Source: a virus. Taken from it: a stretch of DNA of 48,751 bases. The DNA lies in the IMG/VR virus record IMGVR_UViG_3300021368_000260, positions 1 to 48,751 of that record. One strand, written 5' to 3'. Both the position numbers and the translations under genes were made by a program. Of the stretch, positions 1-48,751 are shown piece after piece (positions within the stretch are counted from its first letter, which is position 1; each line of letters begins with the position of its first letter). The notes under the pieces were generated by a model. That model was not told the DNA's origin, made no database searches, and saw only the letters and a program-made list of their open reading frames with translations.

Positions 1-49
1 AATGGTTTTTTCAAAACCTTGAATTCTAAAAAAATTTCCCAGCAAAAAA

Positions 50-307
50 ATGCCCCAAAAAGTTGACTTTAAAGATTATGATGAAATTTTGGCAAACTTC
101 GATGCATTTTGCGATGAGTTTGAAAGTAAAGCATCTAATGCATATTTGAGAGGTGATCAAAACGATGGAAGAGTTAATGAAGCGACAGCAGAAGTTGGAG
201 ACAGCACTCCTGAAGTTGTCCGAGAGATTGACGAACTTGGATCAGAGGATATCACAGTTGGAGCGCCCCACGTTGATGTACAGGCGTCCAGAGACGAGCA
301 AGCATGA
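50..307 (+). CDS. Small acidic hypothetical protein
   Basis: An 85-codon frame starting at ATG 50. The product is acidic, rich in Asp and Glu, with no membrane segment, and I do not recognise it. The first 38 residues (MPQKVDFKDYDEILANFDAF onward) look like ordinary coding sequence. From base 165 it overlaps another frame for 143 bases, which is long for this compact genome. There is no clear Shine-Dalgarno before base 50. It may be a separate protein, or only its first third may be real and joined by a frame change to the coiled-coil frame that follows. Either is inference. Confidence 0.5.
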   Translation: MPQKVDFKDYDEILANFDAFCDEFESKASNAYLRGDQNDGRVNEATAEVGDSTPEVVREIDELGSEDITVGAPHVDVQASRDEQA

Positions 308-392
308 GACACTAAGTGAGACTTTGGACTATCTACATAACAATGTAGAGGGAATAAAGAAAGACTTAGTAAAAGTAGCAAAAGCGGTATGA
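165..392 (+). CDS. Small coiled-coil hypothetical protein
   Basis: A 75-aa protein starting at ATG 165. A GAGAGG box about 10 bases upstream favours this start over a GTG at 153. Residues 1-40 are heptad-like with Leu/Ile and charged residues (MEELMKRQQKLETALLKLSE and onward), and residues 50-75 are again helical. This suggests a small helical coiled coil. It overlaps the preceding frame heavily and its stop overlaps the next ATG at 389 by 4 bases, typical of translational coupling. Function is unknown. Its position before the baseplate wedge genes suggests a baseplate or assembly role, by context only. Confidence 0.65.
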   Translation: MEELMKRQQKLETALLKLSERLTNLDQRISQLERPTLMYRRPETSKHETLSETLDYLHNNVEGIKKDLVKVAKAV

Positions 393-808
393 GTACACCA
401 CCTGTTCCTAGTATTGTTGGAGGTATTGCCTCAGCAGCATCAATCGAAGTAATGACGAGGACTAATGCTACTGCGACGTATCCTCCATTAGCGATTGGTG
501 GTGCTCCGTTGCCTACTACTGTTATGAGTGGAGGTGCTCCTGTATTAGTTGTAAATCCGACAGGACCATTTGCACCTATACCTGGAGTACCAATTAATCC
601 ATTGACTATTCCAAGTCCGTTTACATTACCGAGGACTAGGATTGAACCTAGACAGAATACTTCTGTATATTTCAATGGTATCTTAGTTCCTGTACATAAC
701 GATATGAGTGTAGCAGATGGTGCAACACCTGCAAATTTACGCTTGACAGGAGCAGTAAACTACCCTACAATAATCATTGGTACACAAACCTATACACCAG
801 CAGAATAA
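389..808 (+). CDS. Pro/Gly-rich protein, possible PAAR-like spike-tip protein (T4 5.4 position)
   Basis: A 139-aa protein rich in Pro, Gly, Thr and Ala, without charged clusters, suggesting an all-beta virion protein. The C-terminal half contains NTSVYFNGILVPVHND, which resembles the 'VFVNG..V...D' strand motif of PAAR-type spike-tip proteins. The metal-binding His/Cys pattern of a classical PAAR cone is not evident. In T4 the PAAR protein 5.4 lies between genes 5 and 6, and this gene lies just before genes 25 and 6, so position agrees. The family call is tentative. It could equally be an unrelated small baseplate protein. Confidence 0.4.
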   Translation: MSTPPVPSIVGGIASAASIEVMTRTNATATYPPLAIGGAPLPTTVMSGGAPVLVVNPTGPFAPIPGVPINPLTIPSPFTLPRTRIEPRQNTSVYFNGILVPVHNDMSVADGATPANLRLTGAVNYPTIIIGTQTYTPAE

Positions 809-810
809 TT

Positions 811-960
811 ATGGCAACAAGAGCAAAAGTCGGACTGAGCGGTGGACCTACGATTGAAAGTCGTCCGAAGAAAACTCGTCAAGGATCTGGACAGCATACG
901 AAATTGTCAGCAACGTCTCGGAACAAGGCAAAGAAGCGTTATCGTGGTCAAGGGAAGTGA
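811..960 (+). CDS. Very small, highly basic protein
   Basis: A 49-codon frame from ATG 811 to TGA 958-960, abutting the next ATG at 961 and starting 2 bases after the previous stop. The product has about 14 Lys/Arg residues, with a basic C-terminus ending AKKRYRGQGK and a Gly/Ser/Thr-rich middle, so it is probably disordered and may bind nucleic acid. Similar tiny basic proteins occur beside structural genes in T4-like cyanophages as I recall, but no function is known to me. The tight packing between two genes on the same strand supports it being real. Confidence 0.7.
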   Translation: MATRAKVGLSGGPTIESRPKKTRQGSGQHTKLSATSRNKAKKRYRGQGK

Positions 961-1518
961 ATGGACAAGTTTATGCATCTCTCAGAGATACCTGAGAGCG
1001 TCTGTAACGACATTGTAGACTTCTATTGGAACAATGAGACCTATCCTATCAAGAAAGGGGAAGTAGGAGGACGTAAGAGCGATTGTAACGATATCAAAGA
1101 TAGTTACGATGTATGCGTTGCGACTAATTACCAAGACTTTGACGATCGTATCAAATCTTACCTTGACAATCTGAATAGATGTCTGGATGAGTATTTTGAC
1201 CGATTTGACAGGAGCAAGATGCCACTTCGTATTTCACCGAAGTTCAATATTCAAAGATATGAACCGAAGGGTGGATACAAGGTGTGGCATCATGAGAGGA
1301 CAGCACAGAAACATGCTGCAAGACGCCACCTTGTGTGGATGACTTACCTAACTGATAATCCTGACGGTGGAACCGAATTCATGTATCAGGATTTGTACAT
1401 CCCAGCACAGGTAGGGAAGACTGTTATTTGGCCAGCAGAGTGGATGTACACTCATCGTTCACGTATTGATATGGAGAATGAGAAAATGATCATCACAGGA
1501 TGGGTTGAGTTGATATGA
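961..1518 (+). CDS. 2OG-Fe(II) oxygenase (prolyl 4-hydroxylase-like)
   Basis: A 185-aa protein, the size of a minimal 2-oxoglutarate/Fe(II) dioxygenase. These enzymes couple 2-oxoglutarate decarboxylation to hydroxylation of a protein or small molecule. The likely iron ligands are His110-x-Glu112 (VWHHERT; Glu replacing the usual Asp) and His165 (MYTHRSR), with a basic residue ten or so positions later for 2OG. The double-stranded beta-helix core is seen in HLVWMTYLTDN, GGTEF and GKTVIWPAEW. Its stop overlaps the next gene's ATG (ATGA). Such genes are common in T4-like cyanophages. The substrate is unknown; a virion protein or a nitrogen-stress-related host target are both guesses. Confidence 0.8.
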   Translation: MDKFMHLSEIPESVCNDIVDFYWNNETYPIKKGEVGGRKSDCNDIKDSYDVCVATNYQDFDDRIKSYLDNLNRCLDEYFDRFDRSKMPLRISPKFNIQRYEPKGGYKVWHHERTAQKHAARRHLVWMTYLTDNPDGGTEFMYQDLYIPAQVGKTVIWPAEWMYTHRSRIDMENEKMIITGWVELI

Positions 1519-2204
1519 ACTTAATTTGTAATCTTCCAGGTGAGAAGGTATGGGTTAGACGGGAATATCTCCGAGATCATCAAGATGGTCATGGAGAGTT
1601 TGTAGAGGGTGTCTGGGTTGCTTGTAAGAGTATACCTGGACGCGCTTTTTATTTTGAAACGTATCTTCCAGAATATGGAGCGATGTATGATAAACTTCCG
1701 ATATCTGCATTTACCCGAGCGCCGAAAACACCGACGCCCGATATGTCTCTAGAAAATCTACAATTCTGGAACTGTATGGATTATGGAGTGATGGCGATCA
1801 ATAAGGGGTTCGTATCCTCTATGGATTGCGAAGTGCGAACGAGAGACCATGGATTGTTACGAGGTCAATACTTGTTTACGTTAGATAACTATCATGCGAA
1901 CATCGATGTGATAGATAATAATGTAAGTGAAGTGCCTCAAGAGCACAAGTCACATAATTGTATTGCGTTAGAGAATGGTCAGTTTGCATTGTATCCTAAT
2001 AATAGGATGCGTCTGTATGACCTCTCTATTACGCCTGAAGAACCCAAGACACCTGATTTCAAGGTAAGTACCATTGAGTATCAAGTTGAAGCAGGAACGG
2101 ACTGGGGACGTTTAGGTGACACTGATGATTATTTTTGGGAAACTAATGCTGAACGAAAACTACGGACGGAGACCAACAATGGACAAACGAGTGGACAAGA
2201 GTGA
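1515..2204 (+). CDS. Hypothetical protein (229 aa)
   Basis: A 229-aa soluble protein, start overlapping the oxygenase stop by 4 bases (ATGA), so probably translationally coupled to it. It has an N-terminal beta-rich part (GEKVWVRREYLRDHQDGHGE), a middle part with Trp, Tyr and Cys, and an acidic/polar tail (NAERKLRTETNNGQTSGQE). No signal peptide or membrane helix is seen. I do not recognise the family. Coupling to the oxygenase suggests a partner or an unrelated virion accessory. Confidence 0.6.
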   Translation: MNLICNLPGEKVWVRREYLRDHQDGHGEFVEGVWVACKSIPGRAFYFETYLPEYGAMYDKLPISAFTRAPKTPTPDMSLENLQFWNCMDYGVMAINKGFVSSMDCEVRTRDHGLLRGQYLFTLDNYHANIDVIDNNVSEVPQEHKSHNCIALENGQFALYPNNRMRLYDLSITPEEPKTPDFKVSTIEYQVEAGTDWGRLGDTDDYFWETNAERKLRTETNNGQTSGQE

Positions 2205-2349
2205 AGACTTTAAGAAGTCTGGCATGACACTCATTACGGAAATTGATAGTGAGCGTTACCTAAAGAAGGCGTCGAAGATGAAGAACGAAGAGAACGATGG
2301 TTTCTTCGACAATCAAGAAGAGTGGGCGGACGGATTCTGTGGGAAGTGA
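2179..2349 (+). CDS. Small charged hypothetical protein
   Basis: A 56-aa frame starting at ATG 2179, overlapping the previous gene by 26 bases and ending just before a late-promoter-like box. The product is rich in Lys, Asp and Glu (MDKRVDKSEDFKKSG..., ending EEWADGFCGK). A longer version starting at 2116 would overlap the previous gene by 89 bases and add a non-phage-like leader, so I prefer 2179. Function is unknown. Confidence 0.5.
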   Translation: MDKRVDKSEDFKKSGMTLITEIDSERYLKKASKMKNEENDGFFDNQEEWADGFCGK

Positions 2350-2355
2350 TAAATA
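2348..2355 (+). promoter_or_regulatory. Late-promoter-like box before gene 25
   Basis: GATAAATA, overlapping the stop of the preceding small gene and 24 bases before the gene 25 ATG. It matches the T4-type late promoter core (TATAAATA, first base relaxed in cyanophages). A small hairpin, ACAGC-ctata-GCTGT at 2359-2373, follows it. Confidence 0.65.
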
Positions 2356-2379
2356 GAAACAGCCTATAGCTGTGTCTAA

Positions 2380-2772
2380 ATGCCTTCCTTTCAGACATTT
2401 AAAGATCTGAGTGTTACATTCAAGAAGCATCCTGTTACCGACGATTTGGTAACGGTGAAGGATAAGGCAGCTATCGTACAAGCGATCACTGCCTTACTTC
2501 TTACAAAGAAGGGAGAAAGACTGTTTCAACCTGAGTTAGGAACAGATCTAGCAAAAACATTATTTGAACCACTAGATTATGGTACTGCTACTATAGTAAA
2601 GAGTACGATAAAAGAAACTTTGATGAGATATGAACCACGTATCTCTGTTGATGATATTCTATGTGAACCAAATTTTGATAGTGACGGATATAGTGTAGAA
2701 CTTTACTACACTATTGTTGGACGTGATGATTTGCCACAGTCTGTAGAATTCTTTTTAGAGAGAACTCGATAA
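2380..2772 (+). CDS. 25: Baseplate wedge subunit gp25
   Basis: A 130-aa protein (T4 gp25 is 132 aa). It has the typical gp25 pattern: a leading strand, VKDKAAIVQAITALLLTKKG (the 'helix then GER.F.P..G' signature), then GERLFQPELGTDL, LFEP and a C-terminal RYEPRI segment preceding two beta strands. In myoviruses gp25 forms the wedge core with gp6 and contacts the first sheath ring. It is followed directly by gene 6 (stop at 2770-2772, ATG at 2773), a contiguity typical of contractile-tail phages. High certainty. Confidence 0.95.
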   Translation: MPSFQTFKDLSVTFKKHPVTDDLVTVKDKAAIVQAITALLLTKKGERLFQPELGTDLAKTLFEPLDYGTATIVKSTIKETLMRYEPRISVDDILCEPNFDSDGYSVELYYTIVGRDDLPQSVEFFLERTR

Positions 2773-4566
2773 ATGCCGTACACTCAAGTTGCAAATTTAG
2801 ACTTTGATGATATCAAGGTAGCTCTGAAAGATTATCTTAGAGCACAGTCGGAATTTACTGACTACGACTTTGAGGGAAGTGCATTATCCAACCTCATTGA
2901 CGTACTAGCGTATAACACCTATTATACGGCGTTCAATACAAACATGGTAGTCAATGAACTATTCATTGATAGCGCCACGTTGAGGGACAACGTAGTAGCA
3001 CTAGCGAAGCAATTAGGGTACAGACCCAAGAGTGCTACATCTCCAACAGCATATATCTCTTTTACTGCAACTTATCAGAACGCTACAACTGATACTGAGT
3101 TGTTCTTGAAAAAGGGAACAGGATTTATCTCAACTTATGACAACAATGTCTATCAGTACGTTGTTACTGATGATGCAAAGGGACAGGTTGTCAATAACGT
3201 TGCAACATTCACTGATGTACCTATTCAAGAGGGTACATTACTAACAAATACGTTTATTGTTAATACTGCACTCAAGACACAGCGATTTATTCTTGATAAC
3301 CGCAATATTGACACAAACACTATCCGAGTAAAGGTATTCCCTACTGGTAGTGGTATTAGTAAACCTTATCTTGTAGCAGATAACATTTTAGGTGTAGACG
3401 GCACATCAGAAGTATTCTTCATTGACGAGATTGAAGACGAAAGATATGAAATTCTTTTGGGAGATGGCGTCCTAGGAAAGAAACTTGATACTGGTGCAAG
3501 AATTGAAGTCTCATACCTAACAACCTCTGGTCCAGAGAGCAATGGTGTTAGAACTTTCTCATTTGCTGGTGTATTAGAGAATGTCAATGGTGTTACACCC
3601 AACGCTGACATCTCAGTGACCTCTACTGTCGCTGCAGCGGGCGGAGAAGAGATCGAAAGCACTGCTAAGATCAAATATACCGCTCCTAAGGCATACGGCA
3701 CACAGGACCGTGCTGTAACCGCTCAGGACTATGAGACAATTGTCCGTAAAGTATATCCAGCAACTAGCGATATCATCATCTTTGGTGGAGAGGACCAAGT
3801 TCCACCTGAGTATGGCAAAGTATTCATTGCATTGAAACCAAAGGATGCAAGTTACCTCACTTCACTGACAAAGAACAATATTGTCACTGAATTGAAGAAG
3901 TATGCAGTAGCATCTGTAGAACCTGTACTAGTTGATCCTTCAATTCTATATGTTGAATTGTCTAGTAAGATCTACTACGACAGAACTAAGACTGATGCGA
4001 CACCTGCAATGATCAGAGACACTGTAATTGGTTCAGTGCAGTCTTATCTTGATACAAGTGATACTGAAAGGTTTAATGGTAAGTTCAGATATAGTAAAGC
4101 GGTTGCTGTAATCGATGATGCAGACCGTGCTATCAATTCTAACTTAACATCTGTTACAATGAGGAAAGATTTCATTCCTCTGCTAAACTCTACATCCTAT
4201 TATGAAATTTGTTTCCAAAATACGTTCGACACTGACTGCGACGATCCTGTTCTATCATCTACTGGTTTTAGGGTTACTGAATATCCTAATTTCGATGTGT
4301 ATGTCGAAGACAGGGCAGGCAAAATTGTCCTATATAGACTAGATACCGTAACTGGTGAAAAAGTTGTCCTCGACAGCGATATTGGCGATATTGATTATGT
4401 AAATGGTGAACTGAAAATGTATGCCCTTACAATCATTAAGGGTAGTTTCTTTGATAATCGCATTTCTGTTAGAGTAAAACCCCTTTCTAATGATATCAAG
4501 GCACTCCGTGAGGTTTATCTTGACGTTGACGTTGCGAATTCTTCGTTCACTGCATACAAAGAGTAA
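2773..4566 (+). CDS. 6: Baseplate wedge subunit gp6
   Basis: A 597-aa protein (T4 gp6 is 660 aa), starting at the base after the gene 25 stop. The N-terminus carries the gp6/gpJ signature: an early DFDDIKVALKDYL segment, DYDFEGSALSNLIDVLAYNT and NELFIDSATLRDNVVALAKQ, then GYRPKSATSPTA. The centre has the LLGDGVLGKKLDTGARIEV strand pair and APKAYGTQDRAVTAQDYE, the usual domain boundary in baseplate J-like proteins. gp6 dimers form the inner iris ring of the baseplate. Neighbours 25 and 7-like fit. Confidence 0.95.
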   Translation: MPYTQVANLDFDDIKVALKDYLRAQSEFTDYDFEGSALSNLIDVLAYNTYYTAFNTNMVVNELFIDSATLRDNVVALAKQLGYRPKSATSPTAYISFTATYQNATTDTELFLKKGTGFISTYDNNVYQYVVTDDAKGQVVNNVATFTDVPIQEGTLLTNTFIVNTALKTQRFILDNRNIDTNTIRVKVFPTGSGISKPYLVADNILGVDGTSEVFFIDEIEDERYEILLGDGVLGKKLDTGARIEVSYLTTSGPESNGVRTFSFAGVLENVNGVTPNADISVTSTVAAAGGEEIESTAKIKYTAPKAYGTQDRAVTAQDYETIVRKVYPATSDIIIFGGEDQVPPEYGKVFIALKPKDASYLTSLTKNNIVTELKKYAVASVEPVLVDPSILYVELSSKIYYDRTKTDATPAMIRDTVIGSVQSYLDTSDTERFNGKFRYSKAVAVIDDADRAINSNLTSVTMRKDFIPLLNSTSYYEICFQNTFDTDCDDPVLSSTGFRVTEYPNFDVYVEDRAGKIVLYRLDTVTGEKVVLDSDIGDIDYVNGELKMYALTIIKGSFFDNRISVRVKPLSNDIKALREVYLDVDVANSSFTAYKE

Positions 4567-4571
4567 AGTAA

Positions 4572-7500
4572 ATGCCTGCTGTAAAGACTAAGAGAATTTC
4601 CACTCTGATCGAGACGCAGCTTCCTGCTTTTATTTCTGATGAATACGAACTGTTTAGTAAGTTCGTTCAGAAGTATTACGAAGCACAGGAGGTGCAAGGT
4701 GGCACTTTGGATGTTATTAATAACATTCAGAAGTATGCCGACATCGATTTCTACGAGAAGAGTATTCTCAAGCAGCACGATGTTCTAGCAGGGGCAATTA
4801 CTAACAGCGATACTACAATCACTGTTACAGATGCACAATCCTTCCCAAAGAAGAACGGATACATCCGCATTGATGATGAGATCATCTTCTATGCTACCAG
4901 GACAGACACTGAGTTCCAAGAATGCTCTCGCGGTGTTAGTGGCAACACATCTCTTGGTGACTTATATGAAGCAAGCAATTTTACTAGTACAGATGCCGCA
5001 GCGCACGTTGCAGGACAAAAGGTTTACAATGTAAGTAACCTATTCCTGTATGCACTAGTCAAGAACTTTGAAAAGCAATACCTAGGTTCTTTCCCTGAGA
5101 AGTATCTCAGAGGTGAAGTAGACAAGAGAACCCTTATTAAGAACATTCAGAAGTTCTACAAGTCAAAAGGAACTAAGAGTTCTATTCAGTTTATCTTCAA
5201 TACTATTGTATCTACTGATGGAGATAAACCAGAGACTTATAAACCAAGAGATTTTACATATAAGTCTTCTAATGCTGATTGGATCAGCAATTATGCCCTA
5301 AAATGTAAGATTGTTAGTGGCGATCCTAAATTACTGATTGGTAAACCAGTTATTCAGGCAGAGACGACTGAATATGGTTTTGCATCTGCTACTGTAGATA
5401 ATGTACAAGCAGATGGCACTAGAGACGGTGAGCAAATCTATAACATCATTCTTGCTCCTGAGACTGTCAACGGTGATTTCTTTGTATCTACAAAAACTAA
5501 ACTCGCGAGATCCCTGTCAGGGACTGCGACTTCGGGGAATAGAATTAATGTATTCTCAACAAATGGTTGGGGTAAGAAAGGATCTATTCTAATTGGTGAC
5601 GAGACTATTGAGTTTGATCAGAAGAACGCAACTCAGTTTATTATCAAAAATAGACAACCATCTAGCGCACTAACATATCCTTCTGGTACTGAAGTATACA
5701 AACCAGTAACCGTTACTGGTTCTGGCGTTACAATGCTAGTCCTTGGTATTGTATACAACCTAGAAACTCTTGATACTCAACCATATTCTTCTGTTGGTGA
5801 TCAAATCTTAGTATCCAATCCTGGTTTTGAAACAGCAGATCCAAAAATTATTGACATTACAACCAATCAGACACGTTGGTTGTTAGATAATGGTTCTTCC
5901 GTAAACATTCCTACACTACCTGCAGTTGCCACTTCTCTAAATGAAGTAACAACTAACGTAACATCTATCCATGAAGATGATCAATATTATTATATCACGT
6001 CTTCTGGATATCCATCACATAAAATCTTAGATGGATCTTTAGTAAGTGATACGTTGCTAGATCAAAACATTCTACGTTTGATCAGAAAAGAAGCAACTAC
6101 ATCTACCGAAAGATATCAAACACCAAAAGCAGATACTTCTATTTTCCTTAATGGTGTAAGAGGATATAGTTATAGAGACGCAGAAAGTATTCGTTATGGT
6201 GTATTAGAAGAAATTAAGGTTGACACACAAGGTAGAGGATATAATGATCCTCCATTTGTTCTAGTTGATCAAGTTCCTAGCAAAGCGATTGCAGTTCTTG
6301 CTGGTCAAGTTGTAGAACGTATTATTGTTAACACTACAACTATTTTCCCTAAAACACCAACCATTGAAATTACCTCTGGTAGAGGAGCAGTAGTTCGTGC
6401 AGTAGTCACTGGTGGCAAGGTAACATCTCTACAGATTGATAATCCTGGTGAATACTACTCTACACCACCTGTTGTCAGAATTACTGACATGGCGGGTAGA
6501 GGACGTTTTGCTAGTTTTACATCTATTGTTAATGCACAAGGTGAACTAACTGGTTTTGAAACTGTAGATGAGGGTAACTTCTACAATCAAAATACTGTTA
6601 AGGTAGACATTATTCCAGTTGGTGAAGGTGCATCTGCAAATCCTTTACTTAAGGAATGGAATTTCAATAGGTATGCAAAGATTGGAACTAATCTTGATAC
6701 CGAAAATGGTTATGTCTTCCCAAATTATAATAATGTTCTAGAGCATGGTTATGGTTATGTTGCTAATCCAAAAGCACTACGAGTTGCTCTAAGCGATAAT
6801 ATCAACAGCGCAGGGACTGAACCTGCAAACAAAACTCATTCACCTATCCTAGGGTTTGCTTATGATGGTAATCCAATCTATGGTCCATTCGGTCATGAAA
6901 ATCCACTAGATGTTTCATCCCCCATAGTGAGGATGACTTCTAGTTATGGACTGAACAACACCCGTAGCAACGGTCCAAATGTAAGCACGTATCCCCTTGG
7001 TTCTTTTGTCAATGATTACACTTACACTCATAAGAGCGGGTCATTAGACGAAAACAATGGACGATTTTGTATTACCCCAGAATTTCCGAAAGGAACTTAT
7101 GCTTATTTCCTTACTATTGATAGCAATCAAGTACCGCAATTCCCATACATTCTAGGTGCTAATTTCTACTCACTGCCAGTAGATAGTAATTACAATTCTA
7201 ACATCAATCAAAATGATGTTCCTAAGAATGCTAAGCGTTACTACATTCCTGGTATGCCTAGGAATGGTGAAGGATTTATTGGTAGTATTTCTGATGTAAC
7301 ATCAGGAACTATTGATGCCATTGAGAGTATTGCATCATCAAACAATTTCTCTGTTAATAATAAAGTATATTTTAACAACCTAGGTACAGAAGGTAGCGAA
7401 GCAGAAGCAAACGTTTCTTCAGTAAAAGGTAAAGTTGTTGATTATCTGCAAAGTAAAGAAACTAAAGTAGTTAAGTTAACTACAATTCAGACTGCATATC

Positions 7501-10500
7501 TATTTGAGAACGATACATTAAGACAACCATCTTCTGGTGCTTTTGGTGAAATTGTCGGTACAGTTCGTAGTGACAATACCATTGTTCTTAAGAATGTCAA
7601 TGGAACGTTTGATACTACTGGTACATTCTCTGCTGACATTAAGACATTCTCTCTTCTCTTGGATCAGGATAGTTCTTATACAGAAGGTGCTACTGTAACT
7701 CTAACAAATGGTATTGATCCATCTACTACAACTGCTGAAATTCTAGAAGGAACAAACAAGCAGAATGTAGTCAAGATCAAGGTTACTGGTGGAACATGGG
7801 GAGTTGACGATGATTTCTTCTTACAGTCTAGCAATCTATTTGATACCATCGGTTCTAGAATTATTGTACTTACTTCGTTAAGTGATAACTTAGAACCATT
7901 TGAAGTTAATCAAAGTGTTGCTCTGGTTGAGACAACTACAGCACATGGTCTTGGAATTGGTGATAAAGTAGATGTTGATATCAATCCAGACGATGCTACT
8001 AAAAATAAAACTTACTATGTAAGAAAAAGAATTTATCAAACAGCAAATCTTCTTGCACCAGAAGCAAACTCTACCATTGACTTTACTGGTATTGGTAGAT
8101 TTGAGATCTTGAATGGTGGTGCAGATTATACTGCTGGTACATATAATAATATTGCATTAACTGGTGGATCAGGCACAGGTGCTACAGCATCCATCACAGT
8201 ATCTGATGCTGGCATTGTATCCAGTGTACAATTACAGAATGCGGGATCTGGATATGCTAAAGGTGATTACCTTGCTGTTGCTGATGAGGATCTGGTAAGA
8301 TCTGGTGCATCACAAAGCACACAAAGGTTAGTTGTATTTGTAGATCACGTTGGTTTTGCTGCTGGTCAAACACAAGTTACTGTAAAGGACAGCACAAGGT
8401 ATGCTGATGGTGATCTTATCTCTATTGGTAGTGAAGTTCTAGAAATTTCTTCTATTAGTGGACAAGTTCTCACTGTTATTAGAGGCAGAGAGGGAACATC
8501 TGATATTGACCATTATAATGATCAACCTGTTACTCTATACAAACCAAAATATAATTTCTCTGCTAATCAACAGATCTTTACTGGTGCATATTCTGGATAT
8601 ATTCAGTCATATGATAGAGAAACACAATCGATTGTTATTTTCTATGATTATGCAACTGAGATTTCTACAGCAAACGAACTAACTCCTAGTTCTAGTTTCT
8701 TTGATGTTAGTTCTCAAGATAGACTAGTAAGTATTGATTCTGTTGGTTCTCTAATCTATAAGTTTGAATTCTCTGAAGACAATACTACATTCACTCCTAA
8801 TCCAGATATCAATGTACAGGAGTTTTACAAGTATACGTTTGACACGTCTCACTCTTCTCTCACTGGGACTTACTTTGATATGTCTCCTAGTAAGAGTTAT
8901 AATTTAAAAACATTAGAAAAGACTGCCTCGACAGTTCTACCAGGAAACCCTGGCGCTTTCACTGATGTCAAGTTTGGTTTTGGTGCTAGATTAGCATCCA
9001 ACAACTATAGTAAGAAGGTAGGCACAGACTTCACCAACTTCTACTATTTTGATAATAAAGGCATTGTAAATGCCGAGGGCAAGTCTCTTAGAATTATAAC
9101 AGATCCACTACAAGGTGTCAAGACAGTTAACTATGTTACATCAACTCGTTTTGTTTATGATATTGATAGTGAGCCTCTTTGGGATGGTTCTGGATCCATT
9201 TCTTATACTACTACTGGTCAGTTCGCTGTTGGTGAGATTAACAGTTATGCAATCACGAACCTTGGATTAAATTATAAGAAAGTTCCAGTCATTGATGGCG
9301 TTGATCCTAATGAAAAGTTTAGAGCAACTGCAACTGTTCTATTTGATCAAGCATCTCAAACTATCGTCGGTATTGATGTAACCAACAAAGGATCAAATTA
9401 TTCAAACCCAAAAGTAATCATTACTAATGGTGATGGTGTAAATGCAACTTTCAAAGTTGTTGTTAGAAATGGTGAGATCTTCTCTATTGTTGTAGACAAT
9501 CCTGGTAGAGGATATACATTTACTCCTGAAGTAGCAATTGTTGAGGGAGATGTTGAGGCATATGTAGATAGTACAACAATTGGTATTCCTAGAAGTATTT
9601 CTATTACTAACAATGGTGGTTCTTTCCACTTAGATAAAACAGTATCTTCTACATTTTCATCCAACTATATTGTCACTGTTGCAAAGAACAATAACACATC
9701 ATATAGAAAAGGTGAGCTTGTTACACAAACTGTTAATGGTGTAGAAGTATTCAGAGCAACTGTAACTGAATGGAGAAAAGGATCTAATCTACTAAAACTT
9801 AGAAGTGTAACTGGTATTGTTAGAGAGAATGTAGAAATTAGAGGTGCTGGTCCAAATGCTCGTGGCACAGTTCGCAAAGTTTATGTTACTACGTTCAGTG
9901 AGGATATTGCTTCTTTCTATGACAATATTGGATACTTCAAGTCTGATAGAGGACGTTTAGGTGTATCTAATCAGAAAGTATTAGATAGTTATTTCTATCA
10001 AGATTACTCTTACGTTGTTAAGTCTAAAACACCAATTGATCAATGGCGTGAACTAATCAAGTCTACTACTCACCCTGCTGGTTTCCAGTTATTTGGACAA
10101 GTAGATATTGAAGCAACTGCTACAACTGAAATGCCAGCAGAAATGCCAAAGGCAGATCATTTTACTATCTTACAACTATGGGATCCTGAAAAGAATAGAA
10201 TTACTGTTGAGAACACAACCAGAGTTGTAACTCAAACTCTACAGAAAGTAGAGAACCAAAGAATTCGTAAAGCACAAGGATCTGCTGCTGCAAGTGAATT
10301 CCTGTTTAATGAAATGCTTGCCTTTGAGGTTAGGATTTTCAATAACACTCCTGGTTATTATGATGATGTTACCAATCCACCAGCACCACAACTTCCTAAA
10401 CCATGGTATTTTAAAAATCCATTTACTGGATACTATGATGGAGATGGAAGATTACAAGGAAAGACAACATTTGATCTTAGGAATGTAAACACAGATACAG

Positions 10501-13500
10501 TGTTTACTCCATATGATGAGAAAAATTTGATTGTTACTTTAGATGGTGTACTACAAGATCCTGGTGTTTCATACACTGTTTCTGGTAGTCAAATTACATT
10601 CTCTGCTCCACCACTAGGAGCAAATCAAAAGCAGACTGGTGAAGGAACAACTGATGTCACTAAGTATGGTGGTGTTAACTTCTATGCCAAGTACGTTGCA
10701 TTTAAGGATAACCAATACAACGATAAACACTTTAGAAAATTAAAAAATATTTACCAGCGTAATGGTAGATGGATTGATGCTGCAAATCAAATTGAAAGAA
10801 ATACCGACTTTATTATTGATGAAACTCTTGGTTATGCAAGAGCAACTCATCCATCCCTAGATTGGGCAACTAAGACTGATGATTATCAAAGAAACATTAG
10901 ATCTATCTTAGAAGCATATGATCATGATCTTCGTTTTGGTGGAAATATCAAGACGATTGATTATACATCTATCTTCAATTCAGATAGCGAATATCTGTAT
11001 ATTCAAAACAATAGATCTGCTTCTACTGATATTTTCTCTTATGCTACTAGACTAGCAAAACTTGCTATCAGAAACTGGGATTACATTGATGTAAATATCA
11101 CATACATCCAAGGTTCTACAGTAATGAATGTCAGCAGCACTGACAACATTGCTATTGGCATGTATGTAAGTTCTGGTAGAGCATATCCAGAAGGAACTAA
11201 AGTTGTTTCTATCGATAGTGATACACAAATTACTCTCAGTCGTGCTGCTCTAGCAAACTCTGCTGGTGGCGGTGGTGTTCCTGCAGGTAACACTCCATTG
11301 TCTGGAGGTGGAACCACTGGAGTTCTACCAACCAGTACAGCATCTGTTGCTCCTGGTAATACATTCTCTGTTCCACCTGGACAAACAGTTAGTGTTGGTG
11401 TATCTTTCTCTGGTACAGACCAAGCAACGTTCTCTTGGAGCAATCTAAACAACGGAACGTTCTATGATGCTGGAACACTAATTAATCTCAATAGATCATT
11501 TATTATTAGTGCTACAGAAAGTTATCGTGCTGCTAATGTCAATACTGCAGTAAGTGCTGCACTTTGCGAAAAACTTATTGGAAGACAAATTGATGATATT
11601 GTGTATCACCTAAGATATGGTGGTAACCAAAGACTAGTTCAAAACACAAGACTAGATTTCTGGGTTGAGACTGGATATCCTGATGGAGAAATCCGTAAGA
11701 TTACTACTGATGGTGGTATTAACAGTCTCGATGGTATGGATCTAATTTTTGACTATGCTAGAGATCAAATGATCTTGGCAATGAGAAACTTAGGTCAAGT
11801 TACTGATCCTGATGTTCTAATTGATAATCTAACGCCATTGTGTGCAGATGTTGAAAGTTCTCTCATGACTTTCTCTAGCATCAGTAAAGATATTATGAGA
11901 TATGGTCCTGGTTATGTTGTTGAAACTAAGCAAAACTTAAACAGACCAGGAAACTGGGCAGCAAAACTAACATACAGTAATATTCATATTATTGGAGATC
12001 CAATTCTACCAGTAGGTGAGTGTGATGATGTTGTTTCTGCAACAGATTCTTTGTTTGCAAATGTTAGAGACATTTTAGAACAAGAAGACGTAACAAGATC
12101 TCTACCTGATTTTATTGACGGAGAAACCAAAGATTTTGAATTGTATTGGGATAATGGTAGTCCTGTAAAACTTGAGGAAGATGAAAATCTTTTCCTTACT
12201 ATCAATGCAGTATTACAGAGACCTAAGTATACAGAAAATTATCCACTCTTTGATGCATACTTCATTGATAGAAGTGTAATTCCAAACTTGATTAAGTTTG
12301 ATGTTGCTCCTATTTGGGATCAAGACCTAGGTGCTAAGTCTATTGGCGAACCAACTGCTGTAGAAAAAGTTGTTGGTATTGGTGTTGGTAACTATAAGAG
12401 ACTTACTATTGATTATGCTCTAGTCAATGGTGTAAGAACTGGTCCGTTCCTAATTTTGGATGTAGAAGACAATACTGTACAAAATATTGAAAGTGAAGAC
12501 AACTTATATGTCTTCCTCGATGGTGTATTACAACAGAAAGGTGAAAGACAGTCATATACAATCTCTGGTCCAAACATTTTCTTTAATGTTCCTATTCAAC
12601 CAGAAGTTAAGATTGACATGCGCTACCTCTATGGTAGAGACGTAGGTCAAATTCTCAACATCTATGACTATGCTCCAGACACATATTTTGCTAGAGCAAG
12701 ACTTGAAATAGATTTTGATAGTTCTATACTCTCTCCATATCAAACTTATTCTTGGATGGGAGATAAGATTGGTTCACCTATTCATGTATGGCAAGTAAAA
12801 GCAGACGGCACATTTAATGTCATTGGTGAAGTATCTAACTTGTTTGCTTCTGGCAATACTTTAGCATGGGATCTAAAGTCTCAAAATGCTAGTATTGACG
12901 AAACTCTCGATCTTGTATTTGGTGTAAAAGGATACTATAACAGAACTTTCGTTGTTGCTGCTGCCAATTATACAAATATAAATCTTGTCTATAAGACAGA
13001 TGAATTAGGAAGAAAAGTTCTTGAGGATGATAATGCTCTTTGGTCTGGTACTTTCTTAGGTAAGACTTATAGAAGTCCATTCTTGTCACTCTCCAGCGGA
13101 GATCAAATCCGTGTTGAGGGAGAAGAAGGATTTAGAAAGATCAAGAGACTACCACAAACTGCTACAAGTAAAGATGGTAGACCTGGAGAGCAACTAACAG
13201 ATGATATCTATGGAGCAGTCTCAATTGAGACTTATACTGGTATTACTAGAGGTGAAGGTCTTGCTGTAGTTGCCACTATTGAGAATGGTTCTGTCGTATC
13301 GCTAACCTGGAACCAACGTAGTTACGATCCTCTTACACAACCTACTGCATATCAATATTATACACCACCTGTTCTTAAGTTCATTCCTAAGAATGGTAAT
13401 GGTGGTGGTGCTAGAGCAAATGTACTAGTAGCAAAAGGTCAAGTCATTAGTGTAGACTTGATTGATGGTGGTTCTGGATATACCGAAGCACCACAGGTAA

Positions 13501-14963
13501 TTGTTTCTAGAAGATTTGACATCTTAAGTGAAAGAGACATTGGTGTATCACTTGTTACACTAAATCTTAACACTCAAGTACAAGGATTTGGTATGAATGC
13601 CATTTCCTTCATTAGTGAGATTAGTGACGCTGGTCTTACTGGTATTTCTTCTGGATCTAGTGTATCTCTTGGTATTCCAACTTCTGAGATTGATATTGAG
13701 AGAGTATTCACACCAGATGAAATTGAAGTATTCTCTATTGGTGGACAATTAGATCCTCAGAGAGATGTTATTGAAGTTAAGTCTTGGCAGGAGACATCTG
13801 CTGCTAATGTTCCATTAATTGACACATTCCACAATGCAACAGTTGTATCTGCTGAAGTACAAGACATCGTTACTGTCAATTCTATCTCGACAGTAAGTAA
13901 GGCAATCACAACCACTATTGAGAATCTAATTCCTAATGATGCGTTGTCTAATGTCAACTTCTTTGAGACTGCTGCTTACTTACAGGTTGACCTTGCTCCT
14001 GGTGAGACAGTTGTATACATCCCAGACACCACTAAGTTTGATCCTAATGGTTTCTTACTTATTGGAGATGAGGTTGTATTCTACAGCAAGAAACTAAATG
14101 ATCGTTTCATTAAAGTTGATAGAGCACAAAGAGGAACAACCGAGAAAGGATGGTTAGCAGGAACCTTCATTAGACAGATCCCAGAACTTGTATCTGTTGC
14201 ATTCGGTGGTGTACTTGAGATCCAGAGTGAAAGCGATGTCACGATGGTATCTGCTGGATTTGTAGATTCTGGATTTGAAAGAAAGGTAGAAAGACAAGTA
14301 ACTGCTCCTGAAGAGTTGGATATTACCAAGTCTGCATTGGAAGTTGTTCTTACTCCTCCACCTGGCGGAGTTATCGATGGATACGAGGAAACTGCATTTA
14401 TTACAGATCCTGTTATCAAGAGAGATGGTTCTTCTGTTGATCTAATTGATGTACAAGGTCTATATTATGTTCTCAAGAGAGATACTACACAAGTTCAGGT
14501 TGTAAACTCCGTGTTTGGAGTTGATACTGGTTACATTGGACAGTATACCAGAACCAATGTCGGACATACTATTAGTATGTTTGATGGCATCTTCGATGAT
14601 GGTGTTGCCAATGCTTCTGGTCTTTCTATCCTAGAGTTCTCTACTTATTTCCCTGCATTCAGAATTGAAGACTTCACTAAGCGTGCTAAGTCTAGTTACA
14701 CTATCGCTGGTGCATACTTCAATCTACTACCACCATCCATCCAGAACCCTGTTGCTGTAACAAGTAGTTCTGGAACAATTCCGTCCACTGTTCAGGTACA
14801 AGATACTACATTGTTCCCAACAACTGGATATGTATTCACCTCTGGTGGATCAGTTATACAATACACTGGTAAGACATCCAATTCATTTACTGGATGCACA
14901 CATGTTAAGGGTCCAACTACCATTTCAAATGGACAACAGTTGGTTCCGCATACAATTACCTAA
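4572..14963 (+). CDS. 7: Giant gp7-like baseplate wedge protein with large insertions
   Basis: A 3463-aa protein between gp6 and gp8, where T4 has gp7 (1032 aa). Residues about 18-62 (ELFSKFVQKYYEAQ...) and 177-215 (KRTLIKNIQKFYKSKGTKSS) resemble the C-terminal part of T4 gp7 (RDAVARFFESRSYDFYSTKG). Residues about 1820-1850 (QWRELIKSTTHPAGFQLFG) resemble the later T4 segment SDVIRFVHPVGFGF. About 1,600 residues separate the two blocks, far more than in T4. The insertion holds beta repeats and a YHYH-like domain near 755-865. The second half has three 'LDGVLQ' strand repeats (near 10530, 12190 and 12510), helical modules near 10770-11950, and more beta repeats. The gp7 link is from memory of T4 gp7 and gene order. 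Alternative name: virion structural protein. Confidence 0.75.
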   Translation: MPAVKTKRISTLIETQLPAFISDEYELFSKFVQKYYEAQEVQGGTLDVINNIQKYADIDFYEKSILKQHDVLAGAITNSDTTITVTDAQSFPKKNGYIRIDDEIIFYATRTDTEFQECSRGVSGNTSLGDLYEASNFTSTDAAAHVAGQKVYNVSNLFLYALVKNFEKQYLGSFPEKYLRGEVDKRTLIKNIQKFYKSKGTKSSIQFIFNTIVSTDGDKPETYKPRDFTYKSSNADWISNYALKCKIVSGDPKLLIGKPVIQAETTEYGFASATVDNVQADGTRDGEQIYNIILAPETVNGDFFVSTKTKLARSLSGTATSGNRINVFSTNGWGKKGSILIGDETIEFDQKNATQFIIKNRQPSSALTYPSGTEVYKPVTVTGSGVTMLVLGIVYNLETLDTQPYSSVGDQILVSNPGFETADPKIIDITTNQTRWLLDNGSSVNIPTLPAVATSLNEVTTNVTSIHEDDQYYYITSSGYPSHKILDGSLVSDTLLDQNILRLIRKEATTSTERYQTPKADTSIFLNGVRGYSYRDAESIRYGVLEEIKVDTQGRGYNDPPFVLVDQVPSKAIAVLAGQVVERIIVNTTTIFPKTPTIEITSGRGAVVRAVVTGGKVTSLQIDNPGEYYSTPPVVRITDMAGRGRFASFTSIVNAQGELTGFETVDEGNFYNQNTVKVDIIPVGEGASANPLLKEWNFNRYAKIGTNLDTENGYVFPNYNNVLEHGYGYVANPKALRVALSDNINSAGTEPANKTHSPILGFAYDGNPIYGPFGHENPLDVSSPIVRMTSSYGLNNTRSNGPNVSTYPLGSFVNDYTYTHKSGSLDENNGRFCITPEFPKGTYAYFLTIDSNQVPQFPYILGANFYSLPVDSNYNSNINQNDVPKNAKRYYIPGMPRNGEGFIGSISDVTSGTIDAIESIASSNNFSVNNKVYFNNLGTEGSEAEANVSSVKGKVVDYLQSKETKVVKLTTIQTAYLFENDTLRQPSSGAFGEIVGTVRSDNTIVLKNVNGTFDTTGTFSADIKTFSLLLDQDSSYTEGATVTLTNGIDPSTTTAEILEGTNKQNVVKIKVTGGTWGVDDDFFLQSSNLFDTIGSRIIVLTSLSDNLEPFEVNQSVALVETTTAHGLGIGDKVDVDINPDDATKNKTYYVRKRIYQTANLLAPEANSTIDFTGIGRFEILNGGADYTAGTYNNIALTGGSGTGATASITVSDAGIVSSVQLQNAGSGYAKGDYLAVADEDLVRSGASQSTQRLVVFVDHVGFAAGQTQVTVKDSTRYADGDLISIGSEVLEISSISGQVLTVIRGREGTSDIDHYNDQPVTLYKPKYNFSANQQIFTGAYSGYIQSYDRETQSIVIFYDYATEISTANELTPSSSFFDVSSQDRLVSIDSVGSLIYKFEFSEDNTTFTPNPDINVQEFYKYTFDTSHSSLTGTYFDMSPSKSYNLKTLEKTASTVLPGNPGAFTDVKFGFGARLASNNYSKKVGTDFTNFYYFDNKGIVNAEGKSLRIITDPLQGVKTVNYVTSTRFVYDIDSEPLWDGSGSISYTTTGQFAVGEINSYAITNLGLNYKKVPVIDGVDPNEKFRATATVLFDQASQTIVGIDVTNKGSNYSNPKVIITNGDGVNATFKVVVRNGEIFSIVVDNPGRGYTFTPEVAIVEGDVEAYVDSTTIGIPRSISITNNGGSFHLDKTVSSTFSSNYIVTVAKNNNTSYRKGELVTQTVNGVEVFRATVTEWRKGSNLLKLRSVTGIVRENVEIRGAGPNARGTVRKVYVTTFSEDIASFYDNIGYFKSDRGRLGVSNQKVLDSYFYQDYSYVVKSKTPIDQWRELIKSTTHPAGFQLFGQVDIEATATTEMPAEMPKADHFTILQLWDPEKNRITVENTTRVVTQTLQKVENQRIRKAQGSAAASEFLFNEMLAFEVRIFNNTPGYYDDVTNPPAPQLPKPWYFKNPFTGYYDGDGRLQGKTTFDLRNVNTDTVFTPYDEKNLIVTLDGVLQDPGVSYTVSGSQITFSAPPLGANQKQTGEGTTDVTKYGGVNFYAKYVAFKDNQYNDKHFRKLKNIYQRNGRWIDAANQIERNTDFIIDETLGYARATHPSLDWATKTDDYQRNIRSILEAYDHDLRFGGNIKTIDYTSIFNSDSEYLYIQNNRSASTDIFSYATRLAKLAIRNWDYIDVNITYIQGSTVMNVSSTDNIAIGMYVSSGRAYPEGTKVVSIDSDTQITLSRAALANSAGGGGVPAGNTPLSGGGTTGVLPTSTASVAPGNTFSVPPGQTVSVGVSFSGTDQATFSWSNLNNGTFYDAGTLINLNRSFIISATESYRAANVNTAVSAALCEKLIGRQIDDIVYHLRYGGNQRLVQNTRLDFWVETGYPDGEIRKITTDGGINSLDGMDLIFDYARDQMILAMRNLGQVTDPDVLIDNLTPLCADVESSLMTFSSISKDIMRYGPGYVVETKQNLNRPGNWAAKLTYSNIHIIGDPILPVGECDDVVSATDSLFANVRDILEQEDVTRSLPDFIDGETKDFELYWDNGSPVKLEEDENLFLTINAVLQRPKYTENYPLFDAYFIDRSVIPNLIKFDVAPIWDQDLGAKSIGEPTAVEKVVGIGVGNYKRLTIDYALVNGVRTGPFLILDVEDNTVQNIESEDNLYVFLDGVLQQKGERQSYTISGPNIFFNVPIQPEVKIDMRYLYGRDVGQILNIYDYAPDTYFARARLEIDFDSSILSPYQTYSWMGDKIGSPIHVWQVKADGTFNVIGEVSNLFASGNTLAWDLKSQNASIDETLDLVFGVKGYYNRTFVVAAANYTNINLVYKTDELGRKVLEDDNALWSGTFLGKTYRSPFLSLSSGDQIRVEGEEGFRKIKRLPQTATSKDGRPGEQLTDDIYGAVSIETYTGITRGEGLAVVATIENGSVVSLTWNQRSYDPLTQPTAYQYYTPPVLKFIPKNGNGGGARANVLVAKGQVISVDLIDGGSGYTEAPQVIVSRRFDILSERDIGVSLVTLNLNTQVQGFGMNAISFISEISDAGLTGISSGSSVSLGIPTSEIDIERVFTPDEIEVFSIGGQLDPQRDVIEVKSWQETSAANVPLIDTFHNATVVSAEVQDIVTVNSISTVSKAITTTIENLIPNDALSNVNFFETAAYLQVDLAPGETVVYIPDTTKFDPNGFLLIGDEVVFYSKKLNDRFIKVDRAQRGTTEKGWLAGTFIRQIPELVSVAFGGVLEIQSESDVTMVSAGFVDSGFERKVERQVTAPEELDITKSALEVVLTPPPGGVIDGYEETAFITDPVIKRDGSSVDLIDVQGLYYVLKRDTTQVQVVNSVFGVDTGYIGQYTRTNVGHTISMFDGIFDDGVANASGLSILEFSTYFPAFRIEDFTKRAKSSYTIAGAYFNLLPPSIQNPVAVTSSSGTIPSTVQVQDTTLFPTTGYVFTSGGSVIQYTGKTSNSFTGCTHVKGPTTISNGQQLVPHTIT
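6222..6615 (+). repeat. GGSGY-type beta repeats (gp7-like, first cluster)
   Basis: Three successive degenerate repeats, each of the form 'G.V..I...N.G.GY..PP.V.I....G.GA.A.A', seen as QGRGYNDPPFVLV, NPGEYYSTPPVVRI and DEGNFYNQNTVKV. The same unit recurs in five other genes of the window. Confidence 0.75.
6838..7170 (+). other. YHYH-like domain inside the gp7-like protein
   Basis: Residues about 755-865 show the order of the YHYH domain family: SPILGFAYDGNPIYGPFG, then SLDENNGRF, then KGTYAYFLT and FPYILG. The signature 'YHYH' tetrad reads TYAYF here, so the canonical histidines are replaced. The function of this domain in phage tails is not known. Confidence 0.7.
8100..8285 (+). repeat. GGSGY-type beta repeats (gp7-like, second cluster)
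   Basis: Two repeats: LNGGADYTAGTYNNIALTGG then SGTGATASITV, and NAGSGYAKGDYLAV. The GGSGTGATA core is almost identical to one in the 1713-aa fibre protein. Confidence 0.7.
9235..9575 (+). repeat. GGSGY-type beta repeats (gp7-like, third cluster)
   Basis: Three repeats, LGLNYKKVPVI, NKGSNYSNPKVIITNGDG and NPGRGYTFTPEVAIVEGD, immediately before the return to gp7-like sequence near residue 1820. Confidence 0.7.
10771..11950 (+). repeat. Helical 'DFI..GGN..NW' modules in the gp7-like protein
   Basis: Residues about 2067-2460 contain DAANQIERNTDFIID, HPSL, YQRNIRSIL, HDLRFGGN and LAIRNWDY in order, then a second partial copy: YHLRYGGN, LAMRNLGQ and PLCADVESSL. The same ordered motifs occur twice in the 3020-aa fibre protein. 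A beta segment (IQGSTVMNVSSTDNIAIGMY) separates the two copies. Confidence 0.7.
13366..13505 (+). repeat. GGSGY-type beta repeat (gp7-like, fourth cluster)
   Basis: PPVLKFIPKNGNGGGARANV followed by IDGGSGYTEAPQVIVS, the clearest copy of the unit in this gene. Confidence 0.75.
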
Positions 14964-14984
14964 ATATTGCTATAAATATAAATA
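14960..14984 (+). promoter_or_regulatory. Tandem overlapping late-promoter-like boxes before gene 8
   Basis: CTAAATA at 14960-14966 overlaps the stop of the gp7-like gene. Two exact TATAAATA boxes follow, at 14971-14978 and 14977-14984, sharing two bases. They lie 38-44 bases before the gene 8 ATG. Two perfect T4-consensus late boxes suggest a strong late start for genes 8 onward. Confidence 0.75.
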
Positions 14985-15021
14985 ACTCAGGCACAAATCA
15001 CAACGTCGGATAAAGAAACCC

Positions 15022-16836
15022 ATGGCTGCTATTATTTCTGATAAGTTTCGTATCTTTAACGCGAAACAATTCCTAGAATCCCTCACAGAGGGCGCGACTG
15101 ATACGAGCGCAGAGCGTTCTAGAATGTACTTCTTTGTGGGTCGTCCGCAACCTTGGAGAGCATATCTTGAAATCTACTCCAAGAACGCAACCGCATTTAC
15201 AGTTGGTAACGAGGTGTATGTAGGAACATACGGTTCCACCACCTTCCGTGCCACGATTGCTGCAGTTTATGATAGTGCCCTCCTTCTAACCGACGTTTTT
15301 GGCAGCAATGGTATTAACTCTGCTCCTGCTCTAGGAACCGACCTTAAGTGCCGTACTGGTGGTGCTGGTGGATCTGACACAGGTGCTACTGCTAAGTCTG
15401 GCGTTTATCGTTATGCAGACGAGAACATTCCACCTCTTCCTCTTGACAACCAGTCTGAGAAGATTGCTCTGTATGACGAACTAATCGCTGCAAAGCGTAT
15501 TACTGATTCTTATGCAAGAACTGTTATCCGTCGTTACAACTGGGACCTAGTTGCTAACCCTAAGTACGACATGTGGAAACCTGACTACTCTGCTACTCCT
15601 GGTGGCGGTGGTCAAATTGGTAAGCAAACCGCAACTGGCGCTAACAGCATTGCTGACGCTAAGTTCTATGTAATGAACTCTTCTTACGAAGTATTTAAGT
15701 GCCTCTACAATGGTGAGGATCCTTCTAACGCTACTGGACAGAACGCGACTGAGGAACCATCTGTAGCAGGTGCTAACTATGATTCTGCAACTGGTCTCTA
15801 TACTGAGACAACTGGTGCTGGTTACATCTGGAAGTATATGTACACCATCCCAACTGATGATGTTCTGAAGTTCCTATCTTCCGACTTCATGCCAATCGTT
15901 CTTCCTGCTAACGCATCTAGAACTGGTGTTGTTTCTGCTGCTGTTGCAGGCGCTATCGACGCTGTACTAGTAGAAGATGCTGGTGCTGGTCTACCTGCTT
16001 CCCAAACCCTTTATACAAGCATCAAAGGAGACGGAACTGGTGGTGTAGTACAACTAGTAACTAACGGTTCTGGTACAATCACTTCTGCAAGTGTACAAGC
16101 AAGAGGATCAGGTTACACTTATGCTAATATTCTTCTTGGTAATGGCAACCTCTTCTCTGACACTGGTCTAAGCAGCGCAGTTGCGACTGGTTCTGGTGCA
16201 ACTGGTGCTATTGAAGCAATCCTACCTCCCGAGGGCGGTCATGGTTCTGATCATGAAACAGAACTTAACGGTAAGCGCGTAATGACAAACATTCGCCTAA
16301 CCTACGCTGAAGGTTCTGGTGACTTCCCTGTTGATAACGATTTCCGTCGTATTGGTATTATTGCTGATCCACTTGAGTGGGGTACAACAACATTTGCTAC
16401 TGCAGATACCCTCTCTGGTCTAAAGTCTATCAAGATTACTGGTGCTACCGCAGATTACAACACTGACGAGAAGATTGTTCAGACTGTAACTGGTGGTACT
16501 GCATACGGTACAGTTGTTTCCTGGACTTTGGATAGTGGTTCTACAACTGCTGGTGTACTTAAGTATATCCAAACAAACGATGCACACACTGATCAAGGTG
16601 TAGTAAGAGCATTCGAGAGCAATGGTTCTAATGCAATTACTGGAGAAAGTTCCGCTGCTTCTGGTAACGTAGATACTTCTTATGCTTCTACACTACTTGG
16701 CGTAACATTCTCTAGTGGTCTTGCTGCTCCAGAAGTCGAGAACAACTCTGGTGACGTTATCTACGTTGAGAACCGTCGTCTGATCACTCGTGCTGCTGAC
16801 CAGATCGAAGATATCAAACTAGTTATTGAGTTCTAA
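15022..16836 (+). CDS. 8: Baseplate wedge subunit gp8, enlarged
   Basis: A 604-aa protein (T4 gp8 is 334 aa). Landmarks line up with T4 gp8: an N-terminal ISDKFRIFNAKQFL with FFVGRPQPW (T4 FITFGRSEPW), then VIRRYNWDLVANPKYDMWK (T4 VIPRRDWGDTRYPDPY), YEVFKCLYN, GAGYIWKYMYTIP (T4 GDGYVWEYLFEIP), RRIGIIADPLEWG, and the C-terminal GDVIYVENRRLITRAADQIE. Extra sequence is inserted near residues 50-130, 310-410 (GGSGY-type repeats) and 455-580. gp8 dimers join the wedge with gp7 and gp10 in T4. The gene sits directly after the gp7-like gene under its own late promoter. Confidence 0.92.
   Translation: MAAIISDKFRIFNAKQFLESLTEGATDTSAERSRMYFFVGRPQPWRAYLEIYSKNATAFTVGNEVYVGTYGSTTFRATIAAVYDSALLLTDVFGSNGINSAPALGTDLKCRTGGAGGSDTGATAKSGVYRYADENIPPLPLDNQSEKIALYDELIAAKRITDSYARTVIRRYNWDLVANPKYDMWKPDYSATPGGGGQIGKQTATGANSIADAKFYVMNSSYEVFKCLYNGEDPSNATGQNATEEPSVAGANYDSATGLYTETTGAGYIWKYMYTIPTDDVLKFLSSDFMPIVLPANASRTGVVSAAVAGAIDAVLVEDAGAGLPASQTLYTSIKGDGTGGVVQLVTNGSGTITSASVQARGSGYTYANILLGNGNLFSDTGLSSAVATGSGATGAIEAILPPEGGHGSDHETELNGKRVMTNIRLTYAEGSGDFPVDNDFRRIGIIADPLEWGTTTFATADTLSGLKSIKITGATADYNTDEKIVQTVTGGTAYGTVVSWTLDSGSTTAGVLKYIQTNDAHTDQGVVRAFESNGSNAITGESSAASGNVDTSYASTLLGVTFSSGLAAPEVENNSGDVIYVENRRLITRAADQIEDIKLVIEF
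15961..16150 (+). repeat. GGSGY-type beta repeats in gp8
   Basis: Residues about 313-377: VLVEDAGAGLPASQTLYTSI and SVQARGSGYTYANILLGNG, an insertion relative to T4 gp8 of the same repeat family as in the gp7-like protein. Confidence 0.65.
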
Positions 16837-16840
16837 TTAC

Positions 16841-16880
16841 TTCGCTAAATACTAGGGACTAGATACTAGTATTTGGCGGA
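16841..16880 (+). promoter_or_regulatory. Hairpin overlapping late promoter and ribosome-binding site
   Basis: The arms 16841-16855 (TTCGCTAAATACTAG) and 16866-16880 (CTAGTATTTGGCGGA) pair over 15 positions with two G-U wobbles and no mismatch, around a 10-base loop. The right arm contains GGCGGA, the likely Shine-Dalgarno 5 bases before ATG 16886. The left arm contains the CTAAATA box. There is no T-run, so it is not a classical terminator. Confidence 0.8.
16844..16851 (+). promoter_or_regulatory. Late-promoter-like box before the DUF4815 gene
   Basis: GCTAAATA, 34 bases before the ATG at 16886 and 7 bases after the gene 8 stop. If starts fall 5-7 bases downstream, as for T4 late promoters, the RNA would begin near 16857. 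Confidence 0.6.
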
Positions 16881-16885
16881 GCAAG

Positions 16886-19800
16886 ATGCCTCAGAAGACT
16901 AACCTAAATGTAAATCCTTATTACGAGGACTTTGACGCGAGTAAGAATTTTTATAAGATTCTATTCCGTCCTGGATACTCTATTCAAGGTAGGGAACTAA
17001 CGCAAGTTCAATCCATTCTCCAGAACCAGATTGAGAGTTTTGGAAAGTATGCTTTTAAGCAGGGTGAACAGGTAATTCCTGGTGAGGTAGGTCTCAACAC
17101 AAAATTAGATTACGTTAAACTATCGTCTGTCTCAGAGGTTGCTATCTCAGAGGGAGACGATATTGTTTATAAAAAGTATGACATTACTCAGTTGGTAGGT
17201 CAACAGTTAAGAGGTCTAACCTCTGGTGTTCTAGGAACTGTTCTCTCTACGAGAAATGCAACTGAAACCAATGCAGACACATTATTTGTAAGTTATCTCA
17301 ATAGTGGTAACTCTAACACTGAACCAACATTCCGCCAAGGTGAGACATTAGAAGTTGTCGATGGTGTAAACACTCCTCTACTAGTTGTTGGAACAGATGG
17401 TAGCGTACTTCCTACTAGTATTTCTGTTACTAATCCTGACACAGGTGAAGTAACATCTCTTGACAGTCCAGCAATGGGTTATGGTTCTGCTGTCAAGGTA
17501 GAAGAAGGTATCTATTTTGTTAATGGTTATTTTGTTCGTAATGATGAGCAACTCCTCGTTATCGAAGAGTATTATGACAAACCATCTGCAAAAGTAGGAT
17601 TTACAATTAAGGAAGCGATTGCAACTCCTGAGACTGATGCGTCTCTTTATGATAATGCTATTGGCAGTTCTAACTACACTGCACCTGGAGCTCACAGACT
17701 GCAGATCAGTCTAGAGATGAAAGAGTTTGCTCTAGATGCAATTACTGATAAGAATTTTATTCAACTCCTTACTGTTAAGAGAGGTGTTGTACAAAGAAAG
17801 ATTACCACTACAGATTTTAGTGTACTAGAGCAAACTCTAGCACGCAGAACATATGATGAGAGTGGTGATTATGTTGTCACCAACTTTGACATCAACATGC
17901 GTGAGTGGGCGCAGAAAGATGGTAACAGAGGTATCTACGCTGCAGATGAATTTGGTCTCTATAATGGATATGACCAAGGCGTAGCTGCTAGAAAAATGAT
18001 CGCTAGCATTGGTCCTGGTAAGGCATATGTTAGAGGATATGAGATTGTAAACAAAGAAATCAAATATCTTGAAATTAACAAAGCAAGAGAAAGTCTAACC
18101 AGTGAAAATGTAACTGTAAAATCAAAGAGACTTCCTACTCTTAATGTTACTAACGTATATGGTAGTGTTCCTCTAAACAAAGAAGGTGCTGAATTAACAG
18201 CATATCCTGATGTGTTTCTCTATGGATCTTTTAATGATGCATCTATTGGTGTAAATGGAACTGAGGCAACCACAGAACACAGACAAACTATCGTAAGAAG
18301 AGGACTTAACCTCACAGCAGATGATGGTATTAAAACTCTTACCCTTAAGGTAAACGGTCTTAATGGTCAACCAAATCTAGCAGATATTACAGATGCTAAC
18401 TTTGAGAGCAAGTATGGAACTCTATACTATATCAGATCTTATAGTGCAGAGGGAACTGCTACAGATGTTGGAACTCTAACTGCTGTATCTTTTGCTACTA
18501 TCAACAGACCTTCTATTGATACTAATGAATCAACACAGTTCCTTGAAATTACTGTTGTAGGTAAAAAGAATGAATTAGATCAACTCTTGATTGAGTATGA
18601 TGATGGTATTGCAGATAAAATTAGAAAACTATACATTTCCAGAACTGACGCAGAATCTACTAGTGCAGTTACGTCATATTGGGCAGAAGTAAAGGATTAC
18701 AGAAATACATTTACTCCTTTGATTGGTAAAGTAAAACCAAACAACTTCTTCCTTAAAAAGAGAGGTGCTGGTTTCAATTCTGATTCTGACGTTATTCTTT
18801 CTAAAGGTCGTCTAGCAGGTGGAACATCAGTATATAATTCTATCTTTGGATTATCATATTTTGATCCTCAGTTCTTTACCAAGATCATTCTAGAAACTGC
18901 TCCTACTGGATACGATGAAGGTAAGTATGTATTTGGTTTAGAAAGTGGTGCATATGGTGTTGTCGAAGGAACAGCATCTGGTGTTTATTCTGCTGGCAGA
19001 ATTCTCTTCGTTAAGACTTTATCTGGTAACTTCTTACCAGGAGAATCTATCAGAGATGAAGATGATAATACAGTAAGGATTGCTAAGAACAATACAATTT
19101 CTCACTTCATTGTTAACAATAGAGGTGCTGGTTATGCAACTGGTGCTGGTGTTCAGATCAATGGTGTAACTTATGATAGTTCTAAAATTCTAGCAGAGAC
19201 CACTGGTGGATCTGTTTATAAAGTAGGTATTGTTAATGCTTCTTTTGTAAGAAATCTTGAGTACACTCAACCACCTGAAGTTATTATTACTGGATCTGGA
19301 TCTGCAGGTGGTGCAGCATCAGTACGTGCAGTATTGGTTAGAGATGCTGTAACAACTTATCGTCCACAGAATGTTAAGTCTATTGGTTCTTCTTATGGTT
19401 CTGGTGGTGCTAACAAATTTAGTGCTGATGTTGTAGTAGATAATCAGTCATATGCAGATCTCACTGACGTTACAAGTTTCACTTTCTTTGGTAGAAAGGG
19501 AACAACATTTGTAGAATCTACAAGTTTCAGTGCTGATGCTGCTGGTTTCCTACAGCAAGGAGACTTAATTCAATTCTCTGATGAAGATAATAACATTATT
19601 CGTACTACAGTAGAATATGCTACTCAAGCAGAGGGTGTCGATAAGACCAGAATTTATCTAGATCAAGCATTGCCAGGTAATGTTGTTAACACAAGCATTG
19701 TACGTTTACGTCCAAAAGCAGAAAACACTAATGGTGGAACTCTACTTTACCCAACTGGTAGTAAGCAAGTAGTACAAATTTCTGCTGGTGGTGATGATAC

Positions 19801-22800
19801 TAAGATCAAATACTATTTCCGTAGAGATTTTGTAACTACTGCCGCTTCTGGTGATGGACTTATCACTTTTGCTGCTCAGTTACCATTCGGAACACAAAGA
19901 TTTGCTGCTTACACAGAAGAAAATTATATCATCACTGTACTTGACCCAGGTGATGCACCTAACATTGCAAAGGGTGATATCGTTTACATTCCTGCAGATT
20001 CTGTTTCTATCTCTTCTGCTACAGATACTGCTAGTGGTCTTACTTCTGGTAGTATTAATCTAAATGTCCCTGAAGGATATTTTGGAACTGTTCCTTCAAA
20101 TGGAACATTCCCTAAACTTAAGTTGACTGCAACTCTAGAAGTATCTAACGCAAAACCAAGACTTAAGACTGCTGTAAGAAACAAGAGAATTGTTGTTACT
20201 GCATCTGGTGACCGTGTTATTCCTCTAAGAGGTAATGATTATGATAGTGATGTTATCGAACTAATTTCTTACTCTGATGTATTTAAACTCAGATATGTTT
20301 ATGAGGGAACACCATCACAACCACCTGAAGTTGATACTGCTGGTAATCTAGTATCTGGTATAGATGTTACTGATCGCTATACTTTCGATGATGGTCAAAG
20401 AGATACATTATATGATGTATCCAGACTAGTTCTAAAACCAGGATTTGAATCTTCTACTGGACAACTAGTAATTGCATTTGATTTCTTTGTACATTCTCAA
20501 GGTGATTTCTGTACTATTGACAGTTACTTGCATGAAGCAGGTGTTGGAGAAGATGAAATTCCAGGATTTAACTCTCCTGTACTAGGCAATCTAGAACTTA
20601 AGAATGTAATTGACTTCCGTCCAAAGGTTGATAACAATGCTATCATCCCAGGTTATCTTGATAAGTCTTTACTAGAAGTAACCGAAGGATCTTTCTCTGG
20701 TTCTGGTGCTGTTATTGCTAGCAGTCCAGCATCTGATAATGGTCTAGAATATACATTCTCGTTTAGTCAGAAAGAGTATCTAGATCGTATTGATGGTGTG
20801 TTCCTTAACAAGAAGGGTGAGTTTATCGTCAAAGAAGGTAATTCTTCACTCAACCCTGTAAAACCAGAACCAATTGATGATGCTATTGCACTGTTTTACG
20901 CTTACATCCCTGCTTATACAAGGACAAGCAAGGATGTAAGGATTACCCCAGTGGATAATAGACGCTACACGATGAGGGATATCGGCAAGCTGGAGAAGCG
21001 TATTGAGCGTCTTGAATATTATACCACACTTAGCATCCTTGAGCAACAAGCTCTCAACATGCAAGTTAGAGACAGTGTTGGCATGGACAGATTTAAGTCT
21101 GGTTTCTTTGTTGACAATTTTGAGGCACATAGCGTTGGTAACCTAACCTCTCTTGATTATCGTTGTGCTATTGATCCACAACAGTCTGTTTTGCGTCCTC
21201 AATCTAGAGAAGATAGCATTGATCTTGTAGAAGTCAATGTAAGAGAAGACCAAAGATCTGTTGCAGGTTATAAGAAGAGTGGACACATGGTGACATTGCC
21301 ATACACACCACTTTCTTTACTAGGAAATAGTGCTGCATCTAAGAAGATCAATCCAAATCCATTTGTTGTTGTGCAGTATGTTGGTGATGGTGAACTTTCC
21401 CCATCTATCGACCAATGGTATGATCAACATGAAGAACCATTAGTTGTAGATACAAATACAAACCTATACACTATCTTCCTTGCAAAGGATAACACTAAAG
21501 AATCTTTCTCTAGTATCCATAACTCTTTCATCATTAACTGGGTTGGTGCAGCACCAGCATTTGCTTCTATCAATTCTCTTGGTGAAGTAAATACACAGCA
21601 AGCAATTGCAACTGTTACATCTGCTTCTGTTGCAAGTTCTTCTAACATCAGTCCACAGAATAATGATGTTGGCAAGGGTGTACAGACTAAGACTGTGAGA
21701 GGAAATGTTGTTTCCAACTCTCTATCATTCTTTGCTAGAAGTCTTCCTATTAAGTATGTCATTAGAAGAATGAAACCTAATACGAAGATGTATGTCTTCC
21801 TTGAGGGTAGAAATATTGATCGTTGGGTTAACCCTGATTTGAGATTTACAGGTATCGCTGGTAACTCTCTATCTGCATTTAATGGTGGTATTACTACTGA
21901 TGAATATGGTAACGCATCTGGTTTAATTATTCTTCCTGGTGGATATGCACCTACTGAAAATGCAGTATGGAATGGAGATGTTGATACACTATCATACGAT
22001 ACAAGTTCTGAACAAATTAATGTTTCTACTGGAGATCTAACATTCAGATTTACTTCTAGTGCTACAAACGAGAGTAAAAATGATGCTAGTGTTAACTACA
22101 CTGAAGTTAAGTATTATGCAACTGGTATCTTACCAGAAAATCCATCTAGTATTGTATCTACAAAACCATCTACTTTCAAATCCAATGAAGGTGTACAAAC
22201 TGTAGAGAGCAATACTGACAATCCAATAAGACCTAATCCTCTTGCTCAAATGTTTAAGGTTGAAAACCAAGAGGGTGGATGTTTCGTTACTGGTGTAGAT
22301 CTCTTCTTCAATAAGAAAGACCCATACATTCCAGTCAAGGCATACATTACTGATGTAGATGCAGAAAAACCAGGAAAGAATATTGTTCCTGGATCTGAAA
22401 AAACACTATCACCAAATACCTTCCTCAAGTGTTATACAAATGGTGATGTTGCTGTTTATAAAAATGAAAATGTAACAGGTGTTACATCTGCTGCATCTGG
22501 TCCTATTCTACAAATCTTCGATAAGAACAATGTAGAACTAGTTGCTACTGCATCTGGTAAGTATAGTCTTACAAATGAGCAAGTATACACTATTGTACTT
22601 GGTAATCACAATGGTAAATCTTTTGTACAAAATGAAGATCTAGAAATTCCTTCTCTAACTCTTGCTAATGATACAGGTGGAACTAATTTAAAACTTACTA
22701 TTGCAAAGGACAGTGGTAAACTTTCTGGTATTAGAGTTACTAACCCTGGTCTAAATTATGATAGTGCAATTCTAACTATTGAAAGTCCACAATTGCCAGG

Positions 22801-24982
22801 TGGATCTACTGCTACTGCTGCTGTAGAAGTTTCTGGTGGTAAGATTTACAATGCAGAAATTTCTCTGAGTGGTTTTGGATATACAGAGGCACCTTCCGTT
22901 GTTGTCAAAGGTATTGGTAATGGTGCAGGTGGATGCGAAATTCAAACCATTATTGATATTGATACACCTGCAGTAAGAATGGGTGTTTCAATTGACGTAG
23001 AGGGAGTTACAGAATCTACAACTCCAACACACTTTGCTTTTGATTATCCTGTATATCTACAAAATGATACTGAGTATGCTCTAGTTGTGGAAACAGATTC
23101 CACTGATTATGAGTTGTGGTCTTCTCTCTTGGGTGAGACTGACATCTCTACTAGCACAGTTATTACAACTCAAGCATCTCTAGGTTCTCTCTACAAGTCT
23201 CAGAACACTGAGAGTTGGCAAGAAGACAATGCAGAAGACTTGAAGTTTACTCTATATCGTGCAGAGTTTGATATTTCTAGAACTGCAAATCTTCTACTCA
23301 AGAATGATAATCTTGGATATGAACTATTACAGGAAAATCCATTCGAGACAAATGCAAGTGCTGCTACAAATGCTACTTCCAAACTATTCAAGAATAACAA
23401 TAAGATTGTAAAAGCAAATCATAGAGATCATGGTTTTGAAGACAGTGGTAAATCCTATGTCTTCTACAGAACTGCACAGGAAACTGGTGGTGTAACAGCA
23501 GATATTCTGAATAGCACTCTATTCCAAATTTCTAATAGTGGTGTTGATACTTATAATATTACATCTATAACTAACGCTTCTAGTAATTCGTTTGGTGGTG
23601 GTTCTGTTGTATATGGTACTCATAATAGAAAGTTTGAAACTTTATATCCTTTAGTTGGATATCTATCATTTACTGGTACAAAAGTAGAAAGTTTCATTAA
23701 AACAACCAATATTGTTCCTGTAGATAGTTCTACTACTAACTATGTTTCATATTCTCAAACAGATTATGAAAAAACTTTCTTAAACGAACCACAGTATTTT
23801 ACTAATCAAAAGATTGTCGCATCTGAGATTAATGAGACTCTAAACAATCTTGATCAGTCTTTGGTCTATAAGATCCAACTATCTTCTACTGCTTCTAACT
23901 TATCTCCAATTTTCGATCTTTCCAATGCATCAGTTAAAACTTCTACTACTAGAGTTGAAAATGGTGCTGGTAAAGAGACTAGATTTGGTAGACAAGATCA
24001 GAAGATTAAGTTCTTCCCAGTTTATCAATTCCAACTCTCTGGAAATGGTGGAACAGAAATTCAGACAGGTCAAGTTATCAAAGGTCAGACAACAAAGGCA
24101 TCTGGAACAATTGCAAGAGTAAATGGTTCTGTTGTTTATGTTCGCGTCAAGACACAGCAGTTCTTCCAGCAAGGTGAAACAGTTAGTCTTGGTGACCAAG
24201 CACAATTGACTTCGGTAATTGTAGATTCTAATCCTGCAGAACTATTCTTTGATATCGCAGATGGTGCAACTATTGTAGCACGTAATCCATCTGTTATCCT
24301 AGAGACATATGACAATATTATTACTGGTAAATCAGTCCTTTGGAATAGCAGATCTCAAGAGTTGACATTGAGAACTGATATTCAACCAATCAATGATGAT
24401 TTTACTGGAAAAATTCTTGGCAATGCTGCATTTGCCAGAGGAGCAGATACTGCTAATCAAACTCCAGATATCTTCCGTGTTGGTGATATTGTAAAATATC
24501 CTACACAAGAAGATACAGAAGCAAGTTATCTAGAAGTTGGATCGATTGAATACACAAACGGTATTGACTTTGTTGCAGAAGATACATCTAAGAATAGTTC
24601 TTCTATTGCTAAGTATGTAACTAAGGAAGTTGGTATTTCTAATCCTGGAACTTCTATTGATGTAAGACTAACTGCCAATGTCAAAGATATTGCAAATGTA
24701 AAAGTTCTTTACAGATTTAAGAAGGCATCCAGTCAAGAAAACTTTGAAGATATCGATTGGGAATACTTCAATACAGATGGTTCTCCTGATGTTCTTGAAA
24801 TTGCAACCAGTGAAAATAATATTTCTAGTGTTACTGAAAAGCAATCTTCTTATCAAGAACTCAAGTACAGTGTATCTGATCTACCAGAGTTTGCCTCTTT
24901 TGCAGTCAAGATTGTAATGATGACTGTAGATCCCGCGTATGCTCCAAAGGTCCAAGATATTCGTGCAGTTGCCTCTTTCTAA
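16886..24982 (+). CDS. DUF4815-type large baseplate/tail structural protein
   Basis: A 2698-aa protein. The N-terminus (NLNVNPYYEDFDASKNFYKI, LFRPGYSIQGRELTQVQSIL, QNQIESFGKYAFKQGE) is the DUF4815 signature found in T4-like cyanophage virion proteins. A coiled-coil region near residues 1363-1385 (KLEKRIERLEYYTTLSILEQ) and NPLAQMFKV with GVDLFF near 1785 are further conserved landmarks. GGSGY-type repeats occur at about residues 745-815 and 1940-2025. The C-terminus (PAYAPKVQDIRAVASF) ends in the usual 'P.V.D.RA.A' strand. Its position after gp8 corresponds to T4 genes 9-10, so a peripheral baseplate role is inferred. The start is set by GGCGGA 5 bases upstream. Its expression may be gated by the hairpin before it. 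Confidence 0.85.
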   Translation: MPQKTNLNVNPYYEDFDASKNFYKILFRPGYSIQGRELTQVQSILQNQIESFGKYAFKQGEQVIPGEVGLNTKLDYVKLSSVSEVAISEGDDIVYKKYDITQLVGQQLRGLTSGVLGTVLSTRNATETNADTLFVSYLNSGNSNTEPTFRQGETLEVVDGVNTPLLVVGTDGSVLPTSISVTNPDTGEVTSLDSPAMGYGSAVKVEEGIYFVNGYFVRNDEQLLVIEEYYDKPSAKVGFTIKEAIATPETDASLYDNAIGSSNYTAPGAHRLQISLEMKEFALDAITDKNFIQLLTVKRGVVQRKITTTDFSVLEQTLARRTYDESGDYVVTNFDINMREWAQKDGNRGIYAADEFGLYNGYDQGVAARKMIASIGPGKAYVRGYEIVNKEIKYLEINKARESLTSENVTVKSKRLPTLNVTNVYGSVPLNKEGAELTAYPDVFLYGSFNDASIGVNGTEATTEHRQTIVRRGLNLTADDGIKTLTLKVNGLNGQPNLADITDANFESKYGTLYYIRSYSAEGTATDVGTLTAVSFATINRPSIDTNESTQFLEITVVGKKNELDQLLIEYDDGIADKIRKLYISRTDAESTSAVTSYWAEVKDYRNTFTPLIGKVKPNNFFLKKRGAGFNSDSDVILSKGRLAGGTSVYNSIFGLSYFDPQFFTKIILETAPTGYDEGKYVFGLESGAYGVVEGTASGVYSAGRILFVKTLSGNFLPGESIRDEDDNTVRIAKNNTISHFIVNNRGAGYATGAGVQINGVTYDSSKILAETTGGSVYKVGIVNASFVRNLEYTQPPEVIITGSGSAGGAASVRAVLVRDAVTTYRPQNVKSIGSSYGSGGANKFSADVVVDNQSYADLTDVTSFTFFGRKGTTFVESTSFSADAAGFLQQGDLIQFSDEDNNIIRTTVEYATQAEGVDKTRIYLDQALPGNVVNTSIVRLRPKAENTNGGTLLYPTGSKQVVQISAGGDDTKIKYYFRRDFVTTAASGDGLITFAAQLPFGTQRFAAYTEENYIITVLDPGDAPNIAKGDIVYIPADSVSISSATDTASGLTSGSINLNVPEGYFGTVPSNGTFPKLKLTATLEVSNAKPRLKTAVRNKRIVVTASGDRVIPLRGNDYDSDVIELISYSDVFKLRYVYEGTPSQPPEVDTAGNLVSGIDVTDRYTFDDGQRDTLYDVSRLVLKPGFESSTGQLVIAFDFFVHSQGDFCTIDSYLHEAGVGEDEIPGFNSPVLGNLELKNVIDFRPKVDNNAIIPGYLDKSLLEVTEGSFSGSGAVIASSPASDNGLEYTFSFSQKEYLDRIDGVFLNKKGEFIVKEGNSSLNPVKPEPIDDAIALFYAYIPAYTRTSKDVRITPVDNRRYTMRDIGKLEKRIERLEYYTTLSILEQQALNMQVRDSVGMDRFKSGFFVDNFEAHSVGNLTSLDYRCAIDPQQSVLRPQSREDSIDLVEVNVREDQRSVAGYKKSGHMVTLPYTPLSLLGNSAASKKINPNPFVVVQYVGDGELSPSIDQWYDQHEEPLVVDTNTNLYTIFLAKDNTKESFSSIHNSFIINWVGAAPAFASINSLGEVNTQQAIATVTSASVASSSNISPQNNDVGKGVQTKTVRGNVVSNSLSFFARSLPIKYVIRRMKPNTKMYVFLEGRNIDRWVNPDLRFTGIAGNSLSAFNGGITTDEYGNASGLIILPGGYAPTENAVWNGDVDTLSYDTSSEQINVSTGDLTFRFTSSATNESKNDASVNYTEVKYYATGILPENPSSIVSTKPSTFKSNEGVQTVESNTDNPIRPNPLAQMFKVENQEGGCFVTGVDLFFNKKDPYIPVKAYITDVDAEKPGKNIVPGSEKTLSPNTFLKCYTNGDVAVYKNENVTGVTSAASGPILQIFDKNNVELVATASGKYSLTNEQVYTIVLGNHNGKSFVQNEDLEIPSLTLANDTGGTNLKLTIAKDSGKLSGIRVTNPGLNYDSAILTIESPQLPGGSTATAAVEVSGGKIYNAEISLSGFGYTEAPSVVVKGIGNGAGGCEIQTIIDIDTPAVRMGVSIDVEGVTESTTPTHFAFDYPVYLQNDTEYALVVETDSTDYELWSSLLGETDISTSTVITTQASLGSLYKSQNTESWQEDNAEDLKFTLYRAEFDISRTANLLLKNDNLGYELLQENPFETNASAATNATSKLFKNNNKIVKANHRDHGFEDSGKSYVFYRTAQETGGVTADILNSTLFQISNSGVDTYNITSITNASSNSFGGGSVVYGTHNRKFETLYPLVGYLSFTGTKVESFIKTTNIVPVDSSTTNYVSYSQTDYEKTFLNEPQYFTNQKIVASEINETLNNLDQSLVYKIQLSSTASNLSPIFDLSNASVKTSTTRVENGAGKETRFGRQDQKIKFFPVYQFQLSGNGGTEIQTGQVIKGQTTKASGTIARVNGSVVYVRVKTQQFFQQGETVSLGDQAQLTSVIVDSNPAELFFDIADGATIVARNPSVILETYDNIITGKSVLWNSRSQELTLRTDIQPINDDFTGKILGNAAFARGADTANQTPDIFRVGDIVKYPTQEDTEASYLEVGSIEYTNGIDFVAEDTSKNSSSIAKYVTKEVGISNPGTSIDVRLTANVKDIANVKVLYRFKKASSQENFEDIDWEYFNTDGSPDVLEIATSENNISSVTEKQSSYQELKYSVSDLPEFASFAVKIVMMTVDPAYAPKVQDIRAVASF
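19100..19330 (+). repeat. GGSGY-type beta repeats in the DUF4815 protein (first cluster)
   Basis: FIVNNRGAGYATGAGVQING and QPPEVIITGSGSAGGAASV, spaced as in the other genes. Confidence 0.65.
22700..22960 (+). repeat. GGSGY-type beta repeats in the DUF4815 protein (second cluster)
   Basis: IRVTNPGLNYDSAILTIESP and ISLSGFGYTEAPSVVVKGIG, followed by GNGAGGCE. The TEAPxVxV core matches the gp7-like copy near 13480. Confidence 0.7.
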
Positions 24983-24991
24983 GTTCCGCGC

Positions 24992-25198
24992 ATGAGTTAC
25001 ATCAAAGTTGAAGGGCATGATGGTCTCGTAAGGGACCAAAACACAGGTGCCATCATCAATCGTGACGATTCTGCTATAGCTGCGAGGCGTAAATCTCAGC
25101 AGCTAGGTTCCGCGTTAGACGACATAAATATGTTGAAGAATGAAATCTCTGAAATTAAGTCCCTTCTACGAGAGTTAGTAAAAAATGCCAGCAATTAA
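24992..25198 (+). CDS. Small coiled-coil protein
   Basis: A 68-aa protein 9 bases after the DUF4815 gene. The N-terminal part is polar (VEGHDGLVRDQNTGAIINRD), and residues about 40-65 form a probable coiled coil (LDDINMLKNEISEIKSLLRE). Its stop lies inside the start of the next gene (14-base overlap), implying translational coupling. I do not know its function; it may be a small connector or chaperone for the adjacent tail proteins. Confidence 0.75.
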   Translation: MSYIKVEGHDGLVRDQNTGAIINRDDSAIAARRKSQQLGSALDDINMLKNEISEIKSLLRELVKNASN

Positions 25199-28100
25199 TG
25201 TCGCACGTACCGACACCTTTGAACAGCAAAGGGTAAAAATTAACGAGATTGCAACGTCAATCTTTAACGTAACGCAAGGTGGTAGTGATCTATCAACTGG
25301 CAACTTAAAACTTGGAGATGGTACTAGGTTAGCTCCGTCACTAGCGTTCACTTCTGACGCTGAGCTTGGTATTTACAGACCTGCTCTCGATACAATTGGG
25401 TTTGTTGCTAATACAAAAAGACTGTTTGATATTTCTGATATCAGACTTACGTCTTATAAAGATTTTGTTGTTCAAAAGAATAATCTTGAGACTGCTGGAC
25501 TTCTAGTTTCTAACACTGGTTCTGGATATGACGAAGGTGATTATACAGAGGTTCCTTTCATTGGTGGTACTGGTGACGGTGGTGAAGCAACTATCACCGT
25601 TGTAGGATTTGCTGGTACTGTTCTCAATATTGGTGCAAACTACGTTCCTGGTCAAAACTACACTGGTATTGATCTAATTGGTGGTAATGGCACTGGAGCT
25701 ACATGCGAATTTAACGTTCCAGAATTGTTAGGTGGTATTACTAATGCTGGTTCTGGTTATCCACCTGGATCATATACATCTGTTCCTGCTACTGGTGGTT
25801 CTGGTACAGGTGCAACTTTTGATGTTACTGTAACTGGTACTACTAATCTTGGTGGTTCTGCATCAACTCCTGGATCTGGTTATACAACAGGAAGTTATAA
25901 CGCTGTTGATGTTTATAACGTACCAAGACAAACTTTTGTTGTTACCTCAATTGGAGACGGCGGTGTAACCCCATATGAATATGTAATTGATGGTGTTACT
26001 AGACCAACTCCAACATTAGAGATTGGTAACACATATAGATTTGATATTTCTGATGCCAGTATGACTGGGCATCCGATTTATTTCCGTGGTGCAGGTGTTT
26101 TAGACGCACTGCCTGCTGCTGATTTTACTGTAGTTACATTTGGTGTAGAAGGAAACGCAGGTGCATTTGTTGATCTCGTTATTCATGACACTGCTGGTGC
26201 TCAGGGAATTGGATATGAATGTTCCCAGCACGCTGGCATGGGTAACAATATTACCGTTGTCTCTGGTTCTACAACAACTGCTGGTAGAGGAGCAACTGCT
26301 GATGTTGTAATCAATGCAAATGGAGAACTAGACACTGTATCATTTACACAAGCAGGTACTGGTTATGGTGTTGGTGACCAGATCATGTTTATCGATGGTC
26401 AAATTGGTGGTGGTACTGGTGCAGTATACACTATCAGCACTGTAAGTTATACAAGTAGTGTTACTAACGTTGCTGTTAATTCCAGTGGTCAAAACTATCT
26501 GGTAAATGATGTACTTGGTATTAGTAGTTCTTTCTTTGGTGGATTTGGTTCTGGATTTGCATTTACTTCAACTACATCACCTGGAACTATTGCTGACTTT
26601 GCCGTATCTACATATGGTTCTGGATATACTGTAGGAGATCTTCTAGCACTGCCAACAGGAGTATCTGGTTTAACTACAGTTCTTCCTGGTTCAATCTCTG
26701 GTATTAATACAACCCTGACCCAAGGACAATCACAAATTACAATTGCTGATACTTCCAGTCTTACGGTTGGAATGAACATCTTCAATGGTCAAGGTGACAT
26801 TGGATTTGTCGCACAGGGTGCAACTATTCAATCTATTGATAGTGCAACAACACTAACAATGTCATTCCCAGCAGACAGCTCTGGTGCTGCAAGTCTGACA
26901 TTCTCTTCACCAAACCTAACAGATATTGTATTAACCTCTGTAACTGGTATTACTATTGGTGACAGTATTGTTCAAACTGGTGGTACTGGTACTCTCGCTA
27001 CAGGAACAACTGTTAGTAACGTAGACGCTGCAACTTTAACGGTTTCTCTTAGCACAGCACCTACCGCTCCTGGTACTGCAACTCTATCTTTCCAACCAGC
27101 ATTTGGTGTAGGAACAACAGCATTCTCTTATCGAGTTGATGTTCTAGGTGCAATTAGTCAAGTAGAAGTAACTGAAGGAGGTAATGGTTACTCTGTTGGT
27201 GATTTACTCACAGTTTCTCCTACTGACCTAGTACAACCAAATACTAAAGTAGTTAAATTCTTCCCAACACAGACACTAACATTTAGTGGATCTGTTCCTA
27301 CTTCCGCAGTTTCTGTTGGACAAGAAATTAAGAAAAGAGATGGTAGTGTTGCATCTGCTATTTTACTGAGTGGCACTACAATTCTAGCACAAGCAGATTC
27401 AACTTACACTGGAGTTGCTGCTACTGGTGGTTCTGGTACAGGACTTACAATTGATGTAACTCGTGATTCATTCGGTAATGCTAGTGTAGTCGTAGGTGCT
27501 AATGCTGGTTTCGGATATGTAGCACAAGAAACAGTTACCGTTGCTGGTAATTTAGTTGGTGGTGCTTCACCTGCAGATGATCTTAGTATTCAGATTGATA
27601 GTGTAACTTCATTTACTCCTGTTGATGTTGTTGGCATCCTAACTTCTGGAAGTAATATTACATCAGTTGTTGTTGCTGATACAACTCAAGGCGTTGATAC
27701 AGACTTTGCTGCTGGTAATAATGTTATCTTCAATGGTAGCACAGCAAACACATATTCTGTCGCGACAGCAACTGCTATTGGAACAGATAAGAAAATCTTT
27801 ATTGATGATGTACTTGCTCCTGATCTAACACTCTATGTTGGTGATAGTTATCTGTTTGATCTATCAGATGCTTCTAATGCAAGCGCAAACTTTGCTCTAT
27901 CAGCATTTGAGGGTGGAGACAAAGCACCTTCTGTATATACAGGTTTCTCTACTACGTTAGATGACACTTCTTTAACTGTCACACTTGCCAACGTAACCAA
28001 CTTGGTTGTTGGTATGGAAGTTACCGCAACTGGAAACGGTACTCTAGCAACAGGAACTAAGATTGCATCTATTGATAGTGCAACACAGGTTACATTGGAC

Positions 28101-30326
28101 ACTTTGCCAACTGGTGCTGGCACAGCAATTCTAACTTTTACAGGTTCTGAATATCTCGATGGTGTAAAGCGCGAAAGCAATTCACTTACACTTAAGGTAA
28201 CTGCTAATACACCAACACTTTATTACTATGATCAAGGTGCAAATGGTGATGATGATGCTGGTTTTAGATTTACTACTGCAGCAACATTAACACCAGATCC
28301 AAACAACCCAAGATCTTTTGGATCTGGAGCAGAGATTACAGTTCAATCTGTTGTAAGTACAGATATTGTTAAGTCTGATGTTAATAGTGGAGAACTTACT
28401 GCAATTAACGTCACCGCAACTGGTGAAGTAGCTGGTGCTACTGGTAATATCTCTGGAACATTAACTGCTCCTGATATTGCTGGCACAGATTTGGCAGTCA
28501 CCAATATTAATAATGCTGCTGGTGGTATTACACTGACCACAGCAGGTTCGTTCTTGATTTCATCAAACGTTGATATTTTTGATAGTGCAACTCAACAATC
28601 AACTCTATCAATCTCTTTAACTTCTGGTGATCTATCTACACAAGGAGAACTAAAAACATTTGGTAAAGTTAGTGTTAATGACCAACTTGAGATTGAAACC
28701 AATGAGTTCCGTTCTCTTGGATCCAATGATCTAATTCTAAAACCTGCTCCTGGTAGAATTGCAAATGTCAATACAGACAGTGCAATTAGAATTCCTGTTG
28801 GTAATACTGCAGCAAGACCTCCTTCAAACCAATTGGTTGATGGTCTTATCAGATATAATACTGAGACACAACAGTATGAAGGTTACAATGGCACTAACTC
28901 AGCATGGTCTTCCTTGGGTGGTGTTCGTGACCTAGATGGCAACACCTATATCAAAGCAGAAGAAACTGTAGGTGCTAATGATAACACACTATGGTTTATC
29001 AATGATAACATTAATACTCTGAAGGTAACACCTACTGCACTTCAGTTTGTTAATATGAGGACTATTTCCTCGTATAATGTAAACGCTCCTGCATTTACAC
29101 AATGGACTGCTAACACACCTGTAACTGTAGGACAGTTTGTTGCTTACAGAAATAATGTTTATGAAGTAACTCAAGCAGGTGTCACTGCTAGTTCTGGTAA
29201 TGAACCAACACATACAACTGGTGCTCAACCAAACAACACAGCAGAACTTACCTGGAATTCTCTTGCAGTAGCAGCAGTAGAATTTAATGGTGTTGAAGAA
29301 GTAAGAGTTGGACCTCTTGGCGATGTTCCTCTTGTAGTTTCTGGAGAACTGAGGTTCCTAGCAAACGTAATGTCAAGTGACATTAGTGATATCATCATCA
29401 GACCTAACTCTGGTAAGAAACTCAAGGTTGACGCACAGACATCTTTTGTTATTCCTGTTGGTGCAGATACACAACGTGGTGCAGCAGAAACTGGATCTAT
29501 TAGATTTAATACAACTTCCAGTCAGTTTGAAGGATATGATAACAATGGTAACTGGGGTTCACTTGGTGGAGTTAAAGACGTTGATCAAAACACTTACATT
29601 ATTCCAGAGACTGCTCCTGGACAAAATGAAAACATCTTGTACTTCTACAATGATGGAAACAATACATTACAACTCACCACAACCGCACTTGATTTCTTCA
29701 GTGTAGATACTATCAGATCTCAAACAAGTAATCAGTTTGAGATTACTGCAAATCTAATGACATTTAACAGTGCAGAAACAACACTTGATAATACTTCTGT
29801 CACCACAACATTCCTTCATACATCCAAGCAATACTTCGATCTTGGTTTGTCTGCTGGATTGACAGTTGATCCTGTTCTAAGACTAGACAACCAAGGAGAT
29901 GTATATTTTAATACAACATTTGGTACTGGCAACTTTAATGGAGTTAAGGTCTTTGATGGTGATCTCAAGGAGTTTGAACTTAACGATGTCAGAATTCTAA
30001 CCGAAGATATTACTCTAGTTAAAGGAACCACAAACAACGGAAGTTCTACAATTTATGCTAGTGCAACTGATTGTGGAGCAAAAGTTGTTGTAGTTGCGAA
30101 GAACCCAACTAGCGGAGATAAAGAATTCTTCGAGTTTGGTGTTATAGATAATGGTAGCGACGTATTCCATACAGAGTATGGTAATGTCAGAACTGGAACA
30201 CAACTTATTATTCCTACTTTTGAGTACACCGCAACTAATGAAGTTAAGATCAATGTAGAGTTGGGACCAATCAACCCAACAGAAAGTGTCAACATTACCT
30301 TTGTATCCAACGTAACTAAGAACTAA
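25185..30326 (+). CDS. Large tail-fibre-like structural protein with cupredoxin-like domain
   Basis: A 1713-aa protein. The N-terminus (VARTDTFEQQRVKINEIA) is probably an attachment domain. Then come several GGSGY-type repeats, a cupredoxin-like domain (residues about 272-360) with candidate ligands H296, C346, H349 and M352, 'GM...G T.I.SIDS.T' beta modules (near 26720-27110), and a degenerate second cupredoxin-like domain (27795-28290). The C-terminal third has two copies of a fibre motif (RYNTETQQYEGY and RFNTTSSQFEGY, each followed by W.SLGGV.D.D.NTYI) and ends in a beta-sandwich-like segment. It is an extracellular virion protein by composition. The exact T4 counterpart is not identifiable; the position matches T4 genes 10-12. 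Confidence 0.75.
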   Translation: MPAINVARTDTFEQQRVKINEIATSIFNVTQGGSDLSTGNLKLGDGTRLAPSLAFTSDAELGIYRPALDTIGFVANTKRLFDISDIRLTSYKDFVVQKNNLETAGLLVSNTGSGYDEGDYTEVPFIGGTGDGGEATITVVGFAGTVLNIGANYVPGQNYTGIDLIGGNGTGATCEFNVPELLGGITNAGSGYPPGSYTSVPATGGSGTGATFDVTVTGTTNLGGSASTPGSGYTTGSYNAVDVYNVPRQTFVVTSIGDGGVTPYEYVIDGVTRPTPTLEIGNTYRFDISDASMTGHPIYFRGAGVLDALPAADFTVVTFGVEGNAGAFVDLVIHDTAGAQGIGYECSQHAGMGNNITVVSGSTTTAGRGATADVVINANGELDTVSFTQAGTGYGVGDQIMFIDGQIGGGTGAVYTISTVSYTSSVTNVAVNSSGQNYLVNDVLGISSSFFGGFGSGFAFTSTTSPGTIADFAVSTYGSGYTVGDLLALPTGVSGLTTVLPGSISGINTTLTQGQSQITIADTSSLTVGMNIFNGQGDIGFVAQGATIQSIDSATTLTMSFPADSSGAASLTFSSPNLTDIVLTSVTGITIGDSIVQTGGTGTLATGTTVSNVDAATLTVSLSTAPTAPGTATLSFQPAFGVGTTAFSYRVDVLGAISQVEVTEGGNGYSVGDLLTVSPTDLVQPNTKVVKFFPTQTLTFSGSVPTSAVSVGQEIKKRDGSVASAILLSGTTILAQADSTYTGVAATGGSGTGLTIDVTRDSFGNASVVVGANAGFGYVAQETVTVAGNLVGGASPADDLSIQIDSVTSFTPVDVVGILTSGSNITSVVVADTTQGVDTDFAAGNNVIFNGSTANTYSVATATAIGTDKKIFIDDVLAPDLTLYVGDSYLFDLSDASNASANFALSAFEGGDKAPSVYTGFSTTLDDTSLTVTLANVTNLVVGMEVTATGNGTLATGTKIASIDSATQVTLDTLPTGAGTAILTFTGSEYLDGVKRESNSLTLKVTANTPTLYYYDQGANGDDDAGFRFTTAATLTPDPNNPRSFGSGAEITVQSVVSTDIVKSDVNSGELTAINVTATGEVAGATGNISGTLTAPDIAGTDLAVTNINNAAGGITLTTAGSFLISSNVDIFDSATQQSTLSISLTSGDLSTQGELKTFGKVSVNDQLEIETNEFRSLGSNDLILKPAPGRIANVNTDSAIRIPVGNTAARPPSNQLVDGLIRYNTETQQYEGYNGTNSAWSSLGGVRDLDGNTYIKAEETVGANDNTLWFINDNINTLKVTPTALQFVNMRTISSYNVNAPAFTQWTANTPVTVGQFVAYRNNVYEVTQAGVTASSGNEPTHTTGAQPNNTAELTWNSLAVAAVEFNGVEEVRVGPLGDVPLVVSGELRFLANVMSSDISDIIIRPNSGKKLKVDAQTSFVIPVGADTQRGAAETGSIRFNTTSSQFEGYDNNGNWGSLGGVKDVDQNTYIIPETAPGQNENILYFYNDGNNTLQLTTTALDFFSVDTIRSQTSNQFEITANLMTFNSAETTLDNTSVTTTFLHTSKQYFDLGLSAGLTVDPVLRLDNQGDVYFNTTFGTGNFNGVKVFDGDLKEFELNDVRILTEDITLVKGTTNNGSSTIYASATDCGAKVVVVAKNPTSGDKEFFEFGVIDNGSDVFHTEYGNVRTGTQLIIPTFEYTATNEVKINVELGPINPTESVNITFVSNVTKN
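25503..25900 (+). repeat. GGSGY-type beta repeats in the 1713-aa protein (first cluster)
   Basis: Four successive copies: NTGSGYDEGDYTEVPFIGG, GANYVPGQNYTGIDLIGGNG, NAGSGYPPGSYTSVPATGG and TPGSGYTTGSYNAVDVY. They alternate with G.GATC/GATF segments. This is the most regular array in the window. Confidence 0.8.
26002..26265 (+). other. Cupredoxin-like domain with C-x2-H-x2-M motif
   Basis: Residues about 272-360 of the 1713-aa protein read TLEIGNTYRFDISDASMTG, HPIYFRG and then GYECSQHAGMGN. H296, C346, H349 and M352 give the His...Cys-x2-His-x2-Met arrangement of type 1 copper sites, with the Cys-His-Met spacing of amicyanin. Copper binding is inferred. Confidence 0.65.
26720..27110 (+). repeat. 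Two 'GM..G....T.I.SID..T.T' beta modules
   Basis: Two adjacent modules: QSQITIADTSSLTVGMNIFN with IQSIDSATTLTMSF, and LTSVTGITIGDSIVQTGGTG with VSNVDAATLTVSL. A third copy lies at about 27950-28145 within the degenerate cupredoxin, and another in the gp7-like gene near 11100-11250. Confidence 0.7.
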
Positions 30327-30327
30327 G

Positions 30328-30828
30328 ATGGCAACCACAAGAGAAAAGTTTGATTCCGTTGGTGGATTTTCCATCGACAAGACTACTGTTGTCGATGAAT
30401 TGCGAAATGCTAAAGATCTCAATACCCTTGAGATTAAAAACTCTGTATATTCTGACAGTAAAACAACTGAGTATATTCTTAGAGGTATCAACACTGCTGT
30501 TCTGCAATTAGATACTGTTGGTACTCAGATTGTAATCGAAAGTAATACTATCAATTTTGTCACAGCACACATCATTGGTGTAAATCCACAAGGAACAATC
30601 TACTCTGCAAAACTTGAGAGTGCTGTTTTCTGTGATGCAGTTGGTAGTACATCTGTATTATCTACAATGAGAACAGTTATCAAAGATGATATTCCTACTG
30701 GTCAAACTTGGGACATTCAACCTTTAGGTTCTACGAACAGATTCAGTTATACAACCACTAGAGCAGGTACTACAAACACAATCAAGTGGATAGCACACAC
30801 CAAAGTTGTTAGTATTGATTGGGTATAA
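30328..30828 (+). CDS. Hypothetical virion-associated protein (166 aa)
   Basis: A 166-aa protein beginning one base after the previous stop (TAAGATG). The N-terminal 40 residues are polar and helical, and the rest is beta-rich with short strands (TIYSAKLESAVFCDAVG, WIAHTKVVSIDWV). Its strand pattern resembles the C-terminal segment of the preceding 1713-aa protein (STIYASATDCGAKVVVVAKN), suggesting a common fold. No known family is recognised. Position between two fibre-like genes favours a structural role. Confidence 0.7.
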   Translation: MATTREKFDSVGGFSIDKTTVVDELRNAKDLNTLEIKNSVYSDSKTTEYILRGINTAVLQLDTVGTQIVIESNTINFVTAHIIGVNPQGTIYSAKLESAVFCDAVGSTSVLSTMRTVIKDDIPTGQTWDIQPLGSTNRFSYTTTRAGTTNTIKWIAHTKVVSIDWV

Positions 30829-30836
30829 GCTAAATA
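30829..30836 (+). promoter_or_regulatory. Late-promoter-like box before the 3020-aa fibre gene
   Basis: GCTAAATA immediately after the previous stop and 32 bases before ATG 30869. The same eight bases occur before the DUF4815 gene. Confidence 0.6.
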
Positions 30837-30868
30837 ATAACTGAGGATAATTAGGGCTGGCAGGCACC

Positions 30869-33800
30869 ATGAGTTTCAACATCAATTCCGATAAAGAGTT
30901 TGTAAGAGGTCAACAACCAAAACTCATCGGTGATAACGAACTTACTATTAGAGGAGGCACAGGATCTCTCGAACGAGAAATCTTGAGAACTCAGTTAGAC
31001 ACTAATACGGGTTTGCCCCGTGTTGGTATTAACAGAACTGGAGAAAGAGTTAACGAGGTTAATGTTCTCACTGGTGGTTCTGGTTATAGCACAGCTCCTT
31101 CTGTTACTCTTGGACCACCAAATTTAGCAGGTGGTGTACAAGCTCTAGCGTCTGCATTTATCTTCAATGGTCAGGTTATTAACATTGCGATTAATAATCC
31201 TGGTTCTGGTTACACGTCTGCTCCTACAGTAACAATTTCTGGTGGTAATGGTAACGGTGCTACTGCAGATGCTGTACTTGATACTGTTGACTTTGAACTT
31301 GACATCAACGGTGCTATTAGAACCTCAACGTCTATCATTTCTGATACGGCGAGAATTCTCAACCTGGACATTGACAACTTTGTTACTCCAGACCTAAACC
31401 TCAGAGGTCCAAACCTCAAGACTTATATGAATGGCACTGGAACCCTATGGGATTCCAATGTTATTATTCAAGAAAACCAGTACAGATATTTTGGTGCTAA
31501 TGTTTATCAAGCATTAAACACTGGACAAACAGGTGTTACCGCGCCTGTACATGTTGACGGTATTGTACAAAACGGAGAAGTTAATTTCAAGCACATTGGT
31601 TTCAGATCGAATGATACTGGTGCATTCAAGTATGGCGAAACTGGTGAAGCAGGTATCTATCCACGTTCTATTACTCCTTTGCTTGGAGATAGAACAGACA
31701 AGATTGCAACTACAGAATACGTCCTCAACCTAGCAACGAATGACGTTGGTGGTCGTATCTATGTTTCTGAGCAGATTGGTTCTGACTTGAACGATGGTCG
31801 TTCTGCAGTTAACCCAGTTAGAACGATCAAGAAAGCAGCGCAGTTAGCGTGGTCAACTCCTGGTGTTAAAGAATCTATCATCGTTTCTGGTGGTGATTAT
31901 CTAGAAGATAACCCAATCTCTCTACCACCTGATTGTTCGATCGTTGGTGACAACCTACGTCTTGTAATCATCAGACCAAGAAATCCTGGCAAGCACATTG
32001 TCAAGTTTGGTGATAAGAACTATGTTATTGGCGTAACTTATAGAGACCAAATTGACGCAAATGGTGACCCAGTTGCAACCTGGGACTTTGCTATGGTCTT
32101 CGACGATAAGCAAAGAGTTCTGCTTGATAAAGAAGTCAATGGAGACTTTGGTGTTCAGTTCCCAATCGGTCACCAGATTTTTGGACCAGATCGTTTCCGT
32201 GTTGGTTTCCAGCAGAACACAGGTCTTGCAAATCTACAAACTGGCGTAGAAGTTGTTGGTGTCAACACTGGTGCAAGAGCATTAGTTGATGGTGTCACAT
32301 TTGCCACAACTACAGGTGCTAGTGCATATGTTGCTGGTACTATTGACGTTCGCCTGACAAGTGGTTCCTTTGTTGAGGGTGAACAATTTAATTATATCAC
32401 TAATGCTGCTGTTGGAAGTTCTCTTGGTGTAACAATTACAGCAACTTCTGGCAGTAACAAGTTTAGAACATCAAACGATCCAACAACTATCATCCCTGGT
32501 GGTACATACATTTACCTGGATGATACAAACGATACAAACTTTACACAAGGTTTTTATCAAGTTGCTGATATTGATGACACCAATGCACCAACATATTGGG
32601 ATGTTCAGGTAGTACCTATTCTTGGTTCTCCTGTTTGGAATACAAATGTAGCAGCATCTATTACGATTTCTGGTGCTACTGTAACGTCATTTACATTTGA
32701 CTCTGTATCTCTCAAGTCGATTAGAGCAGAAGGTGAAGTTGTTTCTGTAGACGAAGATTACGTTTCAACTCTACCAATTCAAAGACTTGACTTCTCTTTA
32801 CAAGGTCAAGCGTCGATTGCAACTGGTGGTTTCCAATCAGAACAGTTTGGTAACGCAGAAGATTTAGGTGGTGTTGTTTTCTACACTAACGAACTAGTTG
32901 GTAGAAGCAATATTCACGATTTTAAAGAAGGTCAAGAGATCTTAATTGAAGGACTACCAACAAATAATAGTCCTGACATTTCCATGTTGAATGGAAAACA
33001 AAGAATTTACAAAGTTCTAGAAGACGCTGATGGTCGTGCTAGACGTTTTGTTATTCCAAAGAAAATTCCTGGACTAACAGATGCAAACTTTGACCCAGGT
33101 CAAGTCGCAACAGTCAAGAGTTTCACTAGAAGTGTTACTTTATCCCTGCTCAACTCACCAAACACTTTCCCTCTATCTACTCCTGTAGAAAGAAGGTTCC
33201 AAGACGCTTGTGTATTCCTCCGTAACAACAGAGAGTTCATCGCAGATGAAGTTGTCGGAAGAATTAATGATGAGTTCAAAACAGATCACTATCGTGTATA
33301 TGACATTAGTGGTCTAGACTTCAAGATTTATCTTGGAATACTTGATCATCCTAACACATATATTAGTGGTGGTACAGTAACATTTGGTGGTGTTGACTAC
33401 AATATTACTGGATTTAGTTATGATAATGCAGTAACTGGAGAAGCGACAGTTACAACTAGTATTGCAATTCCTGCTCTATCAGAAGATGATACAGTCAAAC
33501 TTGCTGGTCTTCTAATTGAGTGTGACGCTGGTCAAAAAATATATCCATCATACAGTTCTCCTGATTCTACAGGCAACAATGGTGATGAGCAATGTCGTCA
33601 AGACGTTATCCACTTTGTAAACGCTGTTGTTAGAGACTTAGAATTTGGTACAAACCACAACGTAATTGAAGCAGCACAAAAGTACATCGTTGCTGGTAAG
33701 ATTGCATTCATTGAAGATGAGATTGCACAGAATGTCCGTGCCATTGAATATGCAAGAGAACTCTGTATTTACGCAATGCGTAACTGGAGAACAAAGGATG

Positions 33801-36800
33801 GTATCCAGAGTGATCCTATCTATTCTCCACGTTATTCTTCCGTAACAAGATACTTTGATAATACTGTAATTACAGCAACTGCTGGCGATCCTGCTTGTGC
33901 AAACGTAAGAGATGCAATCAATACTCTTGCATACCTATGGGCAGATATCATTACCAATGGTTCTGATACAGCATTCCTTGATGCTGGATGGTTGATCTCG
34001 CGTAACGCAGACTTCATTGCTGATCAAGTATATGAAGAAGTAAAAGTTTCTTATCCATCACTAGGTCATACCAACATTGAGGAAAGAAAGTGTTATAGAG
34101 ACACTAAGTATATTCTCAAGGGTCTTGTACGTGACTTGGTTATTGGTGGTAACCATGGAATTGTATCCAACGCAGAAGCATACTTCAGTGGAAATCAATA
34201 TATTGGTGGTGATATTGCTGAACTACCTGCTGTACGTTTTGCATATGAAAGAGCACAAGTATGGACTAAGTACGCAATGCGTAACTGGTCTGCCACTGGT
34301 AATATTACTACAACACAACCAACTGGTGCAACATACAATCCAACTAGTGGTGAACTAGTCCTCACTATTCCATCAGCAAGTGTAGGATCTTTTGGAACAT
34401 CTGCTCAACATAGAGTTGGTTTCCAACTAGGAGCACTCACATTTAGTTGTGCTCATCAGGGTGGTGGTAATGATTCAAGTCCTGCTATCCTCGATGCTAA
34501 CGTAGGTCAATCTTTCCCTGTTCTAGGTTACACTAGTGTAGGTGGTACAGACACAATTACAATTAACGTTGGTGCTGCTGGTAGCAATACCGATCCACAC
34601 ACATTTGTAAGTGCTCTAGCAAACGGAACAATTCTTGTTAGAGACTATGTTTCTGCACTATCTGATATTCCTAGATTTGAAGACTATAGCATTTTAACAG
34701 ATACAGTTGGCAATCCAATTTGTGCAAACGTTGCTACTGCTATCGATACATCATTTACTTTACTAGATGACATCCTAGAGTATGCAGTAGATACTGTCAA
34801 TGGTACACAACCAGGATCTACTACACAGACGTTTGGAACTCTGTATGATACCACGCAAATTATCACATATCCAGATAATTTTGTTACGGATCTCAATAAC
34901 CAACGTATGGCAATCCGTGGTGACTTTGATGATTATCCAATCATTGAGGCATCACCATATACTCAGAACTCTTCTGTTATCTCCTTCCTTGGTGGTAGTG
35001 GTGCTCTGGTTGATGGTTCTAAAGTTAAGCAACCTAACTGTCCTTTCCCTGGTCTAGAACTAGACGGATCAGCATCCTTCCCTAATCAGGGTAAGTCGAT
35101 GGTTGCATCCGCATTCACCATCGTCTCCTTTGGTGGTACAGGATATAAGGTTATTGAAGATGGTTACACACAGTTGGTTTCTGTCTTTGTTATCTTCTGT
35201 GCTGATGGTGTTCTTGCTGAGAGTGGTGGTTACTGCTCCATCACAAACTCTGCAACCAACTTTGGTATCTTTGCTCTACGCGGTATCGGATTTAGAAGAG
35301 AAGCATATACATTTGACGTTGCGACAATTGTAAACGTTTCTGCAACTCCAACTGGTAGAACTATTCTAACCATTGATGGATTAGGTAGAGAACCACTAGA
35401 GCACTACGTTGTCAAGATTGATGGTTATGAGAATACAAATCCTGACATCGAATACTTCATCGATAGCGTAGGTGCAGTTGGTGCAGGTCCACCGTTCCAG
35501 GCAGAAATTACCATTGATGATGGTCAAGGTCAAGGAATGGATCTTACTGACAGTGCTACAAATCAACAGGTTGGCACTGGTGTATTAAGTGGTAAGACAA
35601 TCAGACTACACAGACCATCTATTGTTAACTCCTCCTCTCACACTTGGGAATTTGCAGGTTCTGGTACTAACTACCTTGCACTACCTGAGAACGGCGGTAC
35701 TAAGGACGAAGCAAACGAGCAAGTATCTCAAGACTACGGTCGTGTTTATGTCTCTGGTACTGACGAACTTGGTGACTTTAAAGTTGGTACATTCGCAAGA
35801 ATTGAAAACAGAACTGGTGCTATTACCTTTACTGGTACGGTTACCATCTCTGAAGTTGAATTCTTGAAACTGAAAGGTGGAGACGTTGTTGTTACTGGTT
35901 TCTCTGCTGACAATACTCTTGGCGGCGCAAGTTCTAGCAACTCTATTCTACCTACTCAAAAGGCAGTTAAGGACTATATCACTAACAACCTTGGTCCTTA
36001 CATCAACAAACCATATTCTACGAACGCTGTTCCTAGAGCACTAGTTGAACTAACTGATAGTGGTAAGATTTCTGTTGACCAGATCCCTGCTCTAAGACCA
36101 TTTGAAGTCTACACTGTTGCAAACCAAACAGAGAGACTACAAATTGAAGGTGCTCTCGCAGGTGACATTGCTATCCAACAGGATACATCTACATCATTCA
36201 TTCTAAACAACGATCTAGACAGTCAGTTCTTAGCGTTCAACCCAGACCCAAGTATTCAGTTTACTATTGGTGACATCTTCACTGGTAGTCTATCGAATGG
36301 TCGTGTACAAGCAACTGAATACAGACAAGGTGTTGTCTATCAGTTGAACATTACTGACGGTGGTTCTGGATATACATCTCCTCCAACTGTTACTCTTTCT
36401 GGTACATTACAATTTGGTGGTGTAGAAGCAAGAGCAGAAACTACTATTGCTAATGGTGAGGTTGTTACGCTTACTCTCATCGTTTATAACGGATTTAAGG
36501 GAGGTAAAGGTTATACTGCTGCTCCTACCGTTACCATTGCTGCTCCTCAAGGTGCAGGAACACAGGCACAAGGTAACGCTCTGATTGAGAGCAGATTGTA
36601 TGGAGACATTGTAAACTTAATTGCAATTGCAGATACTGATACTATTGAAAGTAGTGATGTACCTGCAGTAACAGTTAATCTAACAAGAGTTGTTAACACT
36701 TCTTCTGGTGACAACAATAACTGGGTATCTCTATCATCTAACCAGATTGCTGCAACAGACATTACATCTGGTGTTATTGAAACTGATAGATTGGCATCTG

Positions 36801-39800
36801 GTGGTGCTGCAAACTCCTTCACATTCTTACGTGGTGACCAAAACTTTGCCCTAGCAGTTCAGTCACTCAAGGGTGCAGAGACTAGATACTTCGACAAACT
36901 GTATAGTACAGCGGCATCTGGATCTAATCAACTTATCTTCCAGACTAATGCTGATGTTCTTATTGGACATGAAGTTAAAGCAACTGTTGCTGGTATTCAG
37001 GCAAACACAAATATCACTGGTGTTATTACTGCCGCTGGACTAACAACGATTTCGTTGAACAATCCACTTACCCAGACCATCACTGCAAACACAATTATTG
37101 AGTTTGAGCGTGGTGGATCTCCAATGGTCTTTGAATCTACTTACACTCAAGGTAACTTTGTTGATGATGTTATCGTCCAAACTGGTGGATCTGGATTTAC
37201 CAACGGACAATACTTTGACGTTGAGTTGTTAGGTGGTGCTGGCACAGGACTAAAAGCAAATATTGATGTTGTTGGAAACGCCGTAACTAACGTTGTTGTA
37301 ACTGATGGCGGTACTGGATATACCAGTGACTTTAATATCACAAATCCACCAACAGAAATTGGTAGTGGTTCTGGTCTAGTTCTAGCAGTCAAGACTTCTA
37401 CTGTTAACAGACAGTATGCAAACGTATCTCTTGACGTTCAGAGAGTAACAGATCTAACAATCTCTGCTGACTTGTATGGAACAATTGGTGTTGTTAGACT
37501 GAAGAAAAATCAGTTCAACATCGGTACAGCAGGTAATGGTTCTGTAGAAATTAAGACTGGACCTGGATCAGGTCTAGATGCTGACCTTCTCGATACCAAG
37601 CAAGGTTCTTTCTATCTAAACTCTAGCAACCAGAATGCTGGTACGCTACCAACCGATAGACTTTCTGGAACATATGATATCAGTGTTTCTGGTTCTTCTG
37701 GTAATACTATCAGACTTGCAACTGGTACAAACAACCCAACCTCTAACCCAACTCCTAACAACTTTGTTGAGGGTCTAGTTGCTAACACTATCAACAATAC
37801 TGCTGACAGTTTGTTTGATGGTGGAACTCAGCACCTTGTTCTTACAATCAGAAACAAAGGTCAGGGTCTAACCGCTGAAGGTGGTGTCAGACAGATGGCA
37901 TTCACTGATAATGATAACATCTACTTACGTGGTTCTGGAACTGGTGTTACTGCATTCGGTTCTTGGGCGAAGATGTGGACATCTCTAAATGATGGTCCTG
38001 GATCTACCATGGACGCTGACAGACTTGATAACAAGCAAGGCGAGTGGTATCAGAATGCACTGAATATTAACTACGGTACTCTATCTGACAACAGACTACC
38101 AACGTTTATTAGTCCTACTAAAGTTAGAGATACACTAACGGTTCAATCATTCAACGGTGATCCTAAGTATAGAGTTTATGTTTCAGGTCAAATCCTGAAC
38201 ACATCTCCATTTGTACCAGGCAACACAGTCAACCTGTACAATGCCCAGGCACAAAATACAGGTAGAATTGCAATTGACAATATTGTTGTTAATGATGATC
38301 CATCTGATAACTTCAATGATTACACAATTATCATTGGTAGACTAACAACAGGTAACTTTATTGGTGCTGTAAATATTGGTACTACAGCAGTTAACACTGC
38401 TTTCCAAGATTTCGCTATTGAAGACGACAACATTGTTGAAGTTGCAAAACTAGAGAGTGATGGTGGTACTGCTAACCTTAGACTTGGTAGAGCAGACAAT
38501 ATTGCAACATCTCCTGCAGTTTACTTTACTAGTGCATCACAAGCTCCTACTGGATACAATGCAGCAATTATCGCTACTGGCGGTAACTCTACTGATGGAT
38601 CTGGTACTCTAAATGCTCTCGTAGCAAACGCTGATGGTTTCAATGTTAATGGTAACGTAATCTGGAACGCTGGAAACATTACATTCCAGTCAGCAAATAT
38701 TGCAAACACCGCAGTCAAGCGTGATGCTAATGGTGACTTTGCCGCTAGGGTAATTACTCTAGACACTGCTAATGGTGGTGAGATCATTGGTTCTGCTTCT
38801 CTCAACGTATTGAAAGCAGGCGATACCATGACTGGTAACCTGACTATCTCTGGAGGTAACTTCTCAGTATCAGGAACAGGTACATTCCAAAGCACTGTTT
38901 CTATCACAAATGATCTTGCAGTTGATACTGATACATTGTTCGTCGATGTATCTACCGATCGTGTTGGTATTAATGCTGGTGTAAACCCAGTCGCTCCTCT
39001 AGATGTTAGAGGCGATGGCGGTATTATGATCCGCACTATATCTAATGCTCCTGCTACTGGTGCAAGAATTAGATTTAGTGATAACATTGGCAGCTATGCT
39101 CAGCAAGGTACTATCAGATATAATCATTCTGACAGTCAATCACTATCTTCCGATTACGGTGAGAGTTTTACCGTCGAAGGTACAGAGACAGAACTACAGT
39201 TCCGTGTTGTTGGTGATATTCATGCATCTAGAAAGATGGGTGTTAACCTCAGTCGTGAACCAGATTACACTCTCGAAGTCAACGGTAGTGGTTTCTTCCA
39301 GACTGGTATTACTATTGATAGTGACAATGACAACTCTGGTGCTCCAATTTACTTCCGTGGTTCCTCTAGTCAGAGAAACTTCAGAATTGGTAACCAGATC
39401 GGACATAGCAACGCATTTGAAATTACCGCATCTACCAACAACGGTGGAACAACTTGGAACGGAACTCCTGGATTACTAGTTAAGGGTGACAACAGAGTTT
39501 CGATTAACACTTCTTCGACTTCTGGAACTGATCCATCTAACAACGTTAACAGAAATTACTTCCTGAATGTTCAGGGTGACATGAACTTGAATGGTCAGTT
39601 CTTCCAGAATAACGAAGAGTTCGTTACTTCTAGATGGACAGAGGCATCTAACCAGTTAGATATCTACAGACTATCTAAGGTTGGTATTAACCAAGCAGAT
39701 CCTCAGTATACACTCGAAGTCAACGGCGACATCAATGTCAAAGGAAAACTTAGAGCAAATGGTGCTGAGCAATGGTTGGATACTTATGGAATTATCAAGA

Positions 39801-39931
39801 GTAATCCTAATGTTCTCGATGAGGACATCACAGTTCCAGCAAACACAAACGCATTTGCTTGTGGTGATCTAACTATTGCAAATGGTAGAACAGTCACCAT
39901 TGGATCTACTAGCACATTTGTAATCATCTAA
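30869..39931 (+). CDS. Giant tail-fibre-like protein (3020 aa)
   Basis: The N-terminus (FNINSDKEFVRGQQPKLIGD) is followed by GGSGY-type repeats. Residues about 294-390 look like the start of a parallel beta-helix (GRIYVSEQIGSDLNDGRSAV, NPVRTIKKAA, GGDYLEDNPISLPPDCSIVG). Strands of the same style resume near residues 1367-1490 (GKSMVASAFTIVSFGGTGYK). Between them lie about 980 residues, including two helical 'DFI..GGN..AMRNW' modules. The C-terminal third holds typical fibre elements: DLLDTKQGSFYLN and DRLDNKQGEWYQN, LKAGDTMTGNLTISGG, and RVGIN..., YTLEVNGS and YTLEVNGD repeats. It is probably a peripheral tail fibre that contacts the host. It has its own late-promoter box. Confidence 0.8.
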   Translation: MSFNINSDKEFVRGQQPKLIGDNELTIRGGTGSLEREILRTQLDTNTGLPRVGINRTGERVNEVNVLTGGSGYSTAPSVTLGPPNLAGGVQALASAFIFNGQVINIAINNPGSGYTSAPTVTISGGNGNGATADAVLDTVDFELDINGAIRTSTSIISDTARILNLDIDNFVTPDLNLRGPNLKTYMNGTGTLWDSNVIIQENQYRYFGANVYQALNTGQTGVTAPVHVDGIVQNGEVNFKHIGFRSNDTGAFKYGETGEAGIYPRSITPLLGDRTDKIATTEYVLNLATNDVGGRIYVSEQIGSDLNDGRSAVNPVRTIKKAAQLAWSTPGVKESIIVSGGDYLEDNPISLPPDCSIVGDNLRLVIIRPRNPGKHIVKFGDKNYVIGVTYRDQIDANGDPVATWDFAMVFDDKQRVLLDKEVNGDFGVQFPIGHQIFGPDRFRVGFQQNTGLANLQTGVEVVGVNTGARALVDGVTFATTTGASAYVAGTIDVRLTSGSFVEGEQFNYITNAAVGSSLGVTITATSGSNKFRTSNDPTTIIPGGTYIYLDDTNDTNFTQGFYQVADIDDTNAPTYWDVQVVPILGSPVWNTNVAASITISGATVTSFTFDSVSLKSIRAEGEVVSVDEDYVSTLPIQRLDFSLQGQASIATGGFQSEQFGNAEDLGGVVFYTNELVGRSNIHDFKEGQEILIEGLPTNNSPDISMLNGKQRIYKVLEDADGRARRFVIPKKIPGLTDANFDPGQVATVKSFTRSVTLSLLNSPNTFPLSTPVERRFQDACVFLRNNREFIADEVVGRINDEFKTDHYRVYDISGLDFKIYLGILDHPNTYISGGTVTFGGVDYNITGFSYDNAVTGEATVTTSIAIPALSEDDTVKLAGLLIECDAGQKIYPSYSSPDSTGNNGDEQCRQDVIHFVNAVVRDLEFGTNHNVIEAAQKYIVAGKIAFIEDEIAQNVRAIEYARELCIYAMRNWRTKDGIQSDPIYSPRYSSVTRYFDNTVITATAGDPACANVRDAINTLAYLWADIITNGSDTAFLDAGWLISRNADFIADQVYEEVKVSYPSLGHTNIEERKCYRDTKYILKGLVRDLVIGGNHGIVSNAEAYFSGNQYIGGDIAELPAVRFAYERAQVWTKYAMRNWSATGNITTTQPTGATYNPTSGELVLTIPSASVGSFGTSAQHRVGFQLGALTFSCAHQGGGNDSSPAILDANVGQSFPVLGYTSVGGTDTITINVGAAGSNTDPHTFVSALANGTILVRDYVSALSDIPRFEDYSILTDTVGNPICANVATAIDTSFTLLDDILEYAVDTVNGTQPGSTTQTFGTLYDTTQIITYPDNFVTDLNNQRMAIRGDFDDYPIIEASPYTQNSSVISFLGGSGALVDGSKVKQPNCPFPGLELDGSASFPNQGKSMVASAFTIVSFGGTGYKVIEDGYTQLVSVFVIFCADGVLAESGGYCSITNSATNFGIFALRGIGFRREAYTFDVATIVNVSATPTGRTILTIDGLGREPLEHYVVKIDGYENTNPDIEYFIDSVGAVGAGPPFQAEITIDDGQGQGMDLTDSATNQQVGTGVLSGKTIRLHRPSIVNSSSHTWEFAGSGTNYLALPENGGTKDEANEQVSQDYGRVYVSGTDELGDFKVGTFARIENRTGAITFTGTVTISEVEFLKLKGGDVVVTGFSADNTLGGASSSNSILPTQKAVKDYITNNLGPYINKPYSTNAVPRALVELTDSGKISVDQIPALRPFEVYTVANQTERLQIEGALAGDIAIQQDTSTSFILNNDLDSQFLAFNPDPSIQFTIGDIFTGSLSNGRVQATEYRQGVVYQLNITDGGSGYTSPPTVTLSGTLQFGGVEARAETTIANGEVVTLTLIVYNGFKGGKGYTAAPTVTIAAPQGAGTQAQGNALIESRLYGDIVNLIAIADTDTIESSDVPAVTVNLTRVVNTSSGDNNNWVSLSSNQIAATDITSGVIETDRLASGGAANSFTFLRGDQNFALAVQSLKGAETRYFDKLYSTAASGSNQLIFQTNADVLIGHEVKATVAGIQANTNITGVITAAGLTTISLNNPLTQTITANTIIEFERGGSPMVFESTYTQGNFVDDVIVQTGGSGFTNGQYFDVELLGGAGTGLKANIDVVGNAVTNVVVTDGGTGYTSDFNITNPPTEIGSGSGLVLAVKTSTVNRQYANVSLDVQRVTDLTISADLYGTIGVVRLKKNQFNIGTAGNGSVEIKTGPGSGLDADLLDTKQGSFYLNSSNQNAGTLPTDRLSGTYDISVSGSSGNTIRLATGTNNPTSNPTPNNFVEGLVANTINNTADSLFDGGTQHLVLTIRNKGQGLTAEGGVRQMAFTDNDNIYLRGSGTGVTAFGSWAKMWTSLNDGPGSTMDADRLDNKQGEWYQNALNINYGTLSDNRLPTFISPTKVRDTLTVQSFNGDPKYRVYVSGQILNTSPFVPGNTVNLYNAQAQNTGRIAIDNIVVNDDPSDNFNDYTIIIGRLTTGNFIGAVNIGTTAVNTAFQDFAIEDDNIVEVAKLESDGGTANLRLGRADNIATSPAVYFTSASQAPTGYNAAIIATGGNSTDGSGTLNALVANADGFNVNGNVIWNAGNITFQSANIANTAVKRDANGDFAARVITLDTANGGEIIGSASLNVLKAGDTMTGNLTISGGNFSVSGTGTFQSTVSITNDLAVDTDTLFVDVSTDRVGINAGVNPVAPLDVRGDGGIMIRTISNAPATGARIRFSDNIGSYAQQGTIRYNHSDSQSLSSDYGESFTVEGTETELQFRVVGDIHASRKMGVNLSREPDYTLEVNGSGFFQTGITIDSDNDNSGAPIYFRGSSSQRNFRIGNQIGHSNAFEITASTNNGGTTWNGTPGLLVKGDNRVSINTSSTSGTDPSNNVNRNYFLNVQGDMNLNGQFFQNNEEFVTSRWTEASNQLDIYRLSKVGINQADPQYTLEVNGDINVKGKLRANGAEQWLDTYGIIKSNPNVLDEDITVPANTNAFACGDLTIANGRTVTIGSTSTFVII
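31050..31280 (+). repeat. GGSGY-type beta repeats in the 3020-aa fibre (N-terminal)
   Basis: LTGGSGYSTAPSVTLGPPN and NPGSGYTSAPTVTISGGNG, then NGATADAV. This is the closest copy to consensus in the window. Confidence 0.8.
33193..34290 (+). repeat. Two helical 'DFI..GGN..AMRNW' modules in the 3020-aa fibre
   Basis: Copy 1: FQDACVFLRNNREFIADEV, then an inserted segment, CRQDVIHFV, RDLEFGTNHN and CIYAMRNW. Copy 2: WLISRNADFIADQV, YPSLG, CYRDTKYILKG, RDLVIGGNHG and TKYAMRNW. Each is followed by PACANVRDAI or PICANVATAI. The ordered motifs match the gp7-like protein at 10771-11950. Confidence 0.75.
36340..37390 (+). repeat. GGSGY-type beta repeats in the 3020-aa fibre (central)
   Basis: Four copies in two groups: ITDGGSGYTSPPTVTLSG and GGKGYTAAPTVTIAAP, then QTGGSGFTNGQYFDVELLGG and VTDGGTGYTSDFNITNPP. 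Another beta module lies between the groups. Confidence 0.75.
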
Positions 39932-39934
39932 ATA
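39927..39934 (+). promoter_or_regulatory. Late-promoter-like box before the 456-aa gene
   Basis: TCTAAATA overlapping the stop of the giant fibre gene, 37 bases before ATG 39972. An AAGGA ribosome-binding site lies at 39961-39965. Confidence 0.55.
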
Positions 39935-39971
39935 TATAAAGGAAAAACCCCCCTGCAAACAAGGATAAGAC

Positions 39972-41342
39972 ATGGCTTCTAAAATTAGAGTTGATAATAT
40001 TACCAACTTAGCTGGCAGTGGTTCGCTAGACGTTGAAGTTGGTATTGACATTAGTGGTGATATTAACTTCACTGGTTCTTTGCTGAAAAACGGACAACCG
40101 TTCGCTTCTCTGCCTGAACAAGATCCCACCACTAGTGGTGCGTTCCTAATGTCTAATGGTACGAGTGCTTATTGGGCAACTCCTACTACATTTGGTAATC
40201 CTGGTTTTAGTAGCACTCAGTTACCTGCAGGTAACGCAGACACAGGTGGTATCAACCTACAGAACCCAGTTGTTCAGTCCAGTGGTTATTATCCTTTCAC
40301 TGGTCAGGGGTCTTGGTATGATAATAGTGGAAACATTTACAACTTGACAATTGGATCTGAGTTTAAATATAGAAGCATTTTTACTCATGGTTTCTTGTCT
40401 GGTGGATATCGTGGTGCTAATCCTTGGAGAACAGTTAACCAAACATTCCATGCTACAGACGTTACCATCTGTCGTGGTGACCAACTAGACCGAGCAGCAG
40501 CATATGTTGACGGTAACTTTGGTGACTACAATGGTTACATCTATGGTGGTGCTAACGGATGGTCTCCAAACGGACCACACACCTCATCCATTAACCTACA
40601 CACTGGTACAGGTAGAACTGCTGGTTCTTCTCCTGACTACAACCACACTGATAACTACGGTACTACACCAGATAGCATCGGTGCATCTTGGGACCTTTAT
40701 GGATCACAAAATGATGGTGGTGCTACCTCTGGTCAAACTGTACAAAGAGGATATATCACTGGTGGTGGTGACCTAGGTTCTCAGTCCTGGAACAGAATGA
40801 ACTTCCACTCTGAACTTATTTCAAGAGTTAGTGGTGGACATGGTTCTGACTACTGTTCTAAAACAGAAGGTGAACTCAGAGGTTATTCTTATTCTGATAC
40901 AAGTAATTCTAGATATATTGAATTTGCATCTGAATCTACTGGTAACTGGTCTACATCTAACATCACGGGTGATGGATGGAAGAAGTCTCTATCTACAAAG
41001 TGGAATATTGGTTACCATGGAAATGGTAACAACGTAACCCAATCATGGATGAAGTTTACTCACAACACTGGATCTAGAGTTTCTAATTTCAACCAGAATG
41101 ATGTTTCTTCTGGTGAAGAGAATATGCAGATGGGTCAGGATTGGGGTTATATGCTAGGTAACTACTCTGGTGGTGGTGGATCTGGTAACGCTCGCCAGAA
41201 CAACAGAACATTCAAATTGTTCCACGCTACAGATAGCATGACTATGCTAGGATTTAAGACCGAACCAAAAGGACACCAAGGTCAATCCTCTGGTGCTTGC
41301 CACACTGGAGCATTCACTGTAACAGCAACTAGATATCAGTAA
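39972..41342 (+). CDS. Putative tail-fibre tip or adhesin protein (456 aa)
   Basis: A 456-aa protein. The N-terminus (KIRVDNITNLAGSGSLDVEV, ISGDINFTGSLLKNG) is a fibre-type trimerisation or attachment segment. The remainder is rich in Gly, Asn, Ser, Tyr and Trp with many His and few Lys (SYSDTSNSRYIEFASES, NYSGGGGSGNARQNNRTFKL), as in receptor-binding tips. It has its own late box and an AAGGA ribosome-binding site. The stop overlaps the next ATG by one base. A receptor-binding role is inferred from composition and position after the giant fibre gene, and no family is recognised for the C-terminal part. Confidence 0.6.
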   Translation: MASKIRVDNITNLAGSGSLDVEVGIDISGDINFTGSLLKNGQPFASLPEQDPTTSGAFLMSNGTSAYWATPTTFGNPGFSSTQLPAGNADTGGINLQNPVVQSSGYYPFTGQGSWYDNSGNIYNLTIGSEFKYRSIFTHGFLSGGYRGANPWRTVNQTFHATDVTICRGDQLDRAAAYVDGNFGDYNGYIYGGANGWSPNGPHTSSINLHTGTGRTAGSSPDYNHTDNYGTTPDSIGASWDLYGSQNDGGATSGQTVQRGYITGGGDLGSQSWNRMNFHSELISRVSGGHGSDYCSKTEGELRGYSYSDTSNSRYIEFASESTGNWSTSNITGDGWKKSLSTKWNIGYHGNGNNVTQSWMKFTHNTGSRVSNFNQNDVSSGEENMQMGQDWGYMLGNYSGGGGSGNARQNNRTFKLFHATDSMTMLGFKTEPKGHQGQSSGACHTGAFTVTATRYQ

Positions 41343-42277
41343 TGAAGAAATCAAATTTTATCGAACAAAAGGAATTTGAGGTTCAATGGACCCAAAGAGT
41401 GCCCTCTCATATGATTATAGAGGACAGTGAGTTTCTTCGTCCAAAGTATGAACCACAACATCCTCTAGAACTAGAGACTAGTAAATTCATTAAAGACAAA
41501 CAGAACCTGAAAAAAGGTGATGTTTTGATGGGAGTTTGTGAGGAAGATTTGCGTGCTATGGATATTCCAGCACACGAAACAACTTACCACAACGTGTTCA
41601 ACTTCTTCAGCATTGCTGTTGTAAGAATGAAGAGAGATGTATTTGAAACTCTCAAGTCTAGTCTAAAAAGATTTATTGAATTTGATGAGCAAGAACTTCA
41701 TGATGGTATCAACTATCAAGGTGAAGTTAGAGCATACTCTAAAGATTATCAAGGTGAGATGCAAGAGGATGGCACAATTAGTTACAGAAAAGTAAAAAGT
41801 CCTCTAACACAAAAGAAACTAGACAACGCAGTTTCTTTTATGAGAAAGATGGCGATCTTGGTTATTGAAAGAGAATTTGAACTTCGCTTCAAAAACTTCA
41901 AAAACTGCCATGATGTAGAACAAGAATCTTGGGCGTATCAAGTTCCAGAAGCAAGAGATCTTCTAAGAAATCCAGAAGCAAAGACACCTTTCCTTGATAT
42001 GCTTGCTATCACGAGGGGTATTGATAAGACGGTTCTTGCGAAAAAGATCATTAAGAACCATGATAAATATGTTGTGGAGTACGCTGCTCTACTTGGCAAA
42101 TATCACGCAATTAGATATCAGCTTAAAAACTGTGATAACATGTGGGATATGAATATACTATATGAGGATTATCTCAATATCGGTATGCCACTTGTCCAGG
42201 CGAAGAAACTAGGACGAATTGACGATAACAATGACAGATTGAATGGAGAACTCATTTATGGAACCTTCGGATTCTGA
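41342..42277 (+). CDS. Possible tail-fibre assembly protein (311 aa)
   Basis: A 311-aa soluble, charged, helix-rich protein, unlike its fibre neighbours. Residues about 200-265 (ESWAYQVPEARDLLRNPEAK, TPFLDMLAITRGIDKTVLAK) resemble the C-terminal 'EA..L..P...TP.LD.IA..RG' region of phage tail-fibre assembly proteins (DUF4376-like), which help fibres fold but are not always in the virion. Position right after two fibre genes agrees with this. The first 190 residues are not recognised. The start abuts the previous stop (TAATG). Confidence 0.45.
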   Translation: MKKSNFIEQKEFEVQWTQRVPSHMIIEDSEFLRPKYEPQHPLELETSKFIKDKQNLKKGDVLMGVCEEDLRAMDIPAHETTYHNVFNFFSIAVVRMKRDVFETLKSSLKRFIEFDEQELHDGINYQGEVRAYSKDYQGEMQEDGTISYRKVKSPLTQKKLDNAVSFMRKMAILVIEREFELRFKNFKNCHDVEQESWAYQVPEARDLLRNPEAKTPFLDMLAITRGIDKTVLAKKIIKNHDKYVVEYAALLGKYHAIRYQLKNCDNMWDMNILYEDYLNIGMPLVQAKKLGRIDDNNDRLNGELIYGTFGF

Positions 42278-43157
42278 ACTAAAACCCGTAGAACCATCAG
42301 CATCTAGTAGTAATACTCTTGCAAAACGAGAAGATTTAAGTCTGATTACTAAGGCGGATGCCACAGACGAACAAATCATTGACGCTGCGATTAATTTGCA
42401 GATGGGTCAAACTCGTTATCAGAACAATACTTTTGTCGTGGGATCACAGATCACGCCATACAAGAAAGTTCAGCAAGCTTTACTAGAACTAGAAACTAGA
42501 AATCACGGTTTCAAAGAATTAAAATACAAACAAAAACTCTGTATCAATAACAGAAAAGTTATTGAAAGATCTCTAAAGATTGAAAAGGAGAGAAAAGAAC
42601 CTGATGAACTAGAAATCGAAAGGTTGGAAATTGAATTAGATAAGGCAAACTATGATTGCAGTATCTACGAAAGAAAGCATGTTACATATGATAGAGAAAT
42701 TCGCGAGTTCTGTGACATGGTTCGCGAACATATGGAAGACGAAAAGTCGATTGAGCACTATCGTGTAACTAACGAGGAAGAAGATCGTAAGTATTGGATT
42801 ACTCGTATGGCAAAACAAGCGGCAGTCGATGTACATGCCATCGGTCGTCTCGGTAGTGGCAACCTAGATTCTATTATGAATATGCCACAAGCAGATCAAT
42901 TGGCAGCTATCAAAGGTGCAGTAGAACATGCTACACTATTGACTGCTGGCGTTGAACGTATGCAACAACAATTGCTTCCAGAAGTCAGACAGATTATGGA
43001 GCAAGAGTATGATAAACTAGATATGCCTAAACTCTTAGGTTTGGGTATGAATAATGAACCTATGATGCTTCCTGATGAGGTGACTAAACAAAATGAGCAA
43101 GAAACCAAAAAACCAAACAAAATCCGTATTCAGTCTTCCCGTAAATCCGAAGCTTGA
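42258..43157 (+). CDS. Hypothetical helical protein (299 aa)
   Basis: I choose ATG 42258 because GGAGA lies 8 bases upstream, whereas the in-frame ATG at 42243 has no ribosome-binding site. The product is acidic and mostly helical. Residues about 80-150 form a long charged helix or coiled coil (KERKEPDELEIERLEIELDK). The N-terminus is Ser/Pro-rich and the C-terminus is Lys/Gln-rich and probably disordered. No known family is recognised. It overlaps both neighbours (20 bases upstream, 65 downstream), so the three genes are probably co-translated. Confidence 0.7.
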   Translation: MEPSDSELKPVEPSASSSNTLAKREDLSLITKADATDEQIIDAAINLQMGQTRYQNNTFVVGSQITPYKKVQQALLELETRNHGFKELKYKQKLCINNRKVIERSLKIEKERKEPDELEIERLEIELDKANYDCSIYERKHVTYDREIREFCDMVREHMEDEKSIEHYRVTNEEEDRKYWITRMAKQAAVDVHAIGRLGSGNLDSIMNMPQADQLAAIKGAVEHATLLTAGVERMQQQLLPEVRQIMEQEYDKLDMPKLLGLGMNNEPMMLPDEVTKQNEQETKKPNKIRIQSSRKSEA

Positions 43158-44835
43158 TAAGGTATTTACAGATTCTGTAGTTATCCCTTGGTTGACAAGA
43201 TATAAGGACTATATCAAGGACTTGTATTTTACTTGCAGGATGCCACCTTTCGAGCAGGATGCCATGGGTGATATCTTTGCTGGTGATACAAGGCAACTTG
43301 TATATAATGCAATGGTGATCTCTAGAGAAACAGAGATCCCTTTGTCTGCTACTTTCAATAACATCTATGTTAGACCAGATCAGGAAGGTCTAGATTTGTT
43401 TGCACACAATTTCAAAGTTCTGTACGAAAGTGGAATTAAGATTGCAACTGTTCCCCATACAAGTTGGGTTGCTACTGGCATTCTACAAGATAGATTTCCA
43501 GATCTAAAGATCAAGAATACTATCCTTAGAAATGTCACTAAAGCAAATGAGATTGTATCTCTTGCTAAAGCAGGTTTCCATTATATTAATCTTGATAGAG
43601 ATTTGATGAGAGATCGTGATGCTCTACTGAGGATTAAAGATGCAAAAGAATATTGTGCTTCGATTGGTAAACCAGTAGAACTATCTTTGCTTGTCAATGA
43701 GGGATGCTGGGGTGGTTGCTCTATGATGGATGAGCATTACCATTTCAATAATACTAGAGAAGAAGGTCCACAGTATTTCATGGATCCTATCAGCACAAAT
43801 TCATGTGCTAAGTGGGATATTGAAGACAACTCTTCTGCTCTCAAGGCAGCAAACCTACCTCCATGGCGTGAAGATTGGGATGAGTTTATTGATCTTGGCA
43901 TCGATTGTTTCAAGATGCATGGTAGAGAAAACTCTATCCGCTTGAAAGAAAGTATGGATATCATTGAGCGTTGGGTAAAGAAAGAAGAACTTCTCTTCCC
44001 TGAGTTTGATGATTACATGGAAGATCTTGCAGTTAAGGATGCTCCTATCAATCTTTGGAGAGATAAAATCAAGAACTGTAAGTTTGACTGTTGGGACTGT
44101 AACTATTGTGACAGTGTTGTTGATGCTCATATCAAAAAGAAAGGAGAAGATCCTTCTGTAGAAGAATATACACAACGTTGTCTAGATGCAATTGATAATG
44201 CTCTGATCTATAAGTCCAACTTTAATGATCCTAAGTTCAGACCAATTGGTTTGAGTTCTAATCGTGTAAGACATCTGTTGAACAACCTTTGTTCTCATGA
44301 TGATGCTGTATACTTCGAGATGGGTACATTCATGGGTAGCACACTTTTCTCTGCTATCATGGGTAATGACATTCCTGCATTTGGAGTAGATAATTTCTCT
44401 GATCCAGAATGCAAACCAATGACTGAAAATGTCATGTGGACAGAAGTAGGAAATGCTTTTGATGAGTTCAAGATTAACTTTGAACAGTATGAGAATGGTC
44501 AAACTACATTTATTGGTAGCAGTGTTACTGATCTGGTAGAGAACGATTTTGAAGGACACAAACCAAACGTTGTGTTCTATGATGCTGGTCATGATTATGT
44601 TGAGCAACTCAATGCTCTAACTCATATCACTCCTTTCCTAGCAGACAAGTTTATCTTGGTTATTGATGATGCTAACTTTGATGGCGTAATTGATTCTGCT
44701 ATTCAGTATATTAAGGAACAAGACTTTGATGTGTGGTTTGAAAGGAAAATCTTGAGCACTATTCCAGAAAACCCAAGTCATTGGTGGAATGGTGTATACG
44801 TTTTGGTATTGGAAAAAAAGAATGAAAGTAATTGA
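43093..44835 (+). CDS. Fusion: U32-like cysteine-rich domain plus SAM-dependent methyltransferase
   Basis: A 580-aa protein with a GAGGTGA ribosome-binding site upstream. Residues about 40-345 look like a TIM-barrel of the peptidase-U32/UbiU-UbiV type: NTILRNVTKANEIVSLAKAG, HYINLDRDLMRD, ELSLLVNEGCWGGC, and DCFKMHGRE. Eight cysteines (205, 209, 238, 272, 329, 333, 336, 339), the last four as C-x3-C-x2-C-x2-C, could hold one or two iron-sulfur clusters. Residues about 400-575 are a class I methyltransferase of the Methyltransf_24 type: VYFEMGTFMGSTLFSAI (SAM loop), VVFYDAGHDYVEQ and FILVIDDANF. UbiU/UbiV relatives do oxygen-independent hydroxylation or RNA modification. The substrate here is unknown. 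It overlaps the downstream oxygenase gene by 14 bases. Confidence 0.65.
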   Translation: MSKKPKNQTKSVFSLPVNPKLDKVFTDSVVIPWLTRYKDYIKDLYFTCRMPPFEQDAMGDIFAGDTRQLVYNAMVISRETEIPLSATFNNIYVRPDQEGLDLFAHNFKVLYESGIKIATVPHTSWVATGILQDRFPDLKIKNTILRNVTKANEIVSLAKAGFHYINLDRDLMRDRDALLRIKDAKEYCASIGKPVELSLLVNEGCWGGCSMMDEHYHFNNTREEGPQYFMDPISTNSCAKWDIEDNSSALKAANLPPWREDWDEFIDLGIDCFKMHGRENSIRLKESMDIIERWVKKEELLFPEFDDYMEDLAVKDAPINLWRDKIKNCKFDCWDCNYCDSVVDAHIKKKGEDPSVEEYTQRCLDAIDNALIYKSNFNDPKFRPIGLSSNRVRHLLNNLCSHDDAVYFEMGTFMGSTLFSAIMGNDIPAFGVDNFSDPECKPMTENVMWTEVGNAFDEFKINFEQYENGQTTFIGSSVTDLVENDFEGHKPNVVFYDAGHDYVEQLNALTHITPFLADKFILVIDDANFDGVIDSAIQYIKEQDFDVWFERKILSTIPENPSHWWNGVYVLVLEKKNESN

Positions 44836-45535
44836 TCCTGCAGTATTTGGTGTAAATCACCCCTCCACTTGGGAGGTTGATGAAAAACATATTGGTAGAA
44901 GTAAAAACAAACTTGTTATTGTAAAAAACTTTTTTACCAATCCAGATGATCTAAGAATGTATGCACAGTCTGTTGATTATCTGAGTACAATTCAGGGTGA
45001 AGTAACTAACTTACCAGGATACCTGCACCTCATCAGTAACTTTAAGAAAGGATTGTATTCTCCTCTTAGATACATCTGTGCAAACTATTTTGGTTGCTCA
45101 GATGAAACTATGAGACATCCAGAAGAAAGTAGATTTTCTTTTCAGATTTATGATGTAGATGAAAAGGTGAGGTTTATGAGTTTGTATCCACACTCTGACT
45201 ACACTCGATATGCCGCTGTATTGTCACTTAACAATGATGATGAGTATGAAGGTGAAGTTCCTAATGGAACTGCCTTCTGGCGTGTCAAGGAAACTGGAGA
45301 GGAGTATGTCTGTGGTGAAAGAAACTACAGATCAGAAAGGATTGCCAATAAAGTAAACTCTATGGTATCGTTCGATCCTGCTAAAGTAAAGTTGAAGGAA
45401 TGGGAACGGTATCATGTAGAAGAACATTCAAACAATGCTCTTCTGCTATATGAAGGATCTCTATGGCATAGTCCATACTTCCAAAAAGATAATTGGAAAA
45501 CAAAGAGATTAACTTTCAACGCTTTCATCCGTTGA
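44822..45535 (+). CDS. 2OG-Fe(II)-type oxygenase, DUF6445-like
   Basis: A 237-aa protein starting at ATG 44822, inside the end of the U32-methyltransferase gene. A start at 44789 would lengthen the overlap with no benefit. The core YPHSDYTRYAAVLSLNND, EGEVPNGTAFWRVKETG and LLLYEGSLWHSPYF fits DUF6445/2OG oxygenases: His124-x-Asp126 and His216 as iron ligands, and Arg229 as a candidate for 2-oxoglutarate. It is probably translated together with the upstream fusion protein, suggesting a shared substrate or pathway. It differs clearly from the smaller oxygenase at 961-1518. Confidence 0.7.
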   Translation: MKVIDPAVFGVNHPSTWEVDEKHIGRSKNKLVIVKNFFTNPDDLRMYAQSVDYLSTIQGEVTNLPGYLHLISNFKKGLYSPLRYICANYFGCSDETMRHPEESRFSFQIYDVDEKVRFMSLYPHSDYTRYAAVLSLNNDDEYEGEVPNGTAFWRVKETGEEYVCGERNYRSERIANKVNSMVSFDPAKVKLKEWERYHVEEHSNNALLLYEGSLWHSPYFQKDNWKTKRLTFNAFIR

Positions 45536-45541
45536 TAAATA
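45534..45541 (+). promoter_or_regulatory. Late-promoter-like box before the 66-aa gene
   Basis: GATAAATA overlapping the stop of the oxygenase gene, 27 bases before ATG 45569. The arrangement is the same as before gene 25. Confidence 0.65.
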
Positions 45542-45568
45542 AAGTACACAATATTCCCTGTGATAACT

Positions 45569-45769
45569 ATGGATCCCGCAACTCTTAAGAAAAATTTTGA
45601 GGAGCAAATTGCTACCACTGATAAGCAAATTGCAGAACTAGAAGACAACCTCAAGAAAGCAAATGAGTATAAACTCAAACTAGTGGGTGGTCTTGAAACT
45701 CTAGGTCTACTAGAAGGAGAAGGAGCAGCACCTGAGGCAGAACCAGCACCAACTGAAGTAGTAGAATAA
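45569..45769 (+). CDS. Small coiled-coil protein with Pro/Glu tail
   Basis: A 66-aa protein from ATG 45569; a GTG at 45560 in the same frame would add three residues. Residues 5-40 form a probable coiled coil (LKKNFEEQIATTDKQIAELE, DNLKKANEYK). The tail is acidic and Ala/Pro-rich (EGAAPEAEPAPTEVVE), so likely disordered. It has its own late box upstream and a terminator downstream, so it may be transcribed as a short abundant message. Function is unknown. Confidence 0.75.
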   Translation: MDPATLKKNFEEQIATTDKQIAELEDNLKKANEYKLKLVGGLETLGLLEGEGAAPEAEPAPTEVVE

Positions 45770-45774
45770 ATACT

Positions 45775-45812
45775 AAATCCCTTCTTCCTAAATAGGAGAG
45801 AAGGGATTTTTT
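45775..45812 (+). terminator. Rho-independent terminator after the 66-aa gene
   Basis: AAATCCCTTCT (45775-45785) pairs perfectly with AGAAGGGATTT (45799-45809). An inner TCCT/AGGA stem of 4 bp with one bulged G closes a 4-base loop. The hairpin runs into six T residues (45807-45812). Confidence 0.88.
45788..45794 (+). promoter_or_regulatory. Late-promoter-like box inside the terminator loop, before gene 13
   Basis: CTAAATA spans the inner stem and loop of the terminator, 26 bases before the gene 13 ATG. An additional AATAAATA lies at 45765-45772 over the stop of the previous gene. The distance to the ATG matches the other late boxes here. Confidence 0.6.
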
Positions 45813-45819
45813 GTGTGTA

Positions 45820-46620
45820 ATGGCATCTCCAAGTACAAGAGCTGAACTCATCACATATTGTAAGAGGCAACTTGGCGAACCTGTCTTGCAAGTAAATATT
45901 GATGACGAGCAGGTCAACAACGTTATCGACGACACGTTCCAGTTCTTCCAGGAGAACTGCTATAACGGTATGGAGAGAGCGTTCCTAAGACACGAAATCA
46001 CTGCTGATGATAAGACAAGATTTAGTGCCACAACTACAACATCAAATGGAAATACGAATTGGTTAGAAGCAACTAACTATGTTCCTATTCCAGATCATGT
46101 AGTTGGTATCACTAGAGTTTTTGGTCTTGTCAGTAATTCAATCCGTTCAAACCTTTTTGGCGTTGAGTATCAAATCTTCCTGAATGATCTCTATGCGTTT
46201 GGATCACTTGATATCCTCAACTATTATATGAACAAGACTTATCTAGAAACTCTAGATATGGTTCTGAACAATGGTTCATTCCAGCAGTTCAGATTTACAT
46301 CACGTCGTGATCGTTTATACCTTGATATCAATAAAGACTTCCTCAAAGAAGGAACTAATCTTCTTATTGAATGTCATCGTCTTCTCGATCCTACAGATGC
46401 TACAGAGATGAACAATGATCCTTTTGTCAAAAAGTATGCTACTGCTCTCATGAAGAAGCAGTGGGGTATGAACTTGATTAAGTATAACAATGTTCAACTA
46501 CCTGGCGGCGTCACTCTTAATGGTAGAGAAATCTACACAGACGCACTAGCAGAAATTGAGAAAATCGAAAGCGAAGTTCTCAGCAAGTATGCAATTCCAC
46601 CAATGGATATGATCGGATAA
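45820..46620 (+). CDS. 13: Neck protein gp13
   Basis: A 266-aa protein from ATG 45820; upstream in-frame codons (TTG at 45811) lie in the terminator T-run and are rejected. It has the gp13 pattern: MASPSTRAELITYCKRQLGE, then VLQVNIDDEQVNNVIDDTFQ with FFQENCYNG, a central VGITRVFGL, and a C-terminal WGMNLIKYNNVQLPGGV followed by LNGREIYTDALAEIEK. In T4-type phages gp13 and gp14 form the collar that joins filled heads to tails. T4 gp13 is 309 aa. The next gene starts 1 base after its stop. Confidence 0.93.
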   Translation: MASPSTRAELITYCKRQLGEPVLQVNIDDEQVNNVIDDTFQFFQENCYNGMERAFLRHEITADDKTRFSATTTTSNGNTNWLEATNYVPIPDHVVGITRVFGLVSNSIRSNLFGVEYQIFLNDLYAFGSLDILNYYMNKTYLETLDMVLNNGSFQQFRFTSRRDRLYLDINKDFLKEGTNLLIECHRLLDPTDATEMNNDPFVKKYATALMKKQWGMNLIKYNNVQLPGGVTLNGREIYTDALAEIEKIESEVLSKYAIPPMDMIG

Positions 46621-46621
46621 G

Positions 46622-47746
46622 ATGCCTACAAGTCCCTACTTTCCAACTTATTACCAAGGTCACAGTGGCGAACAAGGTCTCGTACAGGATCTTGTGGATG
46701 AGCAAATCAAACTGTTTGGTACAGACATATACTATATCCCTAGGATAGTTCTACAAGACAGCACACTGGATGAAGTTAGATACTCTAAGTATCAGGAACA
46801 ATTCCAGATCGAAATGCTATTGCAGAATGTCACAGGTTTTGGTGACAATGCTGAGTTCATCTCCAAGTTCGGTTTAAGAATTACAGACGAAATTATTTTC
46901 CGTGTGTCTACTAGACGCTGGGATGAAGAAGTAGCAGAGCATAGTCCTACTCTAACAGTAGAGAGCAGACCTAATGAAGGTGATCTGCTGTACTTCCCAT
47001 TGACAAAAGATATCTACGAAATCAAGTTTGTTGGTAAAGAAGAACCATTCTTCCAGTTTGGTAAGATCCAGTTCTACGCTATCACTGCTGAGATCTATGA
47101 AATCGGCAGCGATGACTTTGACACTGGTGTTGCAGAGATTGATGCAGTAGAACAACTCTTCGATAATGCCATCAAACTATTCATGGATCCTGGTGGCACT
47201 GGTGACTTCACTGTAGGTGAGGAAGTTGTAGGTGATGAATTCCTAGCAAAAGCAACTGCTGCTATTACTGGCGATGCTGTTTCAGGTATAACTATTACAG
47301 ATGGCGGAGCACATTACAAAGTTGCTACGCCACCATCAGTAACTATTTCTGGAGGAGGTGGTACAGGTGCAACAGCAACTTCTACGGTTAGTAGCACAGG
47401 CATCGTTAATGGTATTACTATTACTAGCGGTGGGTCAGGTTATACTTCTGTCCCTACTGTCGTCATTGACTATTCCCCTAAAGACAATAGAGCAGAAGTC
47501 AAGTCCTGGGACAGCACAACCAGATCTCTCCAAGTCATCAATAGGACAGGAACCTTCACAACCGATGAAGTAGTAACTGGTCTAACCTCAGGTGCAAAAT
47601 GGTCTCCTGAGACATTTGACACTCTAAATAATGTCAGCAGTAACTATGATCAAAATAGGCAGATTGAAGATGCCGCTGATGACATTATTGATTGGACGGA
47701 AGGTAATCCGTTTGGTGAAGCTGGTAATTTTACAGGTAGTATCTAA
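46622..47746 (+). CDS. 14: Neck protein gp14, with inserted beta repeats
   Basis: A 374-aa protein (T4 gp14 is 256 aa). The first 190 residues match the gp14 family: SPYFPTYYQGHSGEQGLVQD, LVDEQIKLFGTDIYYIPR, FGDNAEFISKFGLRITDE, and LLYFPLTKDIYEIKFV. Residues about 210-285 are an insertion of two GGSGY-type repeats (ITDGGAHYKVATPPSVTISG and ITSGGSGYTSVPTVVIDYSP). The ending (EGNPFGEAGNFTGSI) is typical of gp14 C-termini. It binds gp13 in the neck. The extra length is explained by the repeat insertion. The stop overlaps the next ATG by one base. Confidence 0.93.
   Translation: MPTSPYFPTYYQGHSGEQGLVQDLVDEQIKLFGTDIYYIPRIVLQDSTLDEVRYSKYQEQFQIEMLLQNVTGFGDNAEFISKFGLRITDEIIFRVSTRRWDEEVAEHSPTLTVESRPNEGDLLYFPLTKDIYEIKFVGKEEPFFQFGKIQFYAITAEIYEIGSDDFDTGVAEIDAVEQLFDNAIKLFMDPGGTGDFTVGEEVVGDEFLAKATAAITGDAVSGITITDGGAHYKVATPPSVTISGGGGTGATATSTVSSTGIVNGITITSGGSGYTSVPTVVIDYSPKDNRAEVKSWDSTTRSLQVINRTGTFTTDEVVTGLTSGAKWSPETFDTLNNVSSNYDQNRQIEDAADDIIDWTEGNPFGEAGNFTGSI
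47250..47470 (+). repeat. GGSGY-type beta repeats inserted in gp14
   Basis: Two copies with GGGGTGATATS between them, of the same family as in the tail and baseplate proteins, here in a neck protein. Confidence 0.8.
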
Positions 47747-48546
47747 TGTTAGGATCACATTTTTATAATCAGATTGTTCGTAAGAACATTGTAGCGTTTG
47801 GTACGCTCTTCAATAACATCACAATGAAGAGCACAGATCCTAGCGACGGAACTGTTCTGGAAGAGATCAAAGTGCCGCTGGCGTATGGTCCAAAACAAAA
47901 ATTTCTTGTCAGACTAGAAGAGAACCAGTCTAATAGGAAAGTAGCAATTACTTTACCACGTCTCTATTTTGAGATGACAGGCATTGATTACGATCCTACC
48001 CGTAAGACATCACCAATTCAAAAATACAAAACTATCATTGATGGTAATGGTGGCGAAGTCAGAGTGCAATATGTTCCTGTTCCTTATAATCTAAGTTTTG
48101 AACTAGGAGTTATTGCTAAGTCTCAAGACGACGCACTACAAATTACCGAACAAATTTTACCGTACTTCCAACCATCTTTCAGTATCACTCTCAACATGAT
48201 CCCTGACATGAATGAGAAAAAAGATATTGCTATTGTTTTAAACAATGTCAGTTATGAAGATGAGTGGGATGATAGTTTTTATGAGCGTAGATATATCATC
48301 TACACTCTAAACTTTACAGTCAAGACTTATCTCTACGGTCCATACAACACATCAGATGTTATCAAGAAAGCAATCATTCACGAAACGCTTGGAGATACAT
48401 CTGTCAACCGCAGAACTATTACACGTACATATACACCTAAAGCAACTACAGATATCAATACCGATGGTGTCATCGATGTAAACGATGATGCACTAGTTGA
48501 TGCTGGTGATGACTTTGGATTTAATGAAGGAATTGAATTCTTATGA
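47746..48546 (+). CDS. 15: Tail sheath stabiliser / tail completion protein gp15
   Basis: A 266-aa protein (T4 gp15 is 272 aa). It begins MLGSHFYNQIVRKNIVAFGT, then LFNNITMKS, VPLAYGPKQKFLVRL, and LPRLYFEMTGIDYDPTRKTS, a highly typical gp15 pattern, with the C-terminal YTLNFTVKTYLYGPY. gp15 caps the tail tube and sheath and links the tail to the gp13/gp14 collar. The last 30 residues (TDINTDGVIDVNDDALVDAG) look like a dockerin/EF-hand-type Asp-rich stretch. Overlaps: one base with gene 14, four with gene 16 (ATGA). Confidence 0.95.
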   Translation: MLGSHFYNQIVRKNIVAFGTLFNNITMKSTDPSDGTVLEEIKVPLAYGPKQKFLVRLEENQSNRKVAITLPRLYFEMTGIDYDPTRKTSPIQKYKTIIDGNGGEVRVQYVPVPYNLSFELGVIAKSQDDALQITEQILPYFQPSFSITLNMIPDMNEKKDIAIVLNNVSYEDEWDDSFYERRYIIYTLNFTVKTYLYGPYNTSDVIKKAIIHETLGDTSVNRRTITRTYTPKATTDINTDGVIDVNDDALVDAGDDFGFNEGIEFL

Positions 48547-48751
48547 GTAGTCTAGAAGATAACATGGAAGAGATGCTGAACATCAGTGTAGATGTTCCAT
48601 CAGAACCAATTAAACCTGCTCCTCCTAAAGTTAATAAGGATGATCAAACTAAAGACTATGAGTATACCCGTGGTGAATTATACTCACTCATAGATCAGGG
48701 TCAGGAGGCGGTCAGAGGGGCGTTAGAGGTCGCTCAGGAGAGTGGGCACCC
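48543..48751 (+). CDS. 16: Terminase small subunit gp16 (partial, cut by window end)
   Basis: The first 69 codons only, from ATG 48543, overlapping the gene 15 stop as ATGA. The sequence MSSLEDNMEEMLNISVDVPS, then DYEYTRGELYSLIDQGQEA and VRGALEVAQES follows the gp16 pattern (an acidic leader, then a 'DY...R..' helix start that leads into the coiled-coil core). gp16 stimulates the large terminase gp17 for DNA packaging. Gene order 13-14-15-16 confirms it. The 3' end lies beyond the window. Confidence 0.85.
   Translation, partial: MSSLEDNMEEMLNISVDVPSEPIKPAPPKVNKDDQTKDYEYTRGELYSLIDQGQEAVRGALEVAQESGH

Follow-up and report, generated by a model that had tools for sequence, protein, structure and literature searches.

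The locus described here lies between two virion genes in a stretch of 48,751 nucleotides of DNA from a marine cyanobacterial virus (IMG/VR record IMGVR_UViG_3300021368_000260, positions 1 to 48,751), hereafter the window. The stop codon of gene 8 (16834-16836) stands 3 nt 5' of a long hairpin, which leads into the start of a giant gene. The features are as follows:

14960-14984, + strand: three late boxes 5' of gene 8 (CTAAATA at 14960; TATAAATA at 14971 and 14977)
15022-16836, + strand: gene 8, baseplate wedge (Pfam Phage-Gp8 and PHROG baseplate wedge matches)
16840-16855, + strand: left (5') arm of the hairpin (sequence reading, fold and inverted-repeat scan)
16845-16851, + strand: T4-type late promoter box CTAAATA (word scan; -13 to -6 rule, PMC1524935)
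16857, + strand: predicted late transcription start, taking the box end at 16851 as -6
16858-16870, + strand: short 5-bp stem predicted for the late leader instead of the hairpin (16858-16862 paired with 16866-16870), which leaves the Shine-Dalgarno open (fold)
16866-16881, + strand: right (3') arm of the hairpin with the Shine-Dalgarno (sequence reading, fold and inverted-repeat scan)
16878-16881, + strand: GGAG, core of the Shine-Dalgarno (predicted probability of being unpaired: 0.002 when RNA reads through, 0.65 in late RNA)
16886-24982, + strand: gene for a giant structural protein of 2698 aa (DUF4815 match; start codon at 16886)

Profile matches place gp25, gp6 and a 3463-aa protein 5' of gp8. 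The gp25, gp6 and gp8 genes code for late structural proteins and have late boxes of their own, at 2348 and 14960-14984. The former is a late-like box (GATAAATA, 2348-2380) lying immediately 5' of gp25, and it is the probable start of the late baseplate transcript. The three boxes of the latter group span 25 bases, the first of them sharing bases with the stop codon of the gene for the 3463-aa protein, and they are a likely source of RNA reading through gene 8. Among relatives, the DUF4815 gene is labelled as coding for a structural, "virulence-associated" or baseplate protein; searching the open-access literature, we found nothing on DUF4815 function in phages.

Read directly, positions 16840-16881 consist of CTTCGCTAAATACTAG, a 10-nt loop (GGACTAGATA) and CTAGTATTTGGCGGAG. 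The 15-bp hairpin with two G-U pairs that the earlier note had described (16841-16855 with 16866-16880) is present, and an additional C16840-G16881 pair extends it to 16 bp without mismatch, the G-U pairs being 16842/16879 and 16846/16875. The RNA of 16830-16890 folds at -22.8 kcal/mol, compared with a mean of -10.4 for shuffled sequences (z = -4.97; none of 200 shuffles equals it), and, of the intergenic inverted repeats that a scan of the window returned, this hairpin is the strongest and the longest near-perfect one. It is not an intrinsic terminator: the sequence 3' of the right arm (CAAGATGCC) lacks the U run of a Rho-independent terminator, a terminator scan of the window did not return the hairpin, and this reading was dropped because there is no U tract.

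The left arm contains the CTAAATA box, as claimed. T4 late boxes occupy positions -13 to -6 (PMC1524935), a rule that puts the predicted +1 at 16857, in agreement with the start proposed earlier. This start lies downstream of the whole left arm, which would thus be absent from RNA started there. T4-type late promoters, recognized by gp55, carry (T/N)ATAAATA or CTAAATA at -13/-12 to -6 upstream of late genes; NATAAATA is documented as a late box in S-PM2, and CTAAATA in Aeh1. Over the whole window, CTAAATA is no commoner than expected (6 copies found, 9.6 expected). All six copies are on the + strand, and five of them fall at gene junctions, which account for 1.4% of the window's length (P = 3.6e-9). 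This strand bias and junction placement indicate that the late-box reading is sound, and the CTAAATA of the window qualifies by its placement as a gp55-type late promoter.

The ribosome-binding site had been given as GGCGGA; its location in the right arm is right, and its core is better given as GGAG, four bases 5' of the ATG at 16886. According to the earlier note, RNA reading through from gene 8 would hide this site and late RNA would expose it, and the predicted folds of the two RNAs agree (0.002 vs 0.65). RNA beginning at 16857 is predicted to form only the weak 5-bp stem and a 4-bp GGCG/UGCC stem, also weak, in which GGCG partly pairs with the start-codon UG while GGAG stays mostly open. 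The predicted cost of freeing bases -12 to -5 falls from 16.5 kcal/mol when RNA reads through to 4.9 kcal/mol when it begins at 16857. GGAG has a predicted unpaired probability of 0.62-0.68 for every start from 16855 to 16862, and the contrast between the two RNAs persists at 22 C. When the leader was shuffled with box and Shine-Dalgarno held fixed, the extra cost of opening the site in read-through RNA averaged 0.2 kcal/mol and reached 6.9 at most, so that none of 1000 shuffles attained the observed 11.5 kcal/mol. The 38 late-box/start pairs of the window and the complete S-WAM2 genome likewise have a median extra cost of 0.2 kcal/mol, and the cost is 10 or more in just two, the DUF4815 site of the window and one S-WAM2 gene.

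Such an arrangement is known from T4. The late promoter of gene e lies in DNA that codes for the 5' strand of its stem, soc, 49 and I-TevI being listed likewise, and a reduction of about 100-fold is reported for gene e (PMC3014915). In I-TevI, I-TevII, I-TevIII, segB and mobE of Aeh1, a stable hairpin on the longer RNA covers the ribosome-binding site, and the I-TevI RNA from the adjacent late promoter is too short to form it (PMC2988022). By its sequence features, the window hairpin would belong with the e, soc, 49 and I-TevI leaders. As in the T4 genes, in which the Shine-Dalgarno and/or start codon is paired in RNA started upstream and late RNA lacks the 5' strand and is translated well, its ribosome-binding site is predicted to be paired in upstream-started RNA and accessible in late RNA, and its late box, with a start predicted from the position rule, is in the DNA of the 5' strand. 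The host, the box (CTAAATA) and the target gene are different, and the window case is known from predicted folds. Besides, T4 silences early and middle read-through RNA in e, soc and 49, whereas the genes upstream of the window hairpin are late structural genes; the T4 precedent invoked earlier thus holds for the arrangement and may or may not extend to the silencing of early RNAs. The I-TevI/II/III, segB and mobE leaders share with the window a site hidden on the longer RNA by a stable hairpin, but they serve homing endonucleases in early or middle units instead of a virion structural gene. No report of a ribosome-site-hiding late leader in a cyanophage was found in the open-access literature, which omits most subscription papers; all that it yielded was a psbA 5'-UTR hairpin in S-PM2, with no effect ascribed to it.

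Ten phage records, together with viral contigs searched in five protein scans, supplied the gp8-DUF4815 junction at 234 loci. As these loci include duplicates, counts refer to distinct sequences, namely 61 leaders with a common TGG(C/T)G Shine-Dalgarno arm. All 61 carry a late-type box (CTAAATA or TATAAATA). An intrinsic terminator (e.g. CCCCCGAGAGATCGGGGGATTTTTTTT) lies between gp8 and the box in 21 of them and is absent from the other 40; the gene pair occurs with the terminator in the cultured phages S-WAM2 and S-RSM4, and without it in environmental contigs. A tree built from the first 600 coding bases of these loci requires at least about seven changes of terminator state, three of them forced by well-supported branches. 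In all six named contrasts between near relatives, hiding is weaker where the terminator is present (extra cost in kcal/mol):

Window, 10.4 (no terminator); L004, 1.6 (terminator)
L191, 13.8 (no terminator); L206, -0.9 (terminator)
L070, 14.4 (no terminator); L060, 4.4 (terminator)
L014, 13.2 (no terminator); L026, 1.5 (terminator)
L042, 4.6 (no terminator); L163, -0.2 (terminator)
L043, 9.7 (no terminator); L176, 0.7 (terminator)

The median extra opening cost is 5.3 kcal/mol without a terminator (n = 40) and 1.9 with one (n = 21; Mann-Whitney, 5e-5), the tree-corrected regression gives a terminator effect of -7.0 kcal/mol (p ~1e-6), and the lower stem, which covers the Shine-Dalgarno, stands at -9.1 without and -4.2 with a terminator (p 1e-13); as the terminator and the left arm adjoin, however, they may be swapped as a single block by recombination, and these p-values therefore overstate the number of independent events. 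Well-supported branches yield just three independent pairs, all or nearly all in the expected direction, which are too few for a sign test to reach significance. The upper stem does not differ between the two groups of leaders (p 0.39). In 17 of 19 distinct terminator-less lower stems (18 of 19 with G-U), the C of GGCGG is Watson-Crick paired with the base 5' of the box; none of the seven distinct lower stems accompanied by a terminator has this pair. This is the pattern expected if the site needs hiding only where transcription is not stopped upstream. There are departures from it: L065, L137 and L053 lack a terminator and show little site hiding. The distant clade of Syn1, S-PM2 and S-RIM32 retains the late box, in another small hairpin, but the gene there has no Shine-Dalgarno and its start region is not occluded; in the Syn1/S-PM2 clade (L090, L091 and L207-L237), the DUF4815 late box sits in the loop of CCTAACCT-CCTAAATA-AGGTTAGG. 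The outcome that the earlier note had named as a refutation, relatives keeping the promoter without the pairing, is thus realized in that clade, while terminator-less relatives retain the pairing, so that this check comes out mixed.

The compensatory changes anticipated in the same gap of relatives do occur, but few were found and covariation is weak. In fixed-register alignments, 45 of 500 shuffles scored as high in one test and 127 of 500 in another, and a swap test gave p values of 0.015-0.04. The clearest changes, CTAG/CTAG, CTAA/TTAG and CTAC/GTAG, affect the upper end of the stem. Paired cells amount to 84% in register, as compared with at most 52% when the arms are slid. RNAalifold detected no structure in an automatic alignment of the 61 leaders, probably because indels in the loop and the right arm defeat the alignment.

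From the observed sequence, predicted folds and comparative pattern, we infer where late transcription starts, that read-through RNA exists and in what amount, and how translation is affected, and regard it as probable that the hairpin insulates the DUF4815 gene from upstream read-through, the terminator of related phages being an alternative insulator. RNA reading through from gene 8 would hold both arms and form the 16-bp stem, barring ribosomes from GGAG, while RNA made by the late polymerase from about 16857 would lack the left arm and be translatable. Production of the giant protein would then depend solely on the gene's own late promoter, and its dose would be separate from that of the gp25-gp6-gp8 transcript. 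In related phages, a terminator between gp8 and the DUF4815 gene would do the same job, and the part of the stem that hides the ribosome site would be relaxed. The earlier note left dose or timing as the purpose; because the upstream genes are also late, uncoupling of dose is at least as likely as timing, and separate dosing of the giant protein is likely, rather than a T4-style block on early synthesis.

Three other explanations need to be weighed. Ribosomes ending gene 8 might open the lower stem and pass to the DUF4815 start, in which case translation would be dependent on gene 8 instead of being shut off. A terminating ribosome is expected, from its footprint, to reach into the lower stem, and in the window group the gene 8 stop is indeed close enough. 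However, stop-to-box spacing varies from 8 nt in this group to about 15-18 nt in many strongly occluded relatives without a terminator (L191, L070, L043), and relatives with a terminator would have lost coupling entirely; we thus hold translational coupling to be unlikely. Less likely still is that the stem serves gene 8 RNA mainly as a 3'-end or processing signal (a nuclease barrier or RNase III site), with hiding of the Shine-Dalgarno incidental. Sixteen base pairs are long enough for a double-strand RNase, the intrinsic terminator found at the same place in relatives also yields a 3' end, and total stem energy, too, differs between leaders with and without a terminator (p 0.001). Yet these groups differ in the lower stem, the part covering the Shine-Dalgarno, and not in the upper one, and the window stem is without the U tract and the scan hit of a terminator.

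Finally, the pairing itself might be under no selection, the arms being conserved separately (the left for the promoter box, the right for the Shine-Dalgarno and leader) and matching by chance. The weak covariation of arms that vary little and the lack of pairing in the Syn1/S-PM2 clade speak for this explanation. It is at odds with the failure of any fixed-element shuffle to reach the effect, with the unpaired state of nearly all other late boxes and starts of the window and S-WAM2, and with a pairing that follows terminator absence and is tied to its register. Pure coincidence is unlikely, and we give it the least weight of the three. Insulation of the DUF4815 gene from read-through remains the reading that we prefer.

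Hairpins combining a late box with a ribosome-binding site also occur elsewhere in cyanophages. A compact cassette, CCTCCC-TCTAAATAGTTAGA-CGGGAGG-TTTTTT-ATG, is built on a terminator-like hairpin: the late box occupies the tip, the 3' arm doubles as the Shine-Dalgarno, and the U tract acts as spacer. It takes up about 40 bases (CCTCCC(..)CTAAATAGTTAGACGGGAGG, then TTTTTT and ATG) in S-WAM2 (L242:4180-4208), ACG-2014i, Syn1 and Sf-CH1b, and its loci include L248, L249, L250 and, from IMG/VR, L251-L330. At least 120 viral-contig stretches matched in a pattern scan, and in 119 of these a long ORF starts at most 30 nt downstream; the adjoining ORFs form nine clusters with no detectable mutual similarity and no assigned function. 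The window hairpin resembles the one found 5' of phrog_1462 and other genes in having a late box in the hairpin and a Shine-Dalgarno in the 3' arm, but the phrog_1462 type is terminator-like with the U tract as spacer, and the window hairpin has no U tract. The spread of the cassette suggests that the window hairpin is part of a wider habit of cyanophage late genes. We see an even chance that these genes share a family of late-box hairpins merging promoter, read-through block and ribosome-binding site, with a window type (site hiding, swapped with a terminator) and a compact-cassette type before at least nine unrelated gene families. No general excess of intergenic late boxes in hairpins was seen in the window and S-WAM2, where a crude pair-count criterion places 8 of 19 CTAAATA copies in hairpins and 0-71% of control words.

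Two further arrangements were observed. At 45775-45810 of the window, and likewise in S-WAM2, a terminator-like hairpin (AAATCCCTTCTTCCTAAATAGGAGAGAAGGGATTTTTT) with CTAAATA in its loop (45788 in the window) directly precedes a neck/head-tail gene, which starts at 45811 in the window. In the leader of the tail sheath gene 18 (L241:20060-20130 in S-WAM2; also L243, L244 and L245), ACCTCT 5' of the late box can pair in read-through RNA with the Shine-Dalgarno AGAGGT; this pairing is present in S-WAM2, S-RSM4, S-CAM4 and ACG-2014e, and absent from ACG-2014h and S-PM2.

The late leaders known to hide their ribosome-binding sites in T4 belong to genes for lysis, capsid decoration, nucleases and homing endonucleases, a range that a giant virion gene would widen. 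If our interpretation is correct, RNA-seq coverage over gp8-DUF4815 could inflate the apparent expression of the DUF4815 gene. Hiding of the ribosome-binding site would be general in T4-like viruses and would be used here between two late genes, hence for dose and not for timing. Evolution would moreover exchange a site-hiding hairpin with transcription termination, and the swap of hairpin and terminator would amount to a direct comparative test of function. T4-type leaders have not been described as swapping with a terminator in the T4 literature that we examined; in cyanophages, the comparison of relatives suggests that they do.

Follow-up and report, generated by a model that had tools for sequence, protein, structure and literature searches.

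A predicted U32-type barrel and O-methyltransferase fusion in a fibre-type gene cassette of T4-like marine phages

What might two overlapping, enzyme-like genes be doing between the fibre-type and neck genes of a marine virus of cyanobacteria? The pair lies in a window of 48,751 nucleotides (the whole stretch of DNA analysed, IMG/VR record IMGVR_UViG_3300021368_000260), and a preliminary description had read it as a coupled pathway of hydroxylation and methylation, possibly directed at the virion. The features on which the analysis turns are as follows.

39972..41342, + strand: phrog_1417 fibre-like protein, candidate substrate ('fibre' from position and sequence character, hence putative)
41342..42277, + strand: phrog_1604, conserved gene upstream (PHROG match, conservation)
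42243..43157, + strand: phrog_1409, conserved gene upstream with a 65-base overlap with ORF A (PHROG match, conservation)
43077..43083, + strand: SD-like GAGGTGA preceding ORF A (from sequence; presumed function)
43093..44835, + strand: ORF A, predicted fusion of a U32-type barrel and a class I O-methyltransferase, 580 aa (phrog_1458, E=4.7e-241)
43093..44121, + strand: barrel domain of ORF A with seven invariant cysteines (alignment, fold, profile match)
44122..44832, + strand: predicted O-methyltransferase domain of ORF A, Methyltransf_24/COMT type (D497, D525 and D526 invariant)
44822..45535, + strand: ORF B, DUF6445 2OG-Fe(II) oxygenase, 237 aa (Pfam, fold, invariant residues)

Both genes are real, and the coordinates and 14-base overlap first reported for them were confirmed. 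The ORF A frame is far above chance, since its 580 codons compare with a longest stop-free stretch of only 182 codons in 200 shuffled versions of the region that keep its mononucleotide composition, and its start at 43093 is supported by an N-terminus conserved among relatives (VFSLPINPK) together with an SD-like motif, GAGGTGA, 9 bases before it. The earlier placement of the pair between fibre-type genes and the neck was correct, as a T4 neck protein was detected at 46622 (E=1.5e-20). A sequence search of the PDB with ORF A and ORF B found nothing useful.

The N-terminal part of ORF A is predicted to be a U32-type TIM barrel, which bears out the relation proposed earlier. The AF2 model matched 5d88, a U32 domain of solved structure (Z 15.8 over 215 aligned residues, 4.5 Å; Foldseek E=4.5e-6); because the Foldseek and VIA lists are headed by the methyltransferase domain, the barrel assignment rests on this one solved relative. 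Furthermore, hhalign comparison of the barrel family (88 sequences) with 29 U32 proteins gave E=3.4e-4, at a probability of only 38%, as against E=0.22 for triosephosphate isomerases (29 of 30 fetched loci), E=0.15 for the methyltransferase family and E=0.72 for DUF6445; smaller sets matched U32 weakly (E 0.025 and 0.0098). Pfam returned no PF01136 (U32) match for ORF A at E up to 1, nor for the homologues L158, L159, L161 and L162 at E 0.1. ORF A shares with the U32 oxidases UbiU, UbiV, TrhP and RlhA (PF01136) the predicted TIM-barrel fold, conserved barrel cysteines and, tentatively, a collinear remote profile match, but differs from them in lying below Pfam detection, in occurring in phages and in its O-methyltransferase, present as a fused domain or as a partner gene. 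A literature search for cyanophage together with peptidase U32 found nothing, and in a search on U32 peptidase with phage, methyltransferase and tail fiber, none of the matches listed names U32 peptidase.

The cysteines set the barrel further apart. Eight had been counted previously, whereas residues 1-345 contain ten, seven of which (C205, C209, C238, C329, C333, C336 and C339) are invariant across all 26 viral proteins aligned. When the alignment is widened to 88 sequences, none lacks any of the first five, and the last two, C336 and C339, are kept in 87, the remaining row being gapped there. Their spacing, C205-X3-C209-X28-C238 followed by C329-X3-C333-X2-C336-X2-C339, was compared with the four-cysteine motif CX6CX15CX3/4C and its UbiV variant CXnCX12CX3C, as given in the portion of the U32 literature consulted (PMC6747719), and differs from both: a CX3C, a single cysteine and a CX3CX2CX2C take the place of the published arrangement, so the iron-sulfur assignment and the chemistry may differ from those of U32 enzymes. 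The cysteine loops are also weak in the structural model (residues 204-254 and 311-354, pLDDT <50). The barrel is probably an iron-sulfur enzyme.

The C-terminal part of ORF A is predicted to be a class I O-methyltransferase and looks complete, as had been proposed, with the class I fold and invariant SAM and metal residues (E409, G411, D497, D525 and D526 in 26 of 26 viral proteins). Its best structural matches are O-methyltransferases, including MeT1 (Z 16.8), B. subtilis TrmR (16.2), MycF (16.1), SpnH (15.7), NovP (14.9) and COMT, among which matches within 1 Z unit are ties and do not discriminate. The Pfam family Methyltransf_24 fell just short in ORF A (21.9 bits against a cut-off of 26.3) and exceeded the cut-off in the split homologue L184 (29.6 bits). 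As in Methyltransf_24 and cation-dependent O-methyltransferases, the model has the fold (Z 15-17) and the three aspartates in the corresponding places, which we take to be metal ligands as in NovP-type enzymes; the domain differs from these enzymes in being part of a fusion and acidic. A sister viral clade carries barrel and methyltransferase as two separate, overlapping genes. The family phrog_36869, considered as a barrel-only phage family, was rejected because all 123 phage matches cover at least 80% of ORF A; its appearance may be explained by splitting of the gene in P-SSM3.

The genomic linkage of ORF A to the fibre-type gene is far tighter than could be seen in the preliminary description. 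A search of 50,697 phage records found ORF A, phrog_1409 and phrog_1417 in 123 each, with identical organism breakdowns, the sameness of the three sets being judged from these counts and breakdowns, as compared with 2290 records for the neck gene; since the records are strongly redundant (S-RIM2, S-RIM12), 123 records are not 123 independent events. Viewed from the fibre, ORF A lies 1.67-1.79 kb downstream in all 28 fibre loci where 3 kb or more was available; six of the 34 loci scanned had less than 3 kb and were left out, three of them showing ORF A and three not. Viewed from ORF A, the fibre is present in 69 of the 70 loci that extend 3 kb or more upstream (77 new loci of one scan, L179-L255, minus seven with less), and the single exception, L179, is a barrel that lacks both the fibre and the methyltransferase domain. 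The gene phrog_1409 is linked to ORF A as tightly as the fibre is, and its product could be the substrate instead. A wide phrog_1417 alignment contains one fully invariant column, a glycine, and hence no obvious single modified residue, along with several Tyr, Trp and Lys positions that are largely conserved.

ORF B is a 2OG-type, DUF6445-like oxygenase, on which the Pfam match, the fold and the catalytic residues agree with the original assignment. The DUF6445 profile (PF20043) matches residues 18-236 (E=8e-15, 55.8 bits against a cut-off of 24), and H124, D126, H216 and R229 are invariant in 33 of 33 sequences (HxD...H...R). The predicted structure has the 2OG-oxygenase fold (double-stranded beta helix), and its list of matches is headed by the protein hydroxylases OGFOD1 (Z 14.6) and LH3 (14.5), with the mimivirus lysyl hydroxylase at Z 14.4; fold and HxD...H...R motif are those of DUF6445 and of viral lysyl and prolyl hydroxylases. 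To our knowledge DUF6445 has no known function, and no mention of it was found in the literature searched.

The suggestion that the two genes always co-occur did not hold for this pair: ORF A matches 123 phage records and ORF B nine, ORF B adjoins ORF A in six of these nine (S-CAM4/ACG-2014j), and the S-H9-1 and Sf-FS3 genomes contain a B-type gene without ORF A, which together rule out an obligate pair and amount, for this particular pair, to a finding that the preliminary description had named as refuting its reading. The conserved feature is instead an oxygenase slot behind ORF A, rather than ORF B as such. A 2OG oxygenase gene, from one of at least five families, lies directly behind ORF A in 79 of 101 loci (111 different ORF A sequences, minus 10 with less than 700 bases downstream), and the slot is sometimes filled by a tryptophan halogenase. 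A separate scan detected an oxygenase within 4 kb of ORF A in 63 of 73 loci, including three abutting upstream, with 13 listed misses; the count of 79 in 101 loci is therefore the one relied on here. Whole genomes carry about a dozen 2OG oxygenase genes, and within about 5.5 kb of ORF A lie three of 10 in S-RIM2 and four of 12, DUF6445 among them, in S-CAM4.

The near-constant position of ORF A beside a fibre-like gene, and often beside an oxygenase, suggests that these viruses chemically decorate a part they may use to grip the host. We tentatively propose, with somewhat less than even confidence, that T4-like marine phages carry a mobile fibre cassette whose core tailoring enzyme, acting by hydroxylation and O-methylation, is ORF A, with ORF B as an interchangeable accessory. 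The iron-sulfur binding, the hydroxylation, the order of the steps and the substrate are what we infer. The barrel would probably hold two iron-sulfur centres, one on three barrel cysteines with a possible open iron site and a second on the four cysteines of the C-terminal CX3CX2CX2C motif, and would oxidize or hydroxylate its substrate without O2; the fused metal-dependent O-methyltransferase would then cap the new hydroxyl with a SAM-derived methyl group, while ORF B, as one of several exchangeable 2OG-Fe(II) oxygenases, could add further hydroxyls. The substrate would most likely be a protein of the same cassette, with the phrog_1417 fibre-like protein as the first candidate.

Other substrates were weighed against this proposal. 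ORF A and the oxygenases might act together on a small molecule or a glycan, such as a fibre-borne sugar or one on host surface polysaccharide, as the sugar O-methyltransferases MycF, SpnH and NovP are among the closest methyltransferase structures and macrocin O-methyltransferase-like proteins are among the viral Foldseek matches. Methyltransferase rows within 1 Z unit are tied, however, and among the neighbours run through Pfam no glycosyltransferase was annotated directly beside ORF A; with a fibre-type gene as the tight partner and protein hydroxylases as the best structural matches of ORF B, we consider a glycan or small-molecule substrate unlikely. TrhP and RlhA hydroxylate a pyrimidine, and TrmR converts ho5U to mo5U. 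An RNA substrate, hydroxylated by the barrel and methylated by the fused domain, would follow this two-step logic, TrhP being a U32 enzyme that makes ho5U34 and B. subtilis TrmR being itself among the structural matches. According to the part of the source consulted, TrhO, another hydroxylase, is fused to TrmR in some eukaryotes (Phytophthora and a diatom, for mo5U34), which, as proposed for ORF A, places hydroxylase and O-methyltransferase in one protein; as described there, that fusion has a rhodanese rather than a U32 hydroxylase half, a tRNA substrate and no fibre cassette (PMC6599085). ORF A is, moreover, very acidic for a typical RNA enzyme (pI 4.8, net charge -32), its cysteine pattern departs from that of the U32 RNA hydroxylases, it is linked to the fibre cassette rather than to RNA genes, and no tRNA gene was found in the window, all of which makes RNA modification decidedly improbable.

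A role in host metabolism, by drawing on 2-oxoglutarate or through nitrogen signalling, has been proposed for cyanophage 2OG oxygenases generally in the part of Sullivan et al. 2010 consulted (PMC3037559), and oxygenases do occur at many other sites of the same genomes; on such a reading their place beside ORF A would be incidental. The slot filled in 79 of 101 loci, the share of oxygenases near ORF A in S-RIM2 and S-CAM4, and the recurrence of the U32-like and DUF6445 order in one bacterial genome argue against such an incidental placement, which we regard as quite improbable. A reading of ORF A and ORF B as former enzymes now serving in structure or assembly would fit their location among structural genes and the PHROG and RefSeq labels (phrog_1644 is labelled 'minor coat protein', a label only), but all predicted catalytic and ligand residues of both proteins are invariant in wide alignments, leaving this reading highly improbable.

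Many oxygenases and other enzymes of cyanophage genomes have been interpreted as metabolic. That a predicted Fe-S/methyltransferase fusion is linked to one fibre-type gene in an all-or-none manner offers virion-protein modification as a concrete alternative. If correct, it names an enzyme, a candidate substrate and the phages concerned, would add a new class of substrate to those of the U32 fold, and would give phages a route to alter host contact without altering the fibre sequence. In a very improbable but specific form of the tailoring proposal, the fibre would be both adhesive and chemically modified: the barrel would ring-hydroxylate aromatic residues of phrog_1417 (candidates are the conserved Tyr146, Trp152, Tyr178, Tyr348, Tyr393 and Tyr398) to DOPA-like catechol groups, the COMT-like domain would O-methylate these, and the exchangeable neighbours, the 2OG oxygenases and the tryptophan halogenase, would oxidize or halogenate them further. 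Were this so, the U32 fold would have its first O2-independent protein hydroxylase in ORF A, and phages would have, in the fibre, their own version of tailored adhesive proteins.

Barrel homologues also occur in bacteria, where they lack both the fibre and the methyltransferase domain. They are rare, being found in one of 298 genomes of one phylum and two of 155 of one class, with the starting genome counted each time; 16 further genomes came from the bacterial surveys, 13 of them known from the match table alone. A GLUG-repeat protein in Syntrophaceae was not counted as a partner of the barrel gene because it lies 3.7 kb away with opposite-strand genes between. One bacterial barrel gene directly precedes DUF6445 and a radical SAM/SPASM gene, and two others, in two genomes, directly precede a TolC/ABC/HlyD (type I secretion) operon.

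ORF A and ORF B are both open reading frames, as described, and share 14 bases:

43093-44835, ORF A, open frame of 580 codons for a barrel predicted to be of U32 type, fused to an O-methyltransferase (phrog_1458)
44822-45535, ORF B, open frame of 237 codons from the ATG at 44822, for a DUF6445 2OG-Fe(II) oxygenase

The ORF A start at 43093 agrees with the conserved N-terminus and an SD-like GAGGTGA; homologues of ORF B start at the ATG at 44822, and an alternative longer start is present at 44789. The RefSeq models of A in S-CAM4 and S-RIM2 begin about 50 codons late (L002:12151-13734 and L003:12160-13725; for S-CAM4, record position 101841, by alignment). Downstream in the window, a virus record of 48,751 bases, lie T4-type neck and sheath-stabiliser genes. 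Behind B, a small coiled-coil-like ORF with a GTG start (45560-45769, phrog_580) is a putative relative of small-gene cluster 4, members of which 62 of 111 loci carry downstream of A.

Comparison with 50,697 phage records did not strictly bear out the A-B pairing proposed in the preliminary description. A matched 123 records, all from Synechococcus or Prochlorococcus phages and each covering at least 80% of A; B matched nine, six of which sit behind A in S-CAM4/ACG-2014j, and the B homologues of S-H9-1 (behind the major head gene) and Sf-FS3 (at another site) occur in genomes without A. B accompanies A in 51 of 84 A loci (IMG/VR, window and phage), nearly all of one clade, and in seven more a distant B homologue (31-39% identity) is encoded at a greater distance downstream of A. 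The general feature is instead an oxygenase slot behind A, defined by an oxygenase gene start −90 to +160 bases from the A end: of the 101 loci that differ in A sequence and extend 700 bases or more beyond it, 79 carry a 2OG oxygenase gene directly behind A. DUF6445 accounts for 38 of these, and four other families named by Pfam for 41. One more case is S-RIM2, where a gene annotated 'tail fiber protein' gave a weak PF13640 match below cut-off (E=3.6e-4). Oxygenases are frequent across these genomes, yet at lower density than in the slot. In place of a pair, we describe a fibre cassette whose core enzyme is the barrel/methyltransferase and whose oxygenase slot is exchangeable.

In several viral contigs, tryptophan halogenase genes lie directly behind or near A with oxygenases alongside:

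L254:7629-9182, tryptophan halogenase in the slot, Pfam-confirmed
L134:885-2474, tryptophan halogenase, Pfam-confirmed
L078:6673-8196, tryptophan-halogenase-type gene filling the slot, by cluster assignment

A seven-gene run behind A at L234:7668-11564 includes at least four genes that are oxygenase-like by profile.

Upstream of A are phrog_1417 (fibre-like), phrog_1604 and phrog_1409. By tblastn, A, phrog_1409 and phrog_1417 each matched 123 records that divide in the same way (77 Synechococcus, 38 Cyanophage and 8 Prochlorococcus), the identity of the fibre across most of them being only about 28%; phrog_1604 matched 111 cyanophage records and 10 others, and the neck gene (46622-47746) matched 2290. 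A sits 1.67-1.79 kb downstream of the fibre in every one of the 28 IMG/VR fibre loci where 3 kb or more is available, and 69 of 70 A loci from the second scan (at least 3 kb upstream) carry one to three fibre copies. Because of these equal record counts and the co-location of fibre and A in IMG/VR, the cassette behaves as a unit, found in part of the cyanophages, which is the main reason for placing the substrate inside it; the linkage does not discriminate between the fibre and phrog_1409 as substrate. At L243:1421-8234 the cassette is duplicated in tandem, with a fibre gene between two complete A genes.

Relatives of A in IMG/VR comprise at least 570 stretches, with mean column identity of 72% in the barrel domain versus 47% in the methyltransferase domain. 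The observations of the preliminary description largely stood, save that the barrel domain holds ten cysteines rather than eight. Seven cysteines of A are invariant: C205, C209 and C238 in or near the barrel, and a CX3CX2CX2C at its C-terminal end (C329-C339). The only other candidate, C48, is an unlikely ligand judging from the alignment, because Ser, Tyr or Thr replaces it in 16 of 88 sequences. In the AlphaFold2 model (mean pLDDT 78.6, pTM 0.53) the barrel core and methyltransferase are confident and the cysteine loops poor; residues 8-284 matched the solved U32 domain 5d88 at Z 15.8 (215 aligned residues, 4.5 A, VIA-align). The profile of 88 barrel sequences matched 29 U32 proteins at E=3.4e-4, but with a probability of 38%; the control against 29 triosephosphate isomerases gave E=0.22. 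The barrel matched neither the Pfam PF01136 profile nor the published U32 cysteine motif, and we therefore call it U32-type by modelled fold, unproven as a PF01136 member. A 'Peptidase' of Escherichia phage OLB35 (BFVD A0A3G3MCS7; Foldseek E=1.1e-8 to the A model) is possibly a further phage U32-type protein.

The best structural matches of the methyltransferase domain are class I O-methyltransferases (MeT1 at Z 16.8, then TomG, TrmR, MycF, SpnH, NovP and COMT); matches that differ by no more than 1 Z unit count as ties and give no indication of the substrate. All 26 aligned sequences share E409, G411, D497, D525 and D526. A scan with a bacterial-type query revealed another viral clade, where the barrel is its own gene (341-359 aa) and a separate methyltransferase gene overlaps or abuts it directly after; in its representative L184 the methyltransferase matches Methyltransf_24 over cut-off (29.6 bits), and a radical SAM gene precedes the barrel gene (E=4.5e-9). 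In a tree of 88 barrels the fused forms make one fully supported group and the split forms another, with bacterial barrels outside both; rows 'alone' within the viral groups stop at contig ends, save L158 and L179. The barrel-methyltransferase coupling is therefore kept, fused or unfused.

ORF B matched DUF6445 at E=8e-15, and all 33 sequences in the alignment, one of them bacterial, keep H124, D126, H216 and R229. Its model (pLDDT 90) matched, among the matches listed, 2OG oxygenases only, the best being protein hydroxylases: OGFOD1 at Z 14.6, LH3 at 14.5 and the lysyl hydroxylase of mimivirus at 14.4. The PHROG label 'minor coat protein' is unsupported, given the DUF6445 match and this fold.

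Eight genome-collection loci carry an A-type barrel. Two (L156 and L157) look viral from neighbours and tree position, and L158 clusters with the viral L179. In Sulfurimonas (L159) and a Campylobacteraceae MAG (L160) a stand-alone barrel gene lies directly before TolC, ABC transporter and HlyD genes; in L160 the terminal part of a further protein lies just upstream and looks RTX-like on visual inspection. In a Campylobacterales MAG (L162) the barrel gene is followed immediately by genes for DUF6445 (E=2.1e-22) and a radical SAM/SPASM protein, so that A-type barrel and DUF6445 meet in a bacterium too. In a Hydrogenimonas MAG (L163:6660-9059) a RAMP gene (type III CRISPR-type) is followed after 25 bases by the barrel homologue, and L177:1-2014 (G343) contains two tandem homologues, of which the first is truncated at the contig edge.

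The cassette enzymes are of kinds already known, in an unexpected setting, and we infer each chemical step by analogy. U32 oxidases are described as hydroxylating independently of O2, with prephenate the likely oxygen source (PMC11574389, PMC6599085). Given these oxidases and cation-dependent O-methyltransferases, A would most likely perform oxidation or hydroxylation followed by O-methylation, and B or its substitutes would add 2OG-dependent hydroxylation. A cluster bound by the three barrel cysteines would have an iron site left open, as in IspH, which a review names as a possible analogue (PMC11574389), and the four C-terminal cysteines could carry a second cluster. As to the substrate, alternative readings (glycan, RNA or metabolism) are kept as rivals; protein tailoring is favoured because of the fibre linkage, the nearest folds of B, the neighbouring genes for radical SAM proteins, halogenases and oxygenases, and the bacterial secretion-operon context. 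A further oxygenase-type ORF (ox14 profile match) lies at the other end of the window (961-1515).
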